Below, piece by piece: positions 1 to 64,000 of a stretch of 64,000 nucleotides of DNA. The stretch's first letter is position 1; every line of letters starts with the position of its first letter. The DNA comes from Candidatus Methanoperedens sp. BLZ2 (lineage in GTDB: Archaea; Halobacteriota; Methanosarcinia; Methanosarcinales; Methanoperedenaceae): positions 1-64,000 of the forward strand of contig NZ_NTMG01000064.1 of the NCBI RefSeq assembly GCF_002487355.1, read 5' to 3'. The notes under the pieces were generated by a model. It saw only the letters and a list, made by a program, of their open reading frames with translations. It did no database searches and was not told the DNA's origin. Both the position numbers and the translations under genes were made by a program.

Positions 1-197
1 AACGGAAGGGATAGCGCACGGCAATGCACGATGTAACTTCTTGTCACGAGCACAACAGGATAATTACCAACATAAATTGAAGCAAATTTTATATCGTACA
101 TTAGGCTGACATATAGTAATATCCGAGACCTTTATCATGGGATCGGTAAATATCCCGCTTATTTAAAAATCCCGCCCAAAATTAGAATCTATTGCAA

Positions 198-929
198 TTA
201 TTCACCAAGCACTTCTTCGAAAACCCATGCATACTCATGAGGTTTTGTGAGGAATTCGAGTGTTTTTAAATCCCGCACGAGCCCGTACATCTCTTTGCTT
301 TTCTGCAATCCTATTTCTTTAAGATTTGCGGGTTTGCCAGGCTTAATTTCAGGCACATGTTCATATCGCGGATTTTTAACCATTCCTTTATCCAGAATGA
401 AATATGCGCCTCCGCCCTTTTCTTTTATTGGCTGGTATATGGACTCAAAGTCGCGCGCCACCCAGTTAGCCATTTTCAATACTTTATTTGATGCATTGAT
501 GGTAAGATGCCCGTAGCCTGGAGGGATTATTACCTTATCGCCTGCACCTGCTTTTACCAGGATCACATCATTTATTCCTTCATTATCCGGTTTTTGCAGT
601 ATATACGTTGCTTCGCCGCCCAGTACTTCATATATTTCAGGATACGTGATTTGCGTTCCGGGAACAAGAGGATGGTAATGACCTGCTGTTTTTACAAATT
701 CATTTCCCAGCATCTGAGGCGGGATTACTGTGATATCGTACCTCAGGCCATGTTCTTTCATGGCAGCGGCATCTTTTTTGCTCAGTGACAGCTCCCGGTA
801 CATATAATATAATTCCGAATTTTCTGCTTTTGAAAGCCATTTGCGGTCATAAATGACATCTTTCATGTCAAAAAGCCTGCGTACACCCGGTTTAACACCC
901 TTAGATATGATATCCGATATCGACTCCAT
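198..929 (-). CDS. pgi: Archaeal cupin-type glucose-6-phosphate isomerase
   Basis: Interconverts glucose 6-phosphate and fructose 6-phosphate in the cytoplasm (gluconeogenesis/glycolysis). The 243-aa protein is the length of the euryarchaeal cupin PGI family, which is unrelated to the bacterial/eukaryotic enzyme. The first cupin metal motif is visible at about residues 82-100 (TAGHYHP, then PGT and TYPEIYEVL, with the metal-binding His-x-His and Glu), followed by GEATYILQ; the second motif is at about 135-143 (IPPGYGHLTIN, metal-binding His). The ATG at 929 is preceded on its strand by an AT-rich TATA-like stretch (about 950-962) and a palindrome at 932-947. It stands alone, with about 630 bp of repeat-bearing sequence upstream. 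Identification is firm from the motifs. Confidence 0.95.
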   Translation of the reverse strand: MESISDIISKGVKPGVRRLFDMKDVIYDRKWLSKAENSELYYMYRELSLSKKDAAAMKEHGLRYDITVIPPQMLGNEFVKTAGHYHPLVPGTQITYPEIYEVLGGEATYILQKPDNEGINDVILVKAGAGDKVIIPPGYGHLTINASNKVLKMANWVARDFESIYQPIKEKGGGAYFILDKGMVKNPRYEHVPEIKPGKPANLKEIGLQKSKEMYGLVRDLKTLEFLTKPHEYAWVFEEVLGE

Positions 930-931
930 TA

Positions 932-947
932 TACACTAATTGGTGTA
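932..947. promoter_or_regulatory. Palindrome at the pgi transcription start
   Basis: TACAC and GTGTA arms face each other across six bases (TACACTAATTGGTGTA). The site lies between the TATA-like sequence of pgi (about 950-962, read on the minus strand) and its start codon, which is where a repressor would block initiation or elongation. The position is seen in the sequence; operator function is inferred. Confidence 0.4.
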
Positions 948-967
948 GTTTATTATATATATTCTAC

Positions 968-1485
968 CTAGTGTCTTGTCAAGTGTCAATTAGCAACAAA
1001 TAACCGAAATAAAATGATCTATAGTATTCCGCAAACTTCTGAAAAATGAAGACTTTTTTTCCTGAAGAAAATACATTGTTAGTTCTGGAAAAAGATTCTG
1101 TTGATTGCTATGGGGTCTGAAGAAAACAAACCGCAGATAAACGCAGATGAACGCAGATTTGTAGCATCAAATCCAGTGCATCTTATCGGTTCGTGGGATT
1201 TAGCGTTCTTCCTATTTTTAAGTTTCTCATATGTGTATGCTTCGGGAACGATTCGGCGCGTGGGAGAATATGGTTTTGGGGTTATTATTTTTCAAAAACC
1301 GTAGCATTAAATCTGCGTTCATCTGCGTTCATCTGCGGCTAATTTTTTCAAAAGCTGAACATAGTAATTCTTGCATGCCACAATTGCGCCGCATCCATAA
1401 CAGTTGATCACGTTTTTTATATAATTTGCGGAAAACTATAATTATCTCGATCTCATTTGACAATTTAGCCTTGACAGGACACTAG
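968..1485. repeat. MITE-like remnant with terminal inverted repeats
   Basis: A non-coding block of about 518 bp occupies the gap between pgi and the next gene. Its ends are CTAGTGTCTTGTCAAG at 968-983 and, inverted, CTAGTGTCCTGTCAAG at 1470-1485 (15 of 16 identical). The outermost CTAG could itself be a 4-bp target duplication. No transposase is encoded; the one 67-codon frame inside is an artefact of internal repeats. This looks like a non-autonomous transposon or the remains of one. No relative elsewhere in the window was found. Confidence 0.5.
1131..1338. repeat. Inverted pair of CGCAGAT-type 30-mers
   Basis: Positions 1131-1160 and 1309-1338 carry the same 30-base unit, built from CGCAGATRAA steps, in opposite orientations with one mismatch. 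The unit would form a long stem with a loop of about 148 bp. A shorter relative lies near 44340-44360 in the minus orientation. I know this repeat type as a common dispersed intergenic repeat in environmental prokaryotes; its role is unknown. It produces spurious peptides containing QINADERR. Confidence 0.6.
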
Positions 1486-1563
1486 TGATGATTATTGTAT
1501 GGAATTGTGTTATTCATTTGTGTTGCGCAATCTTTTTATTTTATTCCCGCTAATCAGCGCCAT

Positions 1564-2922
1564 ATGATAAAAAATTTTGTAATTATATTATTATGTATAT
1601 TATTATTTTCAACACCATACACCGCATTAGCGGTATCTGAGGTAACATTGAACGAAGTGAAAAGACCGCAAAGCGCTATCCTTTTCATAGTTGATGGTTT
1701 TGGCTCTTCATATTATTATCCTGAAACTTCACCTTTGGCATTAGACGGCTCTCTTCTTTCAAAAGCAAAGACCGGGAACCTGTCATTCGGGGCAAGGATC
1801 GCGGATATAAGGACAAAACATCCTGTAACGGGTATTGCGCATTCTATGATCGTAACAGGTTTTTCTGATGCAAATGAGGAGACTGTGGGTTATCCGGGGG
1901 CAACAATATTTGACATCACAAGAGAACATGGCTTTGTAAATCTTGCTATAATGCAAAGAGGGGATTTTATGAATATGCGAAGCGAACAGGATATAATTCT
2001 ATTTGCGGAAAATAATTCTATTGATGAGCCCCTGATGTCAATGCAAACAAAGAATGCGCCTGATGGCGTTTATGATCTGATGTATGAGTGGAAGATGAAA
2101 CTTCCTGCTTATCTTGATGATAAAAAAGGTGTGGATAAATATTCTGCATATAACAGATGGGGCATTGATGCTGCAAATGCCGCAGCTTCAGACATGATAA
2201 AAAAACATCCCTCCCGGAGATTCCTCCTGACCGTGAATATCGGAGCAATTGATAGCGGAGGACATAATATGGGGGATGATGATTACATGAAGTTGATCGA
2301 GAGCCTTGATTCGGATATCTATCCCCTTTATAAAACAGCGCTTGACAATAATATTGCATTCTTCCTGACAGCAGATCATGGCATGTCTTTTGCAACAATG
2401 AATTCACGACGTGGAGGTCATAGTTCCGATAAATATTCAACAAAGATTGAAAGCCTGAAAATACCTCTTGTAATACTCTCCCCGAATGCTGTAACGGGAA
2501 TCATCGGGGGTGAATATCAACAGGAAGACCTCGCTCCCACGCTTCTGGGTGTGCTTGACCTTCCAGATAATCTCCAGTACGGAGATGGCAATGCCATCAA
2601 TATAAAAAAATATGCCAGTATCTATGTAAAAGCTGATTCGAAGTACCAGGTCTCATTATGGAATAATGACCAGAAACTATCCGAGCGCTCGGATTCCGAA
2701 CTTATTTTCTCTGGCCTCCCCCTGAATTCAAGTTATACCCTGAAAGCAACAGGAGATGGCGGTACATTTGAAGAAATAGTGTCGCTTGATTCTGATAAAC
2801 AATTCAGTTTTAAAAAACCGGAGAGTTCATTCAATATCAGTAACAGGAGATTGATAGCAATTATTCTCATATTGATAGTTAATATTGCAGGATTGATTAT
2901 CATAAGACGGATCAAGGATTAA
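1564..2922 (+). CDS. Exported, membrane-anchored alkaline-phosphatase-superfamily hydrolase
   Basis: Predicted to hydrolyse phosphate or sulfate esters outside the cell; the substrate is unknown. The chosen ATG (23 codons inside the longest frame) begins a clean signal peptide, MIKNFVIILLCILLF with ALAVS at the likely cleavage site. Superfamily metal/nucleophile signatures follow: VDGFGSSYYYP near residue 40, GHNMGDDD near 230, and TADHGM near 270 with a later GGHSS. A C-terminal transmembrane helix (about 430-447) ending RRIKD anchors the protein with its catalytic domain outside. The layout resembles type I phosphodiesterase/nucleotide pyrophosphatase or phosphopentomutase-like members. Its end overlaps the convergent purH by four bases. 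Confidence 0.75.
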   Translation: MIKNFVIILLCILLFSTPYTALAVSEVTLNEVKRPQSAILFIVDGFGSSYYYPETSPLALDGSLLSKAKTGNLSFGARIADIRTKHPVTGIAHSMIVTGFSDANEETVGYPGATIFDITREHGFVNLAIMQRGDFMNMRSEQDIILFAENNSIDEPLMSMQTKNAPDGVYDLMYEWKMKLPAYLDDKKGVDKYSAYNRWGIDAANAAASDMIKKHPSRRFLLTVNIGAIDSGGHNMGDDDYMKLIESLDSDIYPLYKTALDNNIAFFLTADHGMSFATMNSRRGGHSSDKYSTKIESLKIPLVILSPNAVTGIIGGEYQQEDLAPTLLGVLDLPDNLQYGDGNAINIKKYASIYVKADSKYQVSLWNNDQKLSERSDSELIFSGLPLNSSYTLKATGDGGTFEEIVSLDSDKQFSFKKPESSFNISNRRLIAIILILIVNIAGLIIIRRIKD

Positions 2923-4523
2923 TGGTAAAAATGCCTCATACCCGTAAACACAAGCGATACTCCCAGCCTGTTAGCCGTAGCAATAACTTCCTTATCCCTT
3001 ATCGAGCCTCCCGGGGACACGATGTACCTTATATGATTCCCGGCTGAATGAATGATGCTGTCATCGAACGGGAAGAATGCATCTGATACCATGACGCACT
3101 CACTCATGATGTTTTTAACAAATTCATCCTCGCTTATATCCGGTTTTTCCCTTTCATAAAGGATCTTCAGGTTCTCTCTTGCTTTTGTGGCAGCCAGTTT
3201 CTTTATCGAATCCACCCTGTTTGGCTGTCCAGCACCTATCGCAAGTATCTGGTAACATCCTTTTTCATACTCCCTGGCAATAACTACTGCATTTGATTTT
3301 GTATATTTGCAGGCATTCAATGCAAACTCAGAAAGTCCCTTCTTTTCTTCGGGAAATTGATGCTGCGTCACAACATCCCATTTTTCATATAATCCCCGGT
3401 TCCTTGACTGGACAAGCATTCCTCCCACGATATAGCGGTATGTATTCTCAAGCGGCTTTCCATCATCCATTGATAATTCAAGGATACGAAGGTCTTTACT
3501 CTTGTTTTTGAGGTAAAAAAGCCCTTCTTCATCATATCCCGGGGCGATAATAAGTTCCACGAACCTGCCTTTTAAAAATTCAAGAGCAGAAAGATCAGGT
3601 TTGCGGGTCATGCAGATTATACTGCCAAACGATGAAACAGGATCCCCGTCCCATGCCCTTGACAGCGCTTCCTTCAAGGTATTGCCAGTTGCAAGTCCAC
3701 ATGGATTGCTGTGTTTTACGATCGAAACTGCTATTTTCTTTTTGCATCCGAGAACCACATTCAGGGCGCTTTCCGCATCCACATAATTGTTGTAAGAAAG
3801 CGCTTTTCCATGCAGTTGTTTTGCATTTGCGATCGTGGGTTCTGTTACGCCGGGCTCTTTATAAAATTTCGCGCTCTGGTGCCAGTTCTCACCATACCTG
3901 AGAGTTGTTCCTCCAACGAATTTCATGCGAAGGATATCTTCATTCCCAAGGGCGCAGCTTAAGTATGTGTCAATCGCGCAATCGTAATCTGCAATTCTTC
4001 TAAAAGCTTTGACTGCAAGCTTTTTCTTAGTTTCAGGGCTTATAGCACCTTTTTTAAGTTCTTCCAGGATCAAAGGATAATCTGCTGTGTCAGTAATTAC
4101 AGCTACATGATTGTAATTTTTTGCAGCAGCCCTTACAAGAGCCGGTCCTCCGATATCTATATTTTCAATAGCATCTTCAAGGTTTGCTTTACCTTCCACT
4201 GTTTTTTCAAATGGGTAAAGGTTAACAGCCACGATATCAATAAATTCAATACCATGTTCCCTGGCATCCTTTACATGGGATGGTTTATCCTGTAATGCAA
4301 GAATAGCGCCGTGGATTTTCGGGTGAAGTGTTTTTACTCTACCGTCCATCATCTCAGGGAATCCCGTAATATCGGAAACATCTCTTACATTTATCCCGGC
4401 TTTCTTTAATACCGAGTAAGTCCCGCCTGTCGAAATAATCTCAAATCCGAATCTGGCGAGCCCGGAGGCAAAATCAATTATACCATTTTTATCAGAAACG
4501 CTAATTAAAGCTTTCTTGGGCAG
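2919..4523 (-). CDS. purH: Bifunctional AICAR transformylase / IMP cyclohydrolase, probable CTG start
   Basis: Catalyses the last two steps of de novo purine synthesis. Family landmarks: MGS-like cyclohydrolase domain with STGGT, DVSDITGFPEMMDGRVKTLHP and KIHGAILA at the N-terminus, then the transformylase domain with VKHSNPCGLA and YVDAESALN. The longest ATG-initiated frame starts only at the MMDGR segment (4352), which would delete the first ~57 residues. The same frame continues upstream without interruption (KKALISVSDKNGIIDFA) to a TGA at 4530-4532. The only plausible initiator in that interval is CTG at 4523-4521, with a GGTGA Shine-Dalgarno about 8 nt upstream. Length from there is 534 aa, normal for PurH. 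Product is certain; the start is inferred. Confidence 0.9.
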   Translation of the reverse strand: MPKKALISVSDKNGIIDFASGLARFGFEIISTGGTYSVLKKAGINVRDVSDITGFPEMMDGRVKTLHPKIHGAILALQDKPSHVKDAREHGIEFIDIVAVNLYPFEKTVEGKANLEDAIENIDIGGPALVRAAAKNYNHVAVITDTADYPLILEELKKGAISPETKKKLAVKAFRRIADYDCAIDTYLSCALGNEDILRMKFVGGTTLRYGENWHQSAKFYKEPGVTEPTIANAKQLHGKALSYNNYVDAESALNVVLGCKKKIAVSIVKHSNPCGLATGNTLKEALSRAWDGDPVSSFGSIICMTRKPDLSALEFLKGRFVELIIAPGYDEEGLFYLKNKSKDLRILELSMDDGKPLENTYRYIVGGMLVQSRNRGLYEKWDVVTQHQFPEEKKGLSEFALNACKYTKSNAVVIAREYEKGCYQILAIGAGQPNRVDSIKKLAATKARENLKILYEREKPDISEDEFVKNIMSECVMVSDAFFPFDDSIIHSAGNHIRYIVSPGGSIRDKEVIATANRLGVSLVFTGMRHFYH

Positions 4524-4606
4524 AAAATATCACCTTACCTTAATGGAAAATCAAAGTTATAAGTTTTTCTGACGATGAAAATTGAATTTTCGTCATCTTC
4601 CAAATC

Positions 4607-4614
4607 TTAATATA
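4607..4614 (+). promoter_or_regulatory. TATA box of trmY
   Basis: TTAATATA lies about 40 bp ahead of the ATG at 4647 and only 16 bp ahead of an earlier in-frame ATG at 4623. Archaeal transcription starts about 25 bp downstream of the box, near 4635, so the earlier ATG would not be in the transcript. Confidence 0.5.
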
Positions 4615-4646
4615 CATTTAATATGCTTCAGGCATTTCTCCCTTAC

Positions 4647-5228
4647 ATGAAAGATTTTATAATCATCGGACATAAAGCAGTCACAGGAACGTTTTCCCTC
4701 AACGACCTTCCAGGGGCTGCCGGGCGCATGGACATCCTGTGCAGGTGCGTTAATGCCGCGCTATTTCTTTCTCATGATCTGAGAAGAGATGTTCGTGTTT
4801 TTCTTGTACTGAAAGGTGAACCATCCCCCCCAAAACTGATATGTTTTGATGGCAGCGCGGTCAGGTACCTGAGTCCTGATGAACGAAGCGCCGCATCATT
4901 AATAAAAAAAGCGCTTGAAAAGAATGCACAGGATTTCTGGACTGAATCCACGCCAGGAGTTAGCGTGAGAAAAGGAGATCTGGATATTCTTTTAAAGGAG
5001 CTGGATAAGAAAATCATATATTTACGGGAAGATGGCGAAGATATCCGCAAAAAGAATTTCGGTGAAGCTTTAGGTCCTTTATTTTTACTTGGAGACCATC
5101 TGGGTTTGACTGAGGATGAGGAGAGAATAGTTGCGGGATATAATCCTGAAATAATCAGCGTAGGGCCGCTCTCTTTGCATGCAGACCACTGCATCGTATT
5201 ATTGCATAACGAGATGGATAGGAAATAG
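4647..5228 (+). CDS. trmY: tRNA (pseudouridine(54)-N1)-methyltransferase
   Basis: Methylates N1 of pseudouridine 54 in archaeal tRNA, making m1-psi54. The 193-aa protein matches the TrmY/DUF358 SPOUT family: FIIIGHKA at the N-terminus, FSLNDLPGAAGRMDILCRCV, the loop FLVLKGEPSPPK, and FLLGDHLGLTEDEE in the knotted SAM-binding half. I chose ATG 4647 over 4623 because family members begin directly at the FLIxGHKA strand and because of the TATA position. Pus10, which makes the pseudouridine substrate, lies 1.1 kb downstream on the same strand. It stops with TAG, showing that TAG is a normal terminator here. Confidence 0.9.
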   Translation: MKDFIIIGHKAVTGTFSLNDLPGAAGRMDILCRCVNAALFLSHDLRRDVRVFLVLKGEPSPPKLICFDGSAVRYLSPDERSAASLIKKALEKNAQDFWTESTPGVSVRKGDLDILLKELDKKIIYLREDGEDIRKKNFGEALGPLFLLGDHLGLTEDEERIVAGYNPEIISVGPLSLHADHCIVLLHNEMDRK

Positions 5229-5309
5229 TTACTTTCAGATCGTCAGGCCAACAGGTTTCATAATTTTTATATTTTTTATATTTTTTGATGGAAAGTTTTA
5301 AAACGGATT

Positions 5310-5323
5310 AACAATATATTGTT
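5310..5323. promoter_or_regulatory. Perfect 14-bp palindrome upstream of a surface-protein gene
   Basis: AACAATATATTGTT is perfectly self-complementary and sits in an AT-rich promoter-like region 139 bp ahead of the ATG at 5462. It could be an operator or a TATA element with dyad symmetry; no cognate regulator is adjacent. Confidence 0.35.
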
Positions 5324-5461
5324 GTTTATTATAATACTTATGATTATGTAACCAGTTTTAAGAAAAGATGGTTTACGTTTTTCATAAGACCCGAATAAAA
5401 AAGATTGAGCAGTGTCCTGTCGCCAAACGTGGCACTGCCCAGGCCCCCTTTGGAGAGAGCG

Positions 5462-6301
5462 ATGAATCTATTAACCGCGTCGGTATTAATCCTTTCCGGA
5501 ATACTTGCGCTTCAGCTCGTATTTGTGGGCGCGCAATCCCAGGCTGTAAAAGGAGCAAATATTGTATTGCCAGAACCTGAAACACCTGCCTGGGCGGCTG
5601 CTGATATTCAATTACAAACTACGGCCGCTCTGCTTCCTGAACCAATGGAAATAACATATCCTGAACCAGCATCCATACCGGCTATGAGGCCCTACCGGAT
5701 CAATAAAGACCACGATATCTGGCATGCAAGTGATCCTGCTTCATATATTGATCCGGATAATGAATGGGTAAAGTACTATGCTTCAAAATTATACATAGAT
5801 TATGATGGAAGGTTGCGATATAAGAACAAACCGGTTCCGCTGAGAGTTGATACGGAAGGCAATGTTCTCCAGTGGACGGATGAGCCATTTATCAATACAT
5901 ATGTTTCAGATAATGATCAGTTCCATTACCCTCCGGACGAAGATGCGTGGGTCATGCCCGAATATTACCTGACCAATGGAATGAAGGATGACTGCGATGG
6001 CTGGATGGTTACAGTCACAAGTATGATGCAAAGCGGAGAACTATCTGTTAAGGAAAATTCAAGTTTTATGAAGAAAGTTATTCCTTCTAAAGCTGTTCTT
6101 GGATATATGGGACAATACAGGGATGGGTGGACTGAATATAAGGCTTACGACAAGACCTTTTTGACAACTACAGCGTTAGTGAGTACTGGTTTTAATGAGA
6201 AGCAGTCAGCCACTGAGTTCATAGAGAAAAAAGACAAATCAACTGCAAGACCTGTTTTTGAATTTGATAATAAGCATTTCGGGGATTATAAAGCCTGGTA
6301 A
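5462..6301 (+). CDS. Exported transglutaminase-like cysteine protein (putative)
   Basis: An exported protein of about 279 aa. The ATG at 5462 follows a GGAGAG ribosome site and starts a signal peptide (MNLLTASVLILSGILALQ, cut probably after VFVGA); the longer TTG-initiated frame would bury it. A proline/alanine-rich spacer is followed by a globular part. The pattern KDDCDGWMVTVTSMM (Cys followed by Asp and aliphatics, about residue 180) and later YRDGWTEYKAYDKTFL resemble the Cys and the basic/aromatic strand of transglutaminase-like (papain-fold) domains, except that the usual His before W is not obvious. Function is therefore tentative: a surface peptidase or cross-linking enzyme, or a catalytically dead relative. 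Confidence 0.55.
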   Translation: MNLLTASVLILSGILALQLVFVGAQSQAVKGANIVLPEPETPAWAAADIQLQTTAALLPEPMEITYPEPASIPAMRPYRINKDHDIWHASDPASYIDPDNEWVKYYASKLYIDYDGRLRYKNKPVPLRVDTEGNVLQWTDEPFINTYVSDNDQFHYPPDEDAWVMPEYYLTNGMKDDCDGWMVTVTSMMQSGELSVKENSSFMKKVIPSKAVLGYMGQYRDGWTEYKAYDKTFLTTTALVSTGFNEKQSATEFIEKKDKSTARPVFEFDNKHFGDYKAW

Positions 6302-6322
6302 TGGAAACATATTTAGAACACC

Positions 6323-7579
6323 ATGCATAATGTGAGCCAGATGACAATCCTTGATACAGCCCGTAAGATCGTTCATGAAGGTCCGATATGCGACCACTGC
6401 CTGGGCAGGCAGTTCGCAAAGCTTTCCACCGGGCTTTCCAATGACATGCGCGGGGCCGCACTGAAACTTGTGCTTGCTATGCATGCAGGAGCAGAAAAAG
6501 ACAAAGAACTGCAGGATGAGCTTGCCAGAAGCAGGGGTGAAATAAAATGCTGGGTATGCAATAATCTTTTTTTGAAAATAGATCCGTGGGTAACAAAGTC
6601 TATTGAGGTTCTTTCGGATTATGAATATAATAATTTCCTGGTAGGAACAAAGGTTACAGGACTTCTTGCTGAGAATGAAGAGATCCTGTGGGCAGAAAGC
6701 GGGACTACGTTTGCCGAACCTTTGAAGACAGAATTGAACCGGGAAGTCGGGAAAAGGATAGAAAAACTTACGGGAAAGAGGGCAAACCTTAAAAAACCAC
6801 AGGTTGTGGTGCTTCTTGACCTTGAAAATGATACTGTTGATGTAGAAATAAATTCGCTTTACATCTACGGCAGGTATCGGAAACTTATCCGCGGAATACC
6901 CCAGACAAGGTGGCCATGCCGGGAATGCGGAGGGAGAGGATGTGAACGATGCGATAATACCGGAAAGATGTACCAGGAATCAGTGGATGAATTGATAAAG
7001 CCGCATCTAATGTCAGCAGCGCGATGCGCAGATACTGCTTTTCATGGCGCAGGGCGCGAGGATATCGATGCCCTTATGCTTGGGGATGGGCGGCCATTTG
7101 TTGTTGAGGCAAAAAGACCCCATATCAGGAGTCTTGACCTGGAAGCCCTGGAAGCCGGAATAAACCGTGGTGCACAGGGTAAGATCGAAGTGCTTGGATT
7201 AAAATTCGTTGAGAGTGAAACTGTTGAACAGCTAAAATCCATGAAAGCGGATAAAGTATATCGTCTCAAGGTCACCCACAATACAACAGAGGAAAAACTT
7301 AAATCATCCATTAACGTAATAAGCCAGACTCTCATCAAACAGAAAACACCCACCAGAGTACTTCACAGGCGCGCGGACCTTGAACGAGTACGAAAGGTAC
7401 ACTCGGTCGAACTCGAATCGTATAATGAAAATACTGCTGTCCTCGTCATTAATTGTGAAGGCGGACTATATGTCAAGGAGCTGGTTTCTGGCGATGGCGG
7501 GCGCACAATACCCAGTGTAGCTTCACTGACAGGAAGCGAGGCAAAAGTTATTGAACTTGAAGTAATTAAAGTAGGATAA
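6323..7579 (+). CDS. pus10: Archaeal tRNA pseudouridine synthase Pus10
   Basis: Makes pseudouridine 54 and/or 55 in the T-loop of archaeal tRNA. The protein (418 aa) has the N-terminal zinc-binding cysteines (CDHCLGRQF near residue 20, CWVCNNLF near 75, and the pair [17 protein letters not shown] near 200), an intervening THUMP-like region, and the catalytic block [20 protein letters not shown], whose Asp after GREDI is the nucleophile. C-terminal features [12 protein letters not shown] and [13 protein letters not shown] match the family. Start may be ATG 6323 or ATG 6341; the latter has GTGAG just upstream. It is followed 28 bp later by rpl21e, probably in one operon. Confidence 0.95.
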
Positions 7580-7607
7580 AATAACAATCATAGTTCGGAG
7601 AAATATT

Positions 7608-7898
7608 ATGGCAAAAACCCACGGAACAAGAAGAAAATCACGATATAAATTAAAGAAAACAGTCAGAGAAAAAGGATTATCACCGATCAGCAGGGCGATC
7701 CAGGAGTTCCATGAGGGAGACATTGTGAACATTGATCTTGACCCGAGCATCCAGAATGGAATGCCTCATCCCAAATTCCAGGGCAGGACCGGAAAAGTCA
7801 TGACCCAGCGTGGCCGGGCCTATATTGTTGAAGTCAGGGATGGCGGACTGATGAAAGAAGTTATCATTCTTCCAGAGCATTTAACCCCCCAGAACTAA
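7608..7898 (+). CDS. rpl21e: 50S ribosomal protein L21e
   Basis: Archaeal/eukaryotic-type large-subunit protein, 96 aa, the normal length. The N-terminus [17 protein letters not shown] and the core [20 protein letters not shown] and FQGRTGKV are diagnostic. It heads the common archaeal order rpl21e-rpoF-DUF655-ksgA, 11 bp before rpoF, so co-transcription and translational coupling are likely. Confidence 0.97.
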
Positions 7899-7909
7899 CT
7901 GGTGAAACA

Positions 7910-8260
7910 ATGTTAGTGAAGCAGATAATCAGTGAAGATATTTTGACTCTTGGCGAGGTAAGGAGCCTGCTTGAAGAGGTTAGAGAAGAGAGGGCAAAGG
8001 AAGACAAGGAACTCGGATATGAGTTGCGTAAGGCGATCTCTCATGCTGAAATGTTTGCCAGGCTGGAACCAGGGAAATCCCGGGAATTAATGAACGAGTT
8101 ATTAAAACTTGAAAAAATGAAACCGGAGATAGCTGTAAGGATAGTCGATATCCTTCCTCTGACCAATGATGAGGTCAGGTCGATCTATGCGAAAGAACGA
8201 TATACCCTGAGTGAAAAAGAACTGAAGGATATTCTTGAGCTAGTGATGAAATATACCTGA
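7910..8260 (+). CDS. rpoF: DNA-directed RNA polymerase subunit F (Rpb4 homologue)
   Basis: Forms the stalk of archaeal RNA polymerase together with RpoE' (Rpb7), which is encoded at 55644-56288. The 116-aa helical protein has the typical features of the family: start MLVKQIISEDILTLGEV, charged helix, and C-terminal HRDC-like part (VRIVDILPLTNDEVRSIYAKER). It has an RBS-like GGTGA just ahead of the ATG. Conserved gene order with rpl21e and the DUF655 gene supports the call. Confidence 0.93.
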   Translation: MLVKQIISEDILTLGEVRSLLEEVREERAKEDKELGYELRKAISHAEMFARLEPGKSRELMNELLKLEKMKPEIAVRIVDILPLTNDEVRSIYAKERYTLSEKELKDILELVMKYT

Positions 8261-8340
8261 AACTAATTATAAAACTATATAAACATCTTTCTATATATTA
8301 ACAGTTTGAATTAGAGAAATTCCAAAGCGAGTGGTATTTG

Positions 8341-8931
8341 ATGATAACCCTAGGAAAAAGGCAAGAAAAAGAAGACACAGCTTACATTCTGGATTATCTA
8401 CATTATGGGCGTTCTGATGATTCCCGCCCGATGTATCAAAAAAAGCCCCTTATTCATGCAATCGGGGAAAAACATTTTGTTTTGATGGAGCTTATACCTA
8501 AAGAGAATGTAGTCCCTAATGTCTATGATAAAGTTTATATCGGGGATGGAGATCGTCCTGTTATCGATCATGTCAAGAGGCGTATCACTTATAATGAGCT
8601 TACCCATGGAGCACAGCTGGAGCTTCCCGCTGTTATTGAAAAAATAGTTCTTGCAAATGAAATCCGGTTTTTGGCTTTCTTTAATGATGCATATCCGATA
8701 ACAACGCGTCTTCATATGCTTGAGCTATTACCAGGAATTGGAAAGAAGCTCATGTGGGGAATAATAGAAGAGAAAAAGAAGGGTAAATTTGAAAGTTTCA
8801 AGAATCTTGTTGAAAGGGTAAAAGGTCTTCATGCTCCTGAAAAACTTATTGCGCACAGGGTTCTGGATGAATTGAAGGACGATAATATTAAATATCGTGT
8901 TTTTACAACCCCTATGCCCCCCAGAAGATGA
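8341..8931 (+). CDS. DUF655 family nucleic-acid-binding protein
   Basis: Conserved archaeal protein always found near rpl21e/rpoF/ksgA; its precise role is unknown, but it is predicted to bind RNA or DNA. The 196-aa product begins at ATG 8341 (an in-frame TTG lies one codon before). The N-terminal half (YILDYLHYGR, DKVYIGDGDRPVIDHVKRRI) looks like a small beta barrel. The C-terminal half (LHMLELLPGIGKKLMWGIIEEK) contains a helix-hairpin-helix signature, LPGIGKK. A TATA-like CTATATAAAC sits near 8275. Its stop overlaps the ATG of ksgA. Confidence 0.85.
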   Translation: MITLGKRQEKEDTAYILDYLHYGRSDDSRPMYQKKPLIHAIGEKHFVLMELIPKENVVPNVYDKVYIGDGDRPVIDHVKRRITYNELTHGAQLELPAVIEKIVLANEIRFLAFFNDAYPITTRLHMLELLPGIGKKLMWGIIEEKKKGKFESFKNLVERVKGLHAPEKLIAHRVLDELKDDNIKYRVFTTPMPPRR

Positions 8932-9686
8932 AATGGTATAAAAAGGACCAGCATTTCTTAATTGATGAACACGTCCTTGGCAGGATCACCGAGTACGGAA
9001 ATTTAAATAGTTTGGATACTGTTCTTGAAATAGGCGCGGGATTCGGTAACCTGACAGAAAAACTTGCACGCAAGGCAGGGAAAGTCATCGCGATTGAAGT
9101 TGATCCGGAACTCGCATCTTCCCTGAACAGGTTTGATAACGTTGAAGTTATTGTAGGGGATGCGATGAAACAGGATTTTCCCCATTTTAATAAAGTGATC
9201 TCTAATTTGCCTTATTCAATCTCATCACCTGTGACCTTCAAACTGCTGGAAAATAAATTCGATATGGGTATTCTTATGTATCAGCATGAATTTGCAGAAA
9301 GAATGGTTGCTATACCAGGCAGTAAGGATTATGGCCGGCTTTCGATAGCAGTCCAGTATCGGGCAAATGTTGAGATCATGGAAGTCGTGCCACGGCTGGC
9401 TTTCAGTGCTCCTCCTCAAGTCAATTCAGCGATTGTCAGGCTTGTACCGCAACCTCCCCCTTATGAAGTGAATGACGTGGATTTTTTCATGAAATTCGTA
9501 ACAGCAGCTTTTTCACAGAGACGAAAAAAACTTAAGAACGCCATATTAAATAATGCAGCATTTCTTGGGATCAGTGATAAAGCGCTGGAAAAACTGCCTC
9601 CTGATATGATTGACAGGAGGGCGGAAACCATTTCTCCGGAGGAACTGGCAAAACTATCTGACATTCTTTTTGAGGAGAAAATTTAA
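8928..9686 (+). CDS. ksgA: 16S rRNA dimethyladenosine transferase
   Basis: Dimethylates two adjacent adenosines near the 3' end of 16S rRNA (Dim1/RsmA family). The 252-aa protein has QHFLID at the start, SAM motif I VLEIGAGFGNLT (about 35-46), acidic EVD after motif I, and the target-adenine motif NLPYSIS (about 91-97). The AFSQRRKKLKNAI segment lies in the C-terminal helical domain. It starts inside the preceding gene's stop (ATGA overlap), the usual arrangement. Confidence 0.96.
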   Translation: MKWYKKDQHFLIDEHVLGRITEYGNLNSLDTVLEIGAGFGNLTEKLARKAGKVIAIEVDPELASSLNRFDNVEVIVGDAMKQDFPHFNKVISNLPYSISSPVTFKLLENKFDMGILMYQHEFAERMVAIPGSKDYGRLSIAVQYRANVEIMEVVPRLAFSAPPQVNSAIVRLVPQPPPYEVNDVDFFMKFVTAAFSQRRKKLKNAILNNAAFLGISDKALEKLPPDMIDRRAETISPEELAKLSDILFEEKI

Positions 9687-9738
9687 ATACCCTGTTTTCT
9701 TAGAAAAGGTAATTATTCATAAAAACGTGTGTAGGGCT

Positions 9739-10536
9739 ATGAAAATTGCTGTGGTCTTTGACAGTGCAGGAACACTGCTTCGCATGTACCGGGTGGCAAA
9801 GAACGTAAATACTGGCGCTATTCTAGATGAGGTCGTTTCAACAGAACTTGTTGGTAAAAAACCATATTGCGCGCTTCTTGTAATGCAGATCGATTCTAAC
9901 AGGCTCGAAAAATGCCCTCCAGGTATGCTGGTTTCCGATTTTATAGATAAATACAACATAGGCATCGATGTTGGCTGCTCAAGGGCCCAGGTGGATAGCG
10001 ATACGGCCTTATCGGTTGTGAAAAGCGATACAAAGGCAACAATGTCTGATCTTCAGGATGTGATGGCTGCTGTCAAACAAAGATGCAAGAATATTTTCTA
10101 TATGGGCGTTGGGCTCATAATCGATGTGGAAACAAGAAGCATCCAGTATGTCATCTGCACAGGTGGAAAAATCTACTCCAGCAGTTGTTCTGTGATACAG
10201 AACCTTACAGACCAGGGCATAGCCGTATATATAGCATCGGGTGACAGTATGCGAAACCTCCAGCCGCTTGCAAAAAACGTCTGTGTTCCTCTTGAATGCG
10301 TATATGAAATATCAACGCCAAAGAAAAAAGAGGGGATCGTGAAAAGATTGAAAGAACAATATGATAAAGTAGTAATGGTGGGGGATGGTATCAATGATAT
10401 CCTTGCATTTCGCGCTGCTGATCTAAGTGTGCTCTCTATACAGCAGACAGGGGAGTGTCCTCCTCTTCTTTGCGAGGAAGCGGATATTGTAATAAATGAT
10501 ATCAAGGAGATAATCGGGATAGTGGAAAAAATGTAG
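9739..10536 (+). CDS. Soluble P-type-ATPase-like HAD phosphatase
   Basis: A cytoplasmic haloacid-dehalogenase-fold protein of 265 aa with no transmembrane helix. Motif I is FDSAGTLL (Asp8); the second position is Ala, as the corresponding position in P-type ATPases (DKTGT) is also not acidic. The last motif is VGDGINDILAF. The middle carries a cap-like insertion with several cysteines. It resembles the 'soluble P-type ATPase' group of archaeal HAD proteins; substrate unknown. The ATG at 9739 is preferred over an upstream in-frame start because the extra 43 codons lie inside ksgA and carry no family sequence. It ends with TAG. Confidence 0.7.
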   Translation: MKIAVVFDSAGTLLRMYRVAKNVNTGAILDEVVSTELVGKKPYCALLVMQIDSNRLEKCPPGMLVSDFIDKYNIGIDVGCSRAQVDSDTALSVVKSDTKATMSDLQDVMAAVKQRCKNIFYMGVGLIIDVETRSIQYVICTGGKIYSSSCSVIQNLTDQGIAVYIASGDSMRNLQPLAKNVCVPLECVYEISTPKKKEGIVKRLKEQYDKVVMVGDGINDILAFRAADLSVLSIQQTGECPPLLCEEADIVINDIKEIIGIVEKM

Positions 10537-10590
10537 CATGTGAATTATCCAGACTTCATAATCACATAATCGTGTGGAAAAGCTATAACG

Positions 10591-10598
10591 TATATAAA
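10591..10598 (+). promoter_or_regulatory. TATA box of thiL (leaderless transcript)
   Basis: TATATAAA lies 23 bp ahead of the ATG at 10614. Transcription starting about 25 bp downstream of the box would begin on or beside the ATG, so the mRNA is probably leaderless. Confidence 0.5.
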
Positions 10599-10613
10599 CC
10601 AAATTATCACCAA

Positions 10614-11570
10614 ATGAAAATCCGTGAACTCAACGAGCGCGTCTTAATTGAACATATTACAGGATTACTCACAAAACCCGGAAAAAATACGGTGGTTGGC
10701 GCAGGTGATGATGATTGCGCTGTTCTCGATATAGGAGGAGACGATTATCTTCTTGCGACAACCGATATGCTTCATCGAAAGACGGATTTTCCACAGCAGA
10801 TGTCAGGCTGGCAGATAGGATGGATGTCGGTGGCTGTAAACCTGAGCGATCTTGCTTCAAAAGGAGCTAAGCCACTTGGGATTTTAATGGCTATTGGTGT
10901 TCCCCCCGATACAGAGCTTGATTTTTTTGATGATATCATAAAAGGTATGGATACTTGCGCGCGAAGTTTCGGTACACAGGTCATCGGAGGTGATATGGAT
11001 TCACATGAGGAATTAACGATGACAGGGACTGCGCTTGGACTTGTAAATAAAGACTTACTTATAAGAAGAAGCGGGGCAAATCCGGGAGACCTTGTATGCG
11101 TAACAGGAAATCTTGGTACTGCAGGAGCCGCACTGATTTTATTGAAAAAAAATATTAATGCAGGCCAGCAAATACTAAAATCCCTCTTTGAACCCATACC
11201 CAGAATAGATGAAGGCATGGCACTTACAAAAACACATGCTGTAACATCGATGATGGATATAAGCGATGGGCTTGCGTTATCAATTCATGATCTTGCAAAA
11301 GCAAGCGGCGTGGGGTTCAAAATATATGAAGATAAACTTCCGGTTCTCATGGATGTCAAAAAAAAATTAAAAGGCGATGAATTGTTTGAGGCTGTTGTTT
11401 TTACTGGCGGGGATTTTGAGTTATTATTCACAGTTCCGCCTGATAAGATCAATAAAGCCAGGAATGCCTGCTCATTTACCGTAATAGGGGAGGTCATAAA
11501 AGAAGGCATTTTCATTGAAAGATCAAATGGGATCGAACCACTTAAGGGGCGCGGGTTTGAGCACTTCTGA
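10614..11570 (+). CDS. thiL: Thiamine-monophosphate kinase
   Basis: Phosphorylates thiamine monophosphate to the active cofactor thiamine diphosphate. The 318-aa protein shows the ThiL/PurM-fold signatures: GAGDDDCAVLD with metal-binding Asp residues (about 27-37), TTDMLHRKTDFP, AVNLSDLASKGAKPLG, GGDMDS, TGNLGTAGAA, and MMDISDGLA with FTGGDFELLFTVP in the C-terminal half. ATG 10614 was chosen over a GTG at 10572 because the TATA box lies between them. The other thiamine gene, thiC, is 40 kb away on the other strand. Confidence 0.95.
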   Translation: MKIRELNERVLIEHITGLLTKPGKNTVVGAGDDDCAVLDIGGDDYLLATTDMLHRKTDFPQQMSGWQIGWMSVAVNLSDLASKGAKPLGILMAIGVPPDTELDFFDDIIKGMDTCARSFGTQVIGGDMDSHEELTMTGTALGLVNKDLLIRRSGANPGDLVCVTGNLGTAGAALILLKKNINAGQQILKSLFEPIPRIDEGMALTKTHAVTSMMDISDGLALSIHDLAKASGVGFKIYEDKLPVLMDVKKKLKGDELFEAVVFTGGDFELLFTVPPDKINKARNACSFTVIGEVIKEGIFIERSNGIEPLKGRGFEHF

Positions 11571-11690
11571 TATAACTCGTACCCGCTGATTTTCTTTTTT
11601 TATCGAAAAACTTTTCGATAATTATGAATCAAGAAACGGATAATTTTTATATTCCAAACCCACTTAGAGCCTTATTATAGAGATGAAAAA

Positions 11691-12536
11691 ATGCCATTTA
11701 AGATCTTAAAGAAACAGGAACTTGTTCCTGCGATCCATTTGATGGATATAAGCGCTCCCCGTATTGCCAGGAAAGCACAGCCCGGACAGTTCGTCATCCT
11801 GAGGATTGATGAGACAGGTGAAAGGATACCTCTTACGATCGCTGATTTTGACAGGAAAAAAGGAACTATTACGATGATCTTCCAGGCAATGGGAAAAACA
11901 ACCACACAATTGTCAACACTGAAAGAAGGTAATTATCTTCTGGATTTCATCGGGCCGCTGGGGAATCCGGCCCATATTGAAAATGAAGGAACAGTGATCC
12001 TCGTGGGCGGAGGCGTGGGTGTCGCACCTGTTTTCCCGCAGGCCAGGGCTTTTAAGGAAGCCGGGAATAAAGTAATCTCCATCATCGGCGCACGAAGTGC
12101 AAATCTCCTGTTATGGGAAGATAAAATGAGAGAGTTCAGCGATGAACTGTATATTACAACGGATGATGGTTCAAAAGGCCACCATGGTTTTGTGACTGAT
12201 ATTGTTAAAAAAATACTTGAAAGTGGAACAAAAGTGGATAGGGTGATCGCCATAGGTCCGCCAGTAATGATGCGGGCTGTGGCTGGTGTTACAAAGCCAT
12301 TTAATGTTAAGACAATAGTCAGTCTTAATTCAATAATGGTGGATGGGACAGGTATGTGCGGCGCCTGCAGGGTGCTTGTCGGCAATGAAACCAGGTTTGC
12401 ATGCGTGGACGGGCCGGAATTTGATGCGCATCTTGTGGATTTCACGTTACTCATGAACAGGCTTGCTATCTACCAGCCTGAGGAAAAGATTGCATTTGAG
12501 AAATATAAATGTGAGAGGGAGGGATGCAAATGTTAG
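11691..12536 (+). CDS. NfnA/SudB-type FAD and [2Fe-2S] electron-transfer subunit
   Basis: Ferredoxin-NADP reductase-like flavoprotein of 281 aa that pairs with the downstream GltD-like subunit. FAD-binding signature RIPLTIAD (about 43), NAD(P)-binding GGGVGVAPVFPQA (about 105), and C-terminal cysteine cluster DGTGMCGACRV with FACVDGPEFDAH (about 222-245) for a [2Fe-2S] centre. This is the build of NfnA (NADH-dependent ferredoxin:NADP oxidoreductase), of sulfide dehydrogenase subunit SudB, and more distantly of PyrK. The downstream gene overlaps by 13 nt, indicating a complex. Whether it is Nfn or Sud cannot be read from sequence alone. Confidence 0.85.
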   Translation: MPFKILKKQELVPAIHLMDISAPRIARKAQPGQFVILRIDETGERIPLTIADFDRKKGTITMIFQAMGKTTTQLSTLKEGNYLLDFIGPLGNPAHIENEGTVILVGGGVGVAPVFPQARAFKEAGNKVISIIGARSANLLLWEDKMREFSDELYITTDDGSKGHHGFVTDIVKKILESGTKVDRVIAIGPPVMMRAVAGVTKPFNVKTIVSLNSIMVDGTGMCGACRVLVGNETRFACVDGPEFDAHLVDFTLLMNRLAIYQPEEKIAFEKYKCEREGCKC

Positions 12537-13903
12537 ATCGCCAGGAGATGCCAGAGCAGGACCCGAAAGTCCGCCGCTCTAATTTCAATGAAGTTGCATT
12601 GGGTTTTACCAGGGAGCAGGCAATAGAAGAAGCAAAAAGATGCCTCCAGTGCAAAAAACCAAAATGCATCGAGGGCTGTCCCGTTGAAGTCAGGATACCT
12701 GATTTTGTCAAGTATGTATCAATAGGTGATTTTGACAGCGCGATAAAAGAGATTAAAAGCGTGAACGCACTTCCTGCGATCTGCGGGCGTGTATGCCCCC
12801 AGGAAAGCCAGTGCGAAGCATTATGTATTCTTGGCAAGAAGGGAGGACCGGTATCTATAGGCAGGCTTGAACGCTTTGTCTCGGATTATGAGCGTAAATT
12901 GAAAGCGGAAATACCCAAAAAGCCAGAGCCAACAGGAAAGAAAGTCGCGGTCGTTGGTTCAGGGCCTGCCGGACTAACAGCAGCCGCAGACCTTGCAAGA
13001 GTGGGTCATTCGGTTACGATCTTTGAGGCGCTCCACGCTGCAGGAGGTGTTCTCACATACGGGATCCCGGAATTCCGGCTTCCGAAAGATATCGTTCGCG
13101 CCGAGGTGGAGTATGTCCAAAAACTCGGAGTTACGCTTCTTCTTGATTCTGTGATCGGGAAAATTGATACTGTCGATGAATTACTCTCTGATTTTGACGC
13201 CGTGTTCCTCGGAACTGGCGCAGGATTGCCAGTGTTCCTTAATATTGACGGAGAGAACTTGAATGGCGTTTATTCGGCCAACGAATTCCTGACGCGTGTA
13301 AACCTGATGAAATCCTACAAATTCCCGGATTACGATACACCGATCAAGAAAGGCAAACATGTGGTTGTCGTAGGCGGGGGCAATGTGGCAATGGACTCAG
13401 CCAGGTGCGCCCTGCGGCTCGGGGCTTTGGAGGTCACGATTGTTTACAGGCGGGGAGAAGAAGAAATGCCGGCGCGGGCCGAGGAAATTGAGCATGCAAA
13501 AGAAGAAGGCATCAAATTCAGGCTCCTCACAAATCCAGTGCGACTCAATGGCGATGCCAAAAACTGGGTCACTGATATTGAATGCATCAATATGTACCTG
13601 TGCGAGCCTGATGAGTCGGGAAGATGTAAACCAATGCCTCTTGCAGGGTCGGAACATAAAATCGAGGCGGATGTTGTAATAATCGCTATCGGGACATCCC
13701 CGAATCCTCTTGTGCCGCGGACCACGAAAGGGCTTGAGATGTCAAAGCACGGGACGATCATCGCAAAAGAAAACGGCGCGACCACAAAAGAAGGAGTTTT
13801 CGCAGGAGGCGACGCAGTTACAGGCGCAGCAACTGTGATAAGCGCAATGGGCGCGGGTAAGATTGCAGCAAGGGCGATTGATGAGTATTTGAAGGGGAAA
13901 TAA
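12524..13903 (+). CDS. NfnB/SudA/GltD-like FAD-dependent NAD(P) oxidoreductase subunit
   Basis: The 459-aa partner of the preceding subunit. The N-terminal part has two clusters of cysteines (CLQCKKPKCIEGCPVEV near 39 and CGRVCPQESQCEALC near 87) that bind [4Fe-4S] centres. Then come the first dinucleotide fold VVGSGPAGLTAAADLA (about 145), the second VVVGGGNVAMDSARCA (about 285), and the C-terminal FAD motif VFAGGDAVTGAATV (about 425). The length and absence of a large glutamate synthase domain fit Nfn large subunit/SudA or 'homotetrameric' glutamate synthase. With the small subunit next door, electron bifurcation between ferredoxin, NADH and NADPH is the most attractive role; this is inference. 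Confidence 0.87.
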   Translation: MQMLDRQEMPEQDPKVRRSNFNEVALGFTREQAIEEAKRCLQCKKPKCIEGCPVEVRIPDFVKYVSIGDFDSAIKEIKSVNALPAICGRVCPQESQCEALCILGKKGGPVSIGRLERFVSDYERKLKAEIPKKPEPTGKKVAVVGSGPAGLTAAADLARVGHSVTIFEALHAAGGVLTYGIPEFRLPKDIVRAEVEYVQKLGVTLLLDSVIGKIDTVDELLSDFDAVFLGTGAGLPVFLNIDGENLNGVYSANEFLTRVNLMKSYKFPDYDTPIKKGKHVVVVGGGNVAMDSARCALRLGALEVTIVYRRGEEEMPARAEEIEHAKEEGIKFRLLTNPVRLNGDAKNWVTDIECINMYLCEPDESGRCKPMPLAGSEHKIEADVVIIAIGTSPNPLVPRTTKGLEMSKHGTIIAKENGATTKEGVFAGGDAVTGAATVISAMGAGKIAARAIDEYLKGK

Positions 13904-13913
13904 TTTCAGGACT

Positions 13914-14705
13914 TTAAATGAAATCTTTTGATTCTAATAATTCAAAGTGTTTAGACCAAGATCCTTTCATAAAATGCTTTGCCCTTTCAAACAGGATATT
14001 TTCGTGATTTTTTGATGGGATCACGAAAAAAATTCTACTTGTTCCTCGATGATAGTGCAGAGCAAATGCACCGTTGCAGCCCTTGAAATGTTCATTTATT
14101 TGAAAAAAATGTAATTTGAATTGCCTTTCTGCAGGAGTATGTTGACGTTGTTGATAAATAACCAGACTTTGACCTCTTTCATAATAAGGCGTAAGTTCAT
14201 CAAAGAAGGCATATTTTGGGCCTCGATTATTATGACGCTTTACACTCCGAACCTTAAGTCCATTATCAGGATCTATGAAGATAATTCTGCAATCAACTGT
14301 TGCATCAAAAGCTCCTTGTATCCATTTCCTTCGATGTTCAATCCGCAGTTTGCGCGCTTTTGGGCTATTAGAAGGCATGCCTTCAAAATTAAGGAATTCT
14401 TCGCAAAAAATAGTGCTTATAGGTAGAATTCCACCCTCACGGATATACGATATATCTCTTCCCTTATCATGACAAATATTTGCGAGTCCATCATACAATT
14501 GAGGATCACAATTTCTAAAGTTTTCATTTTCCGAAGATTGTTCGAGATATTTTATATGCTTTCCATCATTATTGTTTTCATTTGGTACGAGATACCAAAT
14601 TACACCAAGTGAAAGATGGAAATTATCAAATTCAGATATGCACAACGAATTTAGTAATCCATATTTTCCAAAGTCCCCTATATCACAAACATATTGATTT
14701 TGCAT
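13914..14705 (-). CDS. Unrecognised 263-aa protein (VGDFGKYGLL-type N-terminus)
   Basis: I do not know its function. It starts YVCDIGDFGKYGLLNSL and has GVIWYLVPNENN, then a stretch with RIIFIDPDNGLKV (about 150), FFDELTPYYERG and LVIYQQ, and a late FALHYHRGTSRIFFVIP. The order of short hydrophobic strands ending in acidic/aromatic motifs is compatible with a Rossmann-like or methyltransferase-like fold, and I have seen the same N-terminal phrase in uncharacterised genes scattered among accessory regions. It is transcribed toward the convergent Nfn pair and lies just downstream of a DUF4258/DUF2283 pair, so this 1.3-kb patch looks acquired. Confidence 0.6.
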   Translation of the reverse strand: MQNQYVCDIGDFGKYGLLNSLCISEFDNFHLSLGVIWYLVPNENNNDGKHIKYLEQSSENENFRNCDPQLYDGLANICHDKGRDISYIREGGILPISTIFCEEFLNFEGMPSNSPKARKLRIEHRRKWIQGAFDATVDCRIIFIDPDNGLKVRSVKRHNNRGPKYAFFDELTPYYERGQSLVIYQQRQHTPAERQFKLHFFQINEHFKGCNGAFALHYHRGTSRIFFVIPSKNHENILFERAKHFMKGSWSKHFELLESKDFI

Positions 14706-14729
14706 TTATTAAAATCCTGACAATTGTAC

Positions 14730-14948
14730 TTATGCTGGAACCCCTTCAACTGGCATATCGATGTTAATTTTACCAAGAGAAGCAATAGACATTCTTTCCG
14801 ATACTCCGACGATTTCGATTCCGAATATTCTACCTTTATCGTCAAGATCTACCATGATGCCTTCTTCAATTTTCTTTGTCTTTTGAACCTTGCCCTGCTG
14901 GAATTGGATATATAAGCAATCGGCATCTTTATCATACGTTATATTCAT
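14730..14948 (-). CDS. DUF2283 family small protein (putative antitoxin)
   Basis: A 72-aa protein of the DUF2283 family: start MNITYDKDADCLYIQF, then VQKTKKIEEGIMVDLDD and IFGIEIVGVSER. The ATG at 14948 overlaps the stop of the DUF4258 gene (ATGA), so the two are translationally coupled. Such DUF4258-DUF2283 pairs have been proposed as toxin-antitoxin modules by comparative genomics; this half would be the antitoxin. Function here is inferred. Confidence 0.8.
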   Translation of the reverse strand: MNITYDKDADCLYIQFQQGKVQKTKKIEEGIMVDLDDKGRIFGIEIVGVSERMSIASLGKINIDMPVEGVPA

Positions 14949-15160
14949 GTTTCCTCTAACCAATAAACGGTTATTACTATAATATCATCTTCCTTTATAT
15001 ATACTACTTCGAGAGTTTTATCGCCTATTATTTTTCTTGCCAATCTACGCTTTCCAAAGCTCTCATTGGCTTCATCAGGGTTCAGGATGGCAGAAGCTAC
15101 AATATTTTCATCTATTCCTCTTTGCTGCATCCTGGAAAGGGCATGCTTAGTGATTATCAT
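14945..15160 (-). CDS. DUF4258 family small protein (putative toxin)
   Basis: A 71-aa basic protein with the DUF4258 layout: N-terminal KHALSRMQQRGIDENIV (the H-A-x-x-R-M-x-x-R-G-I pattern), central RRLARKII, and C-terminal VVYIKEDDIIVITVY. It resembles BrnT/RelE-like small ribonuclease toxins in size and strand order, with the conserved His/Arg pairs as candidate catalytic residues. It is the first gene of a two-gene unit with the DUF2283 partner. Confidence 0.8.
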   Translation of the reverse strand: MIITKHALSRMQQRGIDENIVASAILNPDEANESFGKRRLARKIIGDKTLEVVYIKEDDIIVITVYWLEET

Positions 15161-15313
15161 GTTGATTTAATTTTAATTTTTTTAGGTTTATTCTCAACTG
15201 CCCTTTAAATAACTTTGTTACAAATCTTCCAAATCCATATACATATGCATAGAATTCAGATTCAGGAATAGATATTCCCATCGCAAGCCTAATATCACAT
15301 TCAGGAAATACAG

Positions 15314-16006
15314 ATGAGCATGAAATATCCACCCACAAACCTTATTCAGGCATTCGGTCTTGCGGATGCATGGGCGCAGGCTGTGAATTTTGTCATGAAA
15401 AACGGCATGGAAATAAAAACGGAGTATGGCCCCATGTCAAAGGATATCTGTTCGGTCATTGAAATTCGCGAGCCTTTTGCAGAACCCATGCTGCATCCGC
15501 AGTTCCCTACAAAGGAATTGCATGTGAAGGAGTATCTGCGGCAGTGGGAAAGGGATTATGACTGGAAAAAACAGGGTTTTGAGTATAATTACATGGACAG
15601 GCTCATAAATTATCCCTCGCGAGGTAAGGATGTTGACCAGCTAAAAGCAATAAAAGATCTTTTGCCAAAGGGTGTTTCAAGAAGGCGGCAGGCAATCACA
15701 TGGATACCGGAGCGCGACCTTTTTGTTCCGGAAGACCAGCCCTGCCTGCAAAGAATCTGGGTAAGGGCAATTGGCGAGGGGAATGCGGAAATGCACTGCA
15801 TGTGGCGCTCGCGGGACCTTTTTGCAGCCTGGAACAGCAATATGGTAGGTCTTGTTACAATGATCAGAAGGGAAGTCCTGGAGCCCAATAATCTCAAACT
15901 CGTCAAGGTCGTGGATTTCTGTAACTCACTGCATATTTATGAAGCGGACTGGGAAGCTGCATCGAAAGTAAAACCATTGCCAAAGAGCCCGCAGATGATG
16001 AGGTAA
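15314..16006 (+). CDS. thyA: Archaeal thymidylate synthase
   Basis: Makes dTMP from dUMP using a reduced folate/pterin. The 230-aa protein is the shorter archaeal form. The active-site cysteine lies in QPCLQRIWVR (about residue 140), followed by the dUMP phosphate/base-binding HCMWRSRDLFAAWNSNMVGL block. ThyX-type RHR motifs are absent. It starts ATG 15314 with no clear operon partner. Confidence 0.85.
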   Translation: MSMKYPPTNLIQAFGLADAWAQAVNFVMKNGMEIKTEYGPMSKDICSVIEIREPFAEPMLHPQFPTKELHVKEYLRQWERDYDWKKQGFEYNYMDRLINYPSRGKDVDQLKAIKDLLPKGVSRRRQAITWIPERDLFVPEDQPCLQRIWVRAIGEGNAEMHCMWRSRDLFAAWNSNMVGLVTMIRREVLEPNNLKLVKVVDFCNSLHIYEADWEAASKVKPLPKSPQMMR

Positions 16007-16135
16007 TTATTTCTCGTACTCTTTCTTGAACTTTGAGATATGGCAGGGAGTATTAAATGTTATCCTCCTCATGCCCGGGAGCTATATGCACAAGCTTGAA
16101 AGAATGCTGTGAGGGTTAACATTTTGCTCATGAGG

Positions 16136-16855
16136 TTATACGTATTTCCGGACAACAGGCAGGAATTCAGAGGAAATATAGTGTTTTAGGGTAGTGCTTG
16201 CATACTCTGATTTTACAATTCCGTTTTTTATCATTGTTTTCATATGAGAAGCTACGGTAGATCGGTTGATTCCTATAGCAATGGCAATTTCTCCGTATGA
16301 TAATCCAGGATTTTTAAGAAGGGTTACTAAGATCTTCCCTGGCGTGTTTTCTCTCAGGGCAGATAGCACCGCCTGTTCCGAACTGGAGAAGGCTGAGTTA
16401 TTTAAAAAATATCGTTTGTATGTTTTATTTTGAAGGCTGGTTATCAGCCCGGCCATTTCCAATTTTTTTAAATGGTACTCAGCAGTGCCTTTATTGATTT
16501 TCAATTCTGAAATAAGCTCCCTGAAATAGATACCAGGGTTTTCCTTGATAAAGGTATACATACTCAACCGATTCTTGTTATCCAGTGCATTAGACCTTAA
16601 TATTCTTTTGAATCCCCCCAGGATAAGAGGAATTATCTTGAATGAACCCAGAAAAGCGAATATTAATCCTGAAAGCCAGGCGATTTGAATCCACAGGGGA
16701 AGGTCCCAGAAGGTGACGGTTGCATCAGCGCCGCTGGAGTCTGTCAGCCCATCCTGTAGTGCATGTGGCTCAACCGTATAGCCGCCGGTATCGGCGATAG
16801 CAACATGGTTAAAAGCCAGAAATAATATCAGTATTAAAGCTGTCCATTGTTTCAT
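16136..16855 (-). CDS. Membrane-anchored regulator with two winged-helix domains
   Basis: Predicted transcription regulator held in the membrane. The 239-aa protein has a signal-like first helix (MKQWTALILILFLAF), a short extracellular loop, and a second helix (about 50-72, WIQIAWLSGLIFAFLGSF). Two cytoplasmic winged-helix domains follow: NPGIYFRELISELKINKGTAEYHLKKLE (about 108-136) and NPGLSYGEIAIAIGINRSTVASHMKTMI (about 185-213). This architecture, with a sensor part outside and DNA-binding domains inside, is known in methanogens. It diverges from a run of exported-protein genes; its ATG lies only six bases from a promoter motif that recurs twice downstream. Confidence 0.8.
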   Translation of the reverse strand: MKQWTALILILFLAFNHVAIADTGGYTVEPHALQDGLTDSSGADATVTFWDLPLWIQIAWLSGLIFAFLGSFKIIPLILGGFKRILRSNALDNKNRLSMYTFIKENPGIYFRELISELKINKGTAEYHLKKLEMAGLITSLQNKTYKRYFLNNSAFSSSEQAVLSALRENTPGKILVTLLKNPGLSYGEIAIAIGINRSTVASHMKTMIKNGIVKSEYASTTLKHYISSEFLPVVRKYV

Positions 16856-16860
16856 ATCAG

Positions 16861-16896
16861 GATTTGCAGGGGATTGTCACAGAAAATATATAAAGT
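16861..16896 (+). promoter_or_regulatory. Recurrent promoter motif, copy 1
   Basis: Contains GGATTGTCACAGAAAATATA (16871-16890) followed by TAA. The AAAATATATAA part is a BRE/TATA element on the plus strand, and TTGTCACAG sits just upstream of it as a likely operator or activator site. The full 36-bp block recurs at 27929-27964 with very few differences. It lies between the divergent winged-helix gene and the DUF4367-repeat gene. Confidence 0.65.
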
Positions 16897-17035
16897 TAAT
16901 GCAATAATCATTATCCTGAAACGCTGGTTTCAATTATATGCAACGTCTCGAATGTAGTCATGCATAAAATGTATCTATTGTTTCACCCGTAGGAAAACTC
17001 AGGCGCAAATGCGCTATAAATATACAGGTGATAAA

Positions 17036-18022
17036 ATGAAGAAATCAATACTGATCGGAATATCCATCATAACGGTTGCATGGATACTTCTTGCAGCAGT
17101 TGCACTGGGTTTTGGAGAGACAGAGATTTCCCAGATTGATATAAAAGGAGAAATCCAGTATGCTCAATCTAATGTCTCATTCAGGATTATCGAGCCAATG
17201 TATATTCCCGCCGGCTATAATTTCGAGAGCGTGGAAGGAAAAAAGTTCAGAGGTGCTGCGAAAGATCTCGATTTGGCATCGTTCTCCTATAAAAATGGAG
17301 ATGAGCAGTTAACCATCAAAGAGACAATAGTGATAAAAACCATACAGAACACAGAACTATCCACTTTACCCGAAGACACCAGGGAAATCGTAGATATAAA
17401 TGGAATTGAAGGCCGATATTCTGAAGAGAATGGCATAAAGCTCCTGGGCTGGAAGATAGGAAACCTGAGTCTTAGCATCTCCAGTTGGAAAAACAAAGGT
17501 CAGAACCAGACAAGCAGTTCTCTTGGCAAAGAAGATATGATAAATATCGCGAAGTCTGTCAGGGAAAAGACACCGGAAGAGGCTATCGCAGAAGCACAGA
17601 CTAAAGTATCCTTTAGTATTCTTCAGCCAACTTATATCCCGGAAGGATACAGGATGAACACTGCGCAGACTACAGGAACAAGGTTCAGGGGTACTTCTGT
17701 GGAACTTGAACAGTCAAGCATTTTTTACATAAAGGGAGATGAGTTTTTCGCCAAAAATGAGATCCTTAACTTAAGAGAATCACTGACCATAAAGGAAGAT
17801 ACAACTTTTCCTGAAAGCACATCAAACATCAAATGGAAATACATAGATATAAATGGGGTACAGGGACATTTCCTTGAGGAACCAGATGGTGTAAAGTCAC
17901 TGAACTGGGAAATAGGCAATCTCAGTTTAGCCATAAGCAGTCAATCATACAACGAGAGTGATTTCAAAGGCACATCGCTAAGCATGGAAGAAATGGTAAA
18001 AATGGCAAGGTCTATCAAATGA
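17036..18022 (+). CDS. Exported protein with two DUF4367 domains
   Basis: The 328-aa protein starts at ATG 17036 behind a clear AGGTGAT ribosome site, with an N-terminal helix MKKSILIGISIITVAWILLAAV that exports or anchors it. Two tandem copies of one ~140-residue domain follow. Copy 1 is about 45-170 (VSFRIIEPMYIPAGY to GNLSLSISS); copy 2 is about 190-325 (VSFSILQPTYIPEGY to GNLSLAISS). The shared signature (V-x-F-x-I-x-x-P-x-Y-I-P-x-G-Y ... INGIEG ... GNLSLxIS) is that of DUF4367, also present at the C-terminus of the lipoprotein at 43098. Several N-x-S/T sequons suit an outside location. Function unknown. Confidence 0.7.
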   Translation: MKKSILIGISIITVAWILLAAVALGFGETEISQIDIKGEIQYAQSNVSFRIIEPMYIPAGYNFESVEGKKFRGAAKDLDLASFSYKNGDEQLTIKETIVIKTIQNTELSTLPEDTREIVDINGIEGRYSEENGIKLLGWKIGNLSLSISSWKNKGQNQTSSSLGKEDMINIAKSVREKTPEEAIAEAQTKVSFSILQPTYIPEGYRMNTAQTTGTRFRGTSVELEQSSIFYIKGDEFFAKNEILNLRESLTIKEDTTFPESTSNIKWKYIDINGVQGHFLEEPDGVKSLNWEIGNLSLAISSQSYNESDFKGTSLSMEEMVKMARSIK

Positions 18023-18053
18023 CCTGTCATTGGATTTTTATCGTGATGCGGCT

Positions 18054-18260
18054 ATGAGATGGCTTTTTGACAGGAATGTCCTTGAAAACGAGTCCATTCA
18101 GGAGCTACCTGAGCGATCGTCTCCTGAACCAACCCTGACAGCAGTACCACAGATAACAGAATCCATAACAGCAACAACTCCCAGAGCGCCGGGTTTTGGC
18201 GCAACGCTTGCAATAGGAATTCTATATACAATCTATTTATTTAAAAGGAGGTACAATTGA
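18054..18260 (+). pseudogene. Orphan PGF-CTERM-like surface-anchor tail
   Basis: A short frame encoding a Thr/Pro-rich linker and the tail RAPGFGATLAIGILYTIY followed by a basic KRR end, the layout of a PGF-CTERM sorting signal. It has no signal peptide and no globular domain. It begins right after the DUF4367 gene but in a different frame. It is most likely the surviving 3' end of a deleted or frameshifted surface-protein gene. The exact start is uncertain (TTG 18030 or ATG 18054). Confidence 0.5.
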
Positions 18261-18285
18261 GAGCTCAGGTTAAGGAGCAAGTTCA

Positions 18286-18873
18286 ATGATTTCAAGGAAA
18301 ACAGGGACAATGGTACTTGCAGGGGCTGTTCTGATGGTAACAGGCGTTATCGTCACAAGCATGCTGCTTGCCACAAAGCCGTCGATCATCCAGATAAACG
18401 ATGGAACTTTCAAAATCCTTGAACTTCCTTACACTTATACCAAGAACGATGCTTACGTCCTGGTCATCGGTTCGGCAGTCGGCGGCATGATGCTCTCGTA
18501 TATCTTCACAACTCTGCTTGCAGCAGGAAAAAGCGAGGTCAAAGACATGATAACGACGGAAAAACCAGTGGAAATCCAGGTTTCCCATACGGATATAGCT
18601 GCATCTGCAGATGTCAAAGAAGAATCGCTATTGATCGAGGCTGTCTTAACAGCACTGGAAGGGGATGAGAAGAAACTGGTTAAGGAGATCGCAGACCACG
18701 GCGGCGAGATGCTTCAGAATGAACTTGTGCTTTCTCTGAATTTCTCAAAAGCAAAAGTCTCAAGAATGCTGACCGACCTTGAAAAGAGAGGTTTGGTGCT
18801 GAAAAAGCAGTATGGTCTGACCAATAAGGTTGCCCTGGCTGGCAAGTTGCGAGGTGAGAATAATGAAAAATAA
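18286..18873 (+). CDS. Membrane-tethered winged-helix regulator
   Basis: A 195-aa protein with two N-terminal transmembrane helices (about 8-28 and 59-79) separated by a short external loop, then a cytoplasmic winged-helix domain: DEKKLVKEIADHGGEMLQNELVLSLNFSKAKVSRMLTDLEKRG in pieces across 122-165. It is paralogous to the 170-aa protein at 27348 (same loop phrase, same GGEMLQ-helix-turn-helix). Its end overlaps the start of the next exported protein by 11 nt, so the two are probably expressed together, perhaps as a sensor/regulator beside its target. Confidence 0.75.
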   Translation: MISRKTGTMVLAGAVLMVTGVIVTSMLLATKPSIIQINDGTFKILELPYTYTKNDAYVLVIGSAVGGMMLSYIFTTLLAAGKSEVKDMITTEKPVEIQVSHTDIAASADVKEESLLIEAVLTALEGDEKKLVKEIADHGGEMLQNELVLSLNFSKAKVSRMLTDLEKRGLVLKKQYGLTNKVALAGKLRGENNEK

Positions 18874-19828
18874 GATGATGACAGGGGCGATAATAGCAGT
18901 TGTGATGCTATCTGCGGCGGTGTTATTCTGGTATTTTAGCCCGTCAAACGTCAGCATTTCAAGCCTGGAAGAGCCTAAAGAACTCGTAATAGAACAATTG
19001 AGTTTTCTGACAATTAACTTGCAAAATAATGCTTCAGAGGATGTAAATGTAACCATAAACGTGAAAAACGCGTTTGTTGATGAAAAAGGAATGAGCTTAA
19101 AAGGATCTATCTTTTGGGTGGAGGACAATTCCAGTTGGTTGCAAATAAATGCAACCGAGAAACCTCAAAAAGAGGTCAGATTAAAACCGGGAAGTAACAG
19201 GATAGATGCCCAGATTGGATACCAGCTAGCTGGAACACAAACAGTCGAAGTTGATGTATATCAGCTGGGAAAACTCGCAGATTCAAGAACGATCGAACTC
19301 AATGTTCTCAAGCCAACAATTGAGGTGCTTCTTGAGAAATATGAAAGCAGAAATGGAACCAATGAAATACACTCTGTTTATGGTTATTTGCAGCTAAGAG
19401 GAAAAGGCTACGCTCCGGGTGTTGCAGTCAATATCTCGGTAATTGATGAAGTAACAAATGCAACAGTTAAAACGGTTACAAGAGGATATTCTTTACACAG
19501 TGAGGAAGACATACCATATTCCTCTCAACCCCTTGTGATCTGGCAGAACCGTATTTTCACCTACGACCCGGTGACGGGGGCAAAAATAGATACCCAGACC
19601 GATACATATTCACCCATCGTAGTTATTGAGCTTGCTGAGGGTGAATCTTCCACAGAGAAATATGCAAGGTCTCCTGTTGTGGTAAAAGGCAAAATGGGAG
19701 ATAGATACAAAGTGGTTGTAACCGCAACGTGGGTGGACCAGGTTATAAGTTCTGAAATGAAGATACCTTCATCCCCTCCGACTTATGAGCTGTCGTATCC
19801 GTATAGAAGGTTCAGAAGTGAGCGGTAA
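18863..19828 (+). CDS. Exported beta-sandwich-like surface protein
   Basis: About 321 aa. ATG 18863 follows GAGGTGAG and begins a membrane helix (MMTGAIIAVVMLSAAVLFWYF). The remainder looks like two or three Ig-like/CARDB-like beta domains: LSFLTINLQNNASEDVNVTINV (seen in parts), LKPGSNRIDAQIGYQLAGTQTVEVDVY, and GYAPGVAVNISVIDEVTNATV. Many N-x-S/T sequons are present and no C-terminal anchor is visible. Function is not recognised; a role in the cell envelope is inferred from domain type and from coupling to the preceding regulator. Confidence 0.6.
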   Translation: MKNKMMTGAIIAVVMLSAAVLFWYFSPSNVSISSLEEPKELVIEQLSFLTINLQNNASEDVNVTINVKNAFVDEKGMSLKGSIFWVEDNSSWLQINATEKPQKEVRLKPGSNRIDAQIGYQLAGTQTVEVDVYQLGKLADSRTIELNVLKPTIEVLLEKYESRNGTNEIHSVYGYLQLRGKGYAPGVAVNISVIDEVTNATVKTVTRGYSLHSEEDIPYSSQPLVIWQNRIFTYDPVTGAKIDTQTDTYSPIVVIELAEGESSTEKYARSPVVVKGKMGDRYKVVVTATWVDQVISSEMKIPSSPPTYELSYPYRRFRSER

Positions 19829-19881
19829 TAAAGAGAAAAATTGAATGTTAAGTATATTCGAAAAAGACATCAGGAGGAATT

Positions 19882-20417
19882 ATGAATAAACTCGTCGTAT
19901 ATGTGCTGCTTGGAATATTCGCTTTCGGTATATTCTCAAACATGGCAGCTTCTGCACTCTCTGAAGAAAAGATGCTGCCGGTCGGCAGCACATGGGAAAA
20001 GACGGCTGGAATCTCTCTATTAAATCTGTAGATAAAACAGCAACGCCTGGGTTCATATTGATTTCTCTTTCCTATCAGAATAAAGATCTTGGGGATGCCA
20101 GATTTGAAACCGGTAAATCTTACATCTACAAGGGAAAGAATCCGGATGGCTCAGAAGTGCCGCTTTTAACAATCAAAGCCGACAACATATTTGTTGGCGC
20201 GAATATTGACGCTGTCCGGCTGGCGCTCAACTGGTCTATACCCGAAAGTGGCGTTACGATAATTGAAGTGCCTGTGGAATCTGTGCAGATGAAAACCAAG
20301 ACGCCAGTACCCACGCCAACAGCGCAGGCAAGTCCGGAGGCACCCGGGTTTGGGAGGGTTTTGGGGATTGTAGGGACTCTGGCTGTCTGGCAGATATTAA
20401 GCGCAAGGAGGAAATAA
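19882..20417 (+). pseudogene. S-layer-domain PGF-CTERM protein interrupted by a frameshift
   Basis: The ATG at 19882 has an AGGAGG ribosome site and encodes a signal peptide (MNKLVVYVLLGIFAFGIF ... AASA) and LPVGSTWEK, then runs into TAG at 20029. The continuation lies in another frame from about 19992: DGWNLSIKSVDKTATPGF. Joined at the AAAA run near 19997 they give the typical S-layer duplication-domain (DUF1608-like) phrase GSTWE-x-DGWNLSIKSVD. The second part ends with a proline linker and the PGF-CTERM-like tail EAPGFGRVLGIVGTLAVW followed by RRK. It is either a sequencing indel in a homopolymer or a genuine frameshift. Confidence 0.7.
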
Positions 20418-20421
20418 AAAT

Positions 20422-21909
20422 ATGATAGGCAATACAAAAAAGAGATTAACAATTTTTTTATTACTTTTCATGGTTGGGACTCTTGCTGGTATATTCGGAT
20501 ATTTGAATGCAAAGATTACTACTTTTGAAGAGTGCGAGAAAGCTGGCTTGCTTGTTCGCAGCATAAGGGTGTATGATGGCAACGGCCCTATTGAGGCAGA
20601 GTGCGTGTTATGGGGTGGCGAAAGTTTCGTTAAAGAAATATCTCAAGATCAACCAGATAATGTTAGTGTATTATCTGCTCCTTTCTTTCCAACGCAAAAG
20701 GAGCCTGCTACGAGTTATATGCAGGCGTTATTAGGAGCAGATAATCCGGAAGAATTGATAATAAAAGACGGTTGTCTTCGTGCTGGCAGCTTTTTGCTTG
20801 TATGGCCATATGGTTTTTCATTAAGCGCCGATAACGGAACATTTCAGGTTATTGACAGCACTGGCAAGATTGTGGCGCGCGTGGGAGATGAAATAAAAGT
20901 TGGCGGGGGTGCTGATGAAACGCCGGACGGACGCGTAGCCAGAGGTTATTCCGCGCAACTGCCAGGTGAACGTTGTTCAGGTCCTTACTGGATTGTCGCA
21001 GAGGTGATAACAGTAGACAAATCCACTTCACCTGTCGCTATTGCACCTACTTTAAAATCTGCCCCTTCACAATATTTCCCTGGTCAGGCTTTTGATGAGG
21101 CATCGGGTAATTTAACAAAAAAATGGGATGCTGAGAATTTCAAGGGTTTCTGGCACGATCCAGATACAAGCGCTTCTACCGAGACTCTGGTTATAAATCA
21201 AAGCATACTAAACAACAGCTATAGAATGATAGAAAAGCACAACCTGATATACACGACAAAACCAGTGCCTTTAAAATATCAGGTTTATGCTCAGGCAAAC
21301 TTGACTCCAGAAGGTACGGATGGATTGTATCAAACAGCAGGCTGGCTGGGAGAGAAGCATGTGTATTTGCAGGGGAACAGGCTTGAGAAGATAATATTTG
21401 AGCAGAATGCAACAGAGGAAAAAGAATTGACCATTGGCGGATCTTGGGAATTGGGAGAAGGATACAGGTTAATCGCCAACTCAATTAGTGCAAGAGATTT
21501 GGCTGGCAGACAATCGTGGCTTACTCTCTTCAAGGATTCGAATACGCTCGTTGATATAATCATGGTGCAGTATGGATCGGGTAAAATTTTCACTTATTAG
21601 ATGAACTTGAGCGATAGTATTCCAAATTTTATGATATATTGTTCAAGAGTTGACAGTTTACAATATACGGATGCGGCTTATTTCAAATATACATGGCTCA
21701 GGTCCCAGGATATTGCCAGGATCAGGGAAGGCGATACCTCCGGCGTCATGGAAGTAATTTCTGTTAAAAACGGTACAATTGAACTCAGGAATAAAGAACC
21801 GATTGATCTGTCTCCTGGAAATGCTGTCCATTTGATGGGGGATATCAGTATTCAGGTAGAGAATTCTGAAACTGGTTTACTATTTTATCCAATTAAATGG
21901 GGGAGATAG
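20422..21909 (+). CDS. S-layer duplication-domain protein with in-frame TAG
   Basis: A signal-anchor (KRLTIFLLLFMVGTLAGIF) and a ~190-aa unique region are followed by a DUF1608-type S-layer domain: WDAENFKGFWHDPDTSASTE, LIYTTKPVPLKYQVY, GWLGEKHVYLQG, GGSWELGEGYRLIANSI. At 21598-21600 a TAG interrupts the frame, but the same frame continues directly with the second half of the domain: YFKYTWLRSQDIARIREGD, IDLSPGNAVHLMGDI and LLFYPIKWGR. The full product would be about 495 aa. Without readthrough there are two separate polypeptides, the second starting at ATG 21601. No C-terminal anchor is seen. Confidence 0.7.
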
Positions 21910-21910
21910 C

Positions 21911-22441
21911 ATGAATAACACGATCATTAGACGATGGAAATATCTCTTATTCCTTTCAATTGGTATCCTCTCATTTTACATAAGCGGCTTCCTGCTTGGG
22001 ATTTTAAGCGAAATATATGGGATTGGAATACACGGAACTGAGGCAGTATCTTTCATGATATTTACCTACGTTATCCTGCTGGTAGCAGGATTAGTTATAT
22101 CCAAAGAACGCTCGCCTGGTTTTATTTTGAATGGGCTTGTGATCTCTTTTGCGGCAATGTTCCTGATATCTGTTGCTTTTTTCGCGTTGGGCGCATATAG
22201 TGACGCAAATGCTAAATGGATTGCCGCTCACAGATTACAAACTACGCCTGAAAATTTCGTTATTATAACTGAGGAAGAATTAAATCAATATCCTGCACTC
22301 AAAGAAGCCATCAGAAGCCAGGGTACTGTGAAAGTAAAGCCGGAAGAATGGAAGAGAACCGATGATTTCCTCGATCAGAAAGGTTCCAGATTCGTTAAAT
22401 TGGGTGAAGAATATTATGAAATCGGATTTGCCACAGTATAG
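21911..22441 (+). CDS. Four-helix membrane protein of unknown function
   Basis: A 176-aa protein with about four hydrophobic helices in residues 10-105 (YLLFLSIGILSFYISGFLLG; FMIFTYVILLVAGLVIS; GLVISFAAMFLISVAFFALG) and a soluble C-terminal tail of about 70 residues (ITEEELNQYPALKEAIRSQG, ending EEYYEIGFATV). It follows the interrupted S-layer gene by one base, suggesting co-transcription. I do not recognise the family. Confidence 0.6.
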   Translation: MNNTIIRRWKYLLFLSIGILSFYISGFLLGILSEIYGIGIHGTEAVSFMIFTYVILLVAGLVISKERSPGFILNGLVISFAAMFLISVAFFALGAYSDANAKWIAAHRLQTTPENFVIITEEELNQYPALKEAIRSQGTVKVKPEEWKRTDDFLDQKGSRFVKLGEEYYEIGFATV

Positions 22442-22542
22442 TGGGAACATGCAGCTGTAGCAAGTTGGATATTAAAAGAGATTGCTATAACTACGAATCA
22501 ATCCGTAATTTAAGAAAATCTTTTATAAGTTCAACACGTAGA

Positions 22543-22565
22543 TGATTGTCACAGAAATTATATAT
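22543..22565 (+). promoter_or_regulatory. Recurrent promoter motif, copy 2
   Basis: TGATTGTCACAGAAATTATA followed by TATTA matches the motifs at 16871 and 27939, with the TTGTCACAGAAA core intact and a slightly different TATA part. It lies about 110 bp upstream of the PGF-CTERM protein genes that start at 22675, in the same orientation. Confidence 0.55.
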
Positions 22566-22674
22566 TACAGTCTTGAAAATATACGTTCAGAGGATACAGT
22601 GCCAGATAAATACACAAGGGGTTTAAAATTCTACATGATTTTAAAACAGATTTTCGGTAGAAGAAGGGATTGAA

Positions 22675-23283
22675 ATGATAAAGATGAAAGATCAGTTACA
22701 ATTTATCCATGTATCGTTTGTGCTTTTACTTTTCATACTTTTTGCAGCCACACCTGTAGCATCAGCTTTGATGGTAAAAATGAGCGTAGAAGACCTGACA
22801 AAAGAGGCTGACGTAATCGTTATAGGAGACATTAAAGATGTGGAGAGCAGGTGGAGTCAGGGAAGGACTCCAATTAATACGTATGTAATGCTTTCTGTTG
22901 AAAACTATATTAAAGGCGGCGAAGGGCAGGAAACGCTGACAATAATCACTCAAGGAGGAAGCAAATGGGGTTTTACCGTCTGGGTGGAAGATGCCCCGGA
23001 TTTCACGAAGAATGAGAAGGTGCTGGTTTTCCTGAAAAAGGCAGGACGTGAGTTCAGCGTTGCAGGTTGGGCGCAGGGTAAGTATATCGTTGAAAATGAG
23101 GAGGTGCTTGATAGAAGTGGTGAGAAAGTATCACTGAAGGACTTCTTGCGCCGCGTAGAAGATGCGATGCCGCCACAGGATGCTGCAACCCCAGCAGCGC
23201 AGGCAAGCCTGGAGGCGCCCGGATTTGGGATGGTTATTGGGATTGCAGGGATTCTGGCTGTTTGGTGGAGATTAATAAAGTAA
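22675..23283 (+). CDS. PGF-CTERM-like surface protein
   Basis: A 202-aa exported protein: signal peptide (about 1-31, FVLLLFILFAATPVASA), a soluble domain of about 140 residues (MSVEDLTKEADVIVIGDI, INTYVMLSVENYIKGG, EKVLVFLKKAGREFSV), a short linker PAAQAS, and the tail LEAPGFGMVIGIAGILAVWW with a final K. The domain has the flavour of small beta-barrel proteins that begin 'sveelTkeADvIVvGkV', seen in exported archaeal and bacterial proteins of unknown role. The linker plus tail is nearly the same DNA as in the gene ending at 20417. Confidence 0.7.
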   Translation: MIKMKDQLQFIHVSFVLLLFILFAATPVASALMVKMSVEDLTKEADVIVIGDIKDVESRWSQGRTPINTYVMLSVENYIKGGEGQETLTIITQGGSKWGFTVWVEDAPDFTKNEKVLVFLKKAGREFSVAGWAQGKYIVENEEVLDRSGEKVSLKDFLRRVEDAMPPQDAATPAAQASLEAPGFGMVIGIAGILAVWWRLIK

Positions 23284-23299
23284 GGAGGAAATAAAACAA

Positions 23300-24040
23300 A
23301 TGTATAAAAATTTAAAATGTGTTTCCTCAGTTGTCCTTGTATTAGTTTTGATACTGCTGGGGGTATTTATAGTTGTGAATGCTCAAGGGCAGGATAGTAG
23401 TGGAAAACCTGCATTGGATAATAAGGATCCAGTGTTGTATGATGCACAAATATATGCGTCAAATAATAATGTTAGTACTGAGGAAGCTCTCCGCCGATTC
23501 CAACTTCAAGATATTGCGGGGAAACTGGATGGGGAACTGAGCAAGAATGAGACCGGAACCTTTGCTGGACTTTGGGTTGAGCACACTCCGGAATTCAAGG
23601 TTGTTGTGCAGTTCACTCGTGATAGTGAAGAGATAATCAGACCGTACTTGAAGAAGTATCCAGAGTTAACCGACATTGTTGAGGTGCGCCCCGCAAATGT
23701 GTCGTTGGCGAACCTCCAAAGGGATCAAGCAGATGCGTCATCTTCTGTCGGTGCTTTAGGTATACGCGTACAGTCAGAAATCGATGTACATGAGAACAGT
23801 GTTAAGTTATATGTGGCTAAAGCTGATAAGAGCCGCTTTGATGACGCTTTACAAAAAGGAGAGATACGATTACCTGATACAGTCAGGGTGATTACGGTTG
23901 ATGCCATGGCAGAAGAGTACCTGGAAGCACCTTCATCACCAGCGGCGCAGGCAAGCCCGAAGGCGCCTGGATTCGGTGTTTTAATGGCCTTAACCGGTTT
24001 GCTGGTTGTAATGATGCGGAGGGAAAAAAATGAAAACTAA
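23300..24040 (+). CDS. PGF-CTERM-like surface protein resembling a serine-protease propeptide
   Basis: A 246-aa exported protein: signal peptide (SSVVLVLVLILLGVFIVVNA), then DAQIYASNNNVSTEEALRRF, DIAGKLDGELSKNETGTFAG, LWVEHTPEFKVVVQFT and a later region with SVKLYVA. This is the pattern I know from the N-terminal pro-region of streptogrisin-like S1 proteases (GVS-x-EEALRRLxLQ ... TFAGLWIEHxPxFRVVV), but there is no protease domain: the protein goes straight to the PAAQAS linker and PKAPGFGVLMALTGLLVV tail with basic end. It may be a surface protease inhibitor or folding factor, or simply share the fold. Confidence 0.65.
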   Translation: MYKNLKCVSSVVLVLVLILLGVFIVVNAQGQDSSGKPALDNKDPVLYDAQIYASNNNVSTEEALRRFQLQDIAGKLDGELSKNETGTFAGLWVEHTPEFKVVVQFTRDSEEIIRPYLKKYPELTDIVEVRPANVSLANLQRDQADASSSVGALGIRVQSEIDVHENSVKLYVAKADKSRFDDALQKGEIRLPDTVRVITVDAMAEEYLEAPSSPAAQASPKAPGFGVLMALTGLLVVMMRREKNEN

Positions 24041-24977
24041 GATCAAAATTTTAATCATGGGAATTATAACTGTAATTTTAATTATAATAAGCGGATATTT
24101 GATATCCCAACAAGAAATAGAGCCGCCACCTGCGATCCTTGAGATAGACGGGAAAGAGCAGGTTTCAGGGATAGGCAGCTATTGCTGGACGGATACATGG
24201 AATGCTCTATGCGCAGATATGATAGGTCTTCCGACAGCGCAGGAACCGCTGATTGCAAGCTCGCCTTTTACAGCACATCTGCGTTTGCCTCTTCAGGAAC
24301 CACCTTATGAGTTGCAGTTCAGCGTCGTTCAGGTTACAGAAAAGGATGAACTTGCTTTTAATGGGCGCGGCTGGCGCTGGTGGAGAATTAATGAGGGAGA
24401 ACGCTTCACTCTACCTCTTGAGCATGAGACGGATATAGAGCTGCCGCTTGAGCCCGGTCTTTACGTTCTATACGTTGCCTCCTGGTGGAAAGAGGAGGGT
24501 TCAGCAAGCTACGGCTTCCTGGTGGAAGTGCAGGCTAATGGTACAGGAGTGGCTCCTGCAACACCTGTACCTGTATTTCCAGTTAATCAAACACTGCCAT
24601 CGAAGGATACCAGACCTGCTATCATATCAATTCAACCCGATTTTGGAACTATAGAAACAAAAGTAGTTATCACGGGTACAGGTTTTACTGCCAAAGATAA
24701 TAATATCGCCTTAAGGTTGAAACCTGAGAATAGCTCTGCTCCCTTTAAAATTGGTTACATTAATAACCTTGTATCCCATGACGGCAGGATTATTGAATTC
24801 GTAATGCCTGAATTGTTAGATGTGTGTGCATTTCCTCTACATGAAATAGCCCCGGTTACGGTATGTCCTGACATAAACATATTCTTTAAATCCGGGAAGA
24901 AGACTCAAACATATCCTATATTTATTGTTAATCAAAATGGCACGAGCAATAGTGTAAACTTTACAGTATCAAGATAA
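24030..24977 (+). CDS. Membrane-anchored two-domain protein with C-terminal IPT/TIG domain
   Basis: A 315-aa protein with an N-terminal anchor helix (about 6-26). Domain A (about 32-168: PPPAILEIDGKEQVSGIGSY, SPFTAHLRLPLQEPP, LEPGLYVLYVASWWKEEGSA) is homologous to the whole of the protein at 33043. After a Pro-rich linker (PATPVPVFPVNQTLPSK), domain B (about 205-315: IISIQPDFGTIETKVVITGT, FTAKDNNIAL, NGTSNSVNFTVSR) is an IPT/TIG beta-sandwich nearly identical to the C-terminus of the protein at 28297. The start overlaps the previous gene. Role unknown; binding or adhesion outside the cell is plausible. Confidence 0.7.
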   Translation: MKTKIKILIMGIITVILIIISGYLISQQEIEPPPAILEIDGKEQVSGIGSYCWTDTWNALCADMIGLPTAQEPLIASSPFTAHLRLPLQEPPYELQFSVVQVTEKDELAFNGRGWRWWRINEGERFTLPLEHETDIELPLEPGLYVLYVASWWKEEGSASYGFLVEVQANGTGVAPATPVPVFPVNQTLPSKDTRPAIISIQPDFGTIETKVVITGTGFTAKDNNIALRLKPENSSAPFKIGYINNLVSHDGRIIEFVMPELLDVCAFPLHEIAPVTVCPDINIFFKSGKKTQTYPIFIVNQNGTSNSVNFTVSR

Positions 24978-25002
24978 GACACTGGAAAAATGGAGTAAAT
25001 GT

Positions 25003-25164
25003 ATGGTAGCACCGCTCTGGCGCAATCCCACACTCTACGGCTTGCTTGGATTAATCCTTGTAGCAGCCAGTCCCACGCTTTATTTCTTTTTTGCAGGCAT
25101 ACCCGGAACAAGAGTTACGGAAACAGAATACCTTTTGATGGAAGATTCTAGCACCAAAAAATGA
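25003..25164 (+). CDS. Small membrane protein, truncated paralogue
   Basis: A 53-aa frame with one long hydrophobic segment: RNPTLYGLLGLILVAASPTL, then YFFFAGIPG. It is clearly related to an internal segment (about 152-180) of the protein at 29121, which reads RNPKVYGLPGYILVAAPSLL. It therefore looks like a fragment left by duplication, though it keeps its own ATG and stop. It ends before a 375-bp stretch with no intact gene. Confidence 0.5.
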   Translation: MVAPLWRNPTLYGLLGLILVAASPTLYFFFAGIPGTRVTETEYLLMEDSSTKK

Positions 25165-25216
25165 TTCACTGTATGCTTGCTTTACTATCTTTTTCTGTTA
25201 AGATTTTCACCAATTG

Positions 25217-25312
25217 CTATATTCGTCTTGAAGATAAATCAAATGTACTGGCTACCTCATCAACGGTTTCACCCTTTTTGATACCCAATCGATTCCTAAC
25301 TTGATCTTCCGG
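25217..25312 (-). pseudogene. Possible HTH fragment of a transposase or regulator
   Basis: In the gene-poor stretch 25165-25539 one minus-strand frame reads VRNRLGIKKGETVDEVASTF and then DLSSRRI before a stop. It resembles the helix-turn-helix segment of transposases (KKGETVDEVA ... S-R-R). It has no start and is bounded by stops, so it can only be a remnant. The rest of the stretch shows nothing except a TATA-like TATTTATATATT near 25410, a probable promoter for the LOG-family gene. Confidence 0.35.
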
Positions 25313-25539
25313 TTAGTCATCTTCACCATTGGCTCTGATGACTTGTAATTCGAAGAAAAATCCTGGCGAAATAATTTCAGGACTCTGCACACTGAACCAA
25401 ATATAGAGATATTTATATATTCCTATCTGACTGATATGCATTCGCTCTTGCCCCTATTGTACTGCGATAAAACTATATTGTGTTCAGACCATTTGTTGCA
25501 GAAAAGTGATGTTAATTAGCATATTGGAAAAGTGAAAAT

Positions 25540-26112
25540 ATGATCAAAACAGTTTGCGTCTTCAGTTCATCAAGTTCAGCGGTAAATTCTGTGTACCGTG
25601 ATACAACTATAGAATTGGGAAAAAGACTCGGTCAGGAAGGTTTTGGTTTGATCTTCGGCGGCGCAGATGTCGGATTGATGGGCGTTGTCGCGAGAACCGC
25701 GCAGAACCACGGAGCCAGGGTTACCGGCGTGATCCCTGAGTCATTAGTGGAAAAGGGCATAGTCTATCAAGAAGCTGATGAATTAATTGTATCAAATAAT
25801 TTACGTGACCGGAAGGAAATCATTGAATCGAAATCTGATGCTTTTATTGCGCTGCCCGGCGGTTTTGGGACACTCGAAGAAATTATCGAGATACTCACCC
25901 TAAAGCAGCTCCAGCTTCATAATAAACCGATTGTTTTTATCAATACGAATAGTTATTACGATAATTTGATAGCCCAATTTGAAACAGGGTATCAGGAGAA
26001 TTTTGCGAAAAAAGAGTATAAAGAACTGTATTATATCTCAAAATCTGCTGATGCTGCGATAGATTATATAAAACACTATGTACCGAAACAATTACCAGGC
26101 AAATGGTTTTGA
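25540..26112 (+). CDS. LOG family nucleotide phosphoribohydrolase-like protein
   Basis: A Rossmann-fold enzyme of 190 aa in the LOG/TIGR00730 family, whose known members cleave nucleoside 5'-monophosphates (cytokinin ribotides or AMP) to base and ribose 5-phosphate. VCVFSSSSSAVNSVYRD at the start, GLIFGGADVGLMGVVARTA (about 36), the catalytic/binding pair RDRKEII and LPGGFGTLEEIIEILT (about 107-122, the PGGxGTxxE signature). Stand-alone gene with a TATA-like element near 25410. Substrate in this organism is unknown. Confidence 0.9.
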   Translation: MIKTVCVFSSSSSAVNSVYRDTTIELGKRLGQEGFGLIFGGADVGLMGVVARTAQNHGARVTGVIPESLVEKGIVYQEADELIVSNNLRDRKEIIESKSDAFIALPGGFGTLEEIIEILTLKQLQLHNKPIVFINTNSYYDNLIAQFETGYQENFAKKEYKELYYISKSADAAIDYIKHYVPKQLPGKWF

Positions 26113-26160
26113 AAGTATGGTTGGTTATTATGGGAAACATATGTAAATAATAACAAACAC

Positions 26161-26334
26161 ATGTTAAGGTTCACAATCAACTCCATTCCGGAGCTTTCAA
26201 AGCTGCCCGGATTCCTCGGGAACGAGCAGCGCCTCTGCATACTAAAAGCAATAGCAGTGCAGGAGAAGTATGCAAGGGAAATCTCGGAGGAACTTGGCAT
26301 CTCAAGACCATACCATCATTCCAATATTATTTAA
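26161..26334 (+). pseudogene. Truncated winged-helix regulator
   Basis: A 57-aa frame beginning MLRFTINSIPELSKLPGF and containing RLCILKAIAVQEKYAREISE and ELGISRP, the first half of an ArsR/MarR-like winged helix. It stops after RPYHHSNII, before the recognition helix and wing. It is too short to bind DNA in the normal way and is best read as a 3'-truncated regulator gene. Confidence 0.5.
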
Positions 26335-26450
26335 GACCACCACAGCGTGTGATTTCAGCATTTAAGCAATCCATTATGAAATGGATTTCATGGTAATTGC
26401 AGGCAACTTATTTTGGTTCTTTCATCCTTTGACTTAATGAGGTGACATAT

Positions 26451-27332
26451 ATGAATGAAGAACAAAAAGATGAAGGAATTAGAGGAAAAAAGATGCTGAC
26501 AGGTAAAAGATTGGTATTTGCAATACTCGGCGCTGTACTTGCAGGAGCAGTTATTGCAGGGATATACTACTACGAAAATACGTACAAATTCCGGCAGTAC
26601 AATGTAGATGTTAACTCGGATATGGGAAAAGTTGCGACAAAAATAGCAATAGATACTATGATAGACGAGGGTTATAAACCAAACGAGCTTATTCCGCGTG
26701 TTATCAAGGCTCAGAATACCGGCTTTGATTATCAAGGTACACAGAGTCCTGTCTATGATATTGTGCGGCTGTGGGTGCTTCTATCAGAGCCCGACACTTA
26801 CGAGAATTATACATTATTCACTAACCATCCGATTAAAAACGGAGAAAAAAGCATTTTATTATATAATTTTGTAACCCCTGTCGAGGGTAGCAAAAAGATG
26901 CCTTGGAAACCAGGAACTGCGGAATGGCCTCCAAGGTATTACACAATAACCATACAGGATTCGATAATCGAGGCTTCATTGGACGGTGTGAAGAGGGCAC
27001 GAATTATAAATCCTGCAATTGTGGACATGAGCGCACATGAGAATAAGAAGCAAATAGACCTGATTAATGAGGCTGGATACAGATATGGTGGTACCAACAT
27101 CACTTATGATACGAATATTCTCGTGTTATATGCATATGGCGCATACAATCCATGGCCTCGGGAGTCTGTTGAGGTCGTCATAGATATTGTAGGCAACAAT
27201 GCAAAAATATCCGGGATCATAAAATATGAGGGGAGTTCTGAATCTAAAGACGAATATTATATCGATAGAAATGTGGAAGAGAGAAAATGGTACATAAAAC
27301 CTAAGACAGTGCCCATTAAACCCGAAAATTAA
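26451..27332 (+). CDS. Membrane-anchored exported protein, unknown function
   Basis: A 293-aa protein starting at ATG 26451, which has GGTGA six bases upstream; the earlier in-frame GTG overlaps this ribosome site. One transmembrane helix (about 19-39, RLVFAILGAVLAGAVIAGIY) is followed by an external domain of about 250 residues with many aromatic and N-x-S/T positions (DIVRLWVLLSEPDTYENYTL; SVEVVIDIVGNNAKISGII). No family recognised. It precedes, by 15 bp, the membrane winged-helix regulator at 27348, mirroring the pairing of regulator and exported protein near 18.8 kb. Confidence 0.6.
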   Translation: MNEEQKDEGIRGKKMLTGKRLVFAILGAVLAGAVIAGIYYYENTYKFRQYNVDVNSDMGKVATKIAIDTMIDEGYKPNELIPRVIKAQNTGFDYQGTQSPVYDIVRLWVLLSEPDTYENYTLFTNHPIKNGEKSILLYNFVTPVEGSKKMPWKPGTAEWPPRYYTITIQDSIIEASLDGVKRARIINPAIVDMSAHENKKQIDLINEAGYRYGGTNITYDTNILVLYAYGAYNPWPRESVEVVIDIVGNNAKISGIIKYEGSSESKDEYYIDRNVEERKWYIKPKTVPIKPEN

Positions 27333-27347
27333 CAGGACTGACCTTTC

Positions 27348-27860
27348 ATGGAGATTAAAAAACAAAACCAGAGGTTTGTGGCAGCAATTATCGTACTGGT
27401 TATAGCAAGCTTCGTCCTGACAAACAAGCTTCTCGGAAGCAGTCCTGAACTAAATCTTGTGATGAATGGAAGTACCGTAGTCATTGAGAGACCTGCGAAG
27501 CTCTTCACGTACTCAGACCTGCTGCTGAGTACGTTTAGCTCTTTTGTTTTGGGCACAACAATCATGTATCTGTTAGCAGGCAGATGGAGAGGGTATCCAG
27601 AACAGCTATCATTTGAATCAAAACCAGTAGAAGAAGATAAAAACGAAAAGTGGCGAATGGTTCTGGATGCTCTTAAAGAGGATGAACATAAAATCTACAG
27701 AGAAATCCTTGATGCAGGCGGAGAAATGCTCCAGAAAGACCTGGTGGCTCTCTCCGGTTTTAACGGACCGAAGGTGACCCGCACCCTGGATAACCTGGAA
27801 AAAAGGAATTTTATAGAGCGAAAGAGCTATGGCATGACAAACCTGGTAAGATTGAGATAA
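27348..27860 (+). CDS. Membrane-tethered winged-helix regulator (paralogue)
   Basis: A 170-aa protein paralogous to the one at 18286: two N-terminal transmembrane helices (about 9-27 and 52-72) enclosing an external loop (VMNGSTVVIERPAKLFTYSD), then a cytoplasmic winged helix (EDEHKIYREILDAGGEMLQK, LVALSGFNGPKVTRTLDNLE, FIERKSYGMTNLVRL). Probably senses an envelope condition and regulates surface genes nearby. It may be translationally linked with the exported protein before it. A copy of the recurrent promoter motif lies 70-100 bp downstream of its stop. Confidence 0.75.
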   Translation: MEIKKQNQRFVAAIIVLVIASFVLTNKLLGSSPELNLVMNGSTVVIERPAKLFTYSDLLLSTFSSFVLGTTIMYLLAGRWRGYPEQLSFESKPVEEDKNEKWRMVLDALKEDEHKIYREILDAGGEMLQKDLVALSGFNGPKVTRTLDNLEKRNFIERKSYGMTNLVRLR

Positions 27861-27928
27861 AAACAATACTACAGGAAAAGGTCCGATTAAACAGTAGTTG
27901 AATAGCAGCTTCCACTATTTCATGTTAA

Positions 27929-27964
27929 GATTTGTAGTGGATTGTCACAGAAAATATATAAGGT
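27929..27964 (+). promoter_or_regulatory. Recurrent promoter motif, copy 3
   Basis: Almost identical over 36 bp to copy 1 at 16861-16896, including GGATTGTCACAG (27939-27950) and the AAAATATATAA TATA/BRE element. It is oriented toward the small-gene run starting at 28030, about 70 bp downstream of the TATA part. Confidence 0.65.
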
Positions 27965-28029
27965 ATGCTACCGTGAAAATAATAAAACGGTTCAGAAAAA
28001 ATAAATTAAACCCATAAAAAGAGATACAA

Positions 28030-28206
28030 ATGGTTGAAGTAACTGGAAAGCTTGCACTGCCCCTGGTGGTACTGGGTTTTTATCCAATGGTAAAGATCCT
28101 CGGAGAAATGATAGGCGGCCCTGATATCCCAATATTTTTATTGTTCTTATGGAGTCTTTCATTGTCCGCTTCGATGCTAATATTCTATAAAGAATTTAAA
28201 AAATGA
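28030..28206 (+). CDS. Small two-helix membrane protein
   Basis: A 58-aa protein with two hydrophobic stretches: LALPLVVLGFYPMVKIL and IFLLFLWSLSLSASMLIFY. It has its own ATG, lies directly behind promoter copy 3, and its stop overlaps the ATG of the next short frame (ATGA). No family recognised. Confidence 0.5.
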   Translation: MVEVTGKLALPLVVLGFYPMVKILGEMIGGPDIPIFLLFLWSLSLSASMLIFYKEFKK

Positions 28207-28274
28207 AATTTGACAAATATCCTATGGAAGACAAAACAGCAGGAATATTATTTTGGGTGCTACTATTGAATTGA
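28203..28274 (+). pseudogene. Truncated copy of the 29952 membrane-protein gene
   Basis: A 23-codon frame whose second half, TAGILFWVLLLN, matches NAAGILFWVLLLTS near the start of the protein at 29952, both in peptide and in DNA. It stops at the point where the paralogue continues. The following gene also starts with bases shared with the gene that follows the paralogue (GATGAAAAATGATAGGT at 28289 and 30201), so the two junctions are duplicated. Confidence 0.5.
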
Positions 28275-28296
28275 AAATCACAAGGAGCGATGAAAA

Positions 28297-29100
28297 ATGA
28301 TAGGTGCAAGTGAGGTCATCCTGTTTCTCTTTATCCCGGTGCTTGTTTTATTGATCGTTTTATGGCTCTGGATGCTGATAGATTGCCTGAAGAGGCGGGA
28401 TGATATGTTCAAATTCGGTGGAAATAATGCCCGGCTCATCTGGATCCTGGTTATAATTCTTACAGGGGTTATCGGGGCAGTGATCTATTATTTCCTTATT
28501 AAAAAAACGGATTCACATGAGGATAGGATTATTGGTATTGCTCTACTTGCTTCCCTGGCTATCATTGTAATTTTAATAGCCAGTGGTCTCATGGTAAATA
28601 CAAGAAGTACTGTTTCTATCGAGCCATATCCTCCAGGTAAATTACCACAATCCATTGAAATTCCAACAATATCACTTACTCCCAAAGTAACACCAGTATT
28701 GCCTCCGATTAATCAAACATTGCCATCGAATGCGACCACAATTCCGGCTACCATGGCAATTCAACCCGATACCGGTACTATCGGAACAAAAGTTGTTCTC
28801 ACTGGTACAGGTTTCACTGCCAGAGACAATAACGTCGCCTTTAGATTGGAACCTGAGGACAGCCCCGGGACATTTAAAGTCGGTTACATTAACAACCTTG
28901 TATCCCGTGACGGCAAAACTATTGAATTCGTAATACCAGAAGTGTTAAGTGCATGCGCATTTCCTCTGCCTGAAACAAATCCAGTTACAGCATGTCCTGC
29001 AATAGGTATCCTCTTTAAATCCGGTACTCAAACATATCCTGTCTATGTTGTCAATCAAAATGGCACAAGCAACCGCGTTAATTTTACTTTGTCGCGGTAA
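28297..29100 (+). CDS. Membrane protein with PLDc_N-like helices and an IPT/TIG domain
   Basis: A 267-aa protein. The N-terminal ~65 residues have two helices around LWMLIDCLKRRDDMF and LIWILVIILTGVIGAVIYYF, the layout of the phospholipase-D-nuclease N-terminal (PLDc_N) membrane domain. A third helix (about 80-98) and a Pro/Thr-rich linker lead to an external IPT/TIG domain (about 150-267) almost the same as that in the protein at 24030. Function unknown; the domain exchange shows that this locus recombines. Confidence 0.7.
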   Translation: MIGASEVILFLFIPVLVLLIVLWLWMLIDCLKRRDDMFKFGGNNARLIWILVIILTGVIGAVIYYFLIKKTDSHEDRIIGIALLASLAIIVILIASGLMVNTRSTVSIEPYPPGKLPQSIEIPTISLTPKVTPVLPPINQTLPSNATTIPATMAIQPDTGTIGTKVVLTGTGFTARDNNVAFRLEPEDSPGTFKVGYINNLVSRDGKTIEFVIPEVLSACAFPLPETNPVTACPAIGILFKSGTQTYPVYVVNQNGTSNRVNFTLSR

Positions 29101-29120
29101 TCAGAGGAGATGATATAAGC

Positions 29121-29933
29121 TTGAAAGACCCTGGAAATAGAAAGTTAGCGACAATTATTTTTATTCTATCATTCCTTTGGATGCTGTCTCCGGTTTACCT
29201 TCCGGATGACTATTCGGGATACATTGGAGAAGAAAAAGAAATGATAGAAACGGCGGTGGATGACGCCGATGTTGAGTTAGGTCCTATCCAGAGATTTAGT
29301 GTTAAAAGCCTTATAAGATACGATTCCGAATGGGAAATAAAAATCATTCACTACACAATTTTTAACATACCAGTTAGAGAATCTAACATAACTGTACGAT
29401 CAGATGATGGTTTTCATGCCACAGATGGCAGCTTCACAGATATCATACCCTTTGCATCATGGATTATTTTGATATCTGCTCTTGCTACGTGTTTTATTGT
29501 ATTTGTTTTTCCTGTTCTGTCTATTGGTTACTTAATCAATAAAAAATGGCGGTTTGTACATCTATTGAGAAATCCTAAAGTTTACGGTTTACCTGGGTAT
29601 ATACTGGTAGCAGCGCCCTCTCTTTTATTCTATTTTGAAATGATAGCCGGAATTCGCTATTATCCTGCAACTCATATTGCGGAAACAACATGGCAGGGCG
29701 CTTATCAGCCTTTTTACCTGTATCTTATTCTTGGAGCAACAGTTGCTGCTATAGGCTGTTATCGAAGCGCACTTATGGCATGGCTCGGCAGCATTCTTGT
29801 CCTGGCTCTTTCAATATCGTTAATATTCAGTGCAGGTTTCCTACCTTTTATAGGCGCCATCGTTCTTTTAGCAGGTGCTGCCTTAAGGACCTTTAACAAA
29901 ACCAAAGTAAGTGAACCTGAGGAGAACAAATGA
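29121..29933 (+). CDS. Multi-helix membrane protein of unknown function
   Basis: A 270-aa protein. The start is the TTG at 29121 behind GAGGAGAT; the first in-frame ATG would remove the leading helix. About six hydrophobic helices are seen, with an external loop of roughly 80 residues between the first (about 9-25) and second (about 114-138). Residues about 150-180 (NPKVYGLPGYILVAAPSLLF) are the part copied in the short gene at 25003. No family recognised. It is followed closely by two more small membrane-protein genes. Confidence 0.6.
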   Translation: MKDPGNRKLATIIFILSFLWMLSPVYLPDDYSGYIGEEKEMIETAVDDADVELGPIQRFSVKSLIRYDSEWEIKIIHYTIFNIPVRESNITVRSDDGFHATDGSFTDIIPFASWIILISALATCFIVFVFPVLSIGYLINKKWRFVHLLRNPKVYGLPGYILVAAPSLLFYFEMIAGIRYYPATHIAETTWQGAYQPFYLYLILGATVAAIGCYRSALMAWLGSILVLALSISLIFSAGFLPFIGAIVLLAGAALRTFNKTKVSEPEENK

Positions 29934-29951
29934 ATTTTGAAGGTAATAGTA

Positions 29952-30212
29952 ATGTCAAATAATAGGATTGGCAATGCGGCAGGAATATTATTTTGGGTTC
30001 TGTTATTAACTTCTGCATTATATATATACATTAAGGGAATTAGAAATTATGCTGATGTACCCATATATTTGGCTGCTCTAAGAATCATTGAGTTTTTTGG
30101 ATTAATTATGGGAATCATGGTTCTTATTCTATTTTTCATTGTTCTCATAGCCATTATATTAACATTGTTCAGGCCACATAGAATTAAACCAAATGGGAGA
30201 GATGAAAAATGA
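29952..30212 (+). CDS. Small membrane protein
   Basis: An 86-aa protein with two or three hydrophobic helices (AAGILFWVLLLTSALYIYI; FFGLIMGIMVLILFFIVLIA). The ATG at 29952 is preceded by AAGGT at the right spacing, better than the TTG at 29937. Its stop overlaps the next ATG (ATGA). A truncated copy of its start lies at 28203. Confidence 0.55.
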   Translation: MSNNRIGNAAGILFWVLLLTSALYIYIKGIRNYADVPIYLAALRIIEFFGLIMGIMVLILFFIVLIAIILTLFRPHRIKPNGRDEK

Positions 30213-30619
30213 TAGGTACAAGTGAGATGTTGCATAGACAAATAGAGAAGTTTTTATTTCTTCTCATACCATTCCTGTTAATTGTGTGGATTGTTATAGA
30301 AAGAGTAAACTTAAGGAAAATGGCTCATTCTCACGATAAAGGGAAATGGGCAATTCCTTTAGGAGTAATTACTTTTATAGCGGTGTTGAATAGCATTATT
30401 TTTTCGTTCCTGTCAATGGTTGTTCTGGATTCTATCGAAATGGATCGGGTTTTCGGAGACTCTGGTATGCTCGCCATGATGGTCATAGTGCCGCTTATTC
30501 CCTCAGGGCTGATTTCATTTGCAATTCTCCAAAATCGTCAATGGGTGTCTTATACCCTCGTGTTAACTTTAATAGCAGGGCTTTATCTTGTTTTCTCATG
30601 CTTCTATTGTATAGGATAA
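30209..30619 (+). CDS. Four-helix membrane protein
   Basis: A 136-aa protein with about four hydrophobic helices (FLFLLIPFLLIVWIVI; IPLGVITFIAVLNSIIFSFL; MLAMMVIVPLIPSGLISFAI; YTLVLTLIAGLYLVFSCFY). It is translationally coupled to the gene before it and its stop abuts the next gene. Its first bases are shared with the gene at 28297, although the proteins diverge after MIGxSE. No function recognised. Confidence 0.55.
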   Translation: MIGTSEMLHRQIEKFLFLLIPFLLIVWIVIERVNLRKMAHSHDKGKWAIPLGVITFIAVLNSIIFSFLSMVVLDSIEMDRVFGDSGMLAMMVIVPLIPSGLISFAILQNRQWVSYTLVLTLIAGLYLVFSCFYCIG

Positions 30620-30628
30620 GTGATAAAA

Positions 30629-31846
30629 ATGAACAATAATCGGAAAAATGCATTATGGCTGGCAGGTCTATCTTTCGCAGCATCGCTATTGGTTTCGGCA
30701 TACATCACGACCTTCCAGTACTCTCCAGTAGTTGTCATTTACCCCTTCATTTCCCTCCTTGGAATAATCGGAATACTTTTGAGGAAAAAAGAAGTTTTGA
30801 TTATCTCTGCGCTCATATCCCTTGCCCTCATGATCCTTGGCATAATGACTGTCGGCGGGCTATTTTTTATTTCTTCCTTACCACTTTTAATCTCAACTTT
30901 CGTGTATCCGGGTGGTTTCGAAAAGGTGGATGTAGATAAAACATCAAAAAGAACTGCAAGAATAATAATGATCGCATCTTTATTTGCTGCCGTTGCAGCA
31001 GGCATTGTGGAATTATCGTGGCTCTATGTAAAGTTTTCATCCGGAAAATGGATACTTTCTGATATTGAATTCGTATTCCTTATTTTACTTCTGTCAGTCT
31101 TACCCGTACTGGGATTGATAGGAATAAGCAGGGGAAACCGGGACTTTTTGAACACATCGGCTGCAATATCCATAGTATTAGCAGTATTTATGGGAATATT
31201 TCTGAGAAGACCCATGTTCCTGGTCTCTACATTGTTATTGATGATCTCTGCATTTGTATATGGAAGCGGAATCAAGAGGCAAATAAAAAAAGAAATCGAA
31301 ACAGAAATAGAAATAGTTGATCCGGGGTTTAAGAAAACTGCACTGGTTTTGGCAGGTGCATCCATGCTGGTTGCCGTAATCATAACATTGTATTCAGAAA
31401 TCGTATTAATTGCTGATGGTTGCTATACTTACCACACATCATCGACCAGCGGCGGTACGATATGCAGTGATTTTCGCCCTGACTATGTGATTCCTGTACT
31501 CCTTTCCTTTATTGGGATCGTCGGGATTCTCAGGGAAAATAAACTCATGCTTTATTCATCGGCAGCAGTATCTTTTGTGCGAATGGTTGTGTATTTATCG
31601 CAAATTGCGGTTTTATTCTTGCCATCATTCCTGATGCTGATAATCTCGGCATTCGTTTACCAAAAGGGGATAAGGAAAGCAGAAGGTATGGAAGAAGCTT
31701 CACAAAATAACAAGCAATATTATGTTTTATTGCTACTATTCGTCTTCGTGATTCTCTGGATTATCGGAGTGTATATTTTCGTGCAGCCAAGCAGTATTAC
31801 GGGAGAAAGTGGATATGGACAAGCACCGGCTAAACAAATTCCTTAA
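30629..31846 (+). CDS. Polytopic membrane protein with internal repeats
   Basis: A 405-aa hydrophobic protein with roughly 11-12 helices. The same unit is seen three times: a helix pair, then P-x-x-S/L-x-GIIGILxxxKxx (LLGIIGILLRKKEVLIISAL; LGLIGISRGNRDFLNTSAAI; IGIVGILRENKLMLYSSAAV), then a helix ending ISxFVYxxG. The third unit carries an external disulfide-capable loop (DGCYTYHTSSTSGGTICSDF). The next gene is a close tandem paralogue and overlaps by 32 nt. Function unknown; it is not a recognisable transporter. Confidence 0.65.
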   Translation: MNNNRKNALWLAGLSFAASLLVSAYITTFQYSPVVVIYPFISLLGIIGILLRKKEVLIISALISLALMILGIMTVGGLFFISSLPLLISTFVYPGGFEKVDVDKTSKRTARIIMIASLFAAVAAGIVELSWLYVKFSSGKWILSDIEFVFLILLLSVLPVLGLIGISRGNRDFLNTSAAISIVLAVFMGIFLRRPMFLVSTLLLMISAFVYGSGIKRQIKKEIETEIEIVDPGFKKTALVLAGASMLVAVIITLYSEIVLIADGCYTYHTSSTSGGTICSDFRPDYVIPVLLSFIGIVGILRENKLMLYSSAAVSFVRMVVYLSQIAVLFLPSFLMLIISAFVYQKGIRKAEGMEEASQNNKQYYVLLLLFVFVILWIIGVYIFVQPSSITGESGYGQAPAKQIP

Positions 31847-33005
31847 TACAGCGATATTACTGGCGAGCCTGTCTTTCATAGCATCGTTATTTGCAGCTTT
31901 ATTTATTGCAGAGCGCATCATGGCGCCTGCATTCGCAGTCCTTGTATTCATTCCTCTTCTGGGATTGATAGGGATACTTAAGAAAAACAAAGAGATTTTG
32001 ATTGCATCTGCCCTCATATCACTCTGTCTGGCTATATTAACCATAGTGTCAGTTGGTATGCTATTTTTACCCTCTTCAATAATCCTGGTTATCTCTGTTA
32101 TGGTCTGTTTAAGAGAGGCAAAAAAGGAAGAGCTGGCTGAAAAAGCAAAGAGAACCGCACAACTGGCGGCTTTTGCATCTTTAATTGCCGCCATAGGTAT
32201 AGCAGTATCCGAATCGTCAGGGCAAAAATCGCTTTCTGCACCTCTCCTGGTAGCTGAATTGTTATTCTTCTATTTGCCTCTTATTCTTCCTCCGATAATG
32301 GGGCTGGCTGGAATAAAACTAGGAAATAAAAATTATTTGAGCTTATCTGCTGCTTTTTCCATGGTCGTTGCCATCTCTTTGATGTTGCTTTCTCGGAATC
32401 CCCTGTACCTGGCATCACCTCTGCTACTGATTTTCTCTGCTTTTGCATACCAGGGTGGAATAATCAGAGCTACCAAAAAAGAAATCATAGATTCAAAGAT
32501 AAAAAAAATTGCGTTTGTCCTGGCCGGTATTTCGATATTTGTCGCAATAATCACTACGTTGTACATTGAACGTGTATTGATCGTTGACGGCTGTTATAGT
32601 TTTCAGACATCAACCGATAGCGTCCGAATATGTGAAGATTTCCGCCCCGGTTATGTGCTTCCGGTTATTCTTTCTGTTATCGGGGCCGCGGGAATCCTCA
32701 GGAATAACAAAATCATGATAAATACTTCGGCTGCATTATCTTTTGTAAGGCTGGTTACATCTTTATCAGCAATAGATACTTTATTCGTGCCCTCATTTGC
32801 AGCGCTTATAATTTCAGCGTTTGTATATCAAAAAGGAACAAGGAAAGGGGATACACTTATTGAAACATGGGAAAACAGCAGGCAATATTATCTTTTATTA
32901 CTCCTATTTGCTGTTCTCATTATCTGGATATTTTCAGTTTATATATTCATACACCCAAACACCAGCGGAGGATCAGGTGGTTATTTCCCGCCAGACCACC
33001 CATGA
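31815..33005 (+). CDS. Polytopic membrane protein, tandem paralogue
   Basis: A 396-aa protein built like its upstream neighbour: three units with LLGLIGILKKNKEILIASAL, MGLAGIKLGNKNYLSLSAAF and IGAAGILRNNKIMINTSAAL, each followed by ISxFxYxxG-like ends. The same external loop occurs in the last unit (DGCYSFQTSTDSVRICEDF). The cysteine pair is conserved, which argues that both copies are functional. A gene duplication with overlap of the two reading frames explains the arrangement. Confidence 0.65.
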   Translation: MDKHRLNKFLNTAILLASLSFIASLFAALFIAERIMAPAFAVLVFIPLLGLIGILKKNKEILIASALISLCLAILTIVSVGMLFLPSSIILVISVMVCLREAKKEELAEKAKRTAQLAAFASLIAAIGIAVSESSGQKSLSAPLLVAELLFFYLPLILPPIMGLAGIKLGNKNYLSLSAAFSMVVAISLMLLSRNPLYLASPLLLIFSAFAYQGGIIRATKKEIIDSKIKKIAFVLAGISIFVAIITTLYIERVLIVDGCYSFQTSTDSVRICEDFRPGYVLPVILSVIGAAGILRNNKIMINTSAALSFVRLVTSLSAIDTLFVPSFAALIISAFVYQKGTRKGDTLIETWENSRQYYLLLLLFAVLIIWIFSVYIFIHPNTSGGSGGYFPPDHP

Positions 33006-33042
33006 TTACCGATTTTTGCAAAAATATATACTAAGATACTGA

Positions 33043-33609
33043 TTATTGCACATTTACATTTACCAGGAAACCATAGGTTACGCTTCCCTTTTCTTTCCAT
33101 CTTGGGTAGACCTCAATTACATAAAGCCCCGGCAGAAGCGACAAATTTATATCCGACTCACGCTCTGGAGTCAGGTTAGAGTAATTTCCTTCCTTTATAT
33201 GCCATGCCCGATCATTTGCAAATGATCGGATTATTTCATCTTCATCTGTAACCTGAATGACTTTGAGTTGTAACTCCTGGGGAGGCTCATTAAGGGGAAG
33301 GCTAAGGTGCGCCGCAAATGGAGAACTGGAACGCAGAGGCTCAACTGGAGTATGGATTCCTTCATAATCAGCACAAACAGATGTTGAACTCATTGTTATT
33401 CCTAAGACTTTATCTGCCTCATCCCAGCAATATGAGCCGATTCCTGAAATCTGTTCATTCCCATCTACTTTAAGGAGCGCAGGTGGCGGCTTTAGTATTT
33501 CCATTTGTCGCGGTTGCATTGAACTGAAATTTATGATCACCAGGATTAAAATCGCTAATAGAACCGATAGTATAACTCCTATAATTGCAAATTTGATTTT
33601 ACTATTCAT
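33043..33609 (-). CDS. Membrane-anchored protein, single-domain paralogue
   Basis: A 188-aa protein on the opposite strand to its neighbours. ATG 33609 follows GGAGAG. After an N-terminal anchor helix (about 5-27) comes one domain (PPPALLKVDGNEQISGIGSY, SPFAAHLSLPLNEPPQELQL, LLPGLYVIEVYPRWKEKGSV) homologous to domain A of the protein at 24030, here without the IPT/TIG part. Three cysteines are in similar places (YCW and CADY). Function unknown. Confidence 0.65.
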   Translation of the reverse strand: MNSKIKFAIIGVILSVLLAILILVIINFSSMQPRQMEILKPPPALLKVDGNEQISGIGSYCWDEADKVLGITMSSTSVCADYEGIHTPVEPLRSSSPFAAHLSLPLNEPPQELQLKVIQVTDEDEIIRSFANDRAWHIKEGNYSNLTPERESDINLSLLPGLYVIEVYPRWKEKGSVTYGFLVNVNVQ

Positions 33610-33736
33610 TTTTTCTCTCTCCAATCTATTAGATATATTTCAATCATCCACGTATCAAACCCATAAAAGATTTTCTTAAACTACGAATGGATTTGTAATT
33701 ATATTTTTTCCAGGTTATGTGTCATAATCTTTATAT

Positions 33737-33758
33737 TGTCAATACTCATATATTGACA
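33737..33758. promoter_or_regulatory. Operator-like palindrome abutting a regulator's start codon
   Basis: TGTCAATA and TATTGACA are perfect inverted arms around six bases, ending one base before the ATG at 33760; a TTTATATT TATA-like element is at about 33730. A second pair of arms, ATGTGTCA (33716-33723) and TGACACAT (33754-33761), brackets it. This is the geometry of an autoregulatory operator for the HTH protein encoded immediately downstream. Confidence 0.6.
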
Positions 33759-33759
33759 C

Positions 33760-34206
33760 ATGTTCCTTCCTTTAAATGACAAGCAGTTTGAATTCTGGAG
33801 GCTGAGGCGCAGCGGTATTCTCAGCATAGACATAGCGCGCCTTTTCAATATCTCCAAACAGGCTGTTTCAAAGGCGCTCCTCACGATGGATGAAAGAATA
33901 GAAAAAACCCTTCTTGAGATGGCACGTGCTAACCAGATAGAGGTAGAGAAGATAAACATGGAGCGAGGCATCCTGTTCGGGCATTCCGTGCCTTTTAATG
34001 CCAGCGCCATAATTTTCGTATCTGCAAAGCATGGGATGCAGGTATGGTACGAGCATGAAGGGAATTGCGGCGCCTGTACAAGATATGCACAATGTATTGA
34101 ACTGCTGTGGGATTTTGCGGATGAGATGAAGCTTAAGCTTGAGAAAACTGATGATCCCACGAAGCTGGCTGAGGAGCTTTTTGAGAAGTTGAGGGGATTG
34201 GCATGA
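33760..34206 (+). CDS. HTH regulator with cysteine cluster, head of the GWCP operon
   Basis: A 148-aa soluble protein. Residues about 5-45 form a helix-turn-helix (LNDKQFEFWRLRRSGILSID, IARLFNISKQAVSKALLTMD), similar in tone to sigma-70 region 4 or Tfx-like regulators. The middle has VSAKHGMQVWYEHEGNCGAC and then TRYAQC: three cysteines (CGAC...C) with nearby His, a possible metal or redox site. The stop overlaps the ATG of the first GWCP gene, so the regulator and the membrane proteins are translationally coupled. The palindrome at its start suggests autoregulation. It is the natural regulator of the 34-42 kb cluster; that role is inferred. Confidence 0.7.
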   Translation: MFLPLNDKQFEFWRLRRSGILSIDIARLFNISKQAVSKALLTMDERIEKTLLEMARANQIEVEKINMERGILFGHSVPFNASAIIFVSAKHGMQVWYEHEGNCGACTRYAQCIELLWDFADEMKLKLEKTDDPTKLAEELFEKLRGLA

Positions 34207-34922
34207 CGATAAATATAGATTATATCTTAAGAAAAACGATTGGCTGGTGCCCATTAAAGGATAGAATGTTTGTGCAAGTTCATGAAAGTGGCAAGATTTG
34301 CAATTCCAATAAAGATCAAGCCAATAGTGGAATAGCAAATAATGTAAATTTACCTCTTGATATGTTTGACTGGCGCAAGTTTGCAATTATATTAGCTCTT
34401 GGTTTTTCTGCCTTCATTTTAATTTTCGTAAATTATTTAAATAGAACCGCTGCAAGTTATTTTGGCATCATATTGCTTTATTTTACTTTTATTGCATTTT
34501 TTAATCTGTCCGATAAGAACAAAGTATCGATTGATTCTGAAAAGCTGGTTATAAAGACTTCTTTCTTTGAATCCATCAATATCCTGAAACATGATATAAC
34601 TGATATAAAAACAATTGACAATGTTATCTACAAATACAGTTGGGTCAATTTAGTTTTAATTATTCTTATTTTAATACTCGGGTTTTTCCAGGTCCTGAGT
34701 TTACATGGCCAGATAATACGGTCTGCTGACATGGAAGATGCAGTATTACATATTGCCAATTCGATGTTCATGTTTTTTATCCTTATATCAAGTTTCTATC
34801 GAAGCAATCGCAGATCCAGGTATCCAAAAACCATCCGGATAGATACTGCAACAAAAAACATCACGCTCTACCCGATAAATGAATCTGAGTTTAATATTCT
34901 GAAAGGAGAATTAGAGAAATGA
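34203..34922 (+). CDS. GWCP-tagged membrane protein 1
   Basis: A 239-aa protein. The N-terminal tag is YILRKTIGWCP (GWCP at 34242-34253), followed by a ~40-residue hydrophilic linker to DMFDWRKFAIILALGF, two helices, a cytoplasmic beta-rich segment (VSIDSEKLVIKTSFFESINI, LKHDITDIKTIDN), two further helices and a C-terminal YPINESEFNILKGELEK tail. The body with strand-rich segments around a helix pair looks like a membrane PH-type domain. It is close to the protein at 36706. I recall the tag from Methanosarcina DUF1673-type proteins. Function unknown. Confidence 0.65.
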   Translation: MTINIDYILRKTIGWCPLKDRMFVQVHESGKICNSNKDQANSGIANNVNLPLDMFDWRKFAIILALGFSAFILIFVNYLNRTAASYFGIILLYFTFIAFFNLSDKNKVSIDSEKLVIKTSFFESINILKHDITDIKTIDNVIYKYSWVNLVLIILILILGFFQVLSLHGQIIRSADMEDAVLHIANSMFMFFILISSFYRSNRRSRYPKTIRIDTATKNITLYPINESEFNILKGELEK

Positions 34923-35917
34923 CGGGCACTTTTGTTGAGAATATTAGAAAAATGATGGGGTGGTGCCCGGATGAGAGTATAGCAGAGCGAAAAAGAAGGT
35001 TAGTAGAATATGAGATAGAGCCAATAAATGCCGGTTTATCGGTTAAAAAATGGAAATTAGATTTATTAATAATCGGGCATATCTGTGCTCTGCTATTTGC
35101 ATCTTTGTTTATTTTACCGATGAGCGTTTATCAAGCTTTTGATCTTTACAACAGCCCATATCTGTCGCTAAACCACGGTCAGTTTTCAGCAGATATTACA
35201 TCATCAGTTGCAAGCACACTGTTTTCGATTGCCACTGTTATGCTGATTTATAATATTACCGTCTTTAAAAAATTATACTCTAAACTCTGCTATTTTAACA
35301 TAATCCTGCTTTCGGGGTTATTTGTAGCGATAATTTATCTACTTTCTTTCTATGGAGATTACAGGCTTGAGTGGAGCATCGACTGGGCGTTTGTTCTTGC
35401 ATTGTTCCCCTCGATTCCAAGCATTTTGAGCATACGGTTCAATAAAAGATATGGAGAACAGAAGTTAGTTCCAGAAGGTTCAGGCCTGGTTGAACTTATT
35501 AAGCGTACTATGGGCTGGTGCCCAAACGCAAGTGTAGCCTCCAGAAAAACAGTAAAATTAGAAAGCATCGATAATGAAAATTTTATTGGAATTCGTCCTC
35601 CTACAGCAGAAGTCACTGTTTTATGGCTGAGCAGGATTTTTGGTATACTGGATTTGCCTATCGCCTTTATTGCGTTAATTGACGGATCCCTTATTTTTAC
35701 TATTCTTAATCCTTCCTATATCCCTAAAACAGCAGAGCAGTGGATAGGTTTCTTCACCGCCATATCTGCTGTAGCAGGCGCTATGGCAGGACTAACCGCA
35801 AAAAGCAGTCATTCAATGGGGCGGAAGATAATCCATCTTTTGTTTGCGGCTCTTGGAGTAATTATGACTTTCAACACACTGGCCAGGCTATTTTTGTCCA
35901 CTGGCTGGCTTTCGTAG
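34919..35917 (+). CDS. GWCP-tagged membrane protein 2, a fusion with two tags
   Basis: A 332-aa protein with two complete units. Unit 1 starts TFVENIRKMMGWCP (34958-34969) and has four helices. At residue 199 a second tag, LIKRTMGWCP (35513-35524), starts unit 2: NASVASRKTVKLESIDN, IFGILDLPIAFIALIDGSLI, ALGVIMTFNTLARLFL. Unit 2 is nearly identical to the free-standing 148-aa protein at 38830, so this gene is a fusion of two once-separate genes. Its ATG overlaps the preceding stop. It shows that the tag can sit internally, at the start of each membrane module. Confidence 0.7.
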   Translation: MTGTFVENIRKMMGWCPDESIAERKRRLVEYEIEPINAGLSVKKWKLDLLIIGHICALLFASLFILPMSVYQAFDLYNSPYLSLNHGQFSADITSSVASTLFSIATVMLIYNITVFKKLYSKLCYFNIILLSGLFVAIIYLLSFYGDYRLEWSIDWAFVLALFPSIPSILSIRFNKRYGEQKLVPEGSGLVELIKRTMGWCPNASVASRKTVKLESIDNENFIGIRPPTAEVTVLWLSRIFGILDLPIAFIALIDGSLIFTILNPSYIPKTAEQWIGFFTAISAVAGAMAGLTAKSSHSMGRKIIHLLFAALGVIMTFNTLARLFLSTGWLS

Positions 35918-35930
35918 AGGAGCAAAATGT

Positions 35931-36704
35931 ATGCCGGGAAATATTCATGAAGAAAAGGTGGTAAAATTGAATATCGAAGCAATTAAGCGTACTATGGGCT
36001 GGTGTCCGAATGTAAATCCGGTGATACATGAAAATATCAGAAATGTCGATTTTGCACACCTTCCGCAGGAACCTCTTGGCAAACCACGTGTTGAAAAATT
36101 TCAATCCAAAAATGTAATGTTTTCTGCTAACAATATCTTGTTCACTATTTGCCTTGTGATCAGTCTGAATTTGATATTGGCTGTGGCCAGAAATCTGGAC
36201 TATGCAATCTTGATCCCAGTTCTTGTTGGAATATTATCCTTACTTTACCTCATTGTGGCTATAACTTTTAAGGCGCATATTTTAATTGATGAAAACGGTG
36301 TGCATTTAAGAAATTTCGAGCTAAGGGACGTATTGCTAAATTATAGGAATGTTAAATCAATAACTATAAGAAAAGGCGTTAAACTTCCAATCGGACTAAT
36401 TGTGATAGGGTTACTGCTTCTTGCTGCAATGCTTGTTATGTTGCTTACTTACTCATTGAAGTCAGGAGACTGGAAATTGACCCTATCGATTGCTTGCCTA
36501 TTGCCCTGGCTTTTGCTAGTGAAACACAAGCAAGATAAGGAATATCATAATCTGAATACACAATTGTACATTCAGCATGAAGACAAGAATCGACATAAAA
36601 GATGGTATGAACTAGCGAACACATCCTATTATTCGATCATAACAGACGAGACGACAGCATCTGAAATACAGGCTTCTATTGAACATTACAGGGGTGCAAA
36701 TTAA
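35931..36704 (+). CDS. GWCP-tagged membrane protein 3
   Basis: A 257-aa protein. The first 26 residues (MPGNIHEEKVVKLNIEAIKR then TMGWCP, tag at 35997-36008) are almost the same as in the protein at 39291. The body has two helices (about 62-100), a beta segment (ILIDENGVHLRNFELRDVLL, YRNVKSITIRKGVKLP) and two more helices (about 155-200). The tail is cytoplasmic (LYIQHEDKNRHKRWYELANT). The PH-like arrangement is as in other members. No function known. Confidence 0.65.
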   Translation: MPGNIHEEKVVKLNIEAIKRTMGWCPNVNPVIHENIRNVDFAHLPQEPLGKPRVEKFQSKNVMFSANNILFTICLVISLNLILAVARNLDYAILIPVLVGILSLLYLIVAITFKAHILIDENGVHLRNFELRDVLLNYRNVKSITIRKGVKLPIGLIVIGLLLLAAMLVMLLTYSLKSGDWKLTLSIACLLPWLLLVKHKQDKEYHNLNTQLYIQHEDKNRHKRWYELANTSYYSIITDETTASEIQASIEHYRGAN

Positions 36705-36705
36705 A

Positions 36706-37407
36706 ATGGTCTTTTTTAAATCGGTCAGGAAATTGATGGGCTGGTGCCCGCAGGAAACAGATTTTCCCACTGTTAAAGGCGTGTTTAATACAGACTACGC
36801 CCATAGTGATAAGAGACAGTCCAAATATTACCCTGTTGAGAACATGGACGTACCGATCCAGATGTTCGACCGGCGCATTTTTTCAATTGTATTAACCCTG
36901 GGTATTTCAGGTTTTATTTCAATATTCTTTGATTTATTTAATGGATTTCCTGGTTATGTACTGGTTTATATTATCTTTATTTTACTATTTATCAGCATTG
37001 ACCGGATCAAAATATCGATTGACAATGAAAAGATACAGATAAGTACACCTCTCCTCAAACCTGTCAATATTCCAAAACAAAATATAAATTGCATAAAAAT
37101 TATCGACAATTCTATTTACAAACATAGATGGATAAATATTTTCTTAATTATCTTTATCATGCTATTCATTTTTCTGCAAGTACTGACTTTATACCGCAAG
37201 ATAATACGTTCAACGCCTCTGGAAGAGATGGTATTTAGTTTTGTTATGCCTATTTTTTTGATTTTTTTACTCATATCGCCCCTTCAAAGAAATATTCGCA
37301 GGTCGCATTATCCAAAAGCCATCAAGATAGAAACTACAAATAGCATCACCCTCTACCCAAGAAATGAATCTGAGTTTAATATTCTTAAGGGGGAGTTGGA
37401 GAAATGA
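36706..37407 (+). CDS. GWCP-tagged membrane protein 4
   Basis: A 233-aa close paralogue of protein 1. The ATG at 36706 (two bases after the previous stop) gives MVFFKSVRKLMGWCP (tag at 36739-36750); an earlier in-frame ATG lies inside the previous gene. The body has DVPIQMFDRRIFSIVLTLGI, ISIDNEKIQISTPLLKPVNI, two helices and the tail ITLYPRNESEFNILKGELEK, which is nearly the same as in protein 1. The two probably arose by duplication within the operon. Confidence 0.65.
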   Translation: MVFFKSVRKLMGWCPQETDFPTVKGVFNTDYAHSDKRQSKYYPVENMDVPIQMFDRRIFSIVLTLGISGFISIFFDLFNGFPGYVLVYIIFILLFISIDRIKISIDNEKIQISTPLLKPVNIPKQNINCIKIIDNSIYKHRWINIFLIIFIMLFIFLQVLTLYRKIIRSTPLEEMVFSFVMPIFLIFLLISPLQRNIRRSHYPKAIKIETTNSITLYPRNESEFNILKGELEK

Positions 37408-38138
37408 TGGGCAATTTTACAGAAAATATCAAAAGAATGATGGGCTGGTGCCCGCAAAAAGATTTTGATTTCACGCACCTGGATAATATGAACAAGACGA
37501 ACATGAATGCCATTTATTCACAAAATAAGGTGCCAGAATATGATCGTGGTCGGGTAAAAATCCTTGTAGATAGTTCGCGTGATGCCGGTATAATAAGTAT
37601 TTTAATGCCTGCCACGATCATTTTTTTTATTTTTTTTATATTTATGACCATCAGGAACAAATACTCTGTTATAGATATAATCCCAATTTCGATATATTAT
37701 TTTGCCCTTATAATATTACTTCTTCAGAATAGAACATCTGTGGAGTTTGCACATGATTGTATAATTATCCACAGACCTCTGTTAAGGCCCATCACAATAC
37801 AAAGAAATGCCATTTTAAAAACCGAGATCATTAAGAATTCCATGTACAGAATGCGATGGTTCTTTTTGCCATTGGCCTTTTTTGCATTGTTATTAATAAT
37901 CCGACATAATTTAATCGCTATTTACCTGAACATAATGAAATCGTCTCCTCTAATAGTGAAAGTTATTGATGTCTATTCCATGCCGATGACAAGTTTACTT
38001 CTTTTTGTGATTTCCTACCATTACCTGGTCAGATCATACAACCCGGCTTTTCTCAAAATAACGACAAAAAATCGCGAAGTTACATTCTATACCAATAATC
38101 TGCAGGAACTGAAAAGTGAACTGAAGGTGGTTCAATGA
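37404..38138 (+). CDS. GWCP-tagged membrane protein 5
   Basis: A 244-aa member. The tag NFTENIKRMMGWCP is at 37443-37454; then linker, two helices, beta segment VEFAHDCIIIHRPLLRPITI, two helices, and the tail LKITTKNREVTFYTNNLQEL. The body is the closest match in the window to the tagless protein at 40069. ATGA overlaps link it to both neighbours. Confidence 0.65.
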   Translation: MMGNFTENIKRMMGWCPQKDFDFTHLDNMNKTNMNAIYSQNKVPEYDRGRVKILVDSSRDAGIISILMPATIIFFIFFIFMTIRNKYSVIDIIPISIYYFALIILLLQNRTSVEFAHDCIIIHRPLLRPITIQRNAILKTEIIKNSMYRMRWFFLPLAFFALLLIIRHNLIAIYLNIMKSSPLIVKVIDVYSMPMTSLLLFVISYHYLVRSYNPAFLKITTKNREVTFYTNNLQELKSELKVVQ

Positions 38139-38833
38139 CAGCTTTCATAAAAAATATCCGAAAAATCATGGGCTGGTGCCCGCAGGAAAAAATTGTCTAC
38201 AGGAGTGAAGATGAGTTTATTTCAGACTATGCCTCTCGAAGTAAGATCCATACTAATAATAATTCCATTAATGAGGATATGGATGTACCGCTGCAAATGT
38301 TTGACTGGCGCATCTGGGCTATTATTCTGGGTTTTGCGGGTTTAATTATAATCGGCAGTGCATGGGCAGGTACATATCGATATTTTATACCTGTGTCTTC
38401 TATCCTGATTGCTTTGCTTATCGTTTTTTTCCATACAAAATTATCTATTGGCAGTGAAACATTGAAAATCACCACGCCGATTTTAGGTGATACCGTAATT
38501 CCTAAAAGTAGCATCAAAAGCATAGAAATATTTGAAAACTACGGAAACAGGCATAAGCTGCGAAGCCTGGTTTCGTTAGTGGTGATGATATTGCTGTCGA
38601 TTTATTTTGTGGTTGCCATGCCAGACTCTGTCATGAATATATTGTTCCTTATTGCAATTTTTGGCTTTGCATATACATTATATGCCACTATCCGCATATC
38701 GAATTATCCGGATATGATCAGAATGAACGCTGGTGGAAGATACATTTTGCTTTATCCTCGCAATGAGCATGACTTTTTGAAATTGAAATATATTGTCCAG
38801 GGTATGCCGGGTTGTGAAAGGAGGAAGGAATGA
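38135..38833 (+). CDS. GWCP-tagged membrane protein 6
   Basis: A 232-aa member with tag AFIKNIRKIMGWCP (38171-38182), linker, DVPLQMFDWRIWAIILGFAG, beta segment LSIGSETLKITTPILGDTVI, then two helices and the tail MIRMNAGGRYILLYPRNEHD. It resembles proteins 1 and 4 in its linker end and tail. Overlaps both neighbours by four bases. Confidence 0.65.
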   Translation: MTAFIKNIRKIMGWCPQEKIVYRSEDEFISDYASRSKIHTNNNSINEDMDVPLQMFDWRIWAIILGFAGLIIIGSAWAGTYRYFIPVSSILIALLIVFFHTKLSIGSETLKITTPILGDTVIPKSSIKSIEIFENYGNRHKLRSLVSLVVMILLSIYFVVAMPDSVMNILFLIAIFGFAYTLYATIRISNYPDMIRMNAGGRYILLYPRNEHDFLKLKYIVQGMPGCERRKE

Positions 38834-39276
38834 CCGCATTTATCGAGAATATCAGGAAAATGACGGGCTGGTGCCCGAATACAAGCGTGGCGTCAAGAAA
38901 AACAGTACAAGTACAATTAGAAAGCATCGATAACGGAAATATTGTTAGGACCCGTCCTCCTTCAGTGGAAGTCACTGTTCTATGGCTGAGCAGGATTTTT
39001 GGTATGCTGGATTTGCCCATTGCCTTTGTTGCTTTGATTGACGGCTCCCTCATTTTTACTCTTCTTAATCCTTCCCATATCCCTAAAACAGCAGAGCAGT
39101 GGATAGGTTTCTTCACTGCCACATCTGCCGTAGTAGGCGCCATTGCAGGACTAACCGCAAAAAGCAGTCATCCAATGGGACGAAAGATAATCCATCTTCT
39201 GTTTGCGGCTCTTGGAGTAATTATGACTTTCAACGCACTGGTCAGGCTCTTTTTGTTTGCTGGCTGGTTTTCGTAG
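38830..39276 (+). CDS. GWCP-tagged membrane protein 7 (short)
   Basis: A 148-aa protein with tag AFIENIRKMTGWCP (38866-38877) followed by NTSVASRKTVQVQLESIDN and three or four helices (VTVLWLSRIFGMLDLPIAFV, FFTATSAVVGAIAGLTAKSS, IIHLLFAALGVIMTFNALVR). It is the free-standing version of the second half of protein 2. No PH-like beta segment. The DNA match to 35500-35917 continues across the next gene's start, so a block of about 0.5 kb was duplicated. Confidence 0.65.
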   Translation: MTAFIENIRKMTGWCPNTSVASRKTVQVQLESIDNGNIVRTRPPSVEVTVLWLSRIFGMLDLPIAFVALIDGSLIFTLLNPSHIPKTAEQWIGFFTATSAVVGAIAGLTAKSSHPMGRKIIHLLFAALGVIMTFNALVRLFLFAGWFS

Positions 39277-39290
39277 AGGGAGCAAAGTGT

Positions 39291-39806
39291 ATGCCAGGAA
39301 ATGTTCATGAAGAAAAGGTGGTAGGATTGAATATTGAAACAATTAAGCATGTTCCAGGCTGGTGCCCGAGTGTGAGCATGATGGAAGCAGGAAAATCCGT
39401 GCAGTTCGATGACATGACAGCGCCTGATAGTGGCAGGGAATTAACTTATACTACCGCAGGATTTTGGAACAAATATCACAACAGGATCTTACTGAACGCA
39501 GTTGTCCTTACGTTACTGGCAATGACTTATTACATTTCATATGGGCGATATGATCCTGATAATTTCCTGGCAGGCATAATCTATGGTTTAATATTTGGGT
39601 TTATGATAGCAGTAATTCTAATTGTTGGCTTCATCGCAGCAAAGACCGATCTCCGAATAAGTGGTATTTATGCCACTCTTTCAGGTTTCATTTTGTTTGT
39701 CTGGACACAATACCTTGAGGTGATCTACTGGGAACGGAAAAACAGGAAGATGCTTATAGTTGAGAAAACATCTTTTTATGCAGTTGATACAGGTGGTAGC
39801 AAGTGA
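39291..39806 (+). CDS. GWCP-tagged membrane protein 8
   Basis: A 171-aa protein. The start at ATG 39291 is supported by the parallel gene at 35931 (MPGN-x-HEEKVV); the longer frame upstream reads through the preceding gene. Tag IKHVPGWCP at 39357-39368, then a Tyr/Thr-rich linker and about four helices (ILLNAVVLTLLAMTYYISYG; LIFGFMIAVILIVGFIAA; IYATLSGFILFVWTQYL). The body is unlike its paralogue at 35931: the same N-terminal tag is joined to a different membrane domain. Confidence 0.65.
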   Translation: MPGNVHEEKVVGLNIETIKHVPGWCPSVSMMEAGKSVQFDDMTAPDSGRELTYTTAGFWNKYHNRILLNAVVLTLLAMTYYISYGRYDPDNFLAGIIYGLIFGFMIAVILIVGFIAAKTDLRISGIYATLSGFILFVWTQYLEVIYWERKNRKMLIVEKTSFYAVDTGGSK

Positions 39807-39840
39807 TTCTAAATAAACAGGCAATAGGTGGCACATTTAT

Positions 39841-40011
39841 ATGAGCGCAACATCCGGATACGCAATTGGATGGGGAACTCTTGCATTGATCAATGCGGGA
39901 ATCGCACAGGGGAAGAACAGGAGCGGTATCAACTGGTTCCTTCTTTCAATATTTTTTGGCCCTGTCGCAACATTAGTTCTGGTTGCATTTTGTGATAAAA
40001 AGAAGGGATAA
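39841..40011 (+). CDS. Small membrane protein within the GWCP cluster
   Basis: A 56-aa protein: MSATSGYAIGWGTLALINAG, then IAQGKNRSGINWFLLSIFFG, PVATLVLVAF and a CDKKKG end. The order (Ala/Ile helix, AQGKxRSGxNWFLLSxFxGP, short helix, basic end) is that of small two-helix membrane proteins I have seen in many prokaryotes, of unknown role. No GWCP tag. Confidence 0.6.
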   Translation: MSATSGYAIGWGTLALINAGIAQGKNRSGINWFLLSIFFGPVATLVLVAFCDKKKG

Positions 40012-40012
40012 C

Positions 40013-40072
40013 GTGATTGAATTGCCGGTGAATATCGTGGATAAAGTAAAAAGAATGATGGTAAAACAATGA
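40013..40072 (+). other. Truncated tag leader ORF without GWCP
   Basis: A GTG-initiated 19-codon frame, MIELPVNIVDKVKRMMVKQ, resembles the amphipathic tag leader (for example VEVIKKMM before GWCP) but ends just where GWCP should come. Its stop overlaps the ATG of the tagless body at 40069. It may be the relic of a tag separated from its body, or a short coupling ORF. Confidence 0.35.
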
Positions 40073-40638
40073 AAACACTCACCGACTATCAGTTTTCTAA
40101 TGTTATAATTACTGGTTGTGCAGCATATTTCGGTTTTTTAATTGCCGGCCTGGTTCTCCCATTCCCTTCATTTTTTTTTGTTTTGTCAATTTTGTCAATT
40201 CTTCTTACCTCTGTGATATTATTTGTCCAGGATAGAATCACAATAGAGTTAATTTCAAATGCAATAATTATTAAAAGAACGATCTTTAAGCGTGTTGAAA
40301 TATCAAAAGAGAGCATTCTGAAAATTGAAGTCCTGAAGAATCCTAACCATAGATTCCGCTGGGCGATAACATCACTTGTGATAATAGGATTGATTTTCTG
40401 GTTAATGAATATGATAGATACATTATCCCGCGTCTTAGAAAGAGATCCATTTTTATATTTCATCGCTATGGCTTTTGCAGAATCCACAATATTGATATTT
40501 GTCATAGTCCTGACCTATAAATGGTACATCAGGTCAAAGTATGAGAATTACCTGAAAATAACCTCAAGAACGAATAGGGAAGTCAATATTTATGTGGATA
40601 ATCCAACAGAAATAGTAAATAAATTAGGGGCAGATTAA
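40069..40638 (+). CDS. GWCP-family membrane body lacking the tag
   Basis: A 189-aa protein with the same body as protein 5 (two helices, beta segment ITIELISNAIIIKRTIFKRV then EISKESILKIEVLKN, two helices, tail LKITSRTNREVNIYVDNPTE) but starting directly at MKTLTDYQFSN, with no GWCP. The short frame just upstream looks like a degenerate tag leader. Either this member has lost its tag or it works together with the separate leader. Confidence 0.6.
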   Translation: MKTLTDYQFSNVIITGCAAYFGFLIAGLVLPFPSFFFVLSILSILLTSVILFVQDRITIELISNAIIIKRTIFKRVEISKESILKIEVLKNPNHRFRWAITSLVIIGLIFWLMNMIDTLSRVLERDPFLYFIAMAFAESTILIFVIVLTYKWYIRSKYENYLKITSRTNREVNIYVDNPTEIVNKLGAD

Positions 40639-40724
40639 TGATTATTTTTGAAGAAACCGTACGAGAAACAATTGGCTGGTGCCTGAATATTAAAATTAGT
40701 GGATATTCTGGGAAGGCTGCGTAA
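40638..40724 (+). other. Detached tag leader ORF with GWCL
   Basis: A 28-codon frame, MIIFEETVRETIGWCLNIKI followed by SGYSGKAA and TAA. The leader is a clear member of the tag family (motif at 40674-40685, with Pro replaced by Leu). It stops two bases before the ATG of the next membrane protein, in another frame. It is either a stand-alone tag peptide or a tag separated from its body by a frameshift. Confidence 0.45.
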
Positions 40725-40725
40725 T

Positions 40726-41004
40726 ATGATAGTCGATTTTAGGGAACAGGTAAGCAAACAGGTTATTGAAGAAGTCAGGAACAGAAAGTATCTTAAAAAA
40801 ATAAATGATTTATCTTACGGTATTTTTCTTGTAAGCTTGCTGTCGCTTTTGTTTTCCGGGATTTTATTCGTGTCCGGCATAGATTTGTATAATGGTCTCT
40901 TGTGGTTTAGCGTATCCTTATTTTTTTCATCAATTGTTGTTTGGACAATGTTAGGCATTTTCGTATATGTGAAAATTATTCATAAAGGAAATAATTTATT
41001 ATGA
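40726..41004 (+). CDS. Two-helix membrane protein
   Basis: A 92-aa protein (ATG 40726; a GTG at 40699 is also in frame). A basic amphipathic N-terminus (IVDFREQVSKQVIEEVRNRK) is followed by two helices (ISLLSLLFSGILFV-like and WFSVSLFFSSIVVWTMLGIF). It follows the detached GWCL leader. Its stop overlaps the next ATG. Function unknown. Confidence 0.5.
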   Translation: MIVDFREQVSKQVIEEVRNRKYLKKINDLSYGIFLVSLLSLLFSGILFVSGIDLYNGLLWFSVSLFFSSIVVWTMLGIFVYVKIIHKGNNLL

Positions 41005-41798
41005 ATTCCAGAGATACGGTTGAAGTAATTAAAAAAATGATGGGCTGGTGCCCTGTTGCAGATACAAAAACCAGCGAGCCTCCTTCTGGAGAAAGTTTTG
41101 CCAGTAAGCCAGAAGGCGGGGGCGATGCATCTGGGAAGTCATTTGGATCGTTATTCGAATGGGATTACATCGTTAAGGAAGAACTGTTGCGCTCGATTGC
41201 TGTTTTATTCTATACGTTTATTGGCATCGGGTCGTTGATCAAGTATGGTTATATCAAAGCAGACCTGACTGATACATTTTTCCTGGCGCCGATCGTAACC
41301 TTTGCCTTTTTTGTAATCATGGTCTTGTACAGGAAGAATACACTGAGCCCCATAATATACTGTTTTGAAAATACCAAACCGTTCAGAGAATTGGCTATCT
41401 TGATTGCAATTTACGCGGTATATCTTTATTTCTCACTTCAACACCCTGTGCTTCATAGCATATGGATTCTTATCATCTTATACATAGCCTCAAAACTTGG
41501 GAAAATATTCGAACTTAACCGCCCCACAGGTGTTAAGATGATGCTCTTCGTTGCAGCAGCATCTGCCTTCGTCCTTATTCGATATTATGCATTGCAGTTA
41601 CCTCTGATGCCCCTCATAAAAGGCATCTTAACTCTTGAAGCAGTTATGCTGGTATTTGTGGTTCTGTCAAAGTGGATGGGATTTGAAGAACCTGATTATC
41701 TGAAAAGAATGGATCGGAAAGGTTTCCTCATATTCGTGGCACTTATTGTTGTCTTATCGATAATTGGGGCAGCGGTAATGATCGGGCTTGACAGGTAA
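41001..41798 (+). CDS. GWCP-tagged membrane protein 9
   Basis: A 265-aa protein: tag TVEVIKKMMGWCP (41043-41054), then a Ser/Gly/Glu-rich linker (SEPPSGESFASKPEGGGDAS) and seven or so helices (ELLRSIAVLFYTFIGIGSLI; FFLAPIVTFAFFVIMVLY; ELAILIAIYAVYLYFSL; and others) ending FLIFVALIVVLSIIGAAVMI. This body is unlike the PH-type members, adding a further module type attached to the same tag. Confidence 0.65.
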   Translation: MNSRDTVEVIKKMMGWCPVADTKTSEPPSGESFASKPEGGGDASGKSFGSLFEWDYIVKEELLRSIAVLFYTFIGIGSLIKYGYIKADLTDTFFLAPIVTFAFFVIMVLYRKNTLSPIIYCFENTKPFRELAILIAIYAVYLYFSLQHPVLHSIWILIILYIASKLGKIFELNRPTGVKMMLFVAAASAFVLIRYYALQLPLMPLIKGILTLEAVMLVFVVLSKWMGFEEPDYLKRMDRKGFLIFVALIVVLSIIGAAVMIGLDR

Positions 41799-41819
41799 TC
41801 AAATAGAGGAGAAATTGTT

Positions 41820-42429
41820 ATGAATGCATTTAAGAAAATAAGGTTATGGCTGGGCTGGTGCCCGAACGCGAACATGAACAGGAAAATCACCATGCAGAGG
41901 GAGATCGAAATCCCGGAAATGGATTTCTATTCAAAACCGCCATTATTCAGTCCAATTCTGCTGAAGGATGCCTATTTTATGGGAATAACAAAAGAGACTG
42001 TAATTAGTATACCAATAGTATTGATCTTAATTCTCCTTTATTTCCTCAGGTTCAGTTTCTTTTTCGAATCATATTCAGTTTATCTGATATTACTTTCCGT
42101 GGTGCTGCTCCAACTCATTGTTTCAAAAGCAGGTATTGAAATTAGTGACAGAAGCATAAAGGTAAAAACTATACTTAGCCCTCTTATGGGTTCGACTTTT
42201 GAATTTAATAGATGGGGCGCCCCGGGTAAAAATCATTGGGAGCCTGATGTGGATAATTGTTAGTTTTGGTTTTGGTTATCAGATGTACTCGGTATCAAAG
42301 TCCGTGTCAAATATCCGGATACGGTTTTTGCCGCATCCATCTGTTAATAAAATGACGATACACACAACTAATGCCGGGCAAATAGCTGATCTGATAGAGA
42401 AGGCCAGAAATAGAAATTTTGGTGATTAG
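41820..42429 (+). pseudogene. GWCP-tagged membrane protein 10, frameshifted
   Basis: The first frame (41820-42263) has tag FKKIRLWLGWCP (41853-41864), helices (SIPIVLILILLYFLRFSFFF) and the beta segment IEISDRSIKVKTILSPLMGS, then goes out of phase near 42195. The second frame (42199-42429) supplies the rest of the family layout: DGAPRVKIIGSLMWIIVSFG, then IRIRFLPHPSVNKMTIHTTN and AGQIADLIEKA. The join falls at a TTTT run. The restored product would be about 203 aa. It is either a sequencing indel or a recent lesion. Confidence 0.65.
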
Positions 42430-42476
42430 AATAATCATTTTAATGAAAAAGAAAGTTTTAAATAGTTGTATATACC

Positions 42477-42489
42477 TAACATAATGTTA
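42477..42489. promoter_or_regulatory. Palindrome in the promoter of the DUF2178-like gene
   Basis: TAACATAATGTTA is a perfect dyad 31 bp ahead of the ATG at 42520; it is flanked by TTGTATATACC and TTATATATAAC, either of which could be the TATA box. A site of an adjacent or distant regulator is plausible. Confidence 0.35.
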
Positions 42490-42519
42490 TATATAACTAA
42501 CATTTAGAGGTTTGATAGA

Positions 42520-42978
42520 ATGAACAACTTCAGAAAAGGGTGGTATTTGATCCTCGTTCTTGGGTTTGTATCCTTAGTAATTTCAATAATCCAGATAACT
42601 TTGGGAAGAAATCCGGAAATTTTAGGAGGAAGACCGTCATATAGCCAAAACGTAATTATTGACATCATTCTCTCATTTGACTTCATCATAACTGCCTCGC
42701 TTTTTCTATCAATGCCAGGAACAGGAGCTGTGGGCGATGAACGAACCAGAAGAGCTGCCGAAAAGGCGAGCTTATATGCATTTCTGATTCTTGTGGGATG
42801 CCTGATCTTATTGAGTGGGGCAGGCAATTTAGGCGGGATAAACAGTTTGTCCGGGGCAAACAATTTTTTGCTGGCAGCCAGGAATTATTCGTGGATGCCT
42901 TTTATACTTGCACATATCGGAATATATTCGTGGGTTATATTTGTCTACTATTTTGTTAAAAAGGGTGATATTGAATGA
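42520..42978 (+). CDS. DUF2178-like membrane protein
   Basis: A 152-aa protein with four helices: GWYLILVLGFVSLVISIIQI (about 7-26), a second near 47-65, then the cytoplasmic GAVGDERTRRAAEKASLYAF, a third near 85-105, and a last near 125-145. The D-E-R-T-x-x-x-x-E-K-A motif between helices 2 and 3 is typical of the DUF2178 family of archaeal membrane proteins, which are often next to a small HTH gene; none is seen here. Function unknown. Confidence 0.65.
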   Translation: MNNFRKGWYLILVLGFVSLVISIIQITLGRNPEILGGRPSYSQNVIIDIILSFDFIITASLFLSMPGTGAVGDERTRRAAEKASLYAFLILVGCLILLSGAGNLGGINSLSGANNFLLAARNYSWMPFILAHIGIYSWVIFVYYFVKKGDIE

Positions 42979-43097
42979 AATTCGGAAAATATAAGGTATT
43001 TTAAAAATTATTGGAATGCTGGAATATTGCGGTTATTAACGTGATAAAAAACGGGATTGGGTCGCGTTTCTGACAAAAATAACAAAGGAGGAAATAT

Positions 43098-44144
43098 ATG
43101 ATTAAAAGAACAGGAATAGTTCTGCTCGCAGTAATTATAATATCCCTTATATCGGGATGTACTGCAAACATGTCTGCCGAGCAGATCGCACAGCAGATGA
43201 AAGCGAAACAGGATAGTATCAAAGACTATTCAGCCACTATGGTAATCGCCTCAGAATTTGGGGGCAAGAGCGAGATGGCAAAAGCAAAAATGATGAACAA
43301 GATGCCTGATAAGAGCAGGATTGAATATCTTGAGCCTGGCGAGATGGCTGGCCAGGTCATGGTCAATGACGGCAAGACTATATGGAGTTATGACCCTGGG
43401 AAAAATGAGGTAACCAGGATGGATATGCCTGAATTTGCCAATCTTTCTGAGCAGGATTACACCCAGTCTATTAAGGAAATCCTGAACCAGACTGACATAT
43501 CTTACCAGGGCACAGAAAAATTTGAAGGGAGAAGTGTATATAATATCAAAGCATCGCCAAAGAACGGCAGTATGATGGGCATGCATTATAATATGCTGGT
43601 GGACAGTGAAAACTGGATGCCTCTCAAGACAGAGGTGTTTGATAAGAATGATAAGCTCATGACTTCAATGGAATATCGGGACATAAAATTCAACATCGGC
43701 ATACCCGATAGTGAATTCGAATTCAAGATACCTGAGGGCGCAAAGGTGGTTACAAAAGAGCGTCCGGCGCCGCCCAAACAAATGACACTTGAGGAAGCCA
43801 GGAAAGAGGTAAATTTCACAATCCTTGTGCCTTCTTATCTGCCAGAGGGTTTTACATTCAACAGCAGCACAGTGTTCAAATTTGAAACTATGGAAACTGT
43901 GTCGCTGGAATATAAGAAAGGTTCTCAGATACTTTCGCTTTCCGAGACACTCCAGGATGAATCAAATCCTTCGCCGGATATGGGCGAAGTCGAGAAAGTC
44001 AACATTAATGGTGCACAAGGGAAAATAATATCAGGATTTGGTGAAACCAAAATACTGATATGGAACAATGGCAAGCTTGGATTAGTGCTTTCCAGCCAGT
44101 TAAGCAAAGAAGAAATGATCAAAGTAGCGGGGTCGATAAAATGA
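43098..44144 (+). CDS. LolA-like lipoprotein with C-terminal DUF4367 domain
   Basis: A 348-aa exported lipoprotein: MIKRTGIVLLAVIIISLISG with a lipobox LISGC (Cys22). The middle (about 25-225) has the layout of LolA-like 'outer membrane lipoprotein sorting' proteins common in archaea: MKAKQDSIKDYSATMVI, PDKSRIEYLEPGEMAGQVMV, NDGKTIWSYDPGKNEV. The C-terminal ~115 residues (VNFTILVPSYLPEGFTFNSS, VNINGAQGKI, LGLVLSSQLSKEEM) are a DUF4367 domain, the same as the two copies in the protein at 17036. It probably sits on the outer face of the membrane. GGAGG ribosome site precedes ATG 43098. Confidence 0.8.
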   Translation: MIKRTGIVLLAVIIISLISGCTANMSAEQIAQQMKAKQDSIKDYSATMVIASEFGGKSEMAKAKMMNKMPDKSRIEYLEPGEMAGQVMVNDGKTIWSYDPGKNEVTRMDMPEFANLSEQDYTQSIKEILNQTDISYQGTEKFEGRSVYNIKASPKNGSMMGMHYNMLVDSENWMPLKTEVFDKNDKLMTSMEYRDIKFNIGIPDSEFEFKIPEGAKVVTKERPAPPKQMTLEEARKEVNFTILVPSYLPEGFTFNSSTVFKFETMETVSLEYKKGSQILSLSETLQDESNPSPDMGEVEKVNINGAQGKIISGFGETKILIWNNGKLGLVLSSQLSKEEMIKVAGSIK

Positions 44145-44210
44145 CCCTTTGCTTTTTATATTTGAAAATAAGAAATCTCAGATTCCGAGTCGCGCCCCGG
44201 AATGGCGTAG

Positions 44211-44309
44211 ACACGTATGACTGCGGGCATACGTGTGCACGCAATCGACGCATGCAATCGGCTGGTGTAGCAACCGACGTGGATTCCCGCTCCCGAAGGG
44301 TAATCGGGA
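44211..44309. ncRNA. Structured GC-rich intergenic stretch (three hairpins)
   Basis: The 357-bp gap 44145-44501 has no gene but contains a GC-rich block unlike its AT-rich flanks. It has a perfect 9-bp stem ACACGTATG/CATACGTGT (44211-44219 with 44228-44236, loop 8), an imperfect stem TCGGCTG/CAACCGA shortly after, and a 6-bp stem TCCCGA/TCGGGA (44291-44296 with 44304-44309). Further on (44340-44360) is a decayed CGCAGAT-type repeat. It could be a small RNA, a multi-hairpin transcription end for the lipoprotein gene, or repeat debris. A TATA-like AATATATATA near 44455 serves the next gene. Confidence 0.35.
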
Positions 44310-44501
44310 CGCCGATAAACGCGTATTTGTGATAGCGTATCTGCATTCGTATCTGCGGTTTTATGATTCCAACAAACATCAACAGATTTTACACCTGCTA
44401 ATAAATAAATGCCTTAAAAATTCGCTCCTTAAAGCCAGCTCATCAAAGGTAAATAATATATATAGTTAGAACTAACTTGGCGGAGCAATATAGGAGGAAT
44501 T

Positions 44502-46565
44502 ATGGACATTACGAATTTAATGTTGTATTCAGCCCCGCTTGCGGGAATTATTGGTTTAATATTTGCCGTATATCTTGTTTTGTATATTATGAAACTTGAT
44601 GCCGGATCAAACAAAATGAAAGAAATCGCAGCAGCCATACAGGAAGGCGCCATGGCCTACCTGAACAGGCAGTATAAGACCGTCGCAGTGATCGCGGTCA
44701 TACTTACTATCGTCATCAATTTTGCAATAAATACACCCACTGCTCTGGCATTTGTCCTTGGGGCGGTAATGTCGGCAGCAGCAGGATACCTGGGCATGAA
44801 CATATCTGTCCGGGCCAATGTGCGCTGTGCCAATGCCGCTAAAGAAGGAATGAAAAAAGCCCTTGATGTGGCTTTTAAGGGCGGCGCTGTAACAGGGATA
44901 TCTGTAGCAAGCTTTGCGCTTCTTGGTGTCAGCGGACTGTTCATAGCCTTTGGCGGTAAAGCTGATGCCGTAGATAAAATCGTGGGATTCGGTTTTGGCG
45001 CTTCACTTATCAGCCTTTTTGCAAGGATAGGAGGCGGCATTTTTACCAAAGCCGCAGATGTAGGAACAGATCTTGTAGGTAAAGTAGAAGCAGGTATTCC
45101 TGAGGACGACCCCCGCAATCCCGGGGTTATTGCAGACAATGTCGGAGATAATGTAGGCGACTGCGCAGGAATGGCAGCAGACCTTTTTGAAACTTATGCA
45201 GTAACAGCTCTTGGTGCAATGCTTATCGGTGTTACTGTGATCGATAAATATCCGAATGCGGTCATTTATCCGTTAACTCTTGGAGCAGCAGCCATTATTG
45301 CTTCAATAATCGGTATATTTTTCGTAAAACTCGGAAAATCCGGAAATATAATGGGTGCAATGTATAACGGAGCGATCGTTGCAGGAATAATATCGTTGAT
45401 ATTGTTCTATGTGATCACCGGGCAGATGATGAATGGTGATATCCGCTTATTCGTATGCGCTCTTATTGGCCTTGGCGTGACTGCGGCAATGATACTTATA
45501 ACAGAATATTATACTGCAACTGAGTACAGCCCTGTCAGGCAGATTGCCAACGCATCAGTAACAGGCCCTGGAACAAACGTTATTACCGGTCTTGCAATTG
45601 GTCTTCAGAGCACTGCAATGCCTGTGATCGTAATATGTGTGGGTATTCTATCCTCATATTTAATAATGGGCGGCGTGGCAGATCCTACCCTTGGTTTGTA
45701 TGGCATTGCAATAGCAGCGGCGGCCATGCTTTCAGTCACAGGAATAATAATTGCTATTGATGCTTATGGCCCTATAACAGATAACGCAGGCGGGATAGCT
45801 GAAATGGCGGAATTGCCTAAAGAAGTAAGGGATATTACAGACCCTCTCGATGCAGTTGGCAACACAACAAAAGCAGTAACCAAAGGTTATGCCATAGGTT
45901 CAGCAGCATTAGGCGCACTTGCGCTTTATGCAGCCTATAGCAGCGAGATAACAAAACTGCGTGGAAGCCCGTTAGAACTCAAGCTTTCAGACCCGATGGT
46001 ATTAGTCGGATTGCTCATCGGCGGCATGATACCATTCCTTTTCGCAAGCTTCCTTATGGGAGCTGTTGGAAGGGCAGCAACTACCATAGTTACAGAAATC
46101 AGGCGCCAGTTCAGGGAAATAAAAGGTATCATGGAAGGAACGGCAAAACCGGATTACGGACGCTGTGTAGATATCGTTACCATTGCAGCCCAGAAAGAAA
46201 TGATAATACCCGGCCTTCTTGCAGTACTTTCTCCCCTCCTGGTAGGTTTCGTCCTTGGACCGGTTGCACTGGGAGGTCTCCTTATTGGTGTTATTATCTC
46301 AGGACTTCTTCTTGCTCTTATGATGACAACAGGAGGAGCGGCATGGGATAATGCCAAGAAATACATAGAATCAGGAAACCTTGGCGGAAAGAGACTGCCT
46401 GACGGCAGCAAGAACCCAACGCATGCGGCGGCAGTTGTAGGCGATACAGTTGGCGACCCTACAAAAGACACAGCAGGACCGGCTATCAACCCATTGATAA
46501 AAGTCATGAATATCGTGGCAATATTGTTCGCAGCGCTGATATTGAAATACAGTTTGATGGGTTAA
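44502..46565 (+). CDS. hppA: Membrane proton-translocating pyrophosphatase, K+-independent type
   Basis: Couples pyrophosphate hydrolysis to ion pumping across the cell membrane. The 687-aa polytopic protein has the family signature [20 protein letters not shown] then [18 protein letters not shown] (about 187-225), and the C-terminal [13 protein letters not shown] and [18 protein letters not shown]. In [14 protein letters not shown] the Lys after TT marks the K+-independent class (K+-requiring enzymes have Ala there), so it is probably a proton pump not needing potassium. AGGAGG ribosome site. A strong terminator follows. Confidence 0.96.
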
Positions 46566-46572
46566 AGTAAGG

Positions 46573-46621
46573 AGGGCATGTGGCGGATTAGCCGCATGGC
46601 CCTATTAATATATTTTTTTTA
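46573..46621 (+). terminator. Hairpin and T-tract after hppA
   Basis: AGGGCATGTGGC (46573-46584) pairs with GCCGCATGGCCCT (46591-46603), with a one-base bulge and one mismatch, over a six-base loop. A run of T follows at 46613-46621. It lies 7 bp after the hppA stop. Confidence 0.65.
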
Positions 46622-46661
46622 TCCTATTAAAAAAAAATACCTTTATCACGTAAAGTATTCA

Positions 46662-48202
46662 CTTGACTTCGCCACCTACGGCTAAGTGATGTGAATTTTT
46701 ATCCCTTTATACAATTTGCCAGATGGCTTTTTACCAGCGTAATTTCAGACTATTATCTTCATATTTTTTGATAAAATCCCCTAAAATACTGATCACTTCA
46801 TTTGAAATATTGGATAGTACTCTAAATTTGAAGGCATTTGGAGGGTATACAACAGTAACTGTCAAATTGTTCAGGAATTTTCTGAGTAATCTTATGTCTC
46901 TGACCAGTGGTTTTTTAGCTAAATAAAGTGTCAAATTGACAAGGAAATTCGTGAGGAACGTAAGCAGCAAATAACCTTTGACTGCAAGAGGACTCCAATG
47001 TCGTATCGGTCTCAACTCTAACCCATCTTTCAAACCCCGGATGAATTTTTCAGCTTTATCCCTATCTTTATACAAAGAAAGAATATTTTCGGGTTCATCA
47101 TCGACAGAACTTTCAAGAGCAAAAAATCCCTCCAATCCATTGATGAAAGGATTACTTATCGGAGCAAGGGTTTTTTGTATACTTCCATGCAGAATAATGT
47201 AACCGTCTTTCGTTATGACTGAGCCAAGTTTCTTTCCTTTTTTAACTTTCTTCAGGTCCTTATCGTTTTTTTCGAGAAGCTTTAGATATTTTCTCTCTCT
47301 TTTTTGTAGCTGCTCCTGATACAGCTTTTCTGAAAAGAAAATATAATTTGTTTCATCTTCTTTTTTAAGTTTGACACACTCATAAAAAGAACCGTTCATT
47401 TCAAATCTTTTTGCGTTTCCTTTCTTCTTTTCCTGCAGAAAAAACTGAATAATTGATTTGTAGCTTGTCTTTTTCTTAGCTTTCAATGTAAGATAATGAT
47501 ATTTAATGTCCCCATTGCGAATCATTTTTTTATTTGTTTTTGTGTTGGCTCCACAATCGAATATCAAAATACTGCCTTCACCTAATACTTTTGATACAGC
47601 TTTGAAAATATGATCGAAATGTGTTTTATCCTGGACATTTCCTTTTTGGATTGTTAATGCTGTTGGAATATTGTTGATTCCGGTACTGATCCCAAATGTG
47701 ATTTGTTTCTTTCCGGGAGCTCCATCTCTTGAATAACCTAGAGCACCCATTTCAGGTTTAGTTCCTTCAAAATATGTTGACGAGAAATCTACGAATTGTT
47801 CTTTTGAGACGAGATCGTTTTTTACCAGGAATTGCTGATGAAGTTCTAAGATAATTTCAAACTTATCTCCAACTCGCTCAATTGTCCTATAAAAAGTTCG
47901 TTCTGCTGGTGTTTCTTTCAATCCCAAATATTCAAAGGCTTCATCGGGGTAGATATTTGGGATTTGATTAATGGAAACATTGTCTGTCAATTTGTTGTAG
48001 ATCAATGATTTTACGATTTTCTGGAAATCCTTGGCTTTTCCACCAATTTTTCCAAACAAAAAATCAAAGTAACCAAAATCTTTTTTAATTCTATCGAGCA
48101 ATACAATATTGCCTATTGGGAAAGTTACATTTTCATGCAAGGTTGTTCACAAAAACTTCTGAAATGTGATTTCCCTTTTATAGGCTATCTGGCGAAGTCA
48201 AG
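46662..48202. mobile_element. Complete IS1634-like insertion sequence
   Basis: A 1541-bp element. Its ends are CTTGACTTCGCCA at 46662-46674 and the inverted copy TGGCGAAGTCAAG at 48190-48202 (13 of 13). The hexamer TATTCA flanks it directly on both sides (46656-46661 and 48203-48208), a target-site duplication. The single transposase gene fills it on the minus strand and is intact. Clean ends, intact ORF and perfect duplication indicate a recent insertion. Confidence 0.9.
46731..48140 (-). CDS. IS1634/IS4-superfamily DDE transposase
   Basis: Cuts and joins DNA ends of its element. The 469-aa protein has a first catalytic Asp in [10 protein letters not shown] (about 118), a second in [16 protein letters not shown] (about 195), and the C-terminal Glu in the signature Y-x2-R-x3-E-x6-[17 protein letters not shown] (about 355-370). 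It also has [16 protein letters not shown] between the first two. This is the IS4-superfamily signature, best matching the IS1634 group. No frameshift or internal stop. Confidence 0.92.
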
Positions 48203-48311
48203 TATTCAAAACAGAGAGACCTTTACAATTCGTGTTGGTAGCTAGTTCAAAGTGCAACACACTTCACTTAATTGATGAAACTAAAAACAATCTATATTTC
48301 GTAATTAACTT

Positions 48312-48983
48312 TCATTGCAAATAACTTTTTGTTGGGTAATTATGCTTTCTTTTTTTCAGTTCATCAATATAATCAGCCAATTTATTTTCAGATTTTTTTT
48401 TCTCAAAATGGCTACGAATAGCCTTCATAGCAGTGTCATTCTTATTAAGGCGTTTTCGCATATAATGCCCATTGTGATTCCTTCTTTTTTTATCCGTCGG
48501 GAATTTTTCGTTAAACCATTCTTTCCATACTTTTTCATTTAATTCTATTGAATCTGTGATTGATAGAAAGATAGAAGAGTCTGATTTAATAGCAATGCGA
48601 CTTTGAACTTTTCTTGTAGCAGAAATAGGGAATAATCCTGTAATGAAATATCCATTTCTATAATCTTTATTATCAGATTTCTTATTTCCTTGATATTTTG
48701 TAAAAAAAATTATATAACTTATTCCATTCTTCTCGGCGTTTTTAATAATATTTTGATTACATTTAGAAAATTCATTATACGATTGATTCTCATAACAAGG
48801 TTCTTTCTTTTTAACATAATCTCGGAGAGGTAGTTCTACATCTCGGCAAGAATAAAAATAACAGAATTTCCCATTTCCAAATTTTTTCTCATTTGGGGAT
48901 GGATAGTTTGTCCATTCAATATTTTTACCAGAGTTTTCTATTTCTGATTTCTTTACATTACAAGGTTTGCTTTTACATGCCAT
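48312..48983 (-). CDS. Unrecognised 223-aa accessory protein
   Basis: Lysine- and asparagine-rich soluble protein (ends EKKKSENKLADYIDELKKRK). It begins MACKSKPCNVKKSEIENSGK with early cysteines, and contains FCYFYSCRDVELPLRDYVKK, ISYIIFFTKYQGNKK and GYFITGLFPISA. There is a loose resemblance to small nucleotide- or nucleic-acid-binding accessory proteins but no motif I can name. It is strongly AT-rich compared with the housekeeping genes, consistent with recent acquisition. TATA-like sequence is present upstream (about 49015-49030). Confidence 0.55.
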   Translation of the reverse strand: MACKSKPCNVKKSEIENSGKNIEWTNYPSPNEKKFGNGKFCYFYSCRDVELPLRDYVKKKEPCYENQSYNEFSKCNQNIIKNAEKNGISYIIFFTKYQGNKKSDNKDYRNGYFITGLFPISATRKVQSRIAIKSDSSIFLSITDSIELNEKVWKEWFNEKFPTDKKRRNHNGHYMRKRLNKNDTAMKAIRSHFEKKKSENKLADYIDELKKRKHNYPTKSYLQ

Positions 48984-49268
48984 ATTTATCTTGACATTAT
49001 TACATAACTATTCTAATATATATAAATATATTATGTTTCAATTCGTATTGGTAAATTGAAATCTATATTGATATGGTTGCGTTCGTCCGGCGTGTTTGTT
49101 TATTATTAAGCTAAGAACAATTCAACAACGTCTCACGTGCAACATTTCGCCGGGTCCATTGTCGTATGGATCATATACAATAATTGACCGTTGATTTCAT
49201 GGGACGTATTTTTGTGAGAACAAAGCATTATTATTTATAGTCCTTAGTAATCTTCAACTAAGGTTTAA

Positions 49269-50357
49269 ATGGTAACCATTGAATACTTGAATGAAACTGC
49301 AAAAATAAATCTCTGTCCAACTTGTTTTGAAATATACAAAGCGTCAATTGAACAAAGCATAAAAGATTTGTTATTCAATCCTATAGATGATTGGAGAGAT
49401 GTTGAATCAAATATCACTCAGATGGTATTGATAACTGGAATTTATTTGTTTAGCTGGGATGGAATCCAAGGAAACGATAACGAAATATTCAAAAAATTTC
49501 TAAAAAAGAACTTTGGTATTGATTGGGGAAAAAACGCAAAAATTGAAAAAATGGATGACGGTAAGACCATACAACTATCAACAGGAAAAAATTATCTTTC
49601 ACTAACATTAAACGATGAAAAAACCAAGGCAAACCTAGAAATCGATAACGTTAAAACCGCTGAATATACTATAAAGAAGGTAAATAATAAGCTAAAAATA
49701 TACAAAAAAGTTTTCAAAGGTAAATTAGATTTCTTATATTTTGCTAAAGACCTATATTTTATATGGGACGAAAAAGATGAATGGAGACTCATAAAATTTC
49801 TAAAACAGAATTATAGTATTGATTGGGTAAAAACCGCAAAAATTGAAAAAACGGATGATGGTAAAACTATACAACTATCAACAGGAAAAAATTATCTTTC
49901 GTTAACACTTAACGATGAAAAAACAAAAATAAGTCTAAAAATAGACGACGGTAGAACCGATGAGCTCATATTGAGGACAGGAAAAGAGGTATACAAGGAA
50001 GGCTCAAACGTGGCATTTGGTGAAGAAATTGATATGAAGGCTTTCCAAGAAATTAAGGTGGTATGGGGTTTCACAAAAAAAATAGATGATCTCTATGAAA
50101 AAGGAATCCTTGGAGATTTTTCTCACAGAGTTTTGCATGAAGCATACGAAGTAAGAAATAAAATACATGACCCGTCTATTGTTTCTCCGTTTTCTGAGCA
50201 AGACCTAATTCTGTTTCACAATGCAAGTTTAGTTACACATGGAATATTACAGGCGATACAGATTGAAAGGGGAGAGGACATATCAACAAGTCTTAAATCT
50301 ATATCAACTAATCTCAAAAATGGAGCAGAAGAACTTGCTAAACAATGTTTGTTATAA
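49269..50357 (+). CDS. Accessory protein with an internal tandem repeat
   Basis: A 362-aa AT-rich protein. Residues about 75-160 and 173-240 carry a near-identical block: IDWGKNAKIEKMDDGKTIQL/IDWVKTAKIEKTDDGKTIQL, then STGKNYLSLTLNDEKTK in both. The DNA repeats almost as well, so the duplication is recent. The last ~90 residues are helical with RVLHEAYEVRNKIHDPSIVS, whose R-N-x-x-H arrangement is weakly reminiscent of HEPN-type domains. The N-terminus has NLCPTCFEIYKASIEQ. I cannot assign a function. Confidence 0.6.
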   Translation: MVTIEYLNETAKINLCPTCFEIYKASIEQSIKDLLFNPIDDWRDVESNITQMVLITGIYLFSWDGIQGNDNEIFKKFLKKNFGIDWGKNAKIEKMDDGKTIQLSTGKNYLSLTLNDEKTKANLEIDNVKTAEYTIKKVNNKLKIYKKVFKGKLDFLYFAKDLYFIWDEKDEWRLIKFLKQNYSIDWVKTAKIEKTDDGKTIQLSTGKNYLSLTLNDEKTKISLKIDDGRTDELILRTGKEVYKEGSNVAFGEEIDMKAFQEIKVVWGFTKKIDDLYEKGILGDFSHRVLHEAYEVRNKIHDPSIVSPFSEQDLILFHNASLVTHGILQAIQIERGEDISTSLKSISTNLKNGAEELAKQCLL

Positions 50358-50475
50358 CTGAATCAATGCGTGTGTTGGCACATTAGGGCAATTACCAACA
50401 CGAATAGAAACGCCCTCAAAAAAGAAGAATCAAGAGTCCAGCGAATAAAACTCTCAAAAATTTTAATTTCTTTTT

Positions 50476-51756
50476 TCAGCGTTCAAAATTAAAATTCTGT
50501 TTTACGATCTTAAGGGCGCAATAGTTCCCGCACATAGTGCATGCTTCTTCGTCATCCGGGGAGCGGCTGTCTCTTACTGATTTTGCATATTTGGGGTCGA
50601 TCGCAAGCTCATACATCTTTTCCCATTGAAGATCTCGCCTTGCTCTTCCCATGTCCATATCACGCTGGCGATCTTTGTTCTTGACCATATCACCTATATG
50701 CGCCGCGATCCTTGCAGTTATAACCCCCTGCCTTACATCATCCACATTTGGAAGAGCAAGATGTTCAGCCGGTGTAACATAACAGATGAAATCCGCACCG
50801 TAAGCGCTTGAGAGAGATGCGCCGATTGCCGCCACGATATGATCGTATCCCGGCGCGATATCTGTAACAAGCGGCCCGAGCATATAGAAAGGCTTCTCGC
50901 CGCTTAAACGCTTCATGAGTATTACGTTCGCTTCTATTTCGTCAAGAGGTATGTGACCTGGCCCTTCGACAATCGTCTGGACACCGGCTTCATGCGCCGT
51001 ATCTGACAACTCCGAGTTCATGATCAGTTCCTGGATCTGCGCCCTGTCAGTGGAATCATGGATCGCACCTGCACGCATGCCATTACCCATGCTGAGTGTG
51101 ACCTCATGTTCTTTCATTATCTCAAGGAGATAATCGAATTCGCTGTATAGCGGGTTTTCTTTCTCATTATGCAGCATCCATGCGGTCATAAAAGCTCCCC
51201 CGCGTGAACAGAGTCCTCCGAATCTCCCCTGTTTTTTAAGCCGTTCCACGGTGAAAAGGTTAATTCCCGTATGTATCGCCATGAAATTTGTGCCAAGTTT
51301 TGCCTGTTCAGCTGTGACTTTAAACAGATCATCTTCTTTCATCTCCACAACAGAACCGTATTTTCTTATCGCTTCTATAAAAGCCTGGTACAGGGGCACA
51401 CTTCCTACTGACAGGGTCGTAGAATCAATGACCTTTTTCCTGATATCATAAAAATCCCCGCCTGTTGAAAGCTCCATCAGGGTATCGGCGCCCGTTGCTT
51501 CTGCAACCCTGGCTTTCTCGATTTCCATATCGATATCCACAATATCGGATGATGTTCCGATAGAGGCGTTAACTTTTGTACGAAGTCCTTTTCCGATGCC
51601 GCATGGCTTTGTATAGCGATAAGGGCTGACCGGAATGACTATTCGCCCGCTTTCTATCCCGCGGCGCACAAATTCAGGTTCAATGCCTTCAACTTCTGCT
51701 ACTTTTTTCATTTCTTCTGTAATATTGCCGTTTCTTGCTTCAGTGATAAGACTCAT
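50476..51756 (-). CDS. thiC: Phosphomethylpyrimidine synthase
   Basis: Radical-SAM enzyme that converts aminoimidazole ribotide to the HMP pyrimidine of thiamine. The 426-aa protein is the shorter (archaeal/clostridial) ThiC: start MSLITEARNGNITEEMKKVA, VNASIGTSSDI, GADTLMELSTGGDF, MGNGMRAGAIHDSTDRAQ, EGPGHIPLDEIE, and the [4Fe-4S] motif CTMCGNYC (about 409-416). No TPP riboswitch could be seen in the 80-bp gap upstream. Overlaps nothing; transcribed after rtcB in the same direction, so possibly in one unit. Confidence 0.95.
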   Translation of the reverse strand: MSLITEARNGNITEEMKKVAEVEGIEPEFVRRGIESGRIVIPVSPYRYTKPCGIGKGLRTKVNASIGTSSDIVDIDMEIEKARVAEATGADTLMELSTGGDFYDIRKKVIDSTTLSVGSVPLYQAFIEAIRKYGSVVEMKEDDLFKVTAEQAKLGTNFMAIHTGINLFTVERLKKQGRFGGLCSRGGAFMTAWMLHNEKENPLYSEFDYLLEIMKEHEVTLSMGNGMRAGAIHDSTDRAQIQELIMNSELSDTAHEAGVQTIVEGPGHIPLDEIEANVILMKRLSGEKPFYMLGPLVTDIAPGYDHIVAAIGASLSSAYGADFICYVTPAEHLALPNVDDVRQGVITARIAAHIGDMVKNKDRQRDMDMGRARRDLQWEKMYELAIDPKYAKSVRDSRSPDDEEACTMCGNYCALKIVKQNFNFER

Positions 51757-51839
51757 AAAAATTACCGGGTTTCGAAACGTAGCGCTTATACTTAAATATG
51801 TTCAATCAGAAAAATTGATTTTAAATCAAGTAAAGTTGA

Positions 51840-53300
51840 TTATCCCTTTGCTACTCCCAATGGCATGAGCTTTACGACTTTTCTGGCTATGCCAAGCTGG
51901 TGCACTACGTTAACAACTTCTTCGCTTGATTTATAGACACCGGGAGCCTCTTCTGCAATTATCGAAGGATGCGTGGCCCTGACAGATATTCCCATTGCTG
52001 CCAGATCTTTTTGTATAGTTTCACCATGGAATTTATGCTTTGCAGCCCCGCGGCTTGAGACCCTTCCCGACCCATGACATGCGCTTCCGAATGTGAGTTC
52101 CATTGCCTTTTCTGTCCCATGCAGCACAAATGACGCGGTTCCCATACTGCCCGGGATCAATACTGGCTGCCCCACTTTCCTGTAAATCCGGGGAACATCA
52201 GGATGCCCGGGAGGAAATGCCCGTGTAGCGCCCTTCCGGTGGACATAAACCATCTTTTTTTCACCGTCAATGGTATGCTCTTCCAGTTTTGCCACATTAT
52301 GTGCCACATCGTAAATGAGCTCCATTCCAAGATCATCCCGTCCGAAAAAGCGTGTAAATGCTTCCCTTACCCAGTGAGTGATCACCTGCCTGTTCGCCCA
52401 GGCATAATTGGCGCCAGCAGCCATGGCTTTATAATAGTCCTGGCCTTCCTGTGATTCAGCAGGCGCACAGGCAAGCTGCCTGTCAGGAAGCTGGATCCCA
52501 TATTTATGTGTGGCTTTATCAAGTATCTTGAGATAATCATCGCATATCTGGTGACCTGCGCCCCGCGAGCCGCAGTGTATCATGACCGTGACCTGGCCTT
52601 TATGGAGCCCGAAAACCTTTGCAACTTCAGGTTCATACACTTCATCCACATATTGCACTTCAAGGAAATGGTTGCCGCTGCCAAGCGTGCCGAACTGTGG
52701 TTTACCTCTTTTTCGCGCCTTCTCACTAACTTTTGCAGGATCGGCTATTTTCATGTAACCATTCTCCTCACAATGCTCGATATCTTCTTTCACTCCATAT
52801 CCGCTTTCCACTGCCCATCTGGCGCCGTGAAGGAATGCATCTGTCAGTTCGCTCTCTGAGGCGCGAAGTTTGCTTTTTGAGCCCACGCCTGATGGGATTT
52901 CATGGAAAAGAAGCTCGATGAGTTCTTTCATCCTGGGGCGCACTTCATCCACCATGAGATTTGTTTTGATTATCCTGACCCCGCAATTGATATCGTATCC
53001 AACACCACCCGGGCTTATAATACCTGTATCCCTGTCAAAAGCCGCAACTCCCCCGATGGGAAAACCATAACCTGAATGCGCATCAGGCATTGCCATGGCG
53101 AATTTCTGGATACCCGGAAGGGTTGCAACATTTGAAACCTGGGTAAGTGTGTCAAGTTCAAGGCTATCAAGCAATTGAGATGAAACAAAAATGCGCCCGG
53201 GCACTCTCATACCGGGTTTGTAATCCATGGGTATGTCCCATATGTAATCATTAACTTTCTTGAGGATGCTTGCAACATCGTTTGTACTTACTTCTGACAT
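51840..53300 (-). CDS. rtcB: tRNA-splicing ligase RtcB
   Basis: Joins 2',3'-cyclic-phosphate and 5'-OH RNA ends, as in tRNA splicing, using GTP and Mn2+. The 486-aa protein has the family motifs: [19 protein letters not shown] (about 92), [14 protein letters not shown] with the Mn-binding Cys, [21 protein letters not shown], and the guanylylated His region [20 protein letters not shown]. No intein is seen. The archease gene, its cofactor protein, lies 226 bp upstream on the same strand. Confidence 0.96.
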
Positions 53301-53525
53301 AGTTATACCTTCCTTGTCCTTGCTTTGCGTTCGTTGTTGATTTTCACAGTTTTTTTCATATTCATCTATGAAGTTGGTTCATAGCCGACTTTGGGATGAA
53401 TAAAACCCCAACCACCGCAAAGAGCGCTAAAGTCGCAAAGATCAATTTAATATCAATATAAAATGGTTGATTAATATCCTTATTCGTCGCAAAGTTATTA
53501 AGTTTGATGCAATTTCGAGTCAATT

Positions 53526-53987
53526 TCAGGTATCTACAACAACCTGAACCCGGAATCTCCCTGTCTCATCCTGTTCCACCTCAAGTTCATGTAAAGTCAC
53601 AGCTTTCACCTGTGTATCGAATTTATGGTTCGAAAGGTCAATTGGCACACCCGATGCTATCCCCTTCAATGAAAAACCCTCGCCTGTTTTCTCGATTTTT
53701 TCAATCCTGAATTCAAAGAATATGATCTCATCGACTTCAAACAGGTATAATAATTCGGATAGCCAGTCAACAAGAAGCATTTTAATATCAGAGGATGTTA
53801 ATTCGATATTTCTTTCCTCGCTGGCCTGCAGATTTGATGTATCTATCATCACATTGAACAGGGCAAGCGCAGCATTCCCAAATGCTTCTTCAAGTGTAAG
53901 GCCAAAAGCCCTGAACTTGGCATCTGCTATGTGGTACAGATATTCGTATTTTCCTTCATATTTTCCAACGCTCTTTTCCCCGTCCAT
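53526..53987 (-). CDS. Archease
   Basis: Small protein that promotes RtcB turnover and its GTP-dependent guanylylation. The 153-aa sequence fits: KYEYLYHIADAKFRAFGLTL near the N-terminus (usual D-H-x-A-D replaced by HIADAKF), FGNAALALFNVM, LLVDWLSELLYLFEVDEIIF and the end HELEVEQDETGRFRVQVVVD with its conserved Asp. Next to rtcB, as in many archaea. The ATG at 53987 overlaps the stop of the winged-helix gene. Confidence 0.92.
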   Translation of the reverse strand: MDGEKSVGKYEGKYEYLYHIADAKFRAFGLTLEEAFGNAALALFNVMIDTSNLQASEERNIELTSSDIKMLLVDWLSELLYLFEVDEIIFFEFRIEKIEKTGEGFSLKGIASGVPIDLSNHKFDTQVKAVTLHELEVEQDETGRFRVQVVVDT

Positions 53988-54286
53988 CAGTCTTCGAATC
54001 CGATCCTCTTGATATCCTCAAGTACATCTTCGATCTTTTCAAGCTCTGTCCTGAATTCCGAATATGCCTCTTTAGCAGATTTTGTGGCAACAGCGCCCTG
54101 CGTGGAAGGAGTGATCAAACCCTGCTGCTCAAGAACACGCAGTGAATATCGTACAAGGTGGTCAGGTATATTTGTTTCAATAGATAATTTTAATATTCCG
54201 ATAGGTCCGCTATATATCACTTTCTTTAGAATGATGAGATGCCTTTTTAACAATTCAAGTTCGTGCTGGACTCTCAGGGTTAGCAT
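53987..54286 (-). CDS. Small winged-helix protein upstream of archease
   Basis: A 99-aa protein: LLKRHLIILKKVIYSGPIGI, LKLSIETNIPDHLVRYSLRV, LEQQGLITPSTQGA, then a charged helix EFRTELEKIEDVLEDIKRIG. This is a winged helix of the kind often found as a conserved archaeal protein of unknown function beside archease. It may regulate this operon or act elsewhere. Overlaps archease by one base. Confidence 0.75.
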   Translation of the reverse strand: MLTLRVQHELELLKRHLIILKKVIYSGPIGILKLSIETNIPDHLVRYSLRVLEQQGLITPSTQGAVATKSAKEAYSEFRTELEKIEDVLEDIKRIGFED

Positions 54287-54396
54287 AATCAGTCTTTAGA
54301 GTTGTAACTACGAGCATATCTAATTTAGCATATAACTCCAAAAATAATGCAATCGAAAATACTATTTGTGGATAATTAAAATAAATGAAAAAAAGA

Positions 54397-54546
54397 TTAT
54401 TTCTTGAATTCGGTGTAACCGCACTTACCGCAAGAATTGCGGTTCTTGTGTTCACCAAGAAATATCCCTGGTCCGCATCTTGGGCATGAGGGTTTTACCT
54501 TTTCTGCTTTATTTCCGCTGATTTTGTAGAATTTATTTATTGCCAT
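54397..54546 (-). CDS. rps27ae: 30S ribosomal protein S27ae
   Basis: A 49-aa zinc-binding ribosomal protein: MAINKFYKISGNKAEKVKPS, CPRCGPGIFL, then NRNSCGKCGYTEF and KK. Four cysteines (CPRC and CGKC) form the zinc ribbon. Archaeal S27ae lacks the ubiquitin fusion of eukaryotes, as here. Its start lies 26 bp after the S24e stop, in the usual archaeal order. It falls below common ORF length cut-offs and could be missed. Confidence 0.95.
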   Translation of the reverse strand: MAINKFYKISGNKAEKVKPSCPRCGPGIFLGEHKNRNSCGKCGYTEFKK

Positions 54547-54572
54547 TGAAATCCCTTTATTTTTCTTTTTCT

Positions 54573-54917
54573 TTATTTAGCTTCAGGTTTAGGTTCGACC
54601 GGGGCTGCAACAGGTGCTGCCTCTGCAGCTTGTCCTTCAACTACCCTGGGCGCATCCCTTGCGATCAGGTGCTGGTGAGCAAGTTGTTTCAGGCGTTCTT
54701 CTGTCTCGTAAAGGGACACTGTCCCGACCATTTCCTGCTTCCCATATATCGTATCTAGATGCTCAACCACGATCAATTCCGGCTTGGAATTGAGCAGAGC
54801 TGCAAGTTTGTTCTTTAATTCTATTCTCGTAGCTGTTGTTTTATTTTTTACAGCAACCGAAATCTCTCGTCTTTTTAACAAGGGATTTGTCTTATCTTTG
54901 ATAATTTGGATTTCCAT
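54573..54917 (-). CDS. rps24e: 30S ribosomal protein S24e
   Basis: A 114-aa ribosomal protein: MEIQIIKDKTNPLLKRREIS, TRIELKNKLAALLNSKPELI, VVEHLDTIYGKQEMVGTVSL. The C-terminal extension is Ala/Pro/Glu-rich (GQAAEAAPVAAPVEPKPEAK), which is common in archaeal members. Two bases separate it from the kinase gene upstream. Confidence 0.96.
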   Translation of the reverse strand: MEIQIIKDKTNPLLKRREISVAVKNKTTATRIELKNKLAALLNSKPELIVVEHLDTIYGKQEMVGTVSLYETEERLKQLAHQHLIARDAPRVVEGQAAEAAPVAAPVEPKPEAK

Positions 54918-54919
54918 TA

Positions 54920-55453
54920 TTATTTCTCCTTAAATTTCATTCGATTAAGTAATAATTGTATTTCTTTCTTCTTATCCTCGGTAACGCGGACAACTACCGC
55001 CCCTTTGTCAGGCAAACCATATATAATTACTGATGATATGGGCGCCATGGCGATCGCAGGAAGAGCTGCCAGATCTTCTTCACCCTTGATGACAATCTGT
55101 ATGTGTTTATCGGATCTCATAGCCGCCTGGATTTCCTGCAATAGTTCTTCCGTTATTATTCCAGGTGGGCTTTCCACAGTTATGGTACTGAAATGACCAT
55201 GCTTTGTTCCCTGTGTAATCTGATCGGAAACAGGGCTGCGTTTTGTCTTATTATCAACAAATGATATATCGGGAATAAGACCGGCATTTAGAAGATTGAA
55301 TGTGACAATATCGCCGACAGATATTACTTTAGTACAATTTTCCAGATCATGGATGATTTTTTTTGTAGTCTCGATCCCATCTCCGGGATATAATTCTCCG
55401 TGGAGTTGCCTGAGTTCATCTCTTAACTCAACAGGCAGGCGATATCCTTTCAA
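54920..55453 (-). CDS. GTP-dependent dephospho-CoA kinase (DUF359)
   Basis: Catalyses the last step of archaeal coenzyme A synthesis using GTP. The 177-aa protein fits the DUF359 family: VISVGDIVTFNLLNAGLIPD (about 43), ISFVDNKTKRSPV with the D-x-K-T-x-R motif, ITVESPPGIITEELLQEI, IVIKGEEDLAALPAIAMAPI and VIIYGLPDKGAVVV. This gene is commonly located between spt4 and rps24e in archaea. Confidence 0.93.
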   Translation of the reverse strand: MKGYRLPVELRDELRQLHGELYPGDGIETTKKIIHDLENCTKVISVGDIVTFNLLNAGLIPDISFVDNKTKRSPVSDQITQGTKHGHFSTITVESPPGIITEELLQEIQAAMRSDKHIQIVIKGEEDLAALPAIAMAPISSVIIYGLPDKGAVVVRVTEDKKKEIQLLLNRMKFKEK

Positions 55454-55454
55454 G

Positions 55455-55643
55455 TTACCTGACCTTCAACGCATATTCACCGGGTAATTTGACTCCAAGT
55501 CTTTTTGCAATTTGTGATTTTTCGGGGTCGATTATTACTACATAACCGCTCCAATCGCTGGTAAGAGCCGTTGAATTGCAATATGAGCAGACCTGGCTTT
55601 TTTTCACTATCCTGTGGCATTCTCTGCAAACATTCTCCGGCAT
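55455..55643 (-). CDS. spt4: Transcription elongation factor Spt4
   Basis: A 62-aa zinc protein that partners Spt5 on archaeal RNA polymerase (also called RpoE2/E''). It has ENVCRECHRIVKKSQVCSYC (zinc ribbon cysteines), TSDWSGYVVIIDPEKSQIA, and KRLGVKLPGEYALKVR. It lies one base from the kinase gene and directly after rpoE. Confidence 0.95.
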   Translation of the reverse strand: MPENVCRECHRIVKKSQVCSYCNSTALTSDWSGYVVIIDPEKSQIAKRLGVKLPGEYALKVR

Positions 55644-56288
55644 TTATGCTCCCTCTGGTTTGGATCCATCCTGGTTTTCGGGTTTTGGCAAGTCTTCTTT
55701 CTTTTTCTTCTTAGACTTTCCTTTGTCTTCGGTTTCTTCCCTGGGTTTTCGGGCTTCTTCGATCCACTCCATCTTGCCAAGTGCATGCTGGCGCATGGTG
55801 AGGCCGATCTTGCTGTCCCTGGGTTCACGCTCATTAAGGCTAACAGCGATTATCCTTGCTCTTATGCGGTCTCCCTCTGTGACCGAACGGCCGGATTCCT
55901 TTGTTATCAGGCGGGAATTTTTCTCATCATAAGTAACGAATTCATCAGTCAGCTGGCTTACATGCACAAGGCCATCAAGAGGACCAATTCCTACAAATAC
56001 TCCGAACTGGACTACTTCAACTACGCTGCCTTCGATGATCTCCTGGAGTTCAGGCATGAAAGTCAATGCATCAAAAACTACATCATAATATACTCCTCCA
56101 TCCCCGGCAAGTATATGTCCCTCTCCAACTTCAATAATATCCTTGACCGCAACTATCGCACCCATCCTTTTGTCAACAAGTCCTTCAAGTTTTTCCCGCA
56201 AAGCGATTTTTACTGCCTGCTCAACTGGTTCACCAAGTAATTCTGGTGCAATCCTCACCGTATCTGCTAATCTCATTTTTTTATACAT
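55644..56288 (-). CDS. rpoE: DNA-directed RNA polymerase subunit E' (Rpb7 homologue)
   Basis: Stalk subunit of archaeal RNA polymerase and partner of RpoF. The 214-aa protein starts MYKKMRLADTVRIAPELLGE, has the RNP-like N-terminal domain (GHILAGDGGVYYDVVFDALT) and an S1 domain (GSVVEVVQFGVFVGIGPLDG, LVHVSQL). The C-terminal ~40 residues are highly charged (KGKSKKKKKEDLPKPENQDG), longer than in many relatives. Immediately followed by spt4, as usual. Confidence 0.96.
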   Translation of the reverse strand: MYKKMRLADTVRIAPELLGEPVEQAVKIALREKLEGLVDKRMGAIVAVKDIIEVGEGHILAGDGGVYYDVVFDALTFMPELQEIIEGSVVEVVQFGVFVGIGPLDGLVHVSQLTDEFVTYDEKNSRLITKESGRSVTEGDRIRARIIAVSLNEREPRDSKIGLTMRQHALGKMEWIEEARKPREETEDKGKSKKKKKEDLPKPENQDGSKPEGA

Positions 56289-56309
56289 CTAAATCCTCTT
56301 AAAAAGGTA

Positions 56310-56678
56310 TTATATACTTAAACGAGTTCTATCTCGAAGATACACATTAGTAACTCCCTTACTACATAATCTTTTCTTTAATTCTATATCATTGGTAAGA
56401 ACTGCCGCGCCCATACCAACCGCCAGGTCTATTATAATATCATCTGCATACCCGTTCCTGTCAATTATAGTACACCTCTCCAATAAAGATAATGCTATTT
56501 TGGCAGCAGTCCTGTCCTTGCCGCGCCCTGTCGACACGATCTTTTCAAGCTCCTTTACAGAAGCGCTTGGAACAATATATGAAAAAAAACCCAATTGCTG
56601 CAATTCGGAGAATATATCTATTCCGAACTGTCCCGGGATCATCAAACCATTTGTATCTATGATCACTTTTGATCTCAT
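56310..56678 (-). CDS. PIN-domain nuclease, Fcf1-like
   Basis: A 122-aa PIN domain: [20 protein letters not shown] with the first acidic residue Asp8, [20 protein letters not shown], then [20 protein letters not shown] with further acidic residues, and ends RDRTRLSI. This belongs to the archaeal group related to the rRNA-processing factor Fcf1/Utp23 and always lies between aIF2-gamma and rpoE. It is therefore more likely a housekeeping rRNA-processing nuclease than a toxin. ATG overlaps the preceding stop. Confidence 0.88.
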
Positions 56679-57904
56679 TTATATTCTTTCAATATGCCTG
56701 AACCGATAAGCCTCCAGCGCGCGCCTACACGCCTGCTGATCGCGATATGGGAGCCTTTATCTGCGCATATTGGCCTTTTGAGCTTGACTTCTGCATCCAT
56801 AGGCCTTGCGCTTGTGACTACACCAATCGTCGTCGCTGTTCCCAGATTCAGCATTAAAGGTTCATTCGAACGTATCGGTTCAACTGTAGATTCATCACTT
56901 ACCCCGACAACACGTTCAAGAAGTTTTGTTTCCATTACAAAACCTTCTATAGTCGGCGGTAATTTTCCCGGGATACCTGCGACCTGCCCCACAAGCGCAT
57001 CGCTTTTTGTGATCGAGGGATCAAGTTTAGTGCCAATTCCAATAAGTCCTCCCGGTCTTGCTTCTTCCAGCTCATCTTTCCCTGCATGGATAGTTGTGAT
57101 AACAGTTTTTATTGGAACCCATTTGACAGTTCCGCCAGTTTCGACTTTTCTTCCAGGTCTCATTTCAATTTCATCATCGGGCCTGAAAATACCGCAATTC
57201 AGGGAACCTCCGATCGCGCCTCCTTTTAGATCTTCAGGAAGAGTACCAGGCCTGTTTATGTCGAAAGAACGTGCAACGAACATCAAAGGTGATTTTTTAA
57301 GATCATGTTCCGGGGTGGGGATATATTTTTCAATAGCTTCGATGACCAGATCTATATTTGCATTCTGCTGGGCAGAAACAGGTATGACCGGAGCATTCTC
57401 CGCAACCGTACCTTTTACGAAAGCCTTTATCTGATTGTAATTTTCAAGCACTTTTTCGCGCGGGACAATGTCGATCTTGTTCTGGATAATAATAATATTC
57501 TTTATCCCGAGGATATTCAATGCCATCAGATGCTCTTTTGTCTGCGGCTGGGGACAATTTTCATTTGCCGCAATAACAAGAAGCGCGCCATCCATAAGAG
57601 CTGCGCCTGATAACATGGTCGCCATCAATGTTTCATGACCGGGGGAATCCACAAATGATATTGAACGAAGCACATTTGTTTTAGCACCGCATATCTCACA
57701 TACTTCTTTAACAGTAAAACATTCAGGTTCAGAACAGTTAGGGCATTTCCTTAACACGATATCCGCATAACCAAGCCGGATTGAAATGCCTCGTTTTATC
57801 TCTTCGCTATGCCGGTCAGTCCAGACGCCTGAAAGTGCCTTGACAAGAGTTGTCTTGCCGTGATCAACGTGTCCTACAATGCCAATATTTACAACAGGTT
57901 GCAA
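56675..57904 (-). CDS. eif2g: Translation initiation factor aIF2, gamma subunit
   Basis: GTPase core of the complex that brings initiator tRNA to the ribosome. The 409-aa protein has G1 [18 protein letters not shown]3 [15 protein letters not shown]4 IIQNKIDIV, the zinc-binding insert [20 protein letters not shown] (about 57-76) specific to the gamma subunit, and domains II/III ([26 protein letters not shown]). The whole eif2g-PIN-rpoE-spt4-kinase-S24e-S27ae order is a conserved archaeal operon. Confidence 0.97.
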
Positions 57905-57958
57905 TGAAATCCTCCGAAAATGATGTTCCTACATTAGGCTCTTTGTATTTAATGGCTT

Positions 57959-58378
57959 TTACAGTGAAGTTTCTTTTCGCTTTTCTAATAAACTCTTTTG
58001 CATTCTCAGGGATATCCAGTGCTTTTTATTCTTTATTAGTTCATACTTTGTTTTAGTTTCATTGAACTTCTTTATTGCCATATCCCAAAAACCATTGTCT
58101 TTGATAACTCTTCCTTCAGCAATTGCATCAAGAGCCAGAGGGTTCCTTTTCTCTATCTTCACCAAATTTTGAAGATACAGTATTTGAATATTCCTTTAAG
58201 ATACCTACGACTTTTAGGATATCCTCGACTTTATTCATACTTCTTTCCACATATTATGCAAAAATCACATATCTTTTCAGCACCAGTTAAAACTTTTTGC
58301 GCAATGGTCCTGGCGGGCAGAAATTAGTGTATTAGAGGCCTGCGCCATCCAGCGCTCAAATTCTTCTTTATCAAACAT
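57959..58378 (-). pseudogene. Degenerate HEPN / nucleotidyltransferase (MNT) pair
   Basis: Three broken frames on the minus strand. 58378-58277 encodes MFDKEEFERWMAQASNTLIS then ARQDHCAKSFNWC and stops: the first helix of a HEPN domain. 58238-58128 encodes a 36-aa frame starting MNKVEDILKVVGILKEYSNT. 58165-57959 encodes KRNPLALDAIAEGRVIKDNG and FWDMAIKKF, the C-terminal end of a minimal nucleotidyltransferase; its catalytic GSxxxGxxxxxSDxD part is missing. Together they look like a decayed HEPN-MNT toxin-antitoxin pair. Confidence 0.55.
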
Positions 58379-58393
58379 TATATAGAAATTGAA

Positions 58394-58825
58394 TTATGGA
58401 GTTAAAAGGTTTTTCATGGCGGTTTGCCTGCAAATATCATATTTATCACACTGCGCGCAATCTTTCCAGATGATTTTTTTCTCGCTATTTTGAAGCTTTG
58501 TAAATCCTTTCTTTTCAAAGAAAACAGGTGATGTAGTACGAAGATAAACGATATCCGTCAGATCATGCGCGTGTTTTAAGATAACATCCACGAGTTTTGA
58601 ACCCACACCCTTGTTCCGATAAGATGGAAGTATGGCAATGGAACGCAATTCTATCACATCCCCCAGATCAAGACATGCGCAGCCTATTATCTTATTATTC
58701 GTTTGTGCAACTATGAATTCAGGCAGGTTTTTTTCAACATTTCCTGTGTCAAGATAATAAAAAGAAAGGATAGTTTTAATATCCTTCAAATCTGCCTGTG
58801 TTGCCTTTCTGATGCCGGTATCCAT
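58394..58825 (-). CDS. GNAT family N-acetyltransferase with cysteine-rich tail
   Basis: Transfers acetyl from acetyl-CoA to an unknown amine. The 143-aa protein has GIRKATQADLKDIKTILSFY, IIGCACLDLGDVIELRSIAI, and the CoA loop LPSYRNKGVGSKLVDVIL (about 72-89, R-x-x-G-x-G/A), then SPVFFEKKGFTKL. The C-terminus adds CAQCDKYDIC, four cysteines that could bind a metal. The closest shape is ArgA/ArgO-like N-acetyltransferases of archaea, but the substrate cannot be named. Confidence 0.85.
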   Translation of the reverse strand: MDTGIRKATQADLKDIKTILSFYYLDTGNVEKNLPEFIVAQTNNKIIGCACLDLGDVIELRSIAILPSYRNKGVGSKLVDVILKHAHDLTDIVYLRTTSPVFFEKKGFTKLQNSEKKIIWKDCAQCDKYDICRQTAMKNLLTP

Positions 58826-58844
58826 TCAGATTTAATTCTTATTT

Positions 58845-59945
58845 TTATATTCTCTTTTTTGGAGGCTCAGGCAGATCAGAGCTTTTGATCTTCTCTGCCT
58901 GTTTCAAACTCTCTTCAGTTTCGCGGGCCATCTCCTTTTCAATGCTTTGAAGCTCCTGTCTTAGCTCCTCCGGCCTTGGTATCCTTCCAAGCACTTCATC
59001 TGCTGTACCAACGATCTTTTCCGTATCCATAGGCGACCCGATTTCCTGGATCTTCTCGGAAGCTCCAAGGTATTTTGCAGCCTGTTCGATCATCTTTGAA
59101 ATCTCCATCGGGAAAATGATTTTGGTGGCCTGGCCATTTGCCACGCTTTTCATCATATCCATAGTCAGAACAGTCAGCGCTTTCTTGTCAAGAGGCACTG
59201 AACCAACTGAAAGTATCCTTAGTCCCTGTGCTTCTCCCTGTGCCCTCAATATCTGTGAAACCCTTTCACCTTCCGCTTCCAGGATCTTTGACTGCCTCAC
59301 ACCTTCGGCATTCAATATATTTGCCTGCTTGGAGCCTTCTGCCTGAAGGATCGCGGCTTTCTTCTGGCCGTCTGCAAGTAAAATGGCCGCTCTTCGCTTC
59401 CTTTCAGCAGATGTCTGTTCCTCCATAGCACCCTTTACTGTGCCGACAGGATCGACTTCCCGTATCTCCACAGCTTCTACCTTAACACCCCATGCATCGG
59501 TGGAATGGTCAAGAATATCACGGAGTTTTGTGTTAATAAAATCACGATTATAAAGGATCTCATCAAGTTCCATGTCACCCACCACGCTTCTAAGCGTGGT
59601 CTGCGCAAGTGATAGCACCGCAACATGATAATTGACAACTTCAAAATATGCTTTTTCAGGATCTATGACCCTGATATAAACAATTGCATCAACATTGGTG
59701 GGCGAGTTATCCTTGGTAATGACTTCCTGTCGCGGGACATCAAGAACCTGTGTCCTCAGGTCAAGCCTTATGACATCGCTTATCAATGGAAACACCCAGT
59801 TAAAACCAGGATTTAACCGTTTTTTATACTGTCCCAGAACTATCCATAAAGCCTGTTCATAAGGCTGTATGATCGCAACCCCTGAAATAAACAGTATCAA
59901 TATTGCTACTGCGATAAATATCGCTATAAACATTTCATATGCCAT
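58845..59945 (-). CDS. SPFH-domain stomatin-like membrane protein
   Basis: A 366-aa membrane-attached scaffold protein. An N-terminal helix (about 6-26, MFIAIFIAVAILILFISGVA) is followed by the SPFH domain (IIQPYEQALWIVLGQYKKRL; RLDLRTQVLDVPRQEVITKD; EIREVDPVGTVKGAMEEQTS). A long coiled coil with AERKRRAAILLADGQKKAAI and ILEAEGERVSQILRAQGEAQ repeats comes next, then a charged tail. It forms an operon with the NfeD gene one base upstream; such pairs act in membrane organisation, and in some archaea a stomatin-specific protease is linked to it. Confidence 0.92.
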   Translation of the reverse strand: MAYEMFIAIFIAVAILILFISGVAIIQPYEQALWIVLGQYKKRLNPGFNWVFPLISDVIRLDLRTQVLDVPRQEVITKDNSPTNVDAIVYIRVIDPEKAYFEVVNYHVAVLSLAQTTLRSVVGDMELDEILYNRDFINTKLRDILDHSTDAWGVKVEAVEIREVDPVGTVKGAMEEQTSAERKRRAAILLADGQKKAAILQAEGSKQANILNAEGVRQSKILEAEGERVSQILRAQGEAQGLRILSVGSVPLDKKALTVLTMDMMKSVANGQATKIIFPMEISKMIEQAAKYLGASEKIQEIGSPMDTEKIVGTADEVLGRIPRPEELRQELQSIEKEMARETEESLKQAEKIKSSDLPEPPKKRI

Positions 59946-59946
59946 T

Positions 59947-60387
59947 TTACATCTCCTCCTTTACTCTTAAATGAACTCCTTCTGAGTTTATGACAATTAC
60001 TTTCTTTCCTTCTTCAATTACGCTATCTGAAGTTGCGCTCCATATCTGGTTTCCGATTTCGATTTTTCCTGAAATTGATCCGGGATGAACTGTTTTCACG
60101 ACCACTCCATTCTTTCCTGCCAGGATATCCATACTTGTTGTCTGGGGTTTTTGTCCCGGCGCTATTTTCCGGTAAAAAGTGATTGTGATGATACTGGAAA
60201 CCAGTGCAGTTATAACTATTATGGCAGGAGCATAATCCTGTGCTACTTCGGGAATTAAAAGAGTGATTACGCCAAGAACAATGAGTGTCGTTCCCGGGAC
60301 AGCCACAAAAAAACCTGGTTGTGCTGCTTCAACTATAAGAAGCCCCAGGCCGATAATTATCATCAGCCAACCGACGTCTAATTCCAT
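59947..60387 (-). CDS. NfeD-like short membrane protein
   Basis: A 146-aa partner of the stomatin-like protein. Two or three helices in the first 75 residues (GWLMIIIGLGLLIVEAAQPG; TLIVLGVITLLIPEVAQ; APAIIVITALVSSIITITFY) are followed by a C-terminal OB-fold (LAGKNGVVVKTVHPGSISGK, EIGNQIWSATSDSVIEEGKK, VIVINSEGVHLRV). The serine-protease domain of long NfeD proteins is absent, so this is the short type. Confidence 0.9.
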   Translation of the reverse strand: MELDVGWLMIIIGLGLLIVEAAQPGFFVAVPGTTLIVLGVITLLIPEVAQDYAPAIIVITALVSSIITITFYRKIAPGQKPQTTSMDILAGKNGVVVKTVHPGSISGKIEIGNQIWSATSDSVIEEGKKVIVINSEGVHLRVKEEM

Positions 60388-60432
60388 AGACTTTAAGATA
60401 GTTCCTTATAGTATATATTTGTTTATGAATAC

Positions 60433-61203
60433 CTATTTTCGATTTTTGGCAGCCAGATTTGCGATCCTGGCTGCAAAAGCCCCGGCCACAAAACCCGCAT
60501 CTATATTAACTACAGCAAGAACAGAACAGGACTGGAGCATGGATAATAGCGCAGCATCGCCCTTTCCCCCTGCGCCATATCCCGTTGATACAGGAACCCC
60601 GATCACCGGAACGTCAACTAAACCCGATACTATTGAAGGAAGTGTTCCTTCGCGACCCGCAGCAACAACAACTGCATCCACTCCAGCTCTTGCAAGTTTT
60701 GCCAGTTCAGGAAAAAGCCTGTGTATCCCTGCAACACCTACATCATATATTGCAGTTACAGAACAGCCCATTTCTTCTGCTATCACTTTTGCTTCTTCTG
60801 CCACAGGAATATCAGCAGTACCTGCTGAAATAACACCTATTCTTCCATCTGTTCTGGCTATTGATTCTCCTATTATCACGATTCTTGCACGTTTTTCCCA
60901 CCTGATCCTGGAATTCGTTTCATTTGCTAATGACACCAATGAATTATAATTATCCTCACACGCCCGGGTTATTATTGCACGGCCTTCATTTTTTAAATGA
61001 ACCCGTGCAATTGAAACTACATCTTCACTGGTCTTGCAGTCAGCGATTATGGCTTCGGGAATACCCACTCTCTTTGCGCGATGAACATCCACCTTTGCAA
61101 TATCTGATAATAATTCGAAGTTTATGATGCGAAGCTGCTTTTCTGCTTCATCAAGACTTAGATCGTTATTTTTCACTTTTTTTAATATATCAGATATATC
61201 CAT
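60433..61203 (-). CDS. larB: Nickel-pincer cofactor biosynthesis protein LarB
   Basis: Carboxylates and cleaves nicotinic acid adenine dinucleotide in the first step of the nickel-pincer nucleotide pathway. The 256-aa protein has an N-terminal helical part (SDILKKVKNNDLSLDEAEKQ) and a PurE-like domain: ISAGTADIPVAEEAKVIAEE, VYDVGVAGIHRL (as IYDVGVAGIHRL), VVAAGREGTLPSIVSGLVDV, PVIGVPVSTGYGAGGKGDAA. ATG 61203 is preferred because the TATA-like stretch (about 61250-61262) would leave the longer start at 61242 too close to the transcription start. LarC and LarE are not in the window. Confidence 0.9.
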   Translation of the reverse strand: MDISDILKKVKNNDLSLDEAEKQLRIINFELLSDIAKVDVHRAKRVGIPEAIIADCKTSEDVVSIARVHLKNEGRAIITRACEDNYNSLVSLANETNSRIRWEKRARIVIIGESIARTDGRIGVISAGTADIPVAEEAKVIAEEMGCSVTAIYDVGVAGIHRLFPELAKLARAGVDAVVVAAGREGTLPSIVSGLVDVPVIGVPVSTGYGAGGKGDAALLSMLQSCSVLAVVNIDAGFVAGAFAARIANLAAKNRK

Positions 61204-61301
61204 GCACTGGATAATGCTGACATATCCCTTATTTTTTTGCATACATCAAAATTTATTATATGATGCGTTAATTTAGTTACTGAATCAAGGGGATTTTACA
61301 T

Positions 61302-63980
61302 CTGACCGACATAACGCCAAACAAATATTATGCACAGGATATCAAATCGGTTCTCGGATCGCTGGGTACTTCAACTGAAGGACTTACAGAACAGGATGCT
61401 GCAACGCGCCTGAATAAATACGGGCAGAATGAAATTATTGAAGAAAAAAAAGTATCACGCCTTGAAATGCTGTTATCCCAGTTCAAGAGTTTCCTGATCA
61501 TTATATTGCTGGCAGCAGCGGTCGTATCTGCTTTGCTGGGAGAGATCGCTGATTCTATAATAATTTTGTTGATAGTCATATTCTCCGGTATCCTTGGTTT
61601 TATCCAGGAATACAGGGCGCAAAATGCAATAGATGCATTAAAGAAGATGGCAGCCCCAACCGCACGGGTCGTAAGGGATGGCAGGGAATCAACAATACCA
61701 GCAGCAAAGATCGTGCCCGGGGATATTATTTTTTTGCAAACAGGTGACGGGATACCTGCAGATTCCCGCCTTATTGAAGCTATCAATCTGGAAATAAATG
61801 AGGCATCACTTACAGGAGAATCGGTTTCCGTCCGGAAAAAAACAGACGCATTAGAAGAAGAACTCCCGGTGGCTGATAGAAATAATATGGCTTACACGGG
61901 AACATCGGTTTCAATCGGAAGGGGAAAAGCTGTTGTTACTGCTACTGGCATGCAAACTGAACTTGGCAGGATCGCAGGGATGCTGGGAAAGATCGAAAGA
62001 GAAAGAACACCTTTGCAGGAAAGCCTGGACAGGTTAGGGAAGTGGATCGGAATAATTACTCTTGTTGTTGTTGCAGTTGTATCAATTCTCGGAGTCCTGA
62101 GTGGATTTGAGATTATTGAAATGTTCATCTGGGGTGTTGCACTTGCGGTCGCCGCTGTTCCTGAGGCCCTTCCTGCTGTTGTTACAGTATGTCTTGCACT
62201 CGGGGTGCGAAGAATGGTAAAGCGCCATGCCCTTATCAGGAAACTGCCATCGGTGGAAACACTGGGTGCGACTACAGTAATTTGTTCCGATAAAACAGGA
62301 ACGTTAACCCATGATGAAATGACAGTCACGAAGATATTTGTTGATGGCAGAATGCTTGAAGTCACAGGTGCAGGTTATGAACCTGAGGGGAATTTTCTTG
62401 AGGGTAACCGGAAAATTGAGCCGGAAAAATACAATGATCTTAAAAATTTACTCCTGATAAGTGCCCTGTGCAACGATTCTAAGATTATAAATGATAATTC
62501 GGTATGGCATATAAAAGGCGATCCCACAGAAGGAGCCCTTGTTGTTGCCGCTGCCAAGGCCGGGATACATAAACAGGAAATTGAAACAAAATATCGGCGT
62601 ACAGGTGAGATCCCATTTTCATCAGAGCGGAAAATGATGACAACGATATGCGAAACACCTGAAGGGCTTTATGCATATTCAAAAGGCGCACCTGAAGTAA
62701 TACTGGATTCATGCACCCGCATTTATCATAACGGTTCTATTGTTGATCTTGGCAGTACTGAGAAAGAAAATATTCATGATACAGTCAAAATGATGGCAAA
62801 AAAAGCGCTTCGAATAATGGCTTTTTCATACAAACATTTTGAGAACGGCTCAGTTAACAATGATACTGAGAAAAATATGATTTTTGCAGGGCTTGCAGGT
62901 ATGATCGATCCGCCGAGGGAAGAGGTAAAAGAGGCAATTGCAACATGCAAACAGGCTGGAATAAAGACAATTATGATAACAGGTGATCATGAAATCACAG
63001 GTTCTGTTATTGCAAAGGACTTAGGATTGCTTGAAGAAGGAGAAATGGTGCTGACAGGCGTGAAACTTGATAACCTGGATGATAAAGGACTTGATAATAT
63101 TGTTGAGAAAGTCTCCGTATATGCCAGGGTTTCACCCGCACATAAAATGCGAATAATTGACGCATTAAAAAAGAAAGAGCATGTTGTAGCAATGACAGGT
63201 GATGGTGTAAACGATGCACCTGCTTTAAAGGCTGCGGATATTGGCATTTCCATGGGGATAACCGGAACTGCGGTCAGCAAGGAAGCGTCGGATATGATCC
63301 TTACAGATGACAATTTTGCATCCATTGTAGCTGCGATCGAGGAAGGAAGAAACATATACAAGAATATCAGGAATTTTGTATTGTATGGGCTTGGATGTCA
63401 TATCGGGGAAGTGCTTATTGTGCTTATTGCGATGCTTGCATGGCAAACACTGCCGCTTATTGCAATTCAGATACTCTGGATAAACCTGATCACTGATGGC
63501 CTTCCACCCATGGCGCTTTCAGTCGAACCCCCGGATATCGGGCTAATGAAGCAGCCACCCAGGAAGCGGGATGAAGGGATAATTACAAAAAGAGTGCTCC
63601 TTTATAGTTCAGGAGTGGGGGCTTTGATAGCAATTCAAGCTCTCTTTATTTTTAAGTGGACGCTTGACAACTCCGGAATTGTGAAAGCGCAGACAATGGT
63701 TTTTACTTTGATCGTTATCTCAATGATGTTCAATGCGTTCAACTGGCGCTCTGAGAAGCTCAGTGTTTTCAGTATAGGTTTTTTGTCAAACAGGATGCTT
63801 ATTTATGCTGTTGCAAGCACGATCTTGTTACAGCTTCTGGTTATTTACACTCCTTCCCTGAATGGTCCTTTTAGCACGATGCCTCTTGGCATTGCTGATT
63901 GGGGGCTCATATTAATTCTTGCATCAACAACGCTGATCTTTGTGGAAGCAGCAAAACGCATTGAATCTAAATATGCTTGA
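61302..63980 (+). CDS. P2-type cation-transporting ATPase (probably Ca2+), probable CTG start
   Basis: ATP-driven ion pump of about 892 aa. N-terminal cation-ATPase domain (SLGTSTEGLTEQDAATRLNK YGQNEI in two parts), actuator motif SLTGESVSV, M4 VPEALPAVVTVCLALGV, phosphorylation site CSDKTGTLTHDEM, MITGDHEITGS, TGDGVNDAPALKAADIGISM, and M6 LWINLITDGLPPMALSVEPP. The N-x-x-T-D in M6 and the PEALP in M4 fit the Ca2+/Mn2+ or related P2A group. The longest ATG frame starts at 61467 and would delete the whole N-terminal domain; the same frame extends to a TGA at 61281 with only CTG (61302) behind AAGGGGA as a sensible start. Confidence 0.88.
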   Translation: MTDITPNKYYAQDIKSVLGSLGTSTEGLTEQDAATRLNKYGQNEIIEEKKVSRLEMLLSQFKSFLIIILLAAAVVSALLGEIADSIIILLIVIFSGILGFIQEYRAQNAIDALKKMAAPTARVVRDGRESTIPAAKIVPGDIIFLQTGDGIPADSRLIEAINLEINEASLTGESVSVRKKTDALEEELPVADRNNMAYTGTSVSIGRGKAVVTATGMQTELGRIAGMLGKIERERTPLQESLDRLGKWIGIITLVVVAVVSILGVLSGFEIIEMFIWGVALAVAAVPEALPAVVTVCLALGVRRMVKRHALIRKLPSVETLGATTVICSDKTGTLTHDEMTVTKIFVDGRMLEVTGAGYEPEGNFLEGNRKIEPEKYNDLKNLLLISALCNDSKIINDNSVWHIKGDPTEGALVVAAAKAGIHKQEIETKYRRTGEIPFSSERKMMTTICETPEGLYAYSKGAPEVILDSCTRIYHNGSIVDLGSTEKENIHDTVKMMAKKALRIMAFSYKHFENGSVNNDTEKNMIFAGLAGMIDPPREEVKEAIATCKQAGIKTIMITGDHEITGSVIAKDLGLLEEGEMVLTGVKLDNLDDKGLDNIVEKVSVYARVSPAHKMRIIDALKKKEHVVAMTGDGVNDAPALKAADIGISMGITGTAVSKEASDMILTDDNFASIVAAIEEGRNIYKNIRNFVLYGLGCHIGEVLIVLIAMLAWQTLPLIAIQILWINLITDGLPPMALSVEPPDIGLMKQPPRKRDEGIITKRVLLYSSGVGALIAIQALFIFKWTLDNSGIVKAQTMVFTLIVISMMFNAFNWRSEKLSVFSIGFLSNRMLIYAVASTILLQLLVIYTPSLNGPFSTMPLGIADWGLILILASTTLIFVEAAKRIESKYA

Positions 63981-64000
63981 TGAGATATATTTATCTATGA

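Follow-up and report, generated by a model that had tools for sequence, protein, structure and literature searches.

A portable N-terminal tag, a conserved HTH regulator and an operator palindrome in archaeal membrane protein operons: candidate parts of a docking system

Introduction

To our knowledge only few routes from a membrane signal to a promoter have been described in archaea. A comparable bacterial system is found in Bacillus subtilis, where SdpI sequesters SdpR at the membrane and the gene of the HTH autorepressor adjoins that of a polytopic immunity/sensor protein (PMC1626106). PH-domain and Yip1 proteins are encoded in leaderless bacteriocin clusters, whose operons often also contain a regulator gene (PMC11580447). 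The archaeal family PF07895/arCOG06827 (supercluster SC.00027) is listed as "Membrane protein expansion in Methanosarcina, MGWCP motif, DUF1673" (PMC4158269, Table 2; PMC4390880), and these words on the MGWCP motif and DUF1673 are all that we found on the tag in the literature.

The locus described here lies in a stretch of 64,000 nucleotides from Candidatus Methanoperedens sp. BLZ2 (the window). We propose, with a probability of about two in three, that the locus is a dedicated signalling cassette in which a common docking tag connects a variety of membrane proteins to a single transcription factor.

Results

The tag array

A tag profile searched against the whole 3.7 Mb genome found twelve GWC[P/L] tags on membrane ORFs of one plus-strand operon (34203-41879; Table 1), with E-values of 3e-12 to 3e-8 on the whole-genome scale, and one further tag outside the window on contig C16 (E 1e-6). 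Beyond these no match with E < 1 was obtained in this genome, so the clustering of the tags is not due to chance. The preliminary description of this DNA had counted twelve tags in 8.7 kb, one of them reading GWCL, in tightly coupled genes behind a soluble HTH protein with a Cys cluster. The profile search bears out the counts; the gene starts share an ATGA with the upstream stop or are at most tens of bases away from it, and the first gene product (33760-34206) is soluble and carries CGAC-x5-C. Several kinds of membrane bodies do follow the tags, as had been noticed, but the HEEKVV type is not one of them: it is an N-terminal extension on two different bodies (35931, distant PH-like; 39291, DUF1673 proper), spread by a segmental duplication of 509 bp (35512-36013 versus 38865-39373, 87% identical). 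The short NTSVASRK body is present twice, and since one copy follows another tagged body in one continuous reading frame (34919-35917), one of the tags is internal. The genes 41820, 40639 and 40013 are decaying copies (Table 1).

A LolA/RseB-like lipoprotein encoded downstream (43098) was considered as a component of the cassette and dismissed, being present in just 8 of 80 loci. Scans for sigma-70 promoters and terminators gave chance-level numbers only.

Table 1. Features of the tagged operon and its upstream region (positions in the window)
Feature	Position	Strand	Remarks
TATA-box-like element TTTATATT	33730..33737	+	abuts operator; sequence reading
Operator palindrome GTCAATAC-TCAT-ATATTGAC	33738..33757	+	2 nt upstream of regulator ATG
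HTH regulator, 148 aa, predicted autorepressor	33760..34206	+	His99/Cys103/Cys106/Cys112 site
Tagged PH-like membrane protein	34203..34922	+	tag 34203-34268
Fused ORF, two tags and two bodies	34919..35917	+	tags 34919-34984 and 35480-35539; second body VASRK type
Tagged distant PH-like protein, MPGNxHEEKVV extension	35931..36704	+	tag 35958-36020
Tagged PH-like membrane protein	36706..37407	+	tag 36706-36762
Tagged PH-like membrane protein	37404..38138	+	tag 37404-37466
Tagged PH-like membrane protein, AF2-modelled	38135..38833	+	tag 38135-38197
Tagged VASRK-type 3-TM protein	38830..39276	+	tag 38830-38892
Tagged DUF1673 protein proper	39291..39806	+	tag 39318-39383; PF07895 E 4.6e-21
Decayed tag helix VIELPVNIVDKVKRMM, GWCP lost, stop	40013..40072	+	sequence reading; then untagged PH-like ORF 40069-40638
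GWCL tag stub, 28 codons and stop	40639..40725	+	then untagged 2-TM ORF 40699-41004
Tagged 7-TM protein	41001..41798	+	tag 41007-41066
Tagged PH-like protein, frameshifted	41820..42429	+	41820-42263, then 42199-42429

The tag is a portable module

The tagged bodies form 21 sequence clusters of membrane bodies, which include SdpI (E 6e-18), Yip1 (1e-19), polysaccharide flippase (3e-21), DUF6159 (2e-6) and PLDc_N proteins (7e-7), a protein with an AglB/STT3 core (1e-5 against the PDB) and split PH-like proteins. With such unrelated membrane bodies behind it, the tag proves to be a portable N-terminal module, as the preliminary description had held; of the two outcomes named there as speaking against such a module, a single family for all bodies and a non-conserved Cys, neither came true. 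Cys is found in all 384 profile-detected tags across families and GWCP in 375 of them, in a count made with a profile that itself favours GWCP; rare tags without Cys or Trp read GWFP or GRCP. Synonymous positions in the Gly, Cys and Pro codons of the tag vary freely, and selection therefore acts on the protein. A DNA- or RNA-level motif, as the inverted-repeat-like GGGCTGGTGCCC might suggest, was rejected because of this codon variation. We discount one tag-like match to an AMP-ligase-like protein (G179, L117) as a false positive.

The AF2 model of the PH-like protein 38135 has PH domains as 13 of its 13 top Foldseek matches, with a weak E of 0.13, and sequence searches with the PH-like bodies gave no PDB match. 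The AglB/STT3-like body, which occurs in a minimal unit, matches the C-terminal core with a WWDYG-type motif (PDB 3vgp, E 1.2e-5; STT3A, E 7.5e-4), and its WWD is invariant (13/13). It comprises only 5 TM, without the 13-TM N-terminal catalytic domain, so that we take it to resemble a core domain on its own and do not assign it to the OSTs. The tandem arrays are hypervariable and in Methanosarcina comprise as many as about 16 copies.

One regulator heads the tagged operons

Each tagged operon is headed by one conserved HTH regulator. Among 150 genomes of the order the regulator is found in 70, the tag in 68 and both in 66 (Fisher p 6e-35), with the regulator alone in four genomes and the tag alone in two; the co-occurrence of tag and HTH-CGAC regulator, which the preliminary description had proposed to check, is thus strongly positive. 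In 80 further loci, fetched with the regulator alone as query, the downstream sequence is long enough for 79 regulators, of which 74 are followed by a same-strand tag within 1.6 kb, mostly at 0-50 nt; each of the 236 tags that score 12 bits or more has a regulator upstream. A few regulators have no tagged neighbour (e.g. in locus L135). The smallest units consist of the regulator and one tagged protein and nothing else.

Across the order the regulators share 55-97% identity, in contrast to the hypervariable bodies. In the site His-x3-Cys-x2-Cys-x5-Cys the Cys residues are invariant (139/139) and the His nearly so (138/139). The AF2 model has a pLDDT of 88, and neither sequence nor fold searches revealed a significant relative in the PDB. 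A search of viral contigs revealed none that encodes the regulator, and a viral origin was discarded. The regulator was also not taken to be MreA (MA3302): the sole full-length regulator of a Methanosarcina genome of 5,751,492 bp (G133), presumably that of M. acetivorans C2A, is located at 5.53 Mb. Judged by gene numbering, MA3302 is expected near 4.1 Mb.

The palindrome upstream of the regulator is conserved between TATA box and start. When 112 canonical loci are aligned, an A/T-rich block appears at -30 to -23, and GTMAAY-N8-RTTKAC lies between the TATA box and the ATG in 110 of them, 106 times at exactly the distance seen in the window. The 3.7 Mb genome contains exactly two exact sites, one in front of the window operon and one in front of the lone second tagged gene, where about 0.06 are expected by our estimate from the pattern information. 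Of the 72 exact sites in the 150 genomes, 48 adjoin the start of a regulator gene and four precede solitary tagged genes, while the backward control pattern gave about 7 sites. A few sites lie upstream of untagged genes, encoding Yip1 (G078, G090) or an STT3-like protein (G030).

Two matched versions

A paralogous regulator, known from Methanomicrobiales only, is associated with the operator GTAAAY-N8-RTTTAC (22 of 23 paralogous loci; this symmetric form occurs in none of the 112 canonical loci) and with the tag GLC. The canonical regulator is paired with GWC in 409 cases and with GLC in two, one of them spurious; the paralog is paired with GLC/GFC in 39 cases and never with GWC. In the tree of the DUF6159-like bodies, in which the program marked long branches, at least four class changes are seen in which the tag switches together with the regulator. 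Fixed differences between the two regulators are found at positions 32, 35 and 38 of the recognition helix and, adjoining the Cys site, at 108 (R to E) and 115-116 (LL to FI); Arg108 goes with C-P tags, Glu108 with tags ending mostly in C-R-K. Regulator, operator and tag thus exist as two matched versions which do not mix. The matching of tag and regulator could partly reflect the capture of new bodies behind a tag already present in the operon.

Discussion

The proposed mechanism and its alternatives

There is strong support for the wiring of tag, regulator and operator, whereas direct binding and sequestration are our inferences. The regulator is probably an autorepressor of its own tagged operon, as predicted from the operator, which covers the region between TATA box and start of an apparently leaderless mRNA, a position compatible with autorepression. 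The tag, an amphipathic helix followed by Gly-Trp-Cys-Pro, would be cytoplasmic and is probably bound by the C-terminal His/Cys domain of the regulator. A membrane body which senses an envelope event might then use its tag to retain the regulator at the membrane, which would derepress the operon in the manner of SdpI and SdpR; we give this step even odds. A participation of the tag Cys through the metal/thiol site of the regulator is a rather doubtful suggestion. SdpI, Yip1 and PH-like bodies are similar to immunity or accessory proteins that go with membrane-active bacteriocins, and the AglB core and the flippase belong to surface-glycan assembly; the likely inputs are therefore events that attack or stress the cell envelope. 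About as likely as not, the regulator acts as a hub: membrane sensors of unrelated kinds, in an open-ended number, would each be connected to this one transcription factor through a portable N-terminal docking peptide, and one genome may house two such channels of peptide, regulator and operator, insulated from each other.

The preliminary description had favoured a sorting, assembly or modification signal with Trp-Cys-Pro as the handled element. On this view the element would be lipidated, disulfide-linked or bound to metal or heme by a dedicated enzyme or partner, which inserts the membrane proteins or assembles them, and the regulator would only control the operon. The invariant Cys with the following Pro, the amphipathic helix and the fact that every body is a membrane protein are in line with that, but no modifying enzyme was seen beside the tags: the minimal units have none, and the processing enzyme which is the hallmark of sortase-like systems was not seen at the minimal tag loci. 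A general modification signal would also not explain why GWC or GLC tracks the regulator paralog within the same body family, and we consider this explanation improbable.

It is quite improbable, too, that the tag is only a conserved 5' gene end behind which bodies recombine, with no contact to the regulator. Recombination of this kind is suggested by the 23 identical bases shared by the tags of two neighbouring genes in the window, by the 87% duplication and fused ORFs, and by the lone C16 gene, which begins like the regulator itself (first codons MFLPLN) and continues with a tag. However, the conservation of Cys and GWCP at freely varying synonymous codons, as counted with a profile favouring GWCP, requires selection on the peptide, and decaying genes of the array lose GWCP (40013, 40639). 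An inducible immunity array against membrane-active peptide toxins, with the tag aiding mixed complexes and the regulator answering something else, would fit the hypervariable tandem arrays of Methanosarcina and the SdpI, Yip1 and PH-domain membrane proteins, which are known or suspected bacteriocin immunity or transport proteins (PMC11580447, PMC1626106). Yet no toxin gene was seen adjoining the clusters, and the co-variation of tag and regulator, as well as bodies of the AglB-core and flippase kinds, would be left unexplained, which makes such an array very improbable.

Such a hub with its docked sensors, if real, would be a kind of transmembrane signalling not described before in archaea. 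The wiring scheme can be tested from sequence, as it names regulator, operator and docking peptide plus a second set with all of them in altered form. It also offers a functional hypothesis for an expanded family of unknown function, which reaches at most about 16 tandem genes in Methanosarcina and occurs in methane-producing as well as methane-oxidising archaea. A tag of about 17 residues which plugs a membrane protein into a promoter may serve as a natural modular sensor chassis.

Comparison with known systems

As in the SdpI/SdpR system, an HTH regulator gene lies next to a polytopic membrane protein gene, and some tagged bodies are SdpI/DUF1648 proteins themselves (E 6e-18, 8e-16). This fold was seen in one body cluster of 13, but not in the other bodies and not in the window. 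In contrast to the archaeal cassette, SdpI/SdpR has one sensor per repressor and no common portable tag. SdpR is an ArsR-type protein; profile searches with the archaeal regulator gave no ArsR-type match. The N-terminal HTH resembles that of the Tfx family (TIGR00721) and of the archaeal regulator in PDB 8HNO/8HNP, which are the top Foldseek matches and do not cover the C-terminal His/Cys domain. With 16.5 bits, far under the cut-off of 60.25 bits, the regulator does not qualify as a Tfx member. The leaderless bacteriocin clusters have PH-domain and Yip1 proteins in common with the tagged bodies; no tag is described there, and they are linked to genes for a core peptide and an ABC transporter.

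The preliminary description had rightly linked the tag with DUF1673 proteins of Methanosarcina (PMC4158269), and 39291 matches PF07895. The gathering score of that family (30.4 bits) is exceeded by 39291 (76 bits), 34919 (38.6) and 41001 (37), whereas the PH-like genes of the window stay below it (17-24 bits). As a Pfam family DUF1673 combines the tag with one body; here the tag is separable from it and part of a cassette of regulator, operator and tag which extends well beyond Methanosarcina.

Tag copies in the operon

The profile search of the tag recovers the twelve copies which the preliminary description had counted in the operon, and elsewhere in the 3.7 Mb genome it detects a single further tag, on contig C16. 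The N-terminal position claimed for the tag holds for all copies but one, which lies between the two bodies (the protein remainders after the tag) of a fused ORF. Two tag remnants, each preceding an untagged membrane ORF, represent gene decay inside the array. A 509-bp duplication (copies 87% identical) copied the VASRK body together with the beginning of the next gene, and the HEEKVV sequence, formerly listed as a body type, is therefore an N-terminal extension. Relatives of the lipoprotein encoded downstream of the operon lie near a few other clusters, only 8 of the 80 loci described below.

Features of the operon region in the window
Feature	Position	Strand
Operator palindrome	33738-33757	
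Tagged-gene operon	33760-42429	+
Fused ORF with internal tag	34919-35917	+
Decaying tag helix without GWCP	40013-40072	
Decaying tag stub with GWCL, 28 codons	40639-40725	
LolA/RseB-like lipoprotein with DUF4367	43098-44144	

Regulator and tag occur together

The first gene of the operon encodes a 148-aa HTH protein, the regulator. Its AF2 model is confident (pLDDT 88, pTM 0.81) and comprises the HTH, a small beta-sheet, the His/Cys site and two helices. Cys103, Cys106 and Cys112 are invariant in 139 different copies, while His99 differs once. Sequence and fold searches of the PDB found no relative with a solved structure covering the C-terminal domain.

Among 150 genomes of the order, 70 contain the regulator, 68 the tag and 66 both. 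An independent scan using the regulator only gave 80 named loci from Methanoperedens, Methanosarcina, Methanolobus, Methanococcoides, ANME-2/-3, Methanoculleus, Methanoregula, Methanospirillum, Methanolinea and one record labelled Archaeoglobales. Enough sequence follows 79 of the regulators, and 74 of these have a tag close behind them. Every one of the 236 confident tags is located on the same strand as, and downstream of, a regulator. Because loci of different searches overlap, the counts given here refer to distinct sequences and not to independent events. The smallest units consist of the regulator and one tagged protein.

Operator

Between TATA box and regulator ATG, 110 of 112 loci of the version found in the window (canonical) carry the palindrome GTMAAY-N8-RTTKAC, in 106 exactly 2 nt ahead of the ATG. 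Two sites in the own genome match the whole pattern exactly, one at the operon and one directly ahead of where the lone tagged gene on C16 begins; this gene shares its opening codons (MFLPLN) with the regulator. Of 72 exact sites in the 150 genomes, 48 abut a regulator start; the backward control pattern gave about 7. Others precede solitary tagged genes (C16 and the genomes G027, G030 and G137), an STT3-like protein, or, in two genomes, an untagged Yip1 protein (G078:C60:25044, L120; G090:C54, L253), whose N-terminal sequence, MNFVEKIKATLLNP, is similar to the tag helix but lacks GWC. Most remaining sites look like chance matches or remnants. One lies inside a long coding frame resembling an RNA polymerase B subunit (G071:C186:5478, L257), with near-identical matches in three relatives (G002, G051, G063); these are probably the same gene, and the matches hence probably a coincidence.

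Two matched versions

A paralog of the regulator occurs in Methanomicrobiales; within the paralog group, identity to the query is 78-100%. The operator of the paralog, GTAAAY-N8-RTTTAC, is present at 22 of 23 paralog loci versus none of 112 canonical loci, and on the membrane proteins beside it GWCP is replaced by G[L/F]C[R/P]. Canonical regulators go with W tags in 409 cases and with L in two (in L115 by a chance motif, in L038 through GLCP in a canonical operon), paralogs with L or F in 39 and with W in none. Both tag types are found on DUF6159-like bodies, always matching the regulator, and the tree of these bodies, in which some rows are long, requires at least four tag-class changes on well supported branches. 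The two regulators show fixed differences at positions 32, 35 and 38, where the recognition helix begins, in keeping with the altered operator, and at 107-108 and 115-116 next to the Cys site, a possible binding site for the tag; Arg108 is changed to Glu where the C-P of the tag becomes mostly C-R-K.

The tag as a module

Cys occurs in 384 of 384 tags, found with a profile that itself favours Cys; rare variants detected by eye are GWFP (L190) and GRCP (L167, L195). Most tagged proteins are named DUF1673 in Pfam, although the PH-like window genes score under its cut-off. After tags were stripped, 449 tagged proteins from all loci fell into 21 sequence clusters, all of membrane proteins. They span DUF1673 proper, a split PH-like superclade (profile-profile probabilities 40-97%), DUF6159 (1.6e-6), Yip1 (1e-19), SdpI with DUF1648 (6e-18, 8e-16), PLDc_N (7e-7), polysaccharide flippase (3e-21) and a 5-TM protein with an additional domain, a relative of the C-terminal core of AglB/STT3 (PDB 3vgp, 1.2e-5). 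The bodies thus do not form one family, in agreement with the preliminary description, and the tag is a module separable from them. In the AF2 model of the PH-like body a membrane hairpin interrupts the beta-sheet; PH domains are its top Foldseek matches, though weak (E only 0.13).

A second copy of the regulator, in L051 (G137) and in L052 (G121), adjoins a full-length Wzx-type polysaccharide flippase with an N-terminal GWCP tag; the protein linked to the regulator is here transporter-like. An 11-TM STT3-N/AglB-like protein with WWDYG (PF02516, E 1e-7 to 1e-9; L135:11107-12834, L251:1240-2979), possibly the companion of the detached AglB core domain, is found downstream of the regulator (L135), behind a tagged AglB-core protein (L126) or alone after an operator (L251).

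The literature searched, a limited set, gives motif and family name only (PMC4158269, PMC4390880); within it, neither the regulator and its operator nor the two matched versions or the variety of bodies appear to have been described.

Proposed mechanism

The genetic wiring of tag to regulator is strongly supported; their physical binding we infer. The operator covers the region from promoter to start, which suggests that the regulator represses its own operon. Helix counts predict an N-in topology, by which the tag and the PH-like domains would be cytoplasmic and the 5-TM protein would have its AglB-core domain on the outside. In the simplest scheme an envelope event would be detected by the membrane body, the tag would capture the regulator and repression would be relieved. 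The scheme would be comparable to the capture of SdpR by SdpI in Bacillus (PMC1626106). Bacteriocin systems have immunity or accessory proteins of some of the same body types, SdpI as well as PH and Yip1 (the latter two in PMC11580447), and the list of tagged bodies overlaps with surface-glycan machinery.
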